A DNA stretch of 35,276 nucleotides. It comes from Syntrophaceae bacterium. Lineage in GTDB: Bacteria; Desulfobacterota; Syntrophia; Syntrophales; UBA2185. The stretch spans positions 26,819 to 62,094 of the forward strand of contig PLMX01000246.1 of the NCBI GenBank assembly GCA_003142635.1, written 5' to 3'. This document shows, piece by piece, positions 1 to 35,276 of this stretch. A model generated the notes under the pieces. It was not told where the DNA came from. It saw only the letters and a program-made list of their open reading frames with translations, and did no database searches. The position numbers were made by a program, and so were the translations under genes. Every line of letters starts with the position of its first letter. Positions within the stretch are counted from its first letter, which is position 1.

Positions 1-339
1 CAGCGCCACAACAGCAGCTATCGCTACAGTAAACTTGGAGGAAAGACTCCTTTGAAGGCCCTTGCCGCCTCGAATGCGAAACTACGGTTTCCTGCAAAAG
101 ATGAAGCCCCGATGCACCGGATAAAAAAGCCAGAGATCGGTAGATATCATGTTGTGAGACTTATCCGTAGCGATCTGAAACTCAACATCTTCGGAGAATG
201 CTTCTCGGCTCCGCCGGAGAGGAATTTGATTACAAATTGCGTTAAAAAACAGGTGAGTGTTCACGATGTCATGGCACTCAACAATTATTCATTTACAATG
301 AGAGTGACGATATGCGCAACTTGGGGGGGGAGTCGATGA
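1..339 (+). mobile_element. C-terminal fragment of an IS481-like (integrase-core) transposase
   Basis: The frame is open from the first base, so the gene begins outside the window. Residues encoded by about 1-220 match the tail I know from IS481-like transposases: an 'RYSKLGGKTPLKAL' block, then 'KLRFP', then 'GRYHVVRLIRSDLKLNIFGE' followed by 'PPE'. After about 220 the reading frame loses the family pattern ('ERNLITNC'), while the next frame briefly reads 'EEFDYKLR' and stops, which suggests a one-base slip in a decaying copy. The last bases overlap the start of the next gene. No terminal inverted repeat or target-site duplication could be identified. It is read as a remnant rather than an active element. 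Assignment to this transposase class is from recalled motifs, not from a search. Confidence 0.7.
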
Positions 340-1698
340 AAGAATACGATGTCATCGTCATAGGTGCAGGTACGGGACTGGGTATCGCATTTAAGGCACA
401 GGCCAGCAAACTGAAAGTTGCTCTAATCGACAAAGGAAGTGTTGGTGGAACCTGCGTTAATGTCGGTTGCGTCCCCTCCAAAATACTGATTTATCATGCC
501 GACAGGATCACCGACATAGAAGAGGCGAAAAAGCTGGGCATTGACGCGAAGGTAAAGCGGATAAATTTTCGCGCCATCATGGACCGCATGAAGGCTACCA
601 TAGACGAGAGCCGCACATGGATGGAAAATGAGATCGCAAACTCGAAAGGACTGGATTTCTACAACGAGGAAGCGCGGTTTGTCGATGCTTACACACTGAA
701 AGTCGGTAAAGAGACTATGAAAGGCCGGAAGATTTTCATTGCCGCCGGCCGCCCGTGCCCTCATACCGCCTGTCAAAGGTCGAAGTAAGATCGCTTATCT
801 GACCAATGAGAATCTGCTCGCCCTCCGGGAACAGCCGGAAAGTATCATCATCATCGGCGGCGGCTATATCGGAGTCGAATACGCCCACTTCTTTGCGGCC
901 ATGTGAACCAGGGTAACCGTGGTCCAGAGACAAAACAGACTCCTTGCCAATGAAGAACCGGAGATAGCGGACCATCTTAAGGAAGAGCTCTCAAAGCGCA
1001 TGGAAATTCTGACCAATTGGGAAACTGTGGAAGTCTGGGAGAAGAAGGGGCTCTACACAGTGATCTTGAAGAATCTTGAAACCGGCTATGACAAGGCAAT
1101 CAGCGGCGCAAAGGTGCTCGTCGCCGCAGGACGTGTATCCAACGCGGACCTGTTGGATGTACATAAGACAGGGGTAGAGACTAATGAAGCCAACTATATC
1201 AGGGTGGCCGATACGCTCCTGACGAGCAAGAAGAATATCGGGGCTATAGGCGACGCTATCGGGCGCCAAAGGTTCACGCACGCCGGCGACATGATGCAGC
1301 GCGTGGCCTGGCGTAACGCCACAAGCCGCAAAGAAGTGTCTTTCGATTTTAGTCTCGTTCCCCACGCCGTCTTTACGCATCCGCAGATCGCCTCGCTCGG
1401 CCTCACGGAAGAGCAAGCAGCTAAGAACCATGATATTCTTGTAGGCCGTGCAAATTATTCCGACGTGGTGATGGGGGATGCCATGATGGAAAGCGAAAGT
1501 TTCGCCAAGGCAATCGTGGAAAAAAAGACGGAGAAGATTCTCGGCTTTCACATCATCGGACCGGAAGCGGCCATTCTCATCCAGAAGGTCGTGAATGCCG
1601 TGGCCCGCGGGTGGGACGCGAAATCAATAACGGACAATATGCATATTTTTCCGGCACTCTCTGAAATCATTCCTGAAACATTGAACAACCTGGAATGA
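336..1698 (+). pseudogene. Mercuric reductase / dihydrolipoyl dehydrogenase-family flavoprotein, interrupted by a frameshift and an in-frame UGA
   Basis: This is a class I pyridine-nucleotide disulfide oxidoreductase of about 454 codons, full length for the family. The chosen ATG at 336 follows a G-rich ribosome site. It has an N-terminal FAD motif (GAGTG, residues 10-14), the redox pair Cys40/Cys45 in 'GGTCVNVGCVPSK', an NAD-binding 'IIIIGGGYIG', a second FAD motif ('IGAIGDAIG') and a C-terminal dimerisation domain ending 'MHIFPALSE', where the usual second His is Phe. Two lesions break it. An extra C near 749-750 shifts the frame: removing it restores 'AAGARALIPPVKG'. A UGA at 904-906 sits where relatives have Gly ('FFAAMG'), one base from GGA. 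That UGA is not at a redox site and I see no well-placed SECIS hairpin, so selenocysteine is unlikely there. Two lesions suggest decay or assembly errors. It lies 20 bp upstream of a MerP-like gene. Confidence 0.8.
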
Positions 1699-1718
1699 CA
1701 ATATTGAGGAGACCTTTC

Positions 1719-2030
1719 ATGAAGCATAGTACCCGTTTCGTTACCATCTGTATTATGAGTGTGATCTTCCTGCTCGTCGCTTCGCAGCCCCTTTTTGCCG
1801 CCGAAAGAATCATCAGACTGGTGGTCCCGGGATGCGAGTGACAGGACACGGCGAGCAGGGTAGGTGGTGCCCTGAAGGAAATCCCGAGCGTTCTTAAGTA
1901 CGATGCGAATCCATTCACTCACGAAGTCACTGTAAGATTCGACGATATAAGAACGAGTATTGATAAGATTGTGGAACGACTTGCCAAAGAAGACTTCCCG
2001 ATCAAGGGGGAACCGAGAATCATTCAGTAA
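1719..2030 (+). CDS. Exported MerP-like HMA-domain selenoprotein (Sec at codon 41, UGA 1839-1841)
   Basis: The gene encodes 103 residues if UGA at 1839-1841 is read as selenocysteine. The ATG at 1719 has a GAGGA ribosome site at 1706-1710. Residues 1-28 form a signal peptide ending 'PLFAAE', so the product is periplasmic. The mature part is one heavy-metal-associated (HMA) fold. 'VVPGCEU' followed by 'TASRVGGALKEIPSV' aligns without gaps to MerP 'VPGMTCAAC..' plus helix 1, which places Sec41 exactly on the first metal-binding Cys. The second Cys is replaced by Thr, and the Met before the motif is Cys39, giving a C-x-U pair. Downstream residues ('FTHEVTVRFDD', then 'KIVERLAKEDFPIKG') fit the later strands and helix. 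A hairpin follows the UGA at bSECIS spacing. Sec-containing MerP-like proteins are known in deltaproteobacteria. The role could be metal binding or thiol/selenol redox chemistry; the sequence does not decide. Confidence 0.8.
1856..1874 (+). promoter_or_regulatory. Candidate bacterial SECIS element for the MerP-like selenoprotein
   Basis: Seven base pairs form between CAGGGTA (1856-1862) and TGCCCTG (1868-1874), with one G-U wobble, closing a five-base loop GGTGG. The loop starts 22 bases after the last base of the UGA (1841) and its first base is G. Both features agree with the known bacterial SECIS consensus: an apical loop roughly 16-37 nt from UGA, with G in its first two positions. It lies inside the coding region, as bacterial SECIS elements do. 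Confidence 0.7.
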
Positions 2031-2216
2031 GCTTGATGCTATGCGGAGTGCTCAGTCCTTGCTTCTTCGCCGCATCGATCATGACAGGTGTATTTTCAAG
2101 CGCGCTCGTTTCGTGTCGGCGCAGCTGGACCTTAGTTGTAGTAATCCCTCAATGAAGTCGTGAGATCCTTTCACATGGGGAATATGAAAATAGAATTGCA
2201 AGATAAGGAGTATACG

Positions 2217-2771
2217 ATGGATAAGAGACGCTACCTGTGGATTTGTTTCTTTGTCGGTATGTCTGTCCTTTTCATATCTGCCTATTCCATCGCGGCTAAC
2301 ATAGAGGTCGCGAAGCTGATAGAAAAAGAGACCTGGAATTTCAACCTCGCCTCCACTCATGACCGGCTGATTAACTATGGTGATGAGTATTATGGAAAAT
2401 CCTACCTGATTATGACTTTTTTCCCGGCGGCATTCACACCTGTCTGAACGGGCGAGATGCAGGGGCACCAGAAGGTTCTTTCTATCTATGCCTCTCTGAA
2501 CGCCCAGGTCGTGGGCGTAAGCCGGGATGACGTGATAACCCTCAAATATTGGGCACAGAAATATAAACTGACCTTTCCCCTGCTTTCGAACATCTCCGGA
2601 TATCTGGGAGATCAATACGGTGTAACCGGTGCCGACAAGTTCCTCTTTAACAGGCGCACGGTAATCGTAGATAAGAAGGCTATCATCCGGTATGCGAAAG
2701 ACAGTTCACCAAACTATGAAGAAATTCTTGCCATCCTCAAGAAGCTTAACCATGAAGAGGCAAAAAAATGA
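2217..2771 (+). CDS. Exported selenocysteine peroxiredoxin (PrxU type; Sec at codon 77, UGA 2445-2447)
   Basis: This is an AhpC/TSA-family peroxiredoxin of 184 residues when UGA at 2445-2447 is read through. The ATG at 2217 is chosen because AAGGAG lies at 2205-2210 and the frame then begins with a membrane/signal segment (residues 5-26, ending 'YSIAA'). The peroxidatic motif is complete as P-A-A-F-T-P-V-U, with Sec77 in place of the catalytic Cys, followed by 'TGEMQGHQ'. The catalytic-Arg region ('FNRRTVIVD') and the Bcp-like segment 'VVGVSRDD' and 'FPLLSNISGYLGDQYGV' are present. No Cys exists outside the signal segment, so it is a one-selenol enzyme needing an external reductant. It probably reduces hydroperoxides at or beyond the inner membrane. 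It lies 186 bp after the MerP-like gene. A plain stop here is unlikely, because homology is continuous across the UGA. Confidence 0.9.
2462..2481 (+). promoter_or_regulatory. Candidate bacterial SECIS hairpin for the peroxiredoxin
   Basis: An imperfect hairpin pairs GGGGCACC (2462-2469) with GGTTCTTT (2474-2481), using one mismatch and several G-U pairs, and closes a four-base loop AGAA. The loop begins 23 bases after the UGA, nearly the same spacing as in the MerP-like gene, and G is its second base. The pairing is weaker than in the other element, so the structure is tentative. Confidence 0.4.
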
Positions 2772-2884
2772 TATTCTTGCTGCGGCATCATTTCAGCCCC
2801 ATTGCCGCCCGGTTGCAAGGTTTGGCTCGGCTTTCGTCCAAAGGTGAGAATGTGGACAGGAGAGCTGTCTTTAACGACATAAAC

Positions 2885-3271
2885 CTAGTTTAAATTCTCA
2901 AGAAACTTTGAAAATGGCTCATAGTCATAAGAGCTAATATCGATCCGATAAGGCACATAAACATATCCCACTGCGTATCCCAGGGGAACTTCAGCGTACG
3001 TCCAGTGCCCACCGATCATGAGGACGATTGAATGGAAAAGAATCAGTCCATAGATGAATTTGGAAAACTGAAATTTCCTGTAGGTTGTTGCGAGTATTAT
3101 GAGGGCAATAAGAGCAGGTACGACTTCCAAAAACCAGGTGAAATAGTCATGGGGTTTTATGCCGGAAACAATCAGTGCGATAAAGAATATGGCTAAATAT
3201 GATTTTTTTGTCTTGTCCATAGATTTTGGTTGATTAGATATTTTATTGTTGCTTTGATGTTCGTATAGCAT
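2885..3271 (-). CDS. C-terminally truncated DUF2238 (YjdF-like) membrane protein
   Basis: The predicted protein has 128 residues with about three membrane segments (roughly residues 24-40, 47-63 and 71-87). The block 'HSIVLMIGGHWTYAEVPLG' is characteristic of DUF2238/YjdF proteins, where I recall it as 'GGHYTYAEVPL'. Family members are about 200 residues long and continue with more membrane segments. Here the reading frame ends soon after the motif in an unrelated tail ('YRIDISSYDYEPFSKFLENLN'), so the C-terminal half is missing. No good ribosome site precedes Met1 or Met18 (3220), so the start is uncertain. It stands alone in a gene-poor stretch and is probably a decaying gene. The family has no established function. 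Confidence 0.6.
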   Translation of the reverse strand: MLYEHQSNNKISNQPKSMDKTKKSYLAIFFIALIVSGIKPHDYFTWFLEVVPALIALIILATTYRKFQFSKFIYGLILFHSIVLMIGGHWTYAEVPLGYAVGYVYVPYRIDISSYDYEPFSKFLENLN

Positions 3272-4114
3272 AAACGTCCGAAAAAGAGGAATAAGAGATA
3301 TGCCGTGAAATTTATTTTTTCAGTTGACCTTGTCCCCGAAATTCAGAGCTATTTCAGGGAGCTGTCAGTGTCTTTGTTGGAAGCGGTCGTGCTTATCAAG
3401 AAATGCTATCACGCCGTGCTTGCAAAATTCTTCATATCCCAGAAAATTTACCTGGATCGGGAAGCCGGAAATGGTATGCCTTTCGCATTGGGTTGATATG
3501 TTTCAGATAATCTTCCTTGAAATGTCAATCTCAAGGCTTAATTTCTTATATTGTTTAAATTATTGGTGAATTCCTTTGCCTAAAAATCATGCAAAGAGCT
3601 TAAAATCATCAATAATTGACGGTTTTTGTGATTCATCAACATGGTCATCAACAATCTTATCAACAAGTATGTTTATCCCTCATCCGGCCCCACTCCGAAG
3701 GTGCGTCGTTGCTTGTTTTCAGCAATGCCCTCTCTGGGAACGACCGCCTGTAGAGGAAATCCACACCGTATTTCTGCCCGTGGAGAATTCACGCCACTTT
3801 CAGAGAGGCGTTGCGGCTAAGGCAGGTTCCGCAAGGTTCCGCAGCATGCAGCTCCGAAGATCCTTATTAGTTATGGCTTTCCTGCGTCTCTGGTTGAAAA
3901 TCCCACGAATGAACAAATCGAATGTCTACACTATAGCAACTCATAAGCAAGCATTCTATGCAGAGGGCAAAGATAATCGGAGAGCATCAATTGTGTGTGG
4001 AAGGTCTTCCGGGCAGGTTGAATTCAACTGCATCATCGGCAATGGATTATAACTCTGATATGACGATGAGAAATTATTTTTTGACTGGGCAAATATTAGG
4101 ACAGGCGGCTTTGC
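3272..4114. other. Gene-poor region with no supported gene
   Basis: About 840 bp separate the truncated DUF2238 gene and the GntR gene. Open frames at 3305-3496 and 3576-4052 on the plus strand give low-complexity, Arg/Ser/Cys-rich translations without recognisable motifs, ribosome sites or codon bias like the neighbours. The stretch 3590-3680 is rich in CATCAA-type words. With the broken genes on its left, this looks like eroded sequence. Confidence 0.5.
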
Positions 4115-4777
4115 TCACACTTTGGCAATTGCGTTTGATGATTTCGTCTTTCTTGATTCGTGGATCATCTTCGGGTAGATGATATTCTCTCTTACACTGA
4201 GCTTCAGCTTCTCTAAGTCCCCATTCTCGAGGGCATTGATGATAGATTCGTGCTGGGCGACGCTCAACTGGGGTATACCAAGTGAAAGATAGGCGTTGTA
4301 CCTTATTGCAAAGATGCCGTTTTTCAACCTGTCGAGATTGTCCGCGAGAAACCGGTTCTCGGTCATCAGATAGAGAGTCTGGTGGAATTCTTCATTCTTC
4401 AAGACCATTCCTTCGATATCACCATTATCAACTGCTGTGGTATATTCCTTGTGGATCTTCCATAGGACGGACAATTTTTCCGGCGTGATCTTCTTGATCA
4501 GCAACTCCGCAGCAAGGAGTTCCAGACTGATGCGAACGCAGTAAAGATCTTCCAGTTCTTCGTCGGTAATGTCCGCTACTCTTGCCCCTTTGTTTGGTGT
4601 AAGCTCAACGAATCCGAGATGGGCCAGTTCCTGAATTGCCTTCCTGATCGTGAAACGCTTCACATTGAACTTCGCGATGAGTTCTGATTCCACAAGGCGT
4701 TCCCGGGGCTTCAGTTCGCCCGTCAGAATGGCCATTGCCATTCTCCAACTAAAGGAATCGGAATTCATGGTAATCAT
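4115..4777 (-). CDS. GntR-family transcriptional regulator, FadR/FCD subfamily
   Basis: The protein has about 220 residues. An N-terminal winged helix ('GELKPRERLVESELIAKF' then 'TIRKAIQELAHLGFVELTPNKGARV') is followed by an all-helical FCD ligand domain with the usual 'R..LE..AAELL', 'EEFHQTLY' and 'QHESIINALENGD' blocks that supply the metal/ligand-binding residues. FCD regulators usually sense small organic acids and repress neighbouring catabolic genes. The start is uncertain: the frame opens at a TTG (4789), but the ATG at 4777 is preferred; neither has a clear ribosome site. The nearest same-strand gene is the HPP protein 366 bp upstream, so the target is not evident. It is distinct from the second GntR protein at 8228. 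Confidence 0.85.
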   Translation of the reverse strand: MITMNSDSFSWRMAMAILTGELKPRERLVESELIAKFNVKRFTIRKAIQELAHLGFVELTPNKGARVADITDEELEDLYCVRISLELLAAELLIKKITPEKLSVLWKIHKEYTTAVDNGDIEGMVLKNEEFHQTLYLMTENRFLADNLDRLKNGIFAIRYNAYLSLGIPQLSVAQHESIINALENGDLEKLKLSVRENIIYPKMIHESRKTKSSNAIAKV

Positions 4778-5143
4778 AAATTCACGCAAAATCTTCTAAA
4801 CGAATCTTAGAAATGTGAAGACGAGAGGTGCCTACCAATGTTTTTAGCCAATTTGGAATTACGTTTCTCTTTACGTGATTGACTTCTGCATGAAATCTAC
4901 ATCAGGCTTTTTAATTTGTCGATGATTTCTTTTTGAAAGACATTTGCTTTTTTGCGCTGGAAAATAGTTGGTTCAGGCCTATCATGTTTGAACCCGAAAT
5001 CAATGAATAGATCAGATTAACGGATTGGTGATGAGCGTTGCTGACGCCTCCTGCTGTTCAGCAATCGTCATTCGTCAATATTAAGGATTACGGCTCGAAG
5101 AGAGTAACGGGGGGGCGGGAGTGGATGCTTGGGTGTCTTATCA
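4778..5143. other. AT-rich intergenic region upstream of the GntR gene
   Basis: This 366-bp gap between two minus-strand genes holds no plausible gene. It should contain the promoter of the GntR gene and any end signal of the HPP gene. I see no clean terminator hairpin or strong palindrome. A short G-rich run (5107-5121) is the only notable feature. Confidence 0.4.
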
Positions 5144-5692
5144 TTATTTACTCCAACCACCCCAAAGAATAGAAGGGGGTGACTTTGCAAACCAGTTTGT
5201 GGGGTAGTGATTCATGCCTGGCAAGAGACGGCTCCAGACCACAGCGACCAAGGCGAGGATGATGATACCAAGACCAACCGGTTGCCAAAGGCTGAAGAAA
5301 CCAGCATGCTCGTGAATCATGATAAGGGGATTCGCTCCGGCTGGTGGATGCACGGTCTTCGTAGCAAGCATGTATATGAGAGTCAGAACCATTGCAAGCA
5401 TGTAAACCCAAAGCGCATCTCCAAATGAATGAAAACAAGAGATCCCTATAAGAGCACTGCCCAAATGCCCACCAAACAATGCTCGTGGCTGAGTTGCGGC
5501 AGCACGAGTAAGGCCAAAGAGAAATACGCTGGAGCCACCGAGCGAGGCGAGTAAAAAAGGCGATGACGGTCCTCTGACAAACCAAAGCGCCAAGCCGATA
5601 CCCGTTGCTACTCCAACTGCACACCAGATCAGGCGCCCGATGTCTTTAGCGATGTGATGGAGTTTCCTCGGCTCTCTGGGCTTATTTGTCAT
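5144..5692 (-). CDS. HPP-family integral membrane protein
   Basis: The protein has about 182 residues and four membrane segments (roughly residues 20-37, 45-61, 70-110 and 138-155). The family signature is intact as 'KTVHPPAGANPLI', containing the His-Pro-Pro that names the family, preceded by 'FLLASLGGSSVFLFG'. Some HPP proteins have been linked to nitrite transport in plastids and cyanobacteria; most bacterial ones are uncharacterised, so no substrate is assigned. The start could be the ATG at 5692, or a GTG at 5716 that sits just below a hairpin and a GGAG. Ribosome-site support is poor for both. It is monocistronic as far as can be seen. Confidence 0.8.
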   Translation of the reverse strand: MTNKPREPRKLHHIAKDIGRLIWCAVGVATGIGLALWFVRGPSSPFLLASLGGSSVFLFGLTRAAATQPRALFGGHLGSALIGISCFHSFGDALWVYMLAMVLTLIYMLATKTVHPPAGANPLIMIHEHAGFFSLWQPVGLGIIILALVAVVWSRLLPGMNHYPTNWFAKSPPSILWGGWSK

Positions 5693-5718
5693 GATTTTGA
5701 ATTCGGTAGCGAGCACAT

Positions 5719-5740
5719 TCTCCGCAGTTTGCTGCGGAGA
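5719..5740 (-). promoter_or_regulatory. Perfect 9-bp hairpin in the HPP gene leader
   Basis: TCTCCGCAG and CTGCGGAGA pair perfectly around a TTTG/CAAA loop, directly upstream of the HPP start codons. No T-run follows on the minus strand, so a terminator is unlikely. It could be an operator or an element that masks the ribosome site (GGAG lies in its 3' arm on the transcript). Confidence 0.4.
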
Positions 5741-5925
5741 GCTTCAATCACTATCTATCGATGCAAAGATACTGAGCAGTTATTGATGTTCCATAAAATA
5801 CCAGACAAATATTTATGTCAAGCGAAATGAATCATAGAATTCTTTTCCCGTTAACAGCAATCTGCTCCGTACATCGCATTAACTGAGAACCTCGAATATT
5901 AGCCACAATACCGGAATGATCTGTA

Positions 5926-5949
5926 AGGCTTGAAAGCCTGAATTTCAGG
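5926..5949. promoter_or_regulatory. Two interlocking palindromes upstream of the ATPase-regulator operon
   Basis: AGGCTT-GA-AAGCCT (5926-5939) overlaps CCTGAA-T-TTCAGG (5937-5949). Both are perfect inverted repeats apart from their centres. They lie about 70-90 bp upstream of the predicted -35 element at 6017. They could be protein-binding sites or a compact hairpin. No factor can be named. Confidence 0.3.
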
Positions 5950-6016
5950 TGTAAGTGTTGATTTTTCCAAGTCACAGGAGGGGACGGTGAGATATTATTG
6001 AAGACAAGAAAAAATC

Positions 6017-6044
6017 TTGACTAAATATGTAACACTATGATAAT
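6017..6044 (+). promoter_or_regulatory. Candidate sigma-70 promoter of the AAA-ATPase/GntR/oxidoreductase locus
   Basis: TTGACT (6017-6022) and GATAAT (6039-6044) are separated by 16 bp, each one base from consensus. The expected transcription start is near 6051, about 50 bp before the first gene. It is the best -35/-10 pair in the 380-bp gap between the HPP gene and the ATPase gene. Confidence 0.55.
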
Positions 6045-6046
6045 CA

Positions 6047-6061
6047 AATCATCAGATGATT
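6047..6061. promoter_or_regulatory. 15-bp palindrome overlapping the predicted transcription start
   Basis: AATCATC-A-GATGATT is a perfect inverted repeat with a one-base centre, positioned from just after the -10 element across the expected start site. This is a classic place for a repressor operator. The FCD-type GntR protein encoded in the same transcription unit (8228-8947) is the natural candidate to bind it, by analogy with other autoregulated FCD regulators. Binding itself is inference. Confidence 0.45.
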
Positions 6062-6098
6062 AGATATATTATAACATATTGAAATAACATGTAAATAT

Positions 6099-8213
6099 AT
6101 GAATGCTGGAATCGATTTGAAAGTGAGGGAAGCTTTTGCTGAGGATATAGGCAAGGGCATTGCACGCCTGAGTCCCGAGGATATGAATTCATTGAAAGCT
6201 GTCCTCGGCGATATCATCGAAATCGGCGGCGAGAGGACAACGGTTGCAAGAATCACGGGCACTTTTCCTGAATCACAAGGGAAGCAACTGATCCAAATCG
6301 ATGGCAGCACACGAGAGAATGCCGGCGTTCATATGGGTGGGCTCGTAAAGGTTAAGAAAATACCTCGAACAACCGCTGTTACAGTTGTACTTACCCCCGT
6401 TGACTTTTCGTATGTATTGCCGGATGAGGGTGAACTTGAACAGTTTGCAAAAGTTCTCCAAGGTCTTGCAGTAATAACCGGCGACAAAATCAATATTCCT
6501 TTTCTGGCAGGGAAAGAGCGTTTTTTTCAGATTGAAGCAACTTCTCCGACAGGCGGGGTGATTATCAATCAGAAAACCAGGTTTGTATTGAAGAAGCCTG
6601 ATTTTTCTTTAGACGCAGCCTCGCGTGTTTCCTATGAAAATATCGGCGGCCTTGAAAATGAGCTCAGACTCGTCCGGGAGATGGTGGAACTTCCTCTGCG
6701 GTATGCCGAGGTATTTGAAAAACTTGGTATAGAGGCGCCAAAGGGCGTGCTGCTCTACGGTCCCCCGGGAACCGGCAAAACACTAATTGCGAGGGCTATC
6801 GCGAGCGAAACCAAGCTTCATTTTATGAGGATAAACGGACCTGAGATAATCCACAAGTACTATGGCGAGAGCGAAGCGAAGCTTAGGGAAATCTTCGAGG
6901 AGGCTTCCCTAAAGGCGCCAAGCGTCATCTTCATCGACGAAATCGATGCCATTGCCCCCAAGCGTGCAGAGGTGTTGGGCGATGTGGAAAAAAGGGTTGT
7001 CGCCCAGCTTCTTGCCTTGATGGACGGCATGGTCTCCCGCGGACATGTAATTGTCATAGGCGCAACTAATATTCCGGAGATTATCGATCCTGCCTTACGG
7101 AGGCCGGGTCGATTTGATCGGGAAATCGTGATTCCAGTTCCAAACGTCGAAGGCCGTCTGGCGATACTGAGGATTCACAGTCGCAACATGCCCCTCGCTC
7201 CTGATGTCAACCTCGATAGACTTGCCGGTATCACTCATGCCTTTGTGGGGGCTGACCTTGAGGCGCTCTGCAAGGAGGCGGGCATGGTCGCCCTGAGAAG
7301 ATACCTTTCCGTGAAAGAAGAAAATCACCTTGATACGATACTCACAAAACTGGATAACCTCCAGATCACGATGGAGGATTTCCTGGCAGCTCTCCGTGAG
7401 GTAGAGCCCACAGCAACCCGTGAATTCTTCACCGAAAGGTCAACAATCAAATGGCATCACGTTGGGGGACTAAAAAATATAAAGGACCAATTGATATCGA
7501 TTATCGAATGGCCCACACGATATCCGGATCTTTTTGCACTGGGAAGAGTAACAGCACCAAAGGGAATTCTCTTCTCCGGGCCTTCCGGCACGGGCAAAAC
7601 ACTTATGGCAAAGGCCCTGGCAGGAGAAACCGGCCTCAACTTCATTTCCATCAGTGCCCCTATTCTCTTCTCAAAATGGCTGGGAGAATCGGAAAAGGCG
7701 CTTCATCAGATATTTAAAAAAGCGAAACAGTCGGCACCATGTATCCTTTTTTTTGACGAGATAGATGCCTTAGGAATGAGCCGCAATGCAACGTTGGAAG
7801 GAAGCAGCACCGTGGAGCGTGTGTCAACGCAGTTTTTCAACGAGCTGGACAATTTGAGCGACCATTCCCAAGTAATTGTCCTCGGGGCTTCAAATAGGGA
7901 GGAGTTCCTTGATCCGGCGCTCACACGCGCGGGCCGTCTTGATTGCATCCTGAGGTTCCCGATCCCTGATGGAAACGACCGATTGGACATATTCAAGGTG
8001 CACACGAGTGACAGGCCACTCCATGACGATGTGGACATGAATGACTTGGTTCTATTAACCGAAGGTATGGTCGGCTCACAGATTTCCTTTGTCTGCCGCA
8101 GTGCCGCTATGATGGCTATTAGTGAGCGCATCAACAGCTCCGGGAATCCGCCGGCAAAGCTTGTCATCAGTGCCCGTCACTTTAATGATGCGATTAAAAG
8201 CCTTGAGAAGTAG
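6099..8213 (+). CDS. Cdc48/VAT-like protein with two AAA ATPase domains
   Basis: The protein has 704 residues in the archaeal VAT / eukaryotic Cdc48 arrangement. Residues 1-175 form an N-domain with the double-psi-barrel-like 'GDIIEIGGERTTVARI'. D1 carries Walker A GPPGTGKT at residues 221-228, Walker B 'VIFIDEID' and the 'RRPGRFDRE' arginine-finger segment. D2 carries Walker A GPSGTGKT at 494-501, Walker B 'ILFFDEID' and 'TRAGRLD'. Such hexamers unfold or extract protein substrates using ATP. They are universal in archaea but patchy in bacteria, so the gene may derive from ancient transfer. No ribosome site precedes the ATG at 6099, where the leader is very AT-rich; a short-leader or SD-independent start is possible. 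The GntR gene follows after 14 bp and the oxidoreductase operon after that, so a role in maturation or turnover of that enzyme is possible but unproven. Confidence 0.9.
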   Translation: MNAGIDLKVREAFAEDIGKGIARLSPEDMNSLKAVLGDIIEIGGERTTVARITGTFPESQGKQLIQIDGSTRENAGVHMGGLVKVKKIPRTTAVTVVLTPVDFSYVLPDEGELEQFAKVLQGLAVITGDKINIPFLAGKERFFQIEATSPTGGVIINQKTRFVLKKPDFSLDAASRVSYENIGGLENELRLVREMVELPLRYAEVFEKLGIEAPKGVLLYGPPGTGKTLIARAIASETKLHFMRINGPEIIHKYYGESEAKLREIFEEASLKAPSVIFIDEIDAIAPKRAEVLGDVEKRVVAQLLALMDGMVSRGHVIVIGATNIPEIIDPALRRPGRFDREIVIPVPNVEGRLAILRIHSRNMPLAPDVNLDRLAGITHAFVGADLEALCKEAGMVALRRYLSVKEENHLDTILTKLDNLQITMEDFLAALREVEPTATREFFTERSTIKWHHVGGLKNIKDQLISIIEWPTRYPDLFALGRVTAPKGILFSGPSGTGKTLMAKALAGETGLNFISISAPILFSKWLGESEKALHQIFKKAKQSAPCILFFDEIDALGMSRNATLEGSSTVERVSTQFFNELDNLSDHSQVIVLGASNREEFLDPALTRAGRLDCILRFPIPDGNDRLDIFKVHTSDRPLHDDVDMNDLVLLTEGMVGSQISFVCRSAAMMAISERINSSGNPPAKLVISARHFNDAIKSLEK

Positions 8214-8227
8214 GGAGGACAAAAACA

Positions 8228-8947
8228 TTGTTGAAAGAAGTTAGAAAAAAGCGCGCTTACGAAGACATTGTTCTACAGATTAAAATCCTCATCGAAAAAG
8301 GAAAGCTAAAGCACGGCGACCAGCTACCAAACGAAAAAGAACTGTCAGAAACTTTTAAAGTATCGCGATTGACCGTACGTGAGGCTATCCTTTCCTTAGA
8401 GACAATAAACCTTGTTGAGAGGAAACAGGGTAATGGAACATACGTAGTTGCTACCAGCGAGGAGGCAATTATAAAACCTTTAGCAACAGCGCTCTTCCAT
8501 GATCGGGATAGCATAATCGACATTTTCGCCCTTCGCAAGATTTTAGAACCGGAGATCGCAAAATTAGCAGCAATGAATGCAACACAAAGAAAAATAGCCC
8601 AGCTGGAAGAGATTATAGCAAGACAGGAAAAAGAGATTGCTGAAGGGCGAATGCCGGTGAAGTTGGACTCCAGCTTTCATTATACCTTAGCCACGATGTC
8701 TAAAAACAAAGTGCTCGGCCGTCTCCTTATTGCCCTGATGGGCATTCTCCGCAAAACGCGAGAGACATATCTTCAGACAGAAGAAAGGAAACAGAAATCA
8801 CTCACGGGCCATCAGAACATTCTTGCGGCGATCAAGGAAGGTAATGGAATAGCCGCCCGGCAGGCAATGATGCAACACATAGAGGAAGTGGAGAATACAC
8901 TGTTCAAGAAAAAAGGTGGTGGTGAAGAGAGCGCTCGATCTTCATAA
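8228..8947 (+). CDS. GntR-family regulator, FadR/FCD subfamily, probable regulator of the oxidoreductase operon
   Basis: The protein has 239 residues. An N-terminal winged helix ('KHGDQLPNEKELSETFKVSR' then 'TVREAILSLE' and 'VERKQGNGTYV') is followed by an FCD domain ('DIFALRKILEPEIAKLAA', 'SSFHYTLATMSKN', 'GHQNILAAIKEGN'). FCD regulators typically bind carboxylates, which would fit control by oxalate, a related acid or its CoA ester. The start is a UUG at 8228, with GGGAGGAC ending at 8220; no ATG is available in frame near it. The gene begins 14 bp after the AAA ATPase gene and ends 86 bp before the oxidoreductase gamma gene. Palindromes at 6047-6061 and 8961-8975 flank this transcription unit and are candidate operators. 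Confidence 0.88.
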   Translation: MLKEVRKKRAYEDIVLQIKILIEKGKLKHGDQLPNEKELSETFKVSRLTVREAILSLETINLVERKQGNGTYVVATSEEAIIKPLATALFHDRDSIIDIFALRKILEPEIAKLAAMNATQRKIAQLEEIIARQEKEIAEGRMPVKLDSSFHYTLATMSKNKVLGRLLIALMGILRKTRETYLQTEERKQKSLTGHQNILAAIKEGNGIAARQAMMQHIEEVENTLFKKKGGGEESARSS

Positions 8948-8960
8948 AAACGCGTATACA

Positions 8961-8975
8961 CACAATAACATTGTG
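8961..8975. promoter_or_regulatory. Palindrome upstream of the oxidoreductase operon
   Basis: CACAAT-AAC-ATTGTG is a perfect 6-bp inverted repeat with a 3-bp centre, in the 86-bp gap between the GntR gene and the first oxidoreductase gene. Its size and symmetry suit a GntR-type dimer. The half-sites differ from those of the palindrome at 6047, so both cannot simply be called the same operator. Confidence 0.4.
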
Positions 8976-9033
8976 GTCTTACGGGTCAGTCTATCTATGG
9001 CTGATCAATCTTATTTGAAGGAGGTAGTATTTT

Positions 9034-9672
9034 ATGGCGAAAGTAACTGAGATAACTGTATGGACGAGGGGCGTGGTAATGGACAAGGAAGCGCGCGACA
9101 TTGCCAATGCTTTCGCTCAGGCAGCCAAATTGGACGGCAAATTCGTTCAGGCCTTTGATAATTACGAAGATTTGCCGGACCGCGTTCTTGTAACCACGAG
9201 GAAGTATGTACGAATCAGTGATGAAGAGATTGAGATGAAATATCTCTATACCAACAGCCATCCTGACATCGTGGTGATTGTTGAACCAACCATTGTAAAA
9301 GGGATTAATGTTTTAAGGGGGATGCCCGAAGGAGGTCTGCTCATCATTAATACGGCCCGGCCCATCAATTACATGCTCCAATTCATTCCCAATGCCGACA
9401 TACTTGGCGCTGTTGCCACTGTCGATGCCGACGGCATTTCAGGAATAAGAACCGTGGACTTCTCCGGATCAGAGGGCGGCGTCGATGCGTCCGGTATAGG
9501 CGCCGGTATTGCGGCTCCTATCCTTGGGGCAATGGCAAGAGTAACGAAAATGGCGAAAAAGGAAAACCTCGCAAAGATCGTCAGCGATGTGGCCGCAATG
9601 GAACGCGGCTTCAAGGAGGTAAAACTGGAAAATTTCAGAAAATCCCGTTTCGAATATTCATGGGGCGGTTAA
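9034..9672 (+). CDS. 2-oxoacid (probably oxalate):ferredoxin oxidoreductase, gamma subunit
   Basis: The protein has 212 residues and belongs to the POR/KOR gamma-domain family. The start is supported by GAAGGAGG upstream of the ATG at 9034. The family pattern is visible in 'IANAFAQAAKLDGKFVQAF', 'PDIVVIVEPTIVKG' and 'GGLLIINTARP'. The Gly-rich 'GRGGQG' that normally opens this domain is replaced by 'WTRGVVMD', so the usual N-terminal loop is lost. The C-terminal half ('GIGAGIAAPILGAMARV') is typical. In the holoenzyme this domain packs against the alpha and beta subunits and helps shape the CoA-binding region of pyruvate enzymes. Oxalate oxidoreductase does not use CoA, so loss of the loop would fit. 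First of four genes in the order gamma-delta-alpha-beta. Confidence 0.85.
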   Translation: MAKVTEITVWTRGVVMDKEARDIANAFAQAAKLDGKFVQAFDNYEDLPDRVLVTTRKYVRISDEEIEMKYLYTNSHPDIVVIVEPTIVKGINVLRGMPEGGLLIINTARPINYMLQFIPNADILGAVATVDADGISGIRTVDFSGSEGGVDASGIGAGIAAPILGAMARVTKMAKKENLAKIVSDVAAMERGFKEVKLENFRKSRFEYSWGG

Positions 9673-9719
9673 TACGTGTTCAGTACATTATTACTAAAAC
9701 TTTAAGGAAGGAGAAAAAT

Positions 9720-10049
9720 ATGGCTATAAAGATACCTAAAGACAGAGAAGTCCCTTTCGGAGCTATTACTCCGGCGCCGGTCAAACAGCAGGATCTCTTT
9801 GTGACATCAAACTGGAGGATTGTCAGACCGGTTATCGACCATGAAAAGTGTACAAGGTGTTTTACCTGTTATGGTGCATGTCCAGATTCTTGCTGGTCAT
9901 ACAATGAAAAAGAGGATCAAATGGAATGGAACTGGAAGTTCTGTAAAGGCTGCCAGATCTGCATCTATGAGTGCCCGGCAGATGCGATATCTTCTGCTCC
10001 GGAACTTGATTTCGAAGACGGGGTACAGCGTTTAGAAAAACCCTTTTAA
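9720..10049 (+). CDS. 2-oxoacid (probably oxalate):ferredoxin oxidoreductase, delta subunit (2x[4Fe-4S] ferredoxin)
   Basis: The protein has 109 residues. The ATG at 9720 is chosen because AAGGAAGGAG lies just before it; longer frames extend into the leader without a ribosome site. Two C-x2-C-x2-C-x3-C-P clusters are present, 'CTRCFTCYGACP' and 'CKGCQICIYECP', each ligating one [4Fe-4S]. The subunit carries electrons from the internal cluster of beta to external ferredoxin. From memory, the Moorella oxalate oxidoreductase has gamma and delta fused in one chain; here they are separate genes 47 bp apart, as in archaeal pyruvate oxidoreductases. Confidence 0.93.
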   Translation: MAIKIPKDREVPFGAITPAPVKQQDLFVTSNWRIVRPVIDHEKCTRCFTCYGACPDSCWSYNEKEDQMEWNWKFCKGCQICIYECPADAISSAPELDFEDGVQRLEKPF

Positions 10050-10068
10050 GTAAGAAGGAGGAAACAAT

Positions 10069-12269
<2,201 letters not shown>

Positions 12270-12305
12270 ACTACGACGAGAATCATTTTTTCGTTGCGTG
12301 ATTAG

Positions 12306-12343
12306 TTCAGAGCACCCTGCCGAAAGCGGCAGGGTGCTCTGAA
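12306..12343 (+). terminator. Perfect 17-bp hairpin between the oxidoreductase and transporter genes
   Basis: TTCAGAGCACCCTGCCG (12306-12322) and its exact complement (12327-12343) close a four-base loop AAAG. The stem is very stable, but no T-run follows (next bases TCTCTCC). It may be a partial terminator, or an RNA-stabilising structure that sets a lower level for the downstream transporter. The transporter start lies 49 bp beyond. Confidence 0.6.
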
Positions 12344-12391
12344 TCTCTCCAAAACTTAGATGCTTTAAGCATTTCATTGGGAGGACTGAGT

Positions 12392-13666
12392 ATGACTGAG
12401 GTAAAAATGGGAAACGGAGACGGTGTAAAGACAGGTTTCATGAATAATCCCTGGATAATGTTAACGGCCGGCGTTCTCGGTATGGCAATGATATCCAGTC
12501 TTCAGTATGCTTGGGCTCTTTTTGTTCCTGATATTCTTAAGTCTAATCCAACGTTTTCAAAGGTGGAGATTCAGGCGGCCTTTGCAACATTTATAGCATG
12601 TATGACCTTTGCGGGGCCCCTGACCGGCTACCTCATGGACAAGTTCGGCACAAAAATTTTCTTCTCCCTTGCAGCAGTACTGGTAGCGGTCGGATGGGGG
12701 AGCATTGGCACACATGATAAGACATTGCCAATGTGCATCTCTTACGGAATTGCAGGCATCGGCGCCAGTTTTATATACACGGGCGGTATAGCCGCGGCCT
12801 TGAAGTGGTTTCCAAAGAAGAGAGGCACGGCTTCCGGTATCATGGCTTGCGGTTTCGGTTCCGGAGCAGCACTTTTCGGATGGCTCATAACCATACTCGT
12901 TGCGAATTACGGCTACAAAACCGCCTTCCTTTATACCGGCGTTGGGTTTGCGGTGGTATTGCTTCTGGTTGCGCAGGTGCTCCGATTCCCTGAGGCCGCT
13001 GGTGCCGCAGAGGCGGCTGTTTCCGACAAGCCGAAAGAAGCTGAAGTCAAGAGGAGTTACGGTCCCGTAGAGATGCTCAAGACGGGGCAGTTCTATCTGA
13101 TTTATGGTATGTTTGTACTTATGGCCATCGGATATATGTTCCTTACGCCGAACATCAAGCTGATGGCAAATGATTACAAGATTCCGGCTGCAATATTTAC
13201 TATTACCTTTACGGCATTCACTGCAGCAAATGGGTTGGGGAGAATCGTCTGGGGCATAATTTCAGACAAGATCGGCAGAGAAAATGCCATGCTTATTGAT
13301 TTTGTCGCATGCGGTCTGCTGTATATTCTTCTGCCCTTTGTGGCGGATAATCCGTATGCGTTCATGATCGTCGTAACGGTGGCATTTTTCTGCACCGGGC
13401 CAATGTTTGCTTTCTTCCCGCCTATTACCGCCGATCGTTATGGCGAAAAATATTTGTCTACGAATTATGGCGTAGTGTATACGGCAAAGGGTGTTGGCGG
13501 TATGATAGGACCAACCTTTATCACTGCTCTTGCTTTATTTTATGCCAAGTCGCAGGGTTATCACATTGGGTGGACGGTCGGTTGTTCGGTTATTGGAGCA
13601 ACGGCCATCGCTTCGGGAATTGGCGCGCTTATTCTGAAAAAAATAGCTAAGCCGGTAGGAGTTTAG
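12392..13666 (+). CDS. OFA-family MFS transporter, probable oxalate (oxalate/formate-type) carrier
   Basis: The protein has 424 residues with about 12 membrane segments. The ATG at 12392 is preferred over an upstream frame start, because GGGAGG lies at the right distance. Family features include 'NPWIMLTAGVLGMAMISSLQYAWALF' at the first helix (a signature region of oxalate/formate antiporter relatives), 'GPLTGYLMDKFG' in the loop 2-3 motif and 'WFPKKRGTASGIMACGFGSG' in helix 5. The second half repeats 'GRIVWGIISDKIGRENAM'. OFA proteins exchange or import small monovalent and divalent carboxylates. Its place after an oxalate-type oxidoreductase suggests oxalate uptake. Whether it exchanges oxalate for formate cannot be read from the sequence. 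Confidence 0.88.
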   Translation: MTEVKMGNGDGVKTGFMNNPWIMLTAGVLGMAMISSLQYAWALFVPDILKSNPTFSKVEIQAAFATFIACMTFAGPLTGYLMDKFGTKIFFSLAAVLVAVGWGSIGTHDKTLPMCISYGIAGIGASFIYTGGIAAALKWFPKKRGTASGIMACGFGSGAALFGWLITILVANYGYKTAFLYTGVGFAVVLLLVAQVLRFPEAAGAAEAAVSDKPKEAEVKRSYGPVEMLKTGQFYLIYGMFVLMAIGYMFLTPNIKLMANDYKIPAAIFTITFTAFTAANGLGRIVWGIISDKIGRENAMLIDFVACGLLYILLPFVADNPYAFMIVVTVAFFCTGPMFAFFPPITADRYGEKYLSTNYGVVYTAKGVGGMIGPTFITALALFYAKSQGYHIGWTVGCSVIGATAIASGIGALILKKIAKPVGV

Positions 13667-13820
13667 CCGTTGCCTCCTGCCGTGACACTGGTAGAGGCGA
13701 CATCCAAGACGTCATAATCGATTGGCTGATTGAAGAAACGATCTTGAAAGAGTTTCAGATAGGATGCCTATGACGGCGACAAAGATACCTCGTTTCCAGT
13801 GAATATCTTATCTTACTAAA

Positions 13821-13868
13821 GGGCGGCTGGTAGAAAAAATAATTCTGCTGACCGCCCCTTCTTTTAGA
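13821..13868 (+). terminator. Intrinsic terminator after the transporter gene
   Basis: GGGCGG (13821-13826) pairs with CCGCCC (13852-13857), and the stem continues inward almost to the AT-rich loop with one mismatch and G-U pairs. It is followed by the pyrimidine run CCTTCTTTT. It lies about 150 bp after the transporter stop and 17 bp before the epimerase start, so it could end the upstream transcript or attenuate the epimerase gene. Confidence 0.6.
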
Positions 13869-13884
13869 ACAAAGGTGAGGCAAT

Positions 13885-14826
13885 ATGGATATCCTTATTG
13901 TCGGTGGCGCTGGAGAAATAGGAAAATACCTGGCGAAGGTACTTCCCCCAAAGGGGCACAAATTGACAATCCTCGACCAGGCTCCAAACCCTCTGTGGCT
14001 TAATGAAAATCTGCCTCTTACCTATCTTCGGGGAGATATTTCAGATGCAACGACAGCCAGAGACGCTGTCCACGGAAAGGATTTGGTCATCCATCTTGCA
14101 TGGAGTTTTGCCGATGACCCGCACACTATTTTTGACACAGACATCAAAGGTCATATTCATCTCTTAGACGCAGCTTCCTCCGCAGGAGTTAAGGGTTTTA
14201 TCTACACGAGCACGGCAACCGTATACGGCCGTGCGGTTGTGCACCCCGTGACAGAGGCTCATCCGTGGCTTATTGGGGAAGCAAGAAAGCCCTTATACGC
14301 GCTCGGCAAATTTACGGCAGAAGAACTGTGCAAGCACTACCATAAGACCCGCGGACTTCATGTCACGATCTTCCGTTTCTGGTGGGCTTTCGGTGATAGC
14401 ATCGGCGGGAGTCACTTGAGGGATTTAATCAGGAAGGCCGTAAACAATCAACCCCTCGAATTGGTTCGCGGTGCGGGTGGCGCATTTATTACCATGGCAG
14501 ATCTCGAAAGCGCCGTCATGCTTACAGCGTCAAGACTTGTTGCATCAGGTCAGATTTACAACTTGGGAAGCTTTTTTCTCACGTGGGAAGAGATCGTAAA
14601 AATCGTTGTGCATCTCACCAACTCCCTTTCGCCCATTCGGTTTATCTCTCCTGAAGAGTGGCGTGGACCTGCATTCTTGAGCGAGGTATGGGATTTGGAT
14701 TGGAGTAAGGCGACAACTGAATTGGGTTTTGCGCCGACCACATCTGCGGAAATGATGCTCTCCTTGTTCATTGAATCCATGAAGAATTGTATTACCGATG
14801 TGCAAAAAGCCGCCGTTCAAAAATAA
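13885..14826 (+). CDS. NAD-dependent epimerase/dehydratase family protein (extended SDR)
   Basis: The protein has 313 residues. It opens with the Rossmann motif G-G-A-G-E-I-G ('DILIVGGAGEIGKYL'). It then shows 'YLRGDISDATTARDAV', 'DLVIHLAW', the catalytic serine/threonine region 'FIYTSTATVYG' and the Tyr-x-x-x-Lys pair as 'YALGK'. These mark an extended short-chain dehydrogenase acting on nucleotide sugars or related substrates. The later 'FRFWWAFGDS' and 'DLESAVMLTA' segments are typical of the family. The ATG at 13885 follows GGTGAGG. It sits behind the terminator at 13821 and convergent to the radical SAM gene, so a link to oxalate metabolism is not implied. The exact substrate is unknown. 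Confidence 0.85.
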   Translation: MDILIVGGAGEIGKYLAKVLPPKGHKLTILDQAPNPLWLNENLPLTYLRGDISDATTARDAVHGKDLVIHLAWSFADDPHTIFDTDIKGHIHLLDAASSAGVKGFIYTSTATVYGRAVVHPVTEAHPWLIGEARKPLYALGKFTAEELCKHYHKTRGLHVTIFRFWWAFGDSIGGSHLRDLIRKAVNNQPLELVRGAGGAFITMADLESAVMLTASRLVASGQIYNLGSFFLTWEEIVKIVVHLTNSLSPIRFISPEEWRGPAFLSEVWDLDWSKATTELGFAPTTSAEMMLSLFIESMKNCITDVQKAAVQK

Positions 14827-15024
14827 ACGCCTGATCTCTTATTCTAATTGCTCGTCATCATCAAGTACAACGAACTGCTGATACCGCGCATATTTCAGGG
14901 CATTCCGCGTATTCGCCACTTGAAACATTATCACGACTAAGGCTTGAATATCCTGTCTCTACAGTGATTAAATGTGGAAGCGGTAGACAAACGCCCTCTA
15001 TAAAAATGAAAATCTTCTGAGGTA

Positions 15025-16134
15025 TCAACTATCAATGGCACCGGTTTTTTCAGGATGAATCATCCAGCATTGAGGATCATCCGCAAAGAGATCGGGGGCG
15101 CCTCCGTATCTTGAATAGGCGTAGGCCACGGCCCGGCAGCCCCGGCAGGAGGGCCAGAGAGAACATTTCCCGCATCCCCCCTTGTAACTTTCTCTTTGCC
15201 TGAGACGCGATAGGACTTTGGAAGTGGACCATATCTGCCGCAGGGAGGTCTTGCCGAGGTTACCGATCTTAAGCCCGATGCGGCGGCAGGGCATGACAGA
15301 CCCGTCACTGGTAATGGTCACTCCTGAGAAACCGGCGCTGCAGCCCGAGAGGGCCAGTTCGCTTTCCGGCGACGGCTTGAATCCCGAAAGGACTCCAGCC
15401 AAAGGATCACCAGAGGCGACTTCAAAGGAAAGGCTGTTCAGTGCGAACGCTTTTTCGTAAGCCGTCTTGATCTCCTGAGGGGTTAGGAGGCTGTCCAGTA
15501 GTTCTTCAGCGCTTCCACAGGGAACGAGGCGGGAAAACCCGATCCCGGAAAATCCCGCCGCTTCTGCTATCTTTGCCGTTTCTTCGATGCTGTCGATGTT
15601 GAGGCGGGAGAGAGTCATGTTCGCGCTGACGCCATTCCCTGCATCGATGAGAAGGCGGGCGCCCTTGACAGCAGCAGCAAAACTTCCGGCGCCCCTGATG
15701 CTATCGTGTATTGCGGGAGGGCCTTCAAGACTGACCTGGATATCTGATATGCCGAGGGCCGACGCCTTCCTGGCGTCCGCCCTCTTAACAAGACATCCGT
15801 TGGTCAGAATAGCTACATTGTAGCGGCTCTTGCGCGCATAGGTGATTACGTCCCACAGCCCTTTGTAGAGAAACGGCTCGCCGCCGGTAAAATTAATCGA
15901 CGGGGACAGAGATATGTCGTAATCCTTCTCCCAGGCCTGCAACATCTCTGTGGCCCCGTCGACATGCTGCTTCAATTCATCAACGGACATCTCTCGGGGT
16001 TTTCTCCGCTGCTGATAACAATGCCGGCATCGGAGATTGCAACGCTCGGTGAGATGCCACTGGATAAAAAAATCAAATGTCTTTGTTGCCGGACCGGCAA
16101 CTATTTGCCTTTTCACTTCTTTCAACTGTAGCAT
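15025..16134 (-). CDS. Radical SAM/SPASM-domain protein, probable peptide-modifying maturase
   Basis: The protein has 369 residues. The radical SAM cluster motif is C-x3-C-x2-C at Cys32, Cys36 and Cys39 ('CNLRCRHC'), followed by 'NFTGGEPFLY' (SAM binding) and 'VSLEGPPAIHDSIRG'. The C-terminal SPASM region has Cys residues in 'SGCSAGFSG', 'SVMPCRR', 'GGCGKCSLWPSCRGC' and 'DPQCW', enough for two auxiliary [4Fe-4S] clusters. Such proteins mostly modify ribosomal peptides or protein partners; some act in heme d1-type pathways. The ATG at 16134 overlaps the last 13 bases of a 35-codon gene with a very strong ribosome site, the usual precursor-maturase arrangement. It ends the minus-strand cluster that starts with gnd. 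The modification made is unknown. Confidence 0.88.
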   Translation of the reverse strand: MLQLKEVKRQIVAGPATKTFDFFIQWHLTERCNLRCRHCYQQRRKPREMSVDELKQHVDGATEMLQAWEKDYDISLSPSINFTGGEPFLYKGLWDVITYARKSRYNVAILTNGCLVKRADARKASALGISDIQVSLEGPPAIHDSIRGAGSFAAAVKGARLLIDAGNGVSANMTLSRLNIDSIEETAKIAEAAGFSGIGFSRLVPCGSAEELLDSLLTPQEIKTAYEKAFALNSLSFEVASGDPLAGVLSGFKPSPESELALSGCSAGFSGVTITSDGSVMPCRRIGLKIGNLGKTSLRQIWSTSKVLSRLRQRESYKGGCGKCSLWPSCRGCRAVAYAYSRYGGAPDLFADDPQCWMIHPEKTGAIDS

Positions 16135-16229
16135 AACTTACCAGACTCCGCAGACCTCATGTACAACCAGAACTTCTCTTCTTCACGCTTGGCTCGCTTG
16201 CTCAGTTCGTTCCTTTTTAGGGTCCTCAT
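16122..16229 (-). CDS. 35-residue peptide, candidate substrate of the adjacent radical SAM protein
   Basis: This short gene has an ATG at 16229, preceded by a near-perfect ribosome site (AAAGGAGG) seven to eight bases away. It ends in TGA at 16122-16124, overlapping the radical SAM start, so the two are translationally coupled. The first 20 residues are strongly basic and helical ('LKRNELSKRAKREEEKFW'). The C-terminus, after 'LYMRSAESG', reads 'KLCYS', with one Cys and a Tyr. A charged leader and a short core containing Cys/Tyr/Ser fit a ribosomally made, modified peptide (RiPP) precursor. I do not recognise its family. It could instead be a leader peptide controlling the maturase. Confidence 0.55.
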   Translation of the reverse strand: MRTLKRNELSKRAKREEEKFWLYMRSAESGKLCYS

Positions 16230-16352
16230 CCTTTTCACCTCCTTTCACATTTTTCTTAAGCCTGGGGATACAAACTCCTGTGTGATCAATACCGACCATC
16301 AGGAGGATTATTTTTACTAACGAAGAGCGTTTCTATTCTATAAGGGAATGCC

Positions 16353-17015
16353 TCATTTGTCTTCGCCAAATGCCTTAGATCTTTTTACGATCACCCGTGC
16401 CGGGGCGCCGTCAGAATCCAATATCTTCACGGGAAGACATATCATGTCATAAAGGCCGGGGAGAGCTTCGGTAAGATCAAGGCCTTCAATGATGAGAATC
16501 CCCGCGCCCAGCAGCATTCTATGGATGTCGGGGCCATTTTTCTTGTATCCGCCGACGGAGAGATAATCTATGCCAAGGGTTTTGATCCCGCATGTGACGA
16601 GAAATTCTGCCGCATCTTTCTCCAAGTAGACAAAGTCTTCAATAAAGGCATCTTTATGTAGTAATTTGTTTATCGAGTTTCGTGTTCTCAAAAGGATCCT
16701 CTCGCCTTTCTTGATACCGCGTCCGGCAAGTTCCTTTTTTTCGATGGTATCGGCATCTGCAATCTCGATGATCCTCGCAGGGCCTGTAAGCGAATCGATC
16801 GGTATCTGGTCAACACCATTGGCGCCTTTGATAAAATGCACCGGGGCATCGACGTGTGTACCGGAATGAGCGCCCATCGTTATCTTCGAGAGGTTGACGG
16901 TATCGCCTTTGTCCATATCGCGCATGCGCTCGATGAAAAAAGGAGGGTCAGTGGGCCAGTGCACCATGTTGGCCTTCAGGGTAAGAGAGACATCGATCCA
17001 TTTATCGCCTTTCAT
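16353..17015 (-). CDS. Cyclase-family (kynurenine formamidase-like) metal hydrolase
   Basis: The protein has 220 residues of the PF04199 'cyclase' fold. The metal-binding signature H-x-G-T-H-x-D-x-P-x-H is complete as 'HSGTHVDAPVHF', preceded by 'DVSLTLKANMVHWPTDPP'. 'LGIDYLSVGG' and 'HRMLLGAGILIIEGLDL' complete the active-site region. Members hydrolyse N-formylkynurenine, isatin or other cyclic amides/esters using Mn or Zn; the substrate here cannot be told. Its start lies 37 bp after the end of rpiA on the same strand, so it is probably co-transcribed with the pentose-phosphate genes. The peptide/radical SAM pair follows 123 bp downstream. Confidence 0.87.
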   Translation of the reverse strand: MKGDKWIDVSLTLKANMVHWPTDPPFFIERMRDMDKGDTVNLSKITMGAHSGTHVDAPVHFIKGANGVDQIPIDSLTGPARIIEIADADTIEKKELAGRGIKKGERILLRTRNSINKLLHKDAFIEDFVYLEKDAAEFLVTCGIKTLGIDYLSVGGYKKNGPDIHRMLLGAGILIIEGLDLTEALPGLYDMICLPVKILDSDGAPARVIVKRSKAFGEDK

Positions 17016-17051
17016 CGTATTATATAAATTCTCCTTCTCCGCTTTGTCTGA

Positions 17052-17750
17052 TCAGTCGCGCTCGATATGGCGCATGCCGCCTTTTCCGGCAACGATGACA
17101 TCCGTGGCAATACCTATAAAGAGCCCGTGTTCGAGAACCCCCGCTCGCGCCTTTAAATCGGCCGCCAGTTTAGCGGGATCGTTAATCGGACCAAAATTGG
17201 CGTCGAGAATGACATTACCCTGGTCGGTCCTAAAAAGTTTTTCATCACTATTTCTTCTTGACTTCACGTCGGCCCCAAGTTTTTCCAGGGAGAAAATATG
17301 GGTCTTCCACCCGAAGGGAGCCACTTCAACGGGGACGGCGCACCGCGTTCCTAAGACCTCCGACATCTTTGATTCATCCACAATGATGATTTCACATAGG
17401 CTTGCCTGGGCGACGATCTTTTCTCTCAGAAGGGCGCCGCCACCGCCCTTTATGAGGTTAAGACTTCCGTCCACTTCATCCGCTCCGTCGATAGTAAGAT
17501 CGATGATGGGGTTTCTGTTCAAGGTAGTGAGCGGAATTCCCAGTCTCCGTGCATCTTCGAATACCTGCCTGGAACAGGGCACGCCACGTATGTTCTGTAG
17601 GACTCTCGAACGGATCAGCTCCGCAATTCTTCTTACAGCATAGAGGGCCGTGCTTCCATGACCTAAGCCTACGATCATGCCCGATTGCACAAATTCGACG
17701 GCCCGGTGCGCAGCCTGCTCTTTCAGTTTCGCGGTGTTAATTCCCCCCAC
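17052..17750 (-). CDS. rpiA: Ribose-5-phosphate isomerase A
   Basis: The protein has 232 residues, usual for RpiA. It interconverts ribose 5-phosphate and ribulose 5-phosphate in the cytoplasm. Family motifs are 'GLGHGSTALYAV' (phosphate loop; the common G-T-G-S-T is G-H-G-S-T here), 'DLTIDGADEVDG' with the catalytic Asp residues, 'KGGGGALLREKIVA' with the catalytic Lys, and C-terminal 'GLFIGIATDVIVAG'. The start is a GTG at 17750 with AAGGAGG upstream. It follows zwf and the UbiA-like fragment in the same direction, completing the oxidative-branch set gnd-zwf-rpiA; no 6-phosphogluconolactonase gene is seen in the window. Confidence 0.93.
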   Translation of the reverse strand: MGGINTAKLKEQAAHRAVEFVQSGMIVGLGHGSTALYAVRRIAELIRSRVLQNIRGVPCSRQVFEDARRLGIPLTTLNRNPIIDLTIDGADEVDGSLNLIKGGGGALLREKIVAQASLCEIIIVDESKMSEVLGTRCAVPVEVAPFGWKTHIFSLEKLGADVKSRRNSDEKLFRTDQGNVILDANFGPINDPAKLAADLKARAGVLEHGLFIGIATDVIVAGKGGMRHIERD

Positions 17751-17826
17751 CCTTCTGCTCCTCCTTCTCTTTCGGGGCTGTGTCTATATTCCTTCTCGTC
17801 CATTACTGAAAGTATGACACAGTTTG

Positions 17827-18288
17827 TTAAAGAAGGAAACGGGTCAGTTTATCAAAAAACATGAACACCATGACTGTCAGCATAAAGTAATTCGTCCTTT
17901 TGAAGACACCGGCGTAACCTGACGCATGCGCTCTCATAAAATTTATCCCGTTCAGGACAAGCCACAGGGAAACCGCGATAAGGGAGATATGGACAAGGGG
18001 CGACTGGAGCAGGCCATAGAAAATGACGAGCTGCAAACTTACCGCTGTCGCTATTATCCACTGAAAGGTCAGCCGATCAAGTTGAGCACCTGTGAAGACC
18101 TCCGTGAGAGAGGGGAAGCCGGCCTCTTCATAATATTCCTTGCAGAAGACGAGGAGATGGATGAAAAAGTGGGAGACCTGCCACATGAAAAAGAAAAAGG
18201 AGAGGACCGCCAACCTCGGGTCCAGGAGGTTCCCGCCGCCCGCAATCCAGCCCATGGCCGGCGCTTTATGCCGGTTTGCAGTGTACAT
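17827..18288 (-). CDS. Half-length UbiA-type (protoheme IX farnesyltransferase-like) membrane protein
   Basis: The protein has 153 residues and four likely membrane segments (about 27-49, 77-95, 97-115, 133-150). '[18 protein letters not shown]', then '[22 protein letters not shown]' (written here with its motif end), resembles the second half of CyoE/CtaB enzymes: the 'LWQFPHF...KDY..A.IP.LP' region. The first half, with the Asn/Asp metal motif that binds prenyl diphosphate, is absent, and no remnant lies upstream because the gene starts inside the 3' end of zwf (23-bp overlap). The ATG at 18288 has a good GAGGAG site, so the short form appears genuinely translated. It is either a truncated relic or a half-protein of unknown role; enzyme activity on its own is doubtful. 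Confidence 0.65.
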
Positions 18289-19813
18289 TAACTCCTCTTT
18301 CCTCAGTTTCGTAGAGCGAGGGCGTCAGCCAGTTCCGACCGTCCCGCGCAATTAGAATCGCCGCCGGTTCGATGACTCCCGTTCCGGCTGGATAATTGGG
18401 AAAATCGGGCGGCGCCGAAAGTTCCCATGCTTCGAGGATCGGGGTCATGAGCGCCCACGCCGCCTCGATCTGATCGGCGCGCTTGAAGAGCGTCCCATCA
18501 CCTAGCATGACGTCGACGAGCAGTGTTTCATATGCCTCCGGCGGTTTAGCATTGAAGGCTTCACAATAGAAGAAATGCATATCCACAGGGCTCAGGTGTA
18601 TCTGCAGGCCGGGCCGCTTCGCCTGAAAACGGAGTATGATTCCTTCGTCAGGTTGGATGCGTATCATCAGGCGGTTCGATAAGAAGTCCCGGATCGCTGA
18701 GGCGGGAAAGGATTGGTGGGGCGCCGGCCTGAACTGTATGGACACTTCCGAGATGCGGTTTGGAAATCTCTTCCCCGTGCGGAGATAAAACGGCACATCC
18801 TGCCATCGCCAGTTGTCAATAAAGAATCTGACTGCCGCGAAGGTCTCTGTCGTTGAATCGGGTTTCACCCCCGGCTCATCGCGGTACGCCGGCACATGCT
18901 GCCCATCGATCCATCCCGAGCCATACTGCCCCCTTGCCGCATGTTCGTGGACGTGGTCCCGGTTTATCGGACGTATCGCACGGAGCACGTCTGTCTGTTT
19001 GTTCCGGATTTCATCGGCATCGAAGGACACAGGCGGTTCCATGGCGATCATGCAGAGGATCTGAAGAAGGTGGTTTTGGATCATGTCCCTGAGGGCACCC
19101 GTTTGATCGTAATAGGCCCCTCTGTGCTCGATCCCAACCTGCTCCGCCACCGTTATCTGCACGTTGTCGATATACCTACGGTCCCAGACCGGCTCAAAGA
19201 GGGCGTTGGCGAAGCGGAAAGCGAGGATGTTCTGTACCGTTTCCTTGCCGAGGTAGTGATCGATCCGGAAGATTTGGGATTCGTCAAACGCCGTTGTGAG
19301 CGCCTTGTTCAGAATCCGGGCAGATGTGAGATCACGCCCGAAAGGCTTTTCCACGACTATGCGGGTGTCTCTGTAATCCCGTGCAAGACCGGCCGTGCCC
19401 AGCTGTCTGGGAATGACCGAGATCATCTGCGGAGGCGTGGCGAGGTAATAAATCCTGACTGCCTCGGTGTTCCACTCCCGGTTCAGGTCGCTTAAGTGCT
19501 GGGCCAGGGCTGCGTAACATTCCGCGTTCGCGAAATCGGCTACCCGGTAATGGAGAGACGAGGCGAAAGTCTGCCACACCTCGTCATTAGGTTTGTCCTG
19601 GCGCGAGAACTGCTCAACGCCCACCCATAGATGCTGCCGGAATTCTTCGTCGCTCATTTTTTTCATGTCCATCCCTGTGATCGCGAACCGCTCCGGCAGC
19701 CACTGGTCCCTGAAAAGAGTGTAAAGGGCGGGGATGAGCTTCCGCCATGTCAGGTCTCCGCCGGCCCCAAAGATTACGATGGCCACGGGATGTTCATTCG
19801 CTGATTTTTCCAT
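18266..19813 (-). CDS. zwf: Glucose-6-phosphate 1-dehydrogenase
   Basis: The protein has 515 residues, normal for the family. It oxidises glucose 6-phosphate to 6-phosphogluconolactone with NAD(P)+. The N-terminal Rossmann motif reads '[18 protein letters not shown]' (the common G-A-S-G-D-L is G-A-G-G-D-L). The active-site signature is intact as '[14 protein letters not shown]', including the catalytic His-Asp environment, and 'VVEKPFG' is present. C-terminal '[16 protein letters not shown]' and 'RADQIEAAW' are typical. The start at 19813 uses a GGAGG site that lies within the last codons of gnd; only 3 bp separate the genes, so they are co-transcribed. Confidence 0.95.
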
Positions 19814-19816
19814 GAT

Positions 19817-21232
19817 TCAATCTTCCTCCCACTTCGTATGAAAAATGCCTTTCTCATCCACCCTCTCATAGGTGTGGGCCCCGAAATAGTCCCTCTGCGC
19901 CTGGATGAGGCTGGTCGGCATCCATGCACTTCTGTAGCTGTCGAAATAGGCCAGGGCCGCCATCATCCCCGGAACCGGAATCCCAAGATTTGCGGCGGAA
20001 CAAACCATTCCTCTCAGCTCATGCTGGTATGCCGCCACTTGCCGTCCCAAACCGGGTTCCACAAGCAGATTCGGGAGATCGGGGATTTTTTGATAGCTCG
20101 CGCAGATGTCTTCGAGGAGTGCCGCGCGGATGATGCACCCGCCCCGCCAGATGCGGGCGACGTCCGCAAGCTTCAGATTGTAGCCATAGGCTTCCGAGGC
20201 CTTGCGCAGCAGGGACATCCCCTGGGCGTAAATGATGATGAAGGCGGTTTGCAGCGCCTTTTTTAGCGAGCTGATAAAGAGATCACGCTTCCCACGATAG
20301 GGCGGAGAAGGCCCTGTCAGGATACGGCTTGCTTCCTCCCTTTCCGCTCTGTAGCCGGAGAGGTCGCGCGTGGAGACAGCGGCATCAACTACGGGAACAG
20401 GAACCTGAAGGTCCATGGCTGTCTGCGACGTCCACTTTCCGGTCCCTTTCTGACGGGCCTCATCAAGGATAACGTCAATGAGCCTCCTTCCCGTCTTCTC
20501 ATCCACATGGCGGAAGATATGGGCGGTGATCTCCAGCAGGTAGGAATGAAAAGATCCTTCGTTCCAACTCTCGTATACCCCGGCCAGTTCATCGTCCGTA
20601 AGGCCTATTCCCCGCTTCATCAGGTCATAGGTTTCGGCGATTAGTTCCATGAGGCCGTATTCAATGCCGTTGTGGACCATCTTCACGAAATGTCCTGCAG
20701 ACCCGGTCCCGAGGTAGGCGACACACGGTTCCCCTTGCACGCGGGCGGCCACTGCCTCGAACAGAGGCCGGACTCTTTCGTACGCCACCCCCTGGCCGCC
20801 GGGCATGATGCTCGGACCGTGGCGGGCCCCATGCTCTCCGCCGGAGATGCCGACGCCGAGAAGCTCTATCCCCGCTCTTGCCAGGGTCCTCTGCCTTAAG
20901 TTGGTATCGGTAAAGTGAGAATTGCCGCAATCGACAATGACGTCTTTCGTCTCCAGAAAGGGAAGGATGTCCCTGATGACATCATCTACAGCCGGGCCTG
21001 CCGGGATAAGCATGATGATGGCCCGCGGCGATTTCAAGAGCGCCATATACTCATCGAGGACCCGCGCGCCCCGGATATGCCTCCCCCCCGATTCAGCAGT
21101 GAGGGCGTTCACCTTATCACGGTCTTTGTCGTAGCCGGCTACCGCATACCCGTGATCGGCCATGTTGAGCAGAAGGTTGCGCCCCATGACACCGAGACCG
21201 ATCAGGCCTATTTCGTATTTATGTTTACCCAT
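19817..21232 (-). CDS. gnd: 6-phosphogluconate dehydrogenase, decarboxylating
   Basis: The protein has 471 residues, the length of the long (dimeric) family. It converts 6-phosphogluconate to ribulose 5-phosphate and CO2 with reduction of NADP+. The dinucleotide motif is 'GLIGLGVMGRNLLLN'. The substrate signature reads 'GISGGEHGARHGPSIMPGG', and 'HFVKMVHNGIEYGLMELIAE' holds the catalytic Lys and His-Asn. The C-terminal region 'QAQRDYFGAHTYER' contains the tail Arg/His that reach into the partner subunit. First gene of the minus-strand pentose-phosphate cluster; a promoter should lie in the 508-bp gap to the right, but I could not pick one on this strand. Confidence 0.95.
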   Translation of the reverse strand: MGKHKYEIGLIGLGVMGRNLLLNMADHGYAVAGYDKDRDKVNALTAESGGRHIRGARVLDEYMALLKSPRAIIMLIPAGPAVDDVIRDILPFLETKDVIVDCGNSHFTDTNLRQRTLARAGIELLGVGISGGEHGARHGPSIMPGGQGVAYERVRPLFEAVAARVQGEPCVAYLGTGSAGHFVKMVHNGIEYGLMELIAETYDLMKRGIGLTDDELAGVYESWNEGSFHSYLLEITAHIFRHVDEKTGRRLIDVILDEARQKGTGKWTSQTAMDLQVPVPVVDAAVSTRDLSGYRAEREEASRILTGPSPPYRGKRDLFISSLKKALQTAFIIIYAQGMSLLRKASEAYGYNLKLADVARIWRGGCIIRAALLEDICASYQKIPDLPNLLVEPGLGRQVAAYQHELRGMVCSAANLGIPVPGMMAALAYFDSYRSAWMPTSLIQAQRDYFGAHTYERVDEKGIFHTKWEED

Positions 21233-21740
21233 TTTGTTTCCCCCATTTGCAGACAGATTTGCGCCTCACCCATCCATCACCAAGCCGAGACTCGCCAGAG
21301 AAGCCCGCGTGGAGACATAATCCCCGTGGATTATGCCGCAGATTCCCAGGCCTTCCGCCACATAAACGGCCAGAGGCCATAGACTTACTCTTTGCACGAC
21401 CCGGTGATCCAAAAATTCATTCCTCAGAAAATAAAAGTGCGAAACTTCAAATCATTTTGACTGAAGCATCCGCGCCTATTGAGAATTTATCGTTACAGGT
21501 TCATGCCCCTTTTTCCATCGGCGAAATGCTTAATTTGACTAATCCAATGTCTCAATTATTCTCAGGCAACGGATGAGAAGAAATCCCTTGAGGGATGCTC
21601 AGTTCCGATGTAATGTCAGACATTATAAGACGCGGGCACGCCATCTTCTTTCCGGTTGCCTGCCATCGCGGTCCTGATCTACTGTGTTAAATGAATTATC
21701 TCCGGCGAAATATTGCGCGAATCAAAAAGACATTTAGCGA
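21233..21740. other. Divergent intergenic region between gnd and the kdp activator gene
   Basis: The 508-bp gap separates the minus-strand pentose-phosphate cluster from the plus-strand kdp locus. Open frames in it are low-complexity and carry no recognisable motif. It must hold promoters for both directions; the only clear plus-strand candidate is at 21535-21562. Confidence 0.4.
21535..21562 (+). promoter_or_regulatory. Candidate sigma-70 promoter of the sigma-54 activator gene
   Basis: TTGACT (21535-21540) and TATTCT (21557-21562) are 16 bp apart. The pair lies about 180 bp upstream of the ATG at 21741, leaving a long leader, so it is only a candidate. Confidence 0.3.
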
Positions 21741-23093
21741 ATGATGGAAGAGTACACCTCACCGTTGAACATCCTGATTGTCGATGACGAGCTGAATATT
21801 CGCAAGACCCTCTCCGTCTGCCTCGAGGTGGAGGGACACAAGGTTGTCGCGGTCAGCAATTACGAGGATGCCCTTTCTGAAAACGCCCGCCGTTCCTTTG
21901 ATGCCGCTTTCGTTGATCTCCGCCTCGGGACAAAAAGCGGTCTGGACCTCATCCCGGCGCTTCTTTCCAGTTCCCCTTGGCTGAAGATAATCGTCATCAC
22001 GGCCTATGCATCTATCGATACGGCGGTAGAGGCGATGAAGAGGGGCGCTGCCGATTATATTCCGAAACCATTCACACCTTCCCAGGTAAAACTCTGTGTC
22101 GATAAAGTTGCAGAGGTCCGTTCGCTGGAGCAGCGTGTGGATGCCCTTCAGGCGGATTTGAACCGCATCAATCCCGAAGTGGATCTCAGCACGGCGAGTA
22201 CCGTCATGCAGCGGACTATCGGACAGGCAAGGCAGGTGGCCTCGACAGACGCTATTGTCTTGCTTACGGGAGAGAATGGAACCGGAAAAAGCGTTCTTGC
22301 CCGGGCAATCCACGGGTGGAGCAAACGGGCAAACAAACCTTTCGCCGAGATATCATGCCCTGCTCTTTCCGCGGAGCTTCTCGAAAGCGAACTTTTCGGA
22401 CACGTGAAAGGGGCCTTTACAGGCGCCGTGCGGGACCATTTGGGCCGTATCGCCTTCTGTGAGGGAGGCACGCTGTTCCTGGATGAGATAGGCGATCTGC
22501 CGCTCTCCGTTCAACCGAAACTCTTGAGGTTTATCCAGGAAAGGGAATACGAACGTCTCGGCGATCATATGACCCGGAAGGCGGATGTTCGTCTGATTGC
22601 GGCGACCAACATGGACATCGAGGAGGCCGTCCGAAATAATCGTTTCCGCGAAGACCTCTTCTACCGGCTGAATGTTATCCAGATAGAGATCCCGCCGCTC
22701 CGGGAGCGGCCTGATGATATTGCCAACCTCTCCAGACGATTGCTCATCTTCTTCGGGAGAAGCCATCACTGTGCTCATCAGCGCTTCAGCGACGAGGCGC
22801 TGCAGGCGCTCCGCCGCTATTCCTGGCCGGGAAATGTGCGCGAGCTGCGAAATGTCATCGAACGAGCGTCCATACTATGTAAGTCAGAGTTAGTAGGAGT
22901 CGAATTTCTGCCGGAAAAGCTAATTCCTGCCGAAGACTGTCCCAAGCCCGGAGATTTTGTTTCTCTCGATAAAGTGGAAGAGATGCACATCCGGCGCGTC
23001 CTTGCTTCTGCCAAATCATTGCAGGAAGCCGCCGATATTCTCGGAGTCGATCAGGCAACCCTCTGGCGACGCCGGAAACGCTATGGAATCTGA
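21741..23093 (+). CDS. NtrC-family sigma-54 activator (REC-AAA-Fis), probable regulator of kdp
   Basis: The protein has 450 residues. Residues 10-125 are a receiver domain with the acidic pair 'VDDE', phosphoacceptor Asp59 in 'AAFVDLRLG' and conserved Lys in 'IPKPF'. Residues about 150-380 are a sigma-54-interacting AAA domain. Its Walker A reads G-E-N-G-T-G-K-S (commonly G-E-S-G-T-G-K-E), the sigma-54 contact loop GAFTGA is intact, and Walker B 'GGTLFLDEIGDL' is present. The C-terminus (about 420-450) is a Fis-type helix-turn-helix ('LQEAADILGVDQATLWRRRK'). It activates sigma-54 RNA polymerase when phosphorylated. The gene sits directly before two palindromes, a -24/-12 promoter and the sensor kinase gene that begins the kdp operon, replacing the usual OmpR-type KdpE. 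Confidence 0.93.
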   Translation: MMEEYTSPLNILIVDDELNIRKTLSVCLEVEGHKVVAVSNYEDALSENARRSFDAAFVDLRLGTKSGLDLIPALLSSSPWLKIIVITAYASIDTAVEAMKRGAADYIPKPFTPSQVKLCVDKVAEVRSLEQRVDALQADLNRINPEVDLSTASTVMQRTIGQARQVASTDAIVLLTGENGTGKSVLARAIHGWSKRANKPFAEISCPALSAELLESELFGHVKGAFTGAVRDHLGRIAFCEGGTLFLDEIGDLPLSVQPKLLRFIQEREYERLGDHMTRKADVRLIAATNMDIEEAVRNNRFREDLFYRLNVIQIEIPPLRERPDDIANLSRRLLIFFGRSHHCAHQRFSDEALQALRRYSWPGNVRELRNVIERASILCKSELVGVEFLPEKLIPAEDCPKPGDFVSLDKVEEMHIRRVLASAKSLQEAADILGVDQATLWRRRKRYGI

Positions 23094-23129
23094 ACAGGCG
23101 TTTGCAGAAATTACACCGTTTCTCACAAA

Positions 23130-23142
23130 TTGCGTTTTGCAA
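23130..23142. promoter_or_regulatory. Upstream activator site 1, TTGC-N5-GCAA
   Basis: TTGC (23130-23133) and GCAA (23139-23142) are inverted around five bases. It is followed by GGCG, as is site 2. Its centre is about 116 bp before the expected sigma-54 transcription start and 32 bp (three helical turns) from site 2, so both face the same side of the DNA. Confidence 0.65.
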
Positions 23143-23160
23143 GGCGTTTGACGCTGTCTT

Positions 23161-23175
23161 CTTGCGGAGTGCAAG
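23161..23175. promoter_or_regulatory. Upstream activator site 2, CTTGC-N5-GCAAG
   Basis: A perfect inverted repeat of the same type as site 1, with one more matching base on each side. The centre is about 84 bp before the expected start. Two phased sites at -84 and -116 are the normal arrangement for an NtrC-type activator. Confidence 0.7.
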
Positions 23176-23225
23176 GCGAAACGGCTTACGCAAATCTATA
23201 AGTCTCGATTTTATTGCATTTCTCT

Positions 23226-23242
23226 TTGGCACAACGGTTGCT
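23226..23242 (+). promoter_or_regulatory. Sigma-54 (-24/-12) promoter of the kinase-kdp operon
   Basis: TTGGCACAACGGTTGCT matches the known consensus YTGGCACG-N4-TTGCW in every invariant base, with GG at 23228-23229 and GC at 23240-23241 in exact spacing. The predicted transcription start is near 23252, 19 bp before the kinase ATG at 23271. It lies just downstream of the gene for a sigma-54 activator and two phased palindromes. Confidence 0.85.
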
Positions 23243-23270
23243 TTAGCACAATGAAACGAGGAGAAGAACT

Positions 23271-25127
23271 ATGTTTAGCTTAAGACAGAAGTTGTTTCTT
23301 GGATTCGGCGGCCTGTTGCTTATCATCGCATTGACCGGCATTCAGAGCATCAGTAAGGTCACAGAATTGGGCGATGCAATCGATGTCATTCTCAGAGAGA
23401 ATTATCGAAGCGTGCTCGCCTGTCAGAACATGAAAGAATCCCTCGAAAGAATGGACAGCGGGGCGCTTTTTATCCTCTCCGGTTATGAAAAGGAGGGTAG
23501 GGAAGCCATTGACGGAAACCTACCGGTGTTTGAGAAGGCGCTCACGATCGAATTGAATAACATCACTGTCCCGGGCGAAGGCGAGAAGGCCGCCCACCTC
23601 AGCGAACTTTTTGCAAAATATAAGGCCACGATCCAAGGCATGGAAGACCGAAATGTCCCGCGTGAAACGCGGCGGGACATTTATTTCAATGAACTGTTTC
23701 CCTTGTTTCGGGATATAAAGGGAACGGCGGATGCGATCCTTAATATGAACCAGCAGAATATGTATGACGCTAATCAAGCTGCGCGCCATAAAGCGACTAA
23801 GGCGCGTGAGCAAATGTATTTTCTCCTGATTCTCGGCGCTGTCTTGGCCATCGCCTATGTATTCCTCATAGGCAAATGGATACTCCGCCCGATTGAACGT
23901 CTGACGCAGTCCGCTGAGGAGATCAAACGGGGTAATCTGGATCTCATAGTTAAGACCGATACCCGTGATGAAATAGGGCGACTTTCAGAGGCATTCAATG
24001 CGATGGCTGCAAGTCTTCGGGAAGTCCGCCGCAGCGATGAAGCAAAGCTTGTCAGGATTCAGCACTCGACACAGCAGACATTCGACAATCTTCCGGATGC
24101 CGTGGCAATTCTGGACCTGGAGGGAAAGGTGGAGACGGCAACGGAAACAGCCGGAAACATCTTTGGACTGAAGCGCAATATCCAGATTGAAAGCGTACCC
24201 TTTAAATGGATAACCGATCTATACAGAAATGCCCTTAAGGGAGATCACGCCTCTGCGAAAGAAGACGCGACGGCTGTCGTGCAGCATTTCGTCAACGCGG
24301 AGGAGCATTTCTTCCGGCCGACGACCGCTCCTATCCTGAATAATAAGAGGGAACTCATCGGCATAATCCTTATCCTCAAGGACGTAACAGATAAGCTGGA
24401 GCAAGACGAACTAAAGAAAGGCGTCATTTCCACGGTCTCACATCAGTTGAAAACACCTCTTACTTCCATTCGCATGGCTATTCATCTCCTCCTCGATGAA
24501 AAGATCGGACCCCTCACTCCCAAGCAGCAGGAACTCTTGATTGCGGCACGGGAAGACAGCGAGCGCCTTCAGAAGATCCTCGTTAATCTGCTTGATATCA
24601 GCCGTATAGTATCCGGTAAAATGGCTATGGAGTTTCATGCGATACCGCCCCAGCAAATCATCTCGGAGACTGTTGAATCTTTCCGGGGAGCGGCACTCGG
24701 CCACGGTGTGAAAATTCACACACTGCTGCCCGGTGACCTGCCCGAGGTCCGGGCTGATAGGATGCGGATCGGGCATGTTTTCGCCAACCTATTGTCTAAT
24801 GCCCTGAGGTACACCGCATCCGGTGACACAGTGACCGTAACCGCACAGGCTGGTGAAGAACAGGTTGAGTTCTCCGTTTCGGATACCGGTAGGGGAATAC
24901 CCGAACAGTATCTCTCCAGGATCTTCGATCCATTCTTTCGTGTGCCTGGCCAGGAAGCTGATACAGGCACCGGCCTGGGACTTTCCATAGTCAAAGAAAT
25001 TGTCGAGGCACATGGCGGGTCAGTCAGTGTAAAAAGCCGCGTGGGTGAAGGGACCACAATCTCTTTCACCCTTCCGAAATACACGGGAGAAGCCAATTCG
25101 CATAAGAATGACGAAAAGAAACTATAG
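23271..25127 (+). CDS. Membrane sensor histidine kinase (periplasmic helical sensor-HAMP-PAS-HisKA-HATPase)
   Basis: The protein has 618 residues; the ATG at 23271 has an AGGAG site. The first membrane segment spans about residues 7-27 and is followed by a mainly helical periplasmic domain (30-180). The second spans 182-204, with a HAMP linker to about 257 ('PIERLTQSAEEIKRGNLDL') and a PAS-like domain to about 375 ('FDNLPDAVAILDLEGKVETA'). Then come HisKA with phosphoacceptor His391 in 'VSHQLKTPL', and the ATPase with N box 'ANLLSNALRYT', G1 'DTGRGIP' and G2 'GTGLGLSIVKEIV'. It is the probable partner of the upstream sigma-54 activator. It lacks the KdpD sensor domains; that sensor is encoded separately at the operon's end. 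The signal sensed is unknown. Confidence 0.92.
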   Translation: MFSLRQKLFLGFGGLLLIIALTGIQSISKVTELGDAIDVILRENYRSVLACQNMKESLERMDSGALFILSGYEKEGREAIDGNLPVFEKALTIELNNITVPGEGEKAAHLSELFAKYKATIQGMEDRNVPRETRRDIYFNELFPLFRDIKGTADAILNMNQQNMYDANQAARHKATKAREQMYFLLILGAVLAIAYVFLIGKWILRPIERLTQSAEEIKRGNLDLIVKTDTRDEIGRLSEAFNAMAASLREVRRSDEAKLVRIQHSTQQTFDNLPDAVAILDLEGKVETATETAGNIFGLKRNIQIESVPFKWITDLYRNALKGDHASAKEDATAVVQHFVNAEEHFFRPTTAPILNNKRELIGIILILKDVTDKLEQDELKKGVISTVSHQLKTPLTSIRMAIHLLLDEKIGPLTPKQQELLIAAREDSERLQKILVNLLDISRIVSGKMAMEFHAIPPQQIISETVESFRGAALGHGVKIHTLLPGDLPEVRADRMRIGHVFANLLSNALRYTASGDTVTVTAQAGEEQVEFSVSDTGRGIPEQYLSRIFDPFFRVPGQEADTGTGLGLSIVKEIVEAHGGSVSVKSRVGEGTTISFTLPKYTGEANSHKNDEKKL

Positions 25128-25141
25128 GGAGGAAACACTAT

Positions 25142-25237
25142 ATGAATCTTGTAATCTGGCTGCCGGCAATGTTTTTCTTGGGCATTATATCGATGGGGCT
25201 ATGCTACCTGTTTATGAAATTCTGCGAGAAAATTTAG
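25142..25237 (+). CDS. 31-residue membrane peptide at the head of the kdp genes
   Basis: The short gene starts at the ATG at 25142 with an AGGAGG site at about 25128-25133 and ends TAG at 25235-25237, 14 bp after the kinase stop and 20 bp before kdpF. It is almost entirely one membrane helix ('VIWLPAMFFLGIISMG') with a short 'KFCEKI' end. I recall small hydrophobic proteins with a similar C-E-K/C-D-R-type end next to kdpF in other genomes, which would make it a conserved but unnamed accessory. No function can be assigned; stabilising the KdpFABC complex, as KdpF does, is the simplest guess. Confidence 0.6.
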   Translation: MNLVIWLPAMFFLGIISMGLCYLFMKFCEKI

Positions 25238-25257
25238 ACAATGGAGTGAGGTGGGCG

Positions 25258-25338
25258 ATGATTTATCTGACAGTAATTGTAGCAGTTTTCCTATTTGTTT
25301 ACCTGGTTGTGGCCCTCGTGCGGCCAGAGTGGTTCTAA
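25258..25338 (+). CDS. kdpF: KdpF, small stabilising subunit of the potassium-transporting ATPase
   Basis: A 26-residue single-helix peptide beginning at the ATG at 25258: 'MIYLTVIVAVFLFVYLVVAL' followed by 'VRPEWF'. It matches the KdpF pattern: a hydrophobic helix, Y-L-V-x-A-L, then a short end with E-x-F. KdpF sits between KdpA and KdpB and stabilises the complex. Its position directly upstream of kdpA (41-bp gap) confirms the call. Confidence 0.9.
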   Translation: MIYLTVIVAVFLFVYLVVALVRPEWF

Positions 25339-25379
25339 GCACCGGGCTTTGACACTGAAATAAAAAAGGAGTTAAGACA

Positions 25380-27209
25380 ATGTTTATTCAAACCTGGTTT
25401 CTTCCCTTTTTGCTTCTTGCAACGGCGACTGTCATTGCGTTTCCCTTAAGTCGCTACATGGCGTGGATCATGGATGGGAAATACCGACCGTTGCCGGTCT
25501 TTCGCTGGTTCGAGGAACACTTGGACAGCGGCCCACAAAACTGGAAGCAGTATACATGTTCTCTGCTCATTTTCAACACGATACTGTTCATTTTCGGTTT
25601 CCTCATCCTCGCGCTCCAGCCGTGGATGCCTCTCAATCCGGATAGTAAGACGATGCTGGCCCCAAGCACCATCTTTAACAGCGTGGTGTCATTCATGACA
25701 AACACGAACCTTCAGCACTATGCCGGAGACCAGCACCTGACGAACTTCAGCCAGATTTTCTTTTGCATCGCCAACATGTTTCTGTCCGCTGCAATCGGTC
25801 TCTGTGCGCTGACTGCGATCATCCGTGCTTTTCGGAGCTCCTCAACGTTAGGCAACTTCTTCGTTGACATGTGGCGGGTGCTTGTTTACATGTTCGTACC
25901 GGCTGCCTTTATCATCGGTCTTATTTTTATAACGCAGGGCAGTCCGATGACTTTTCAAACTTCCCACAGCCTTTCGACGCTTGAGCCTGCGGCGATGGGG
26001 ACAACGGACACGGGTGAAGCAAAGCAGCAAACCATCGTTGTCGGGCCAGTGGCGGCCCTCGAGTCCATCAAGATGCTCGGTACCAACGGCGGCGGGTTTT
26101 ACGGCATGAACTCCGCCCACCCTTTCGAGAATCCCACCGGGCTGTCGAACTTTTTTAACGCACTGTCCATGATGTTGTTCCCGTTTGCCCTTGTACTCAT
26201 GTACGGACGGATGCTTCGCAAGTTCCGGCACAGCCTTGTCATTTTTTCTGTCATGCTGGTATTAATGACGGGCACCATTATTTGGGCGGTCTACTTTGAT
26301 ACGCTGAAACCGAACCCGACATTGACCAGCCATCCTGTGGCAAAAACTTACGCGATTGCGAGCGCAGTGGCGCCGGGAGGGAAAACGGTTGTGTCCACGC
26401 CGGCGGTTGCGGGCTTGCCGGTAGACCAGCATCTGGGCAACCTCGAAGGCAAGGAGATGCGCTTCGGCGTATCCGCAGGCGCCACTTTCGCGGCACTGAC
26501 GACAGACGTTACATGCGGCGCGGTGAACGCCGAGTCCGACAGCCTCAACCCGATTGCCGCCCTTTCGCCCATGGTGGGAATGTGGCTGAATTGCGTCTTC
26601 GGCGGCAAGGGCGTGGGCATGGTCAACATGCTGCTCTACTTAATCATCGGGATATTTGTGGCAGGCATGATGGTGGGCCGGACGCCCGAGTATCTGGGCA
26701 AGAAAATCGAGGCCCGTGAGGTGAAGCTCGCGATCATCGCCCTGCTCGTACATCCCTTCATGATACTCATGCCCACGGGACTTTTCGCCGCTACGGACTG
26801 GGGACTAAAAGCGGTAAGTAATCCCGGCGCCCACGGTTTTTCACAGATTCTGTACCAATTCTCTTCGGCCTCTGCCAATAACGGCTCAGCCTTTGATGGA
26901 TTGGGAGTTACCTATGGTTTCTGGAATGCTGCAAACCCCGCGCCGGAGGCGATCGCCTGGGATATTGCAGCGGGACTGGTGATGCTCTTCAGCCGCTTTC
27001 TTCCGATCATCGCGCCCATCGCCATGGCGGCATATCTCGGAGCGAAGAAATCAAGCCCGTTCGGTCTGGGCACCTTGCGCGATGACAGCGTCACCTTTGG
27101 GTTTCTCTTGTTGGGGACGATTGTCATCATAGGCGCTTTGCTCTTTCTTCCGGTCGCCGCACTCGGACCGGTGGCGGAACACCTGGGTCCCATTCCTTTC
27201 GGCGGCTGA
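25380..27209 (+). CDS. kdpA: KdpA, potassium-selective channel-like subunit of KdpFABC
   Basis: The protein has 609 residues, about 50 longer than the E. coli subunit. The extra part includes the segment around residues 310-345 ('VAKTYAIASAVAPGG', 'VVSTPAVAGLP'). About ten membrane helices are present. The four selectivity loops are all recognisable: 'TNTNLQHYAGDQHLTNFSQ', 'GTNGGGFYGMNSAHPFENPT', 'TTDVTCGAVNAESDSLNP' and 'SASANNGSAFDGL'. 'MVGRTPEYLGKKIEAREVKL' is a further family signature. It takes up potassium from the periplasm with high affinity and passes it to KdpB. The ATG at 25380 follows AAAGGAG. Confidence 0.96.
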   Translation: MFIQTWFLPFLLLATATVIAFPLSRYMAWIMDGKYRPLPVFRWFEEHLDSGPQNWKQYTCSLLIFNTILFIFGFLILALQPWMPLNPDSKTMLAPSTIFNSVVSFMTNTNLQHYAGDQHLTNFSQIFFCIANMFLSAAIGLCALTAIIRAFRSSSTLGNFFVDMWRVLVYMFVPAAFIIGLIFITQGSPMTFQTSHSLSTLEPAAMGTTDTGEAKQQTIVVGPVAALESIKMLGTNGGGFYGMNSAHPFENPTGLSNFFNALSMMLFPFALVLMYGRMLRKFRHSLVIFSVMLVLMTGTIIWAVYFDTLKPNPTLTSHPVAKTYAIASAVAPGGKTVVSTPAVAGLPVDQHLGNLEGKEMRFGVSAGATFAALTTDVTCGAVNAESDSLNPIAALSPMVGMWLNCVFGGKGVGMVNMLLYLIIGIFVAGMMVGRTPEYLGKKIEAREVKLAIIALLVHPFMILMPTGLFAATDWGLKAVSNPGAHGFSQILYQFSSASANNGSAFDGLGVTYGFWNAANPAPEAIAWDIAAGLVMLFSRFLPIIAPIAMAAYLGAKKSSPFGLGTLRDDSVTFGFLLLGTIVIIGALLFLPVAALGPVAEHLGPIPFGG

Positions 27210-27270
27210 CCGCCAATAAAGGCCTTATAAACTCGTTACCATGAATTGTAGAACGAATGAGGAGTTGGAT

Positions 27271-29418
27271 ATGAATAACGTTCCCGATATTACAGAACCC
27301 GTTCAAAAGGCGCCGTCGCAGCGGCCGCTTCGCCGGGTAAAACCAAGGGGGCTCCTGGAGAAGGAAACAGCGAAGGCGGCATTGAAACAGTCGTTTGTAA
27401 TGCTGAGGCCGGACATACAATGGAAGAACCCCGTAATGTTCGTGGTTGAGGTAGGCGCGATCCTGACTCTGTTATATATCGTGCAGGCAGCGTGGGGAGG
27501 GGCAGCGAGCCAGGAACCGATTACATATTTTATTGCCCTTGACGCATGGCTTTTTCTGACCGTGCTGTTCGCGAACTTTGCCACCGCTCTGGCTGAGGCC
27601 CGCGGCAGAGCCCAGGCCGATTCACTCAGGAAGGCGCGGCATGATACGCCAGCCTATCGCTTAAACGCAGCCGGCGCCATCGAAGAAGTTTCCTCTGCGG
27701 TTTTGAAAGCAGGGGATCGTGTGGTCGTGCAGGCAGGCCAGACAATACCGGGCGATGGCGAAATAATTGAAGGGATTGCGTCCGTAGACGAGTCGGCGAT
27801 AACCGGTGAATCGGCGCCCGTCATTCGCGCTGCGGGCGGTGACCGGTCAGGCGTGACCGGCGGCACCGTCGTGCTTTCCGACCGGATCGTCGTTCTGATC
27901 ACCAGCGGTAGCGGTGATTCGTTTCTTGACCGGATGATAGCGCTCGTAGAAGGCGCCATCCGTCAGCGAAGCCCGAATGAAATTGCTCTCACGCTGCTGC
28001 TATCCGCCTTCACTCTGGTGTTCCTTATCGTGGTGATCCCTCTTTGGCCGATGGCCTGGAATGCCGAGCAGTACATGATGGGCTACCTGGGCATTCAACA
28101 GCCTTTGAAAAGTCTCGGCACTGATATACCGACCCTCATCGCGCTCCTGGTCTGTTTGATTCCTACGACCATCGGCGCTCTGCTTGCCGCTATCGGGATC
28201 GCGGGCATGGACCGCGCTCTGCAGGCCAATATTATTGCGAAAAGCGGCAAGGCGGTGGAGTTGGCTGGTGACATTGATGTCGTGTTGCTGGACAAGACCG
28301 GCACGATCACCATCGGGAACCGGAATGCGACAACATTCCTGCCCATAGGAAATAATTTGGCCGCCGATGTCGGACAGCTTGCTGCCCTGGCTTCTGCCGC
28401 CGATGAAACGCCAGAGGGAAAAAGCATCGTGAGATTGTTTGAAAAGCAAAACCAGACGGTTACTGCGCCGCAGGACAGTAAGTTTGTACCATTCACCGCA
28501 CAAACACGCATGAGTGGTATTGATTTTCCTGACGGGCGGCGGATACGAAAAGGCGCGCCCGACGCCGTCATCAAATTTGTCGAGGACAATCGTGGCAGCA
28601 TCCCCGCTGATCTTAATTCATTAATTAGCAGTGTTGCGGCCAAAGGCGCAACTCCCCTCGTCGTTGCTGATGGCAACCAGATTGCGGGGCTAATCGTTCT
28701 GGAGGACATTTTGAAACCCCACATGCATGAACGCTTCGAGCGGCTGAGAAGGATGGGGCTTCGGACAGTAATGATCACAGGAGATAACCCCCTGACGGCT
28801 GCTTACATTGCCAGACAGGCTGGAGTCGATGACTTTCTCGCCGAAGCAACGCCGGAGACCAAGCTCGCTTACATCCGGAAGGAGCAGGCGGGTGGAAAGC
28901 TGGTGGCCATGATGGGCGACGGAACAAACGATGCGCCGGCCCTGGCCCAGGCGGATGTAGCCCTTGCCATGAACGCCGGCACGCAGGCAGCCAAGGAAGC
29001 TGCTAACATGGTCGATCTGGACAGCGACCCTACCAAGCTGATCGAAGTTGTGGAAATCGGAAAGCAGCTCCTCATAACACGAGGTTCATTGACGACCTTC
29101 TCCATCGCCAACGACGTGGCGAAATACTTTGCGATCATCCCCGCACTTTTTGCGGGGACTCTGCCGTGGCTCGGGGTGATGGACATTATGCATTTGCATT
29201 CACCTACCTCGGCCATTCTGTCGGCTGTCATCTTCAACGCCCTCATCATTCCGGCGCTGATACCGGTGGCGCTGAAGGGAGTAAAATACCGGCCTCTCGG
29301 CGCCGATGCCCTATTGCGCAGGAATCTGCTGATTTGGGGACTCGGAGGCGTCATTTTGCCGTTTATTGGCATCAAACTAATCGACCTTATCCTGGTTAGT
29401 TTGCATTTAGTTAACTGA
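27271..29418 (+). CDS. kdpB: KdpB, P-type ATPase catalytic subunit of KdpFABC
   Basis: The protein has 715 residues. The ATG at 27271 is chosen because GAGGAG lies just before it, rather than an earlier in-frame ATG at 27241. The phosphorylated Asp lies in '[11 protein letters not shown]'. The actuator loop '[12 protein letters not shown]' holds the TGES motif, whose Ser is the site of inhibitory phosphorylation in E. coli. '[20 protein letters not shown]' is the hinge motif. A long N-terminal cytosolic extension ('[20 protein letters not shown]') precedes the first helix. It hydrolyses ATP to drive potassium import with KdpA. It lies 61 bp after kdpA and 27 bp before kdpC. Confidence 0.96.
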
Positions 29419-29445
29419 GATTTCAGAGATCAAGGAGACATAAAT

Positions 29446-30459
29446 ATGTCACGATATCTTTCTAAGAGCCTGCTACTGCTCTTATTCTCTGTAGTCATCT
29501 GCTGCGTCCTCTACCCGCTCGTGCTATGGGTAACCGGACAGACGCTCTTCAACTTTCAGGCTAACGGCAGCATACTGCTTGGTCCCGACGGAAAGCCCGT
29601 GGGATCACGACTTATTGCCCAGCCTTTCACCAAGGACGAATACTTTCAGCCTCGCCCCTCCGCAGCGTCATATGATGCATCCGCCTCGGCCTCATCGAGC
29701 CTGGCTGCATCCAATTATGCGTTGCGGGACCGGGTTGCCCGTTCGCTTGGGCCCATCATAAAATACCGGAGCGGCCCTAAGACCGGTCAACCAGTGTCGC
29801 CGGATATCGAGAGTTGGTTTAAGAAAGATATGTACCAGGGCAGCCCGCACATTGTCGCGCAGTGGGCGGATCAACATAACTCTCTTGCTCAAGCCTGGGT
29901 TACGTCAGATCCAACGCACGCAGCATACGTGGACGATTGGGCGAAGGCACGTCCGGATCTCGTAAAAAAGTGGATCAAGGAAAATCCGGGCACCCCGCAG
30001 CCAAAAGCGGCGGATCTTGCTGTGGTGTTTTTTAAAAATTTCTCCGAGAAAAACCCCGGTAAATTTCTCTCTGCTGTCACTCACAAGGGAGCCGATGGGA
30101 AGGATCAAGCGACATTGCAACCTGTCAATGAGGGCTCGGATATTCAATCGACCTTTTGTCTCATGTGGCGAGAGGAGCATCCTGACGTTGATCTCGAAAA
30201 TGTCCCCGGAGATATGGTGATGTCATCCGCTTCCGGGCTCGATCCTCACATCACGTTTCAGAATGCCGAGTATCAGCTTGACAGGGTTGCCTCCAAATGG
30301 GCAACCAATTTGAAACGCAATCCCGACGATGTGCGAAAGGAGATTGGGCAGATTTTACGGGATAACGCCTCGGCCCCGTGGGGCGGACTCGCCGGTGAAA
30401 AGTTCGTGAATGTTCTTGAAGTCAACCTCGCACTACGCAAACGCTACGGCGCACCTTAA
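29446..30459 (+). CDS. kdpC: KdpC with a large internal insertion
   Basis: The protein has 337 residues against about 190 for the canonical subunit. Residues 1-104 carry the normal N-terminal helix and 'QANGSILLG', 'GSRLIAQPFT', 'YFQPRPSAASYD', 'LAASNYALRDRV'. Residues about 253-337 carry the normal end ('SSASGLDPHIT', 'NVLEVNLALRKRYG'). Between them lie about 150 residues that E. coli KdpC lacks. They are rich in Trp and Pro: 'ESWFKKDMYQGSPHIVAQWA', 'AQAWVTSDPTHAAYVDDWA', 'KKWIKENPGTPQP'. Three similar Trp-Ala/Pro units suggest an internal repeat. KdpC is periplasmic and sits over the KdpA pore, so the insert would be an outer-face domain. The ATG at 29446 follows AAGGAG. Confidence 0.93.
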   Translation: MSRYLSKSLLLLLFSVVICCVLYPLVLWVTGQTLFNFQANGSILLGPDGKPVGSRLIAQPFTKDEYFQPRPSAASYDASASASSSLAASNYALRDRVARSLGPIIKYRSGPKTGQPVSPDIESWFKKDMYQGSPHIVAQWADQHNSLAQAWVTSDPTHAAYVDDWAKARPDLVKKWIKENPGTPQPKAADLAVVFFKNFSEKNPGKFLSAVTHKGADGKDQATLQPVNEGSDIQSTFCLMWREEHPDVDLENVPGDMVMSSASGLDPHITFQNAEYQLDRVASKWATNLKRNPDDVRKEIGQILRDNASAPWGGLAGEKFVNVLEVNLALRKRYGAP

Positions 30460-30488
30460 ACATACGAACAGAAGGGATTCGCAAGCGA
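30430..30488 (+). repeat. Diverged direct repeat, copy A (kdpC 3' end plus following spacer)
   Basis: The end of kdpC (codons for A-L-R-K-R-Y-G-A-P-stop) and the next 29 bases match a second copy at 31505-31561 at about 48 of 57-59 positions, including an identical run ACAGAAGGGATTC. The two copies flank the outer-membrane barrel gene. Confidence 0.75.
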
Positions 30489-30534
30489 GTTCTGACATAT
30501 GAACCTCTCAAAAATGAAATCAGGAGTAATTGTG

Positions 30535-31479
30535 ATGAAAGGATACATCTTCGTGAGAAATGCTTTCTTAAGTGCGATTGTGACGCTGTTCTTGCTGACA
30601 GTGGGTGTGACTTCCATCTTGGCTGAGGATCAGAAACCTGCTGCAGCGACTCCCGCCCCTGCAACAGAGGCTGCTGCTCCGGCTGCGCCTGCGGAAGATA
30701 AACCCACCGGTTCGTTAGCCATTTCCGGTTTGTCAAAATATGTATGGCGTGGATATGAAAACACCAAGAACAGCGTTGTAGTTCAACCCTCCCTGACAGT
30801 TGGCTATAAAGGGTTTAGCGCCAATATATGGGGAAACCTTGATACAAAGCCCTACTCGACAACAAACTCCAGTTATTCCAGCGCCTGGACGGAAACGGAT
30901 CTCACTCTTTCTTATACTAAAACTTTTGGTATTTTAAACGCCGGTCTTGGCTACATCTATTATGGTCTGGGAGCGCCAAATGCCGGTGCAGCAAAACCGC
31001 TTGATTCACAGGAAATATTTGTCACTCTCGGTCTTAATACGCTCCTCACGCCGACTTTAACGGCCTATAAGGAAATTGATCATTATCACCAGTATTATTT
31101 CCTGTTGGGGATTTCCCATACTTTTGAATTCAACAAAACCGTTTCGCTGGCATTGAGCGCATCCGCGAGCTACTTGCTCAGTGACTATGCCGATGCGACC
31201 CTCTATGGTGTTAATGCATCGTATGGCGGGTATCCAAAGTTCAATGATAATTATCAGGCGACAAACGACAAATTCAGTAATTTCCACGACGGCGTGCTCA
31301 CGGCGAGCCTCCCCATAAGTGTGGCAAAATATTTGACCGTGGCCCCGACCATATCCTACTCATTCCCTCTATCTGACGATGCAAAAAATGAGATTAAGGC
31401 CAGAGGCAAATTGACCAATCCGGGCGAGAACGACAGCAGTTACCTTTACGGCGGCCTGACCGTTACCTTAAGCTTCTAA
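30535..31479 (+). CDS. Outer-membrane beta-barrel protein (TorF/Gcw_chp-like putative porin) inside the kdp operon
   Basis: The protein has 314 residues. The ATG at 30535 is preferred for its CAGGAG site; an in-frame ATG at 30499 lacks one. A signal peptide ends near 'TSILAED' and is followed by an Ala/Pro-rich linker ('AAATPAPATEAAAPAAPAED'). The remainder has alternating beta-strand patterns ('GLSKYVWRGYENTKNSVVVQ', 'LTVGYKGFSANIWGN', 'TLSYTKTFGILNAGLGYIYY') and ends in Phe ('GGLTVTLSF'), the signature of outer-membrane barrels. The opening 'YVWRGYE....VVQPSLTVGY' resembles the TorF/Gcw_chp family of putative porins. Sitting between kdpC and the KdpD-like gene, it may let potassium cross the outer membrane; that is inference. 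Confidence 0.75.
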   Translation: MKGYIFVRNAFLSAIVTLFLLTVGVTSILAEDQKPAAATPAPATEAAAPAAPAEDKPTGSLAISGLSKYVWRGYENTKNSVVVQPSLTVGYKGFSANIWGNLDTKPYSTTNSSYSSAWTETDLTLSYTKTFGILNAGLGYIYYGLGAPNAGAAKPLDSQEIFVTLGLNTLLTPTLTAYKEIDHYHQYYFLLGISHTFEFNKTVSLALSASASYLLSDYADATLYGVNASYGGYPKFNDNYQATNDKFSNFHDGVLTASLPISVAKYLTVAPTISYSFPLSDDAKNEIKARGKLTNPGENDSSYLYGGLTVTLSF

Positions 31480-31504
31480 CATATCCTCCGTCGCAGCCAT
31501 TCAT

Positions 31505-31561
31505 GCACTGCGCTGAACGATACGGAGCATCTTAAACACTACAGAAGGGATTCACGAGCGA
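31505..31561 (+). repeat. Diverged direct repeat, copy B (kdpC-end relic before the KdpD-like gene)
   Basis: CGATACGGAGCATCTTAA still reads Arg-Tyr-Gly-Ala-Ser-stop, paralleling kdpC's Arg-Tyr-Gly-Ala-Pro-stop. A one-base insertion breaks the frame just before it, and the downstream ACAGAAGGGATTC is identical to copy A. It is a relic of a kdpC-to-KdpD junction. Confidence 0.75.
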
Positions 31562-31617
31562 ACGCCGAGTGGAATATACAGCTCTTGAATCTGGAACTCG
31601 ATGGGGACAAGTAAAAT

Positions 31618-33297
31618 ATGCCTGTTGAAAATCGAGCAGATGCTTTCTTGAGGATGATCCGCAGGTCCCAGCGCGGCCACCTGAAGATATACCTTGGTTA
31701 TGCCGCCGGCGTGGGGAAGACCTACCGGATGCTCCAGGAAGCGCATCAACTCAAGAATGAAGGGATCGACGTGGCCGTGGGACTAGTCGAGACGCACGGC
31801 CGGGTCGATGTCGCCAAACTTCTTGAAGGGCTGGAGATGATCCCGAGGCGGAGACAGGAATATCGCGGGATTATCCTTGAGGAGATGGACGTTGATGCCA
31901 TTCTGGCCCGGAAGCCTCAGATTGTACTCGTCGACGAACTGGCGCACACCAACGTGCCGGGCAGCCACAATGCAAAAAGGTACCAGGATGTCCAGGATAT
32001 ACTCGCGAAGGGGATTCACGTCATCAGCACCCTGAACATCCAGCATCTGGAAAGCCTCTATGACGTCGTAGAGAAGGCATCCGGTGTCAGGGTCCATGAA
32101 CGCCTTCCGGATGCCGTCCTCGTTGAAGCGGACCAGATCGTGAATGTTGATTTGACCACAGAGGACCTCAGTGAACGTCTTAAAGAAGGAAAAATATATC
32201 CTCCCGAACGCATCGAGACGGCGCTCGCAAATTTCTTCAAGAAATCGAACCTGGAGCAGCTTCGGGAGCTTACCTTGCGTGAACTCGCTTCACAGATTGA
32301 CCAGCGATCCCGTGATAAGCTGGAAGAGGAGGTTCCGGCTACTCCCGATCAGGTGATGGTGTGTCTAAGTTCAAAAGGTCAGAACAGCGAAAAACTGCTC
32401 CGTTACGCTTCGCGCTTGGCCGGACGGCTTAATAGAAACTGGTACGCCGTCTATGTTCAGACGCCGTCAGAGGCGCCGACCTCCATTGATGCGCAGACGC
32501 AGCGCATTCTTTCAGGAACACTAACGCTTGCAAAGCAGCTCGGGGCAATCGTCTTCACCTTCAAGGGAGAAGATATCGTCAAGACCATTCTTCAGTTTGC
32601 CAGGGAATACAGGGTCGGTCACATTGTGATCGGGAGCCCGAGAAAAATTCCTTTCTGGAAGCAGATGATGGGCGAACGCAGTGTCGCCGAACGCCTGATC
32701 CGCGATGCGAGGGGCGTGACGGTCGTTGTACTTGACACGCAGAAATCCGATGTGGCTTCTCCTCCGGCGGTTGAGGAAGAGATCATACAGGAGGAGAATG
32801 CCCCTGCAGCGCGCGAAGCGGAAGACGCTCGCACACGTTTAACGGAATTCATATCCGAAGACAGGATTATCATCTGGGAGGCGCCCATCACAAAAGATGA
32901 TTTGCTGAAAAGCCTCTCAGACGTTGCCTGTGAAGACGGAAGCGAAGATAAATTGAAGGGTCTTAATGCAATCATGGAAAGAGAAAAACAAGGCTCGACA
33001 TTCTTCAACGAAGGCGTGGCCTTTCCCCATGCGAGGATCGAGGGACTCAAACGCTCATGCGTGGCCATCGGTTTGACACACGGCGGTCTTTCCGACGTGG
33101 CGACGGAAAAGCCCATCGAATCTGTTTTTTTGATTTTTTCACCGGCGGATCTTCCCGACGAACAGATCCAGATACTGGCACTTGTCAGCAAGGCCGCCCT
33201 CGACAGGCAGCTTATGGATACGTTGCGATCGGCGAGAAACCCCGGCGAGGGCTATCAAGCCATTCGGGCATGGGAAATTGCGGAGCAAACCGGATAA
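31618..33297 (+). CDS. KdpD sensor domain-Usp-PTS EIIA fusion protein without a kinase domain
   Basis: The protein has 559 residues. Residues 20-230 are the KdpD N-terminal domain: Walker A 'GYAAGVGKT' (27-35), 'GLVETHGR', 'VLVDELAHTNVPGS' and 'KRYQDVQDILAKGIHVISTL'. Residues about 245-375 are a universal-stress (Usp) domain ending 'HIVIGSPRKIPFWKQMMGERSVAERLIRDARG' (a nucleotide-binding end; family pattern G-x-P). Residues about 395-555 are a fructose/nitrogen-type PTS EIIA domain with the phosphorylatable His471 in 'VAFPHARIEG'. The four-helix membrane region, GAF and histidine-kinase parts of KdpD are absent. In E. coli, EIIA-Ntr binds KdpD and changes kdp expression, so this fusion joins two known partners in one chain. 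It probably signals to the operon's separate kinase or to the transporter. The start has a weak ribosome site. Confidence 0.9.
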   Translation: MPVENRADAFLRMIRRSQRGHLKIYLGYAAGVGKTYRMLQEAHQLKNEGIDVAVGLVETHGRVDVAKLLEGLEMIPRRRQEYRGIILEEMDVDAILARKPQIVLVDELAHTNVPGSHNAKRYQDVQDILAKGIHVISTLNIQHLESLYDVVEKASGVRVHERLPDAVLVEADQIVNVDLTTEDLSERLKEGKIYPPERIETALANFFKKSNLEQLRELTLRELASQIDQRSRDKLEEEVPATPDQVMVCLSSKGQNSEKLLRYASRLAGRLNRNWYAVYVQTPSEAPTSIDAQTQRILSGTLTLAKQLGAIVFTFKGEDIVKTILQFAREYRVGHIVIGSPRKIPFWKQMMGERSVAERLIRDARGVTVVVLDTQKSDVASPPAVEEEIIQEENAPAAREAEDARTRLTEFISEDRIIIWEAPITKDDLLKSLSDVACEDGSEDKLKGLNAIMEREKQGSTFFNEGVAFPHARIEGLKRSCVAIGLTHGGLSDVATEKPIESVFLIFSPADLPDEQIQILALVSKAALDRQLMDTLRSARNPGEGYQAIRAWEIAEQTG

Positions 33298-33471
33298 TGA
33301 GCGGTGTTGTAAATTATGCTGCGGCTTGAAGTCATCAGCAGTGCGGGCTCTAAATGACTTCCGTTCCTGTGGTCGTCCCTGGCTCTTCCATGCGAAAGAA
33401 TTTATTGACCACCTGCAAACCATCCAGACGGCCGCTCGCGGGAATTAGCCGATCAGCGGCTGCCGGTTGGA

Positions 33472-33861
33472 TTACTCCAGCGTCGCCTTCATTTTCTTCC
33501 AATAATAATCACGCCAGCCCTGATTTATATCTTTGTAAAGCTGATCAGGAACGCCACTCTGCGCGAAGGTGAGGCGTGTGCCGTTCTTTACTTTCGCAAA
33601 AGAGAAGGTGACTTTCGAATAATGCCCATCCGGCCAATCGCTCCCGCGCCATGACTGAACAATCTTTTTATCAGTCCTGATGTCGAGATTGACGCCTTCG
33701 ATATACCCGCCATAGCATGTAAATTTTCCGCCGACCTTGCGGCTTATGCTTGCCTGCTCACCGCTGAACTTGGCGTGCTTGCGCGAATCCATCAGTGCCT
33801 CATATACGTCGCGGGACTTCGCTTTAAATGTTACAGACTGTTTAATTGTCCTTGTCTTCAT
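33472..33861 (-). CDS. SRPBCC (AHSA1-like) domain protein
   Basis: The protein has 129 residues with the ATG at 33861 chosen for its GGAGG site. It is a single START/Bet v1-like domain of the AHSA1 type: 'KQSVTFKAKSRDVYEALMDS' opens the fold, 'GGKFTCYGGYIEGVNLDI' and 'KIVQSWRGSDWPDGHYSKV' give the central strands, and 'GTRLTFAQSGVPDQL' with 'GWRDYYWKKMKATLE' ends in the long C-terminal helix. These proteins hold hydrophobic ligands or act as co-chaperone-like binders; no function can be assigned. It is convergent to the KdpD-like gene and lies 25 bp after the flavin reductase on the same strand. Confidence 0.85.
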   Translation of the reverse strand: MKTRTIKQSVTFKAKSRDVYEALMDSRKHAKFSGEQASISRKVGGKFTCYGGYIEGVNLDIRTDKKIVQSWRGSDWPDGHYSKVTFSFAKVKNGTRLTFAQSGVPDQLYKDINQGWRDYYWKKMKATLE

Positions 33862-33885
33862 TCTCTCACCTCCGTAAGACCGCAT

Positions 33886-34653
33886 TTATCCTTTTCCCTG
33901 CCAGGCGAAAGTCTCCTTTTCAACCAGTCCTTGATCTACATTCAGGCTCCCGGCTTCCACAAGTGCAGACGCCATCATGGGAGGGGGGCCGCACAGATAG
34001 AAGGATGCCTCTTTGGTGGCCCCGTGCCTTTTCAAGATTTCCCCGCTCAAACGTCCCTTCTCATAGAAGACGCCGGGGTACTCCTGCCGGTAGTAGCCCT
34101 CCACATCGTCGGCACGGCTCAGGCAGTAAATGACCCTCAGATTGAGGTCGCTGGTCATGCCCTGGATCTCATCTGTAGCGAACACGTCTTCCATGGTCCT
34201 GTTCACCCAGAAGAGTATGACAATATTTCGCGCTTTAATATTTCTGAAGTGCCTGAGGACGCTCAGGAAGGGCGTTATACCCACTCCCCCGGCCATCATG
34301 ATAATTGCGGGCTTGGCGTCAATATCCTGGCAGAAGAGACCCAGGGGACCCATGCACCTTACTTCGGTTCCCGGCTTGAGATCCGGGATGGCAGAGGTGA
34401 ACTGGCCCGTCTTCTTGATAGTCAGATGCAAGGTGGAGTCCTCCGGAGCGCCGGCTATCGAAAACGGGTGAGGAGCGCTCCATCCATCAGGCGTCATGAT
34501 GCTAAGGGATACGAACTGGCCTGCCCTTCTCCTGGCAAACTTCTCGTCAGACCCTTCAAGAAAGAGCGAGTAGGTATCAATGTTTTCAGGCACTACTTTG
34601 ATTACCTTCCAGATGTTCTTCTGCTCCTGGCCGCTGCTTTGTGCGTCCGTCAT
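33886..34653 (-). CDS. Ferredoxin/flavodoxin-NADP reductase-type FAD oxidoreductase
   Basis: The protein has 255 residues. The ATG at 34653 follows a GGGAGGAG site; an upstream GTG (34671) overlaps the previous stop and lies before that site, so it is rejected. The FAD domain has 'GQFVSLSI' and 'HPFSIAGAP' (variant of R-x-Y-S), and the NAD(P) domain has 'MAGGVGITPFLSVLRHF' and 'FYLCGPPPMM'. There is no [2Fe-2S] domain. It transfers electrons between NAD(P)H and a one-electron carrier or partner protein. It starts 17 bp after the peroxidase-like gene and is probably co-transcribed with it, so it could feed that peroxidase through a carrier; this is inference. Confidence 0.87.
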   Translation of the reverse strand: MTDAQSSGQEQKNIWKVIKVVPENIDTYSLFLEGSDEKFARRRAGQFVSLSIMTPDGWSAPHPFSIAGAPEDSTLHLTIKKTGQFTSAIPDLKPGTEVRCMGPLGLFCQDIDAKPAIIMMAGGVGITPFLSVLRHFRNIKARNIVILFWVNRTMEDVFATDEIQGMTSDLNLRVIYCLSRADDVEGYYRQEYPGVFYEKGRLSGEILKRHGATKEASFYLCGPPPMMASALVEAGSLNVDQGLVEKETFAWQGKG

Positions 34654-34667
34654 ATTATCTCCTCCCT

Positions 34668-35276
34668 TCACCTGACGAGCTTCTGGGCCTCCGCAATTGC
34701 CCGTTCCATGTCCGGCAGGTGGGTGATCTCGGGAACGACCTGGATGTAGCGCACCTCTCCATCTTTATCCACGATGATGACCGAACGCGCCAGAAGCATT
34801 AACCCATCCATCAGGAGACCGGTGGCGCGGCCGAAAGCGCCCTCCTTGTAGTCGGAAAGAAATTGGATATTCTTAGTTTTTGCCTCCATCGCAAATCTTT
34901 TCTGGGCAAACGGCGTATCGCGGCTGATGGTAATCATCTTGGCCTGAGGCGGGAGCTTGTCTCCATGATCATTGAGGTAGTGGGTCTGCGCCTCGCAGAC
35001 GGCGGTGTCTAAAGAGGGAACGATGTTCAAGAAGAGGATGAAGCCTTTCATATCTTTGGAGAGGTCCACGCGCTGCATCGTCATGGCATCCACCATGTCT
35101 ACCGACGGGAGCCTGCCGCCCACGTCTATTGGCTTCCCCAGCAGTTTAAGGATCATGCCTTCTCTCGCCACGGCGGAACCCGGTGCAACCGATCCCTTCT
35201 CGACGGGAATATTGGCGTTGCCTGCCGCGCAGGCAGAAAGAAAGAACAAAGATAGGAGTGATCCTCCCCCAGCAGG
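34668..35276 (-). CDS. Tpx-like thiol peroxidase, lipoprotein form, 5' end outside the window
   Basis: The frame remains open to the right edge, so the start is beyond the window; about 200 codons are visible. The visible N-terminus 'LLSLFFLSAC' is a lipobox, so the mature protein is probably a lipid-anchored envelope protein. The family active site is intact as 'VPSLDTAVCEAQT' with the peroxidatic Cys. The position of the usual Tpx resolving Cys ('PFAxxRFC') reads 'PFAQKRFAMEA', with Ala instead of Cys, and there is no other Cys in the mature chain. 'SVIIVDKDGEVRYIQVVPEI' is the typical end. It is therefore a one-Cys variant needing an external thiol or electron donor, possibly linked to the neighbouring reductase. 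Confidence 0.85.
   Translation of the reverse strand, partial: PAGGGSLLSLFFLSACAAGNANIPVEKGSVAPGSAVAREGMILKLLGKPIDVGGRLPSVDMVDAMTMQRVDLSKDMKGFILFLNIVPSLDTAVCEAQTHYLNDHGDKLPPQAKMITISRDTPFAQKRFAMEAKTKNIQFLSDYKEGAFGRATGLLMDGLMLLARSVIIVDKDGEVRYIQVVPEITHLPDMERAIAEAQKLVR

Follow-up and report, generated by a model that had tools for sequence, protein, structure and literature searches.

A short gene in a Syntrophaceae bacterium raises the question of whether an in-frame UGA codon is read as selenocysteine (Sec) and, if so, what such a residue does in the HMA fold, which is usually metal-binding. The gene is located at 1719-2030 on the forward strand of the 35,276 nt stretch of contig PLMX01000246.1 analyzed here by purely computational means (the window). 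It had been described as a MerP-like protein with Sec on a metal-binding Cys.

An in-frame UGA in an HMA-fold gene

The reading frame begins with an ATG at 1719, contains a single in-frame TGA at 1839-1841, and ends with a TAA at 2028-2030. With the TGA read as U, it encodes a 103 aa protein with Sec at residue 41 in the context VPG-C-E-U; the C39-E40-U41 motif occupies 1833-1841. As read from the sequence, nucleotides 1719-1802 encode a probable N-terminal signal peptide (MKHSTRF...SQPLFAA). Hydrophobicity at the N-terminus is kept among homologs, and the product is likely to be exported. The N-terminus is followed by one HMA domain (Pfam HMA, 2.8e-7), and the product is predicted to fold accordingly. 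The AlphaFold2 model (beta-alpha-beta-beta-alpha, mean pLDDT 96) has oxidized MerP (PDB 1osd) as its top solved-structure match, with a TM-score of 0.89 by target length. The preliminary description had placed the UGA on the first metal-binding Cys of MerP in a gap-free alignment and a Thr on the second. Both placements were reproduced against 1osd, the Thr being Thr44.

Homologs of the gene were found in 102 of the 155 genomes of the order, and nearly all of the matches carry exactly one TGA (an in-frame TGA is absent from five). A single TGA at the same site is present in 103 distinct homologs, of which 87 are C-x-x-U, 15 are C-x-U (including the window sequence), and one is Y-x-x-U. The first Cys of the pair is retained in 102 of these 103. 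The C-x-U pair and the missing second Cys stand as described. Rather than an isolated loss in a single MerP, however, they represent the less common form of a family (hereafter HMA-U) that is mostly C-x-x-U and in which both residues of the pair are displaced relative to MerP. Four homologs have Cys at the Sec position, two as CxC (L022, L028) and two as CxxC (L073, L074), and they are scattered over separate places in the tree. L022, which comes from another family, is the nearest relative of the window protein outside its genus. Some of the Cys forms coexist with Sec paralogs (genomes G085, G050, and G025). One further homolog, L072 in genome G141, has a loop with neither Cys nor Sec (VPAIVSLETASEAG). 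The window protein is 94% identical to that of a congener. The coding sequence is conserved on both sides of the UGA, including after it, and there are too few changes around the UGA for pN/pS to be informative. The placement of Sec in an HMA fold is thus borne out by the Pfam match, the AlphaFold2 model, and the 103 homologs with the same TGA.

A SECIS-like hairpin is located at 1856-1874 on the same strand, within the codons for S-R-V-G-G-A-L. Its 7 bp stem (CAGGGTA/TGCCCTG) begins 15 nt and its GGTGG loop 22 nt downstream of the TGA, as the preliminary description had reported. Counting both strands, the window has 1,327 TGA triplets, of which 13 are followed by an equal or better hairpin; taken alone, the hairpin is about a one-in-a-hundred event and weak evidence for Sec. 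Conservation across the family raises it above chance. Across the family, the hairpin falls within the stretch that encodes R-[IVM]-[GSR]-x-[IT]-L. Every one of the 103 TGA forms has the Arg, and 100 use AGG for it, even though each of the six Arg codons occurs elsewhere in HMA-U genes. The observed stem score is 7.24 of 8; when these residues are recoded synonymously, it averages 4.77 (sd of the family mean, 0.105). The Cys forms (n = 4) score 4-5.5, a weaker hairpin than that of the TGA forms. Standard pairs fill 91.9% of the cells of the eight-pair stem, and compensatory changes on both sides occur at six of the eight pairs. The covariation score of the stem is 0.293 versus 0.128 in shuffles, with none of 500 shuffles reaching the observed value, and moving the stem partner over by a single column cuts the pairing in half. 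The apical loop has a G that is invariant across 88 distinct hairpins. A search of Rfam gave no SECIS match at the gathering score and only chance matches under permissive settings.

The SECIS stem is written inside a conserved helix, so the R-I-G-x-I-L motif of that helix may be kept by RNA structure and not by protein function. The motif drifts in the four Cys forms, as if kept by the SECIS alone. The family offers a clean case of a SECIS that constrains a protein helix, with the Cys forms, freed of the constraint, as a natural control.

The window genome, a draft of 260 contigs, encodes selA, selB, and selD, all above cut-off, but selC was not found above cut-off, and a selC pattern search gave a chance match only. 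Three congeners have selC at 76.6 bits, and the 1.1 kb around the congener selC has no match in the draft. The absence fits an assembly gap without proving one. Across the order, selA is present in 137 of 155 genomes, and in 91 of the 92 of good quality. The selD of the window genome (L018; contig C108 of G000) contains one in-frame TGA, and its SelD is likely also a selenoprotein. The preliminary description had named a genome without sel genes, or homologs that all stop or lack Cys and Sec at residue 41, as evidence against Sec. Instead, selA, selB, and selD are present and U or Cys occurs at residue 41 in relatives.

A DNA pattern consisting only of the exact C-x-x-U motif and the hairpin gave 72 matches in 84,980 genomes. 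The pattern itself encodes the motif, so the matches were checked using only residues outside of it. These residues fit the family model at an E-value below 1e-3 in 70 of the 72 and at 0.043 in one truncated copy; one match, from Clostridium, does not fit. The majority are in Smithella and other Syntrophaceae MAGs, and others are in Desulfonema magnum and in MAGs of Desulfobacterales and Desulfohalobiaceae. One match bears a Patescibacteria label, which is probably a binning error.

Reading of the UGA at 1839-1841 as Sec by SelA/B/D, directed by the hairpin at 1856-1874, is strongly supported. Since this arrangement and its RNA signal recur in more than 100 relatives, the HMA-U proteins are a real, largely unlisted selenoprotein family. 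Because the UGA is taken for a stop, annotation probably truncates the genes or overlooks them, despite their presence in about two thirds of the sampled genomes of the order. Syntrophales are key syntrophs in methane production.

Neighboring genes and domain fusions

A second selenoprotein gene, for an exported AhpC/TSA peroxiredoxin, is located at 2217-2771 on the forward strand, with its UGA (2445-2447) at the position of the peroxidatic Cys. The motif is PAAFTPVU (PxxxTxxU), and the mature chain contains no Cys at all. The hairpin of this gene fails the simple SECIS rule used here, and its Sec therefore rests on motif and conservation. Orthologs (E-value below 1e-20) are present in only 3 of the 155 genomes of the order; each ortholog has the UGA and adjoins a CxU HMA gene (in G087 the two genes stand in reverse order). 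Most CxxU genes have unrelated neighbors on both sides and no peroxiredoxin neighbor, so the case for a peroxiredoxin partner rests on three genomes.

Upstream of the HMA-U gene, a dihydrolipoyl-dehydrogenase-like disulfide reductase gene (336-1698, forward strand) is broken by a 1 nt insertion and by a Gly codon changed to TGA at 904. The congener G078 has an intact copy (453 aa), and the gene order there is cydA-cydB, disulfide reductase, HMA-U gene, and peroxiredoxin, with cydAB in the same orientation as the HMA-U gene. The breaks in the window are real unless they are assembly errors. The TGA at 904 was considered as a third Sec codon and rejected, as the congener has Gly at this site and no good hairpin follows; it is a decoy in-frame TGA near two real Sec codons. 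Just outside the upstream end of the window, a transposase-like gene (L071, 7027-7851) separates cydAB from the reductase gene; it is absent from that position in G078.

The HMA-U domain also occurs in two kinds of fusion proteins. The first kind, in family f14, joins the CxU domain to a thioredoxin-like one, and PF14595 was matched in three of five members (L063, L065, L057, L067, and L060 carry the fusion). Ser replaces the expected Cys in some of them (FFGTWS). The AlphaFold2 model of the thioredoxin-fused form had a pLDDT of 62 and was too poor for use. In the other, the CxxU domain is N-terminal in PKD-repeat proteins from Desulfobacterales MAGs and Desulfonema magnum, and a rhodanese domain is also present in three of the five scanned (L231, 1777-4860; L192; and L215). 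The rhodanese loop is intact (CRSGNRS/CRTGRRS) in Desulfonema magnum and MAGs; the L215 rhodanese lacks the catalytic Cys.

Proposed role and alternatives

We consider it reasonably likely that the window protein is a periplasmic selenol-thiol redox carrier, with Sec41 inserted by SelA/B/D and the hairpin, and with the peroxiredoxin as its partner in this genus. The Cys and Sec would lie in the beta1-alpha1 loop, as C-x-U here and as C-x-x-U in most relatives. The selenolate would attack an oxidized partner, the neighboring Cys would resolve the intermediate as a selenenyl-sulfide, and another reductant would reset the HMA-U protein. In the genus of the window, the likely partner would be the Sec-peroxiredoxin encoded next to it; this enzyme lacks a resolving Cys and would need an outside reductant. 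Several observations weigh against this reading: some fused thioredoxin-like domains and one fused rhodanese lack the expected Cys, the HMA fold usually binds metal, most CxxU members have no peroxiredoxin neighbor, and selC is missing from the draft. The fuller proposal, which we hold more tentatively, is that an HMA metal-carrier fold was turned into a periplasmic selenol-thiol redox domain that serves as the outside reductant of the Sec-peroxiredoxin, in a new family with thioredoxin-like and rhodanese fusions elsewhere. If true, a fold for metal binding would have been recruited for selenium-based redox chemistry.

An alternative in which the UGA is an ordinary stop, through pseudogenization or sequencing error, and only a 40-residue peptide is made, is very improbable. 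The broken gene just upstream, with its false in-frame TGA at 904, and the selC missing from the draft would be in keeping with it, but the congener and roughly 100 further genomes share the TGA, and both the hairpin and the sequence after the UGA are conserved. The other alternatives accept Sec. The protein could be a scavenger or chaperone of soft metals (Hg, Cu, and Cd) with thiolate and selenolate ligands. The HMA fold and the top match to MerP agree with this, selenols are strong binders of soft metals, ATPase-like genes with an HMA motif are found near three loci, and known HMA selenoproteins bear metal-binding names. This alternative is nevertheless unlikely: the MxCxxC motif is not kept, the C-x-U/C-x-x-U pair is in a different register, and the fusion partners are thioredoxin-like and rhodanese domains. 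In addition, merT is absent from the window genome and was found in 2 of the 155 genomes of the order.

Relay of sulfane sulfur (persulfide or polysulfide) in place of reaction with peroxide is suggested by HMA-U proteins of Desulfonema magnum and MAGs in which the fused rhodanese keeps its loop. We regard it as improbable, since that fusion lies outside the order of the window, one copy lacks the rhodanese Cys, and the neighbor in the window is a peroxiredoxin. Redox or sulfur chemistry is favored over mercury transport, as we infer from the two kinds of fusion, with redox and sulfur-transfer partners, from the near absence of merT, and from a gene that adjoins a Sec-peroxiredoxin without a resolving Cys in all three genomes of the order that have one. 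Retention of the first Cys in 102 of the 103 TGA forms and the cydAB genes upstream in G078 also speak for redox chemistry. HMA-U proteins are thus probably redox helpers and not mercury carriers. The preliminary description's preference for redox chemistry over metal relay gains support from the gene context and the fusions, but it is not proven.

Comparison with MerP and known HMA selenoproteins

MerP (TIGR02052; PDB 1osd and 1afi) and the window protein are alike in fold, size, and export signal, with about 29% identity over the domain. In the gap-free alignment, VPG-M-T-C-S-A-C of 1osd corresponds to VPG-C-E-U-Q-D-T, and the G-M-T-C-x-x-C site is absent from the window protein. Unlike MerP, it has a shifted Cys pair, a Sec, and no second metal-binding Cys. 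It scores 33.9 bits against the MerP model, with an NCBIfam equivalog cut-off of 92.55, and the other HMA-U members tested score 25-57 bits. The label "MerP" is wrong for this protein, in view of the displaced Cys pair, the lost second Cys, the score below the cut-off, and the rarity of merT in the order.

None of the HMA-U members scanned reached any NCBIfam model. The UxxU metal-binding (seleno)protein NF041115, the "putative mercuric reductase" of selenoprotein inventories, shares a Sec in an HMA-like domain with the window protein. However, it has two Sec residues as UxxU where the window protein has CxU, and its model, with a cut-off of 95 bits, gives the window protein 13.9. The CopZ-like domain of the MerT/CopZ fusion-like selenoprotein NF045683 weakly matches some HMA-U members, but NF045683 is a membrane MerT fusion, and the HMA-U scores do not exceed about 30 bits, against 375. 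An inventory from 2026 that covers 119 families and subfamilies of prokaryotic selenoproteins lists the HMA-type UxxU protein (NF041115) and MerT; a CxxU or CxU HMA family is not among the 119 (PMC13188914). The 2008 GOS survey reported two selenoprotein sequences as "Mercuric transport protein MerP" without giving the motif, and no Cys homologs were found in that data set (PMC2398784). The earlier statement that Sec-containing MerP-like proteins are known is therefore partly correct: these two unnamed sequences were listed in 2008, while the catalogs list other HMA selenoproteins (UxxU and MerT/CopZ). The two GOS sequences could belong to the CxxU/CxU HMA family, which is otherwise absent from current selenoprotein catalogs and is thus largely unlisted.

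What the first reader, a model, noticed from the sequence alone, without database searches (positions are those of the whole stretch)
31618..33297. KdpD sensor domain fused to Usp and a PTS EIIA domain, with the kinase moved to a separate protein
EIIA-Ntr is known to bind KdpD in E. coli and modulate kdp. Here an EIIA with intact His471 is covalently part of the KdpD-like chain, while the histidine kinase is a different protein with its own sensor. The fusion could couple PTS phosphorylation state (nitrogen/carbon status) and ATP or second-messenger binding by Usp to potassium uptake.
Basis: partly seen in the sequence, partly recalled or inferred. Interest (0 to 1): 0.65.

Follow-up and report, generated by a model that had tools for sequence, protein, structure and literature searches.

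The report
Potassium-pump serine kinase carrying PTS domain
A Syntrophaceae-like bacterium makes a short KdpD protein, of the type known elsewhere to switch off the potassium pump by phosphorylating it, with a phosphotransferase-system (EIIA) domain permanently attached, which suggests that the cell's energy or nitrogen status directly controls potassium uptake.

Summary
In detail: window 31618-33297 encodes one 559-aa soluble protein, KdpD domain + Usp + EIIA, with the EIIA phospho-site His471 intact, beside kdpABC and a separate histidine kinase. It is no artefact: 34 sampled genomes carry it (32 intact, 2 split), in about 17 family codes of one phylum; His471 is invariant in 34 of 34 aligned rows. 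Having the histidine kinase on another chain is already described (Desulfovibrio, Deinococcus).

A 2024 paper changes the reading: the KdpD N-terminal domain is itself an atypical serine kinase that phosphorylates KdpB and shuts the pump. Its key motifs are here (the adenine-binding Trp is Tyr), and so is the KdpB target TGES. Best reading: a pump-inhibiting serine kinase with a PTS input (EIIA) beside its Usp input, not half a sensor for gene expression. Transcription looks separate: an NtrC-type regulator and a perfect sigma-54 site precede the histidine kinase. The genome has EI, EI-Ntr, HPr, HPr kinase, a stand-alone EIIA-Ntr and CdaA. The fused EIIA has Gln for the second active-site His in 32 of 34, suggesting a sensor rather than a carrier. 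Gating by EIIA is inferred, not shown.

The parts
21741..23093 (+). NtrC-type response regulator (receiver + sigma-54 AAA domain with GAFTGA), 450 aa
   Evidence: NCBIfam hits to AtoC/NtrC families; a homologue lies with the histidine kinase in 16 of 29 fused loci fetched
23227..23242 (+). sigma-54 promoter-like site TGGCACAACGGTTGCT, 28 bases before the histidine kinase start
   Evidence: only match in the window at 0-1 mismatches (0 mismatches; 1.27 expected by chance at up to 1 mismatch); sites of 9 or more of 11 near the same place in 10 of 26 homologous loci
23271..25127 (+). separate sensor histidine kinase (HAMP, PAS, HisKA, HATPase), 618 aa
25258..25338 (+). KdpF-like small membrane peptide, 26 aa
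   Evidence: read by eye; KdpF likeness recalled, not tested
25380..27209 (+). kdpA
   Evidence: PF03814 E 3e-192; TIGR00680 over cut-off
27241..29418 (+). kdpB; serine kinase target motif TGES, Ser191 at 27811-27813
   Evidence: TIGR01497 988.6 bits over cut-off 527.9; TGES at 188-191
29446..30459 (+). kdpC, long form of 337 aa with an insertion
   Evidence: PF02669 in two stretches
30499..31479 (+). porin-like protein inside the operon
   Evidence: TIGR02001 E 7e-5, below its cut-off
31618..33297 (+). KdpD-Usp-EIIA fusion protein, 559 aa
31669..32298 (+). KdpD domain (atypical serine kinase): Walker A G27-x5-G33-K34-T35, Walker B D106-E107, R187
   Evidence: residues present in 29 of 29 alignable fused rows, one further row lacking this part; aligned with E. 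coli KdpD
32353..32715 (+). Usp domain
   Evidence: Z 17.5 with c-di-AMP-bound KdpD Usp 7ji4
32848..33267 (+). PTS EIIA domain (PF00359)
   Evidence: Z 20.6 with EIIA-Ntr 1a6j
33028..33030 (+). codon of His471, the EIIA phospho-acceptor histidine
   Evidence: His in 34 of 34 fused rows

Best explanation
The protein is a soluble pump-inhibiting serine kinase of the short-KdpD type with two stacked inputs. Its KdpD domain phosphorylates KdpB on the Ser of TGES (Ser191 here) and blocks K+ uptake when active. The Usp domain reads a nucleotide, most likely c-di-AMP made by the genome's CdaA. The C-terminal EIIA, on a flexible linker, is phosphorylated on His471 from PEP via EI or EI-Ntr and HPr, and its phosphorylation state raises or lowers the serine kinase activity, tying K+ uptake to PEP/pyruvate and perhaps nitrogen status. 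Transcription is handled separately by the NtrC-type regulator and histidine kinase at a sigma-54 promoter. Shown here: anatomy, conservation, operon, PTS genes, promoter-like site. Established elsewhere for homologues: serine kinase activity, c-di-AMP stimulation of a short KdpD, NtrC-type control of kdp. Inferred: that EIIA is phosphorylated, that it gates the serine kinase, and in which direction.
For: Serine-kinase residues (E. coli G36/K37/T38, D109/E110, R190) are aligned and kept. TGES is present in 29 of 30 kdpB frames read in related loci; the thirtieth is a contig-end fragment lacking that part; the window's KdpB has it too. Homologues: serine kinase on KdpB and c-di-AMP stimulation of a KdpD-Usp protein (PMC11018627). 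The kdpD-EIIA gene follows the pump genes. The pump genes of this species differ from those of a same-genus genome (KdpA 39%, KdpB 58%) while regulator, kinase, KdpD-Usp and EIIA stay 84-96% identical, so the regulators were kept through a pump change. EIIA keeps His471, R455, E456, T461 and P470 in 34 of 34 and forms one branch apart from 35 stand-alone and 13 other EIIA domains (SH-aLRT 97, quick tree). EIIA dN/dS 0.14-0.24 in three same-genus pairs. PTS genes in the genome; convincing HPr in 29 of 34 fusion genomes. EIIA domains also occur on Na+/H+ antiporters and on a c-di-AMP synthase in sampled genomes.
Against: No activity was measured. Five of 34 fusion genomes gave no convincing HPr, and no HPr was found beside EI in the four of them where an EI gene of about 600 aa was inspected. 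The adenine-binding Trp39 of E. coli is Tyr here (Y 22, W 4, C 2, F 1 of 29 alignable fused rows). Unfused short homologues with the same operon type exist, so EIIA is dispensable for the basic function. His120 of EIIA-Ntr is Gln in 32 of 34, so the phosphorylation chemistry may differ. Inter-domain contacts were not resolved (pTM 0.47).
Confidence: 0.5

Rival explanations
1. The EIIA arm acts on transcription: it docks on the operon's separate histidine kinase, as free EIIA-Ntr docks on the HisKA or GAF part of KdpD in other bacteria, and adjusts kdp expression. The fusion is a scaffold that rebuilds a split KdpD. This is closest to the first reader's idea.
For: EIIA-Ntr binds HisKA in E. coli and GAF in Sinorhizobium, in its unphosphorylated form (PMC9239096 passages). 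The kinase gene is in the same neighbourhood.
Against: The same type of kinase sits beside short KdpD proteins without EIIA (L096, L097, L101), so it does not need the arm. The kinase is HAMP-PAS by Pfam, not the GAF/TM kinase of KdpD.
Confidence: 0.22
2. Both outputs: EIIA sets the serine kinase and also bridges to the histidine kinase.
For: As above; E. coli KdpD joins both activities in one chain (PMC11018627).
Against: No direct evidence for either contact.
Confidence: 0.13
3. EIIA is a fossil or structural module, for example for dimerisation or KdpB docking, no longer phosphorylated.
For: Second active-site His replaced by Gln in 32 of 34; five of 34 fusion genomes without convincing HPr; faster evolution than the KdpD and Usp parts; lost in, or never gained by, sister lineages.
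Against: His471 and Arg455 kept in 34 of 34 although EIIA identity to the window's falls to 31%.
Confidence: 0.15

Closest known systems
Short KdpD (KdpD-Usp) atypical serine kinase, e.g. Deinococcus geothermalis KdpD (PMC11018627)
   Same: KdpD + Usp without histidine kinase, behind the pump genes; Walker A/B and R190 equivalents; TGES target
   Different: adds a C-terminal EIIA domain; none of the terms EIIA, PTS, IIA or Desulfo was found in that paper's main text
Desulfovibrio vulgaris kdp operon DVU3334-3339 (PMC3333781; PMC4641369)
   Same: sigma-54-type regulator, separate kinase, KdpD-UspA protein, kdpFABC
   Different: the passage names only a K+ sensor domain and a UspA domain for DVU3336, no EIIA
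EIIA-Ntr (PtsN) acting on KdpD in E. coli and Sinorhizobium (PMC9239096)
   Same: EIIA fold and phospho-His; a link between PTS and kdp
   Different: there a free protein binding the histidine-kinase half; here covalent and on the serine-kinase half; His120 to Gln
S. aureus KdpD Usp domain binding c-di-AMP (PMC8214093)
   Same: fold (7ji4, Z 17.5); C249, S251, N256 fit the motif by position
   Different: second Ser of the motif (S246) is Lys253 here, Arg in most relatives

Membership tests
KdpD-domain atypical serine kinase (short KdpD) | KdpD domain over the curated cut-off | tested here: met
   PF02702 316.4 bits against 26.1
KdpD-domain atypical serine kinase (short KdpD) | Walker A G-x5-GKT and Walker B Asp-Glu | tested here: met
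   G27..G33-K34-T35, D106-E107; present in 29 of 29 alignable fused rows; K, T, D, E in 11 of 11 short rows
KdpD-domain atypical serine kinase (short KdpD) | adenine-binding Trp39/Arg190 pair | tested here: inconclusive
   Arg187 kept in 30 of 30; Trp replaced by Tyr36 here
KdpD-domain atypical serine kinase (short KdpD) | substrate KdpB with TGES | tested here: met
   Ser191
KdpD-domain atypical serine kinase (short KdpD) | phosphorylates KdpB | not testable with these tools
   needs purified proteins
NCBIfam NF038185 KdpD-like non-kinase potassium sensor | score over the curated cut-off | tested here: not met
   369.8 bits against 550; the model covers 373 aa
KdpD sensor histidine kinase | HisKA and HATPase domains on the chain | tested here: not met
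   no such Pfam hit in P0001
PTS EIIA (PF00359) | domain over cut-off with phospho-His | tested here: met
   64.4 bits against 27; His471 in 34 of 34
EIIA-Ntr / PtsN (TIGR01419) | score over the curated cut-off | tested here: not met
   52.6 bits against 138.7; note the genome's own stand-alone EIIA-Ntr also falls short, 124
EIIA-Ntr / PtsN (TIGR01419) | second active-site His (E. coli His120; its role recalled) | tested here: not met
   Gln516; Gln in 32 of 34 fused, His in 32 of 35 stand-alone
c-di-AMP-binding KdpD Usp | motif (A/G/C)xSxSx2N...(Y/F) | tested here: inconclusive
   C249, S251, N256 fit and Tyr279 is nearby; the second Ser is Lys253. The short D. radiodurans KdpD also breaks the motif

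The most novel reading that the evidence does not exclude
A PTS-gated protein serine kinase: phosphorylation of a built-in EIIA by PEP-EI-HPr directly switches a serine kinase that shuts the Kdp pump, with c-di-AMP on the neighbouring Usp as a second key, so that carbon/nitrogen status and K+ status are integrated on one polypeptide. It has been kept across many families of one phylum.
Probability: 0.4. Interest if true: 0.72.

Novelty: new variant of a known kind. Interest (0 to 1): 0.52.

Why it matters
How free EIIA-Ntr controls potassium uptake has been studied as a loose protein-protein contact with the histidine kinase. Here EIIA is welded to the other half of KdpD, the newly recognised serine kinase, in a protein that looks soluble and could be purified. 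That makes a direct test possible of whether the PTS controls pump activity after synthesis, and of how c-di-AMP and PTS signals combine. It also suggests a function for a protein type that scores below the database model for non-kinase KdpD.

Tried and rejected
Rejected: assembly or gene-prediction artefact (same fusion in 34 sampled genomes, and in two further MAG loci, L036 and L037); a degenerate EIIA (catalytic residues invariant; dN/dS 0.14-0.24); a genome without PTS; a novel separation of the histidine kinase (in print). A neighbouring free EIIA beside unfused short KdpD was looked for: no EIIA hit appeared in any of the 11 loci L096-L102 and L104-L107. Association of the fusion with lack of a c-di-AMP synthase: 26 of 30 fusion genomes and 50 of 50 others have a DAC hit; two of the four negatives are incomplete genomes (67% and 82%), so nothing is built on it. 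Single origin: KdpD-Usp trees need 2-3 changes, one clade not rejected (p-AU 0.22). PF02896 does not separate EI from PEP synthase and was used only to find candidates. Fusion outside the phylum: not found among 460 plasmid records with a match (none covering 80% of the query); the single genome-collection scan used patterns from one sequence and found 8 loci, 4 with the fusion, all from records labelled Syntrophaceae, Desulfomonile or delta, so absence elsewhere is not shown. A sigma-54 site before kdpA (2 of 26 loci with 9 or more of 11), the regulator (0 of 19) and kdpD (1 of 40) was not supported.

Papers: PMC11018627 (outline with abstract, section 8, passages); PMC9239096, PMC8214093, PMC4641369, PMC3162934, PMC3333781 (passages only); all others only as search listings. 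Searches in which a KdpD-EIIA fusion might have shown: with 19, 58 and 62 on neighbouring questions; none is apparent in their listings. Only open-licence PMC papers were searched, so 'not described' is limited to that.

Full report
What is there. The frame at 31618-33297 (+) is a single 559-aa protein with a KdpD domain (18-227), a Usp domain (246-366) and a PTS EIIA domain (411-550); it has no HisKA or HATPase domain. A model built from 46 homologues (pLDDT 79, pTM 0.47) shows three folded domains and a low-confidence linker, 377-404, matching KdpD 2r8r, KdpD-Usp 7ji4 and EIIA-Ntr 1a6j. His471 is the phospho-histidine by alignment with 1a6j.

How common. In 100 relatives, 12 genomes have the full fusion. 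In 395 genomes drawn evenly from the phylum, 73 have a KdpD-like match and 21 of these the full fusion; two more have it split over two frames or contigs. G000 is in both samples, so 32 intact plus 2 split genomes, in about 17 family codes. A scan of the genome collection added two further MAG loci, one labelled Desulfomonile tiedjei. The window's own group was identified only through near-identical records labelled Syntrophaceae.

The operon. Order: NtrC-type regulator (21741-23093), histidine kinase (23271-25127), a KdpF-like peptide, kdpA, kdpB, kdpC, a porin-like gene, then kdpD-EIIA. Of 29 fused loci fetched, 16 show both regulator and kinase in the neighbourhood; most of the others end at a contig edge first. 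A perfect sigma-54 site TGGCACAACGGTTGCT lies 28 bases before the kinase; it is the only match in the window. Near the kinase start, 10 of 26 homologous loci have a site matching 9 or more of 11 positions, whereas upstream of the other genes this is 0 of 19 (regulator), 2 of 26 (kdpA) and 1 of 40 (kdpD). In Desulfovibrio vulgaris the regulator DVU3334 was mapped to kdpFABC, with DVU3335/3336 described as a kinase split in two (PMC3333781 passage; sigma-54 listing in PMC4641369). The separation of the kinase is therefore known.

Why a serine kinase. PMC11018627 reports that the KdpD N-terminal domain phosphorylates KdpB Ser162 and inhibits the pump, that short KdpD-Usp forms retain this domain, and that the D. 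geothermalis form is stimulated by c-di-AMP. The residues it lists align here as K34/T35, D106/E107 and R187, with Tyr36 in place of Trp39. KdpB Ser191, the Ser of TGES, is the target by position. So the chain that carries EIIA has its own likely output on the pump.

The EIIA. It keeps the active-site His, Arg455 and neighbouring residues in 34 of 34 fused rows, but has its own signature: STFFNEGVAFPHxR against STGIGDGIAIPHGK in stand-alone proteins, and Gln instead of His at the second active-site position (32 of 34, against His in 32 of 35). It forms one branch apart from 35 stand-alone and 13 other EIIA domains (SH-aLRT 97, quick tree of 157 columns), so it was probably acquired once. The KdpD-Usp tree needs 2-3 changes of the trait, and one clade is not rejected (p-AU 0.22); short sister proteins in the same operon type either lost EIIA or never had it. 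In three same-genus comparisons EIIA evolves faster (dN/dS 0.14, 0.21, 0.24) than the kinase (0.05-0.07) and Usp (0.04-0.06), but is constrained. The Gln would fit a sensor that does not pass its phosphate on; that is inference.

Inputs available. The genome encodes HPr and EI side by side, a GAF-EI (EI-Ntr-like), EIIA-Ntr and HPr kinase in the rpoN cluster, and a CdaA-like protein (EI, HPr and RpoN over at least one curated cut-off, the others below theirs). Among 34 fusion genomes 29 have a convincing HPr; G201, G228, G279, G364 and G452 do not, and no HPr was found beside the EI gene in G201, G228, G279 or G364. These five are the main evidence against a universal phosphorelay. DAC (c-di-AMP synthase) hits are in 26 of 30 fusion genomes and 50 of 50 others. 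The Usp fits three positions of the Firmicutes c-di-AMP motif and fails one; the D. radiodurans short KdpD fails more, so the motif decides little.

Mechanism. Best reading: EIIA phosphorylation gates the serine kinase and hence pump activity; Usp adds a nucleotide input; transcription is governed by the separate two-component system. The rival, that EIIA docks on the separate histidine kinase, rests on E. coli and Sinorhizobium contacts (PMC9239096), but the same kinase type occurs beside EIIA-less short KdpD. The sign of control cannot be told from sequence.

Context. In sampled genomes EIIA domains are also fused to Na+/H+ exchangers (three proteins) and to a DacZ-like c-di-AMP synthase (one), which fits a wider use of EIIA as a covalent input for cation homeostasis.

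Novelty. Serine-kinase KdpD, split kinases and EIIA-KdpD crosstalk are known; the covalent EIIA on the serine-kinase chain was not seen in the literature searched. I rate it a new variant of a known kind.

Noticed in passing
window 25380-30459; L035, L108, L102: The pump genes seem exchanged in place: against a same-genus genome (L035) the regulator, kinase and KdpD-Usp are 90-96% identical but KdpA is 39% and KdpB 58%; KdpB and KdpC are instead 84% and 75% like those of a distant genome (L102) that has a short KdpD without EIIA.
   Followed up: partly
window 29446-30459: KdpC is 337 aa, against about 170-210 in most related loci, with an insertion between the two Pfam stretches; the same long form occurs in L102.
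   Followed up: no
L164 2424-3932: EIIA fused to a DacZ-like diadenylate cyclase (EIIA, DacZ_P, DAC), i.e. a c-di-AMP synthase with a PTS domain.
   Followed up: partly
L157, L163, L165: EIIA domains at the C-terminus of Na+/H+ exchangers, one of them with a TrkA_N domain as well.
   Followed up: no
L151-L156: A conserved protein of about 269 aa, EIIA plus an unassigned C-terminal part, found in six genomes that have short KdpD, away from the kdp loci fetched.
   Followed up: no
L158-L161; L162, L167, L168: EIIA fused to a MerR/HTH_17 DNA-binding domain, and EIIA with a C4 zinc ribbon (Pfam-scanned for L158, L161 and L162 only).
   Followed up: no
L169-L172: EI genes with no HPr next to them in four fusion genomes where no convincing HPr was found; in L169, L171 and L172 the neighbour looks like RsmI (recalled, by eye).
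   Followed up: partly
window 30499-31479: A porin-like gene between kdpC and kdpD-EIIA; a related gene lies beside kdpA in L113.
   Followed up: no
L016, L017, L021, L026: KdpD-Usp proteins of about 680 aa whose C-terminal part was not identified; they branch apart from the fusion clade.
   Followed up: no
window 312-1698: Two frames (312-788 and 919-1698) read like two halves of one pyridine-nucleotide-disulfide oxidoreductase, perhaps a frameshift (by eye).
   Followed up: no
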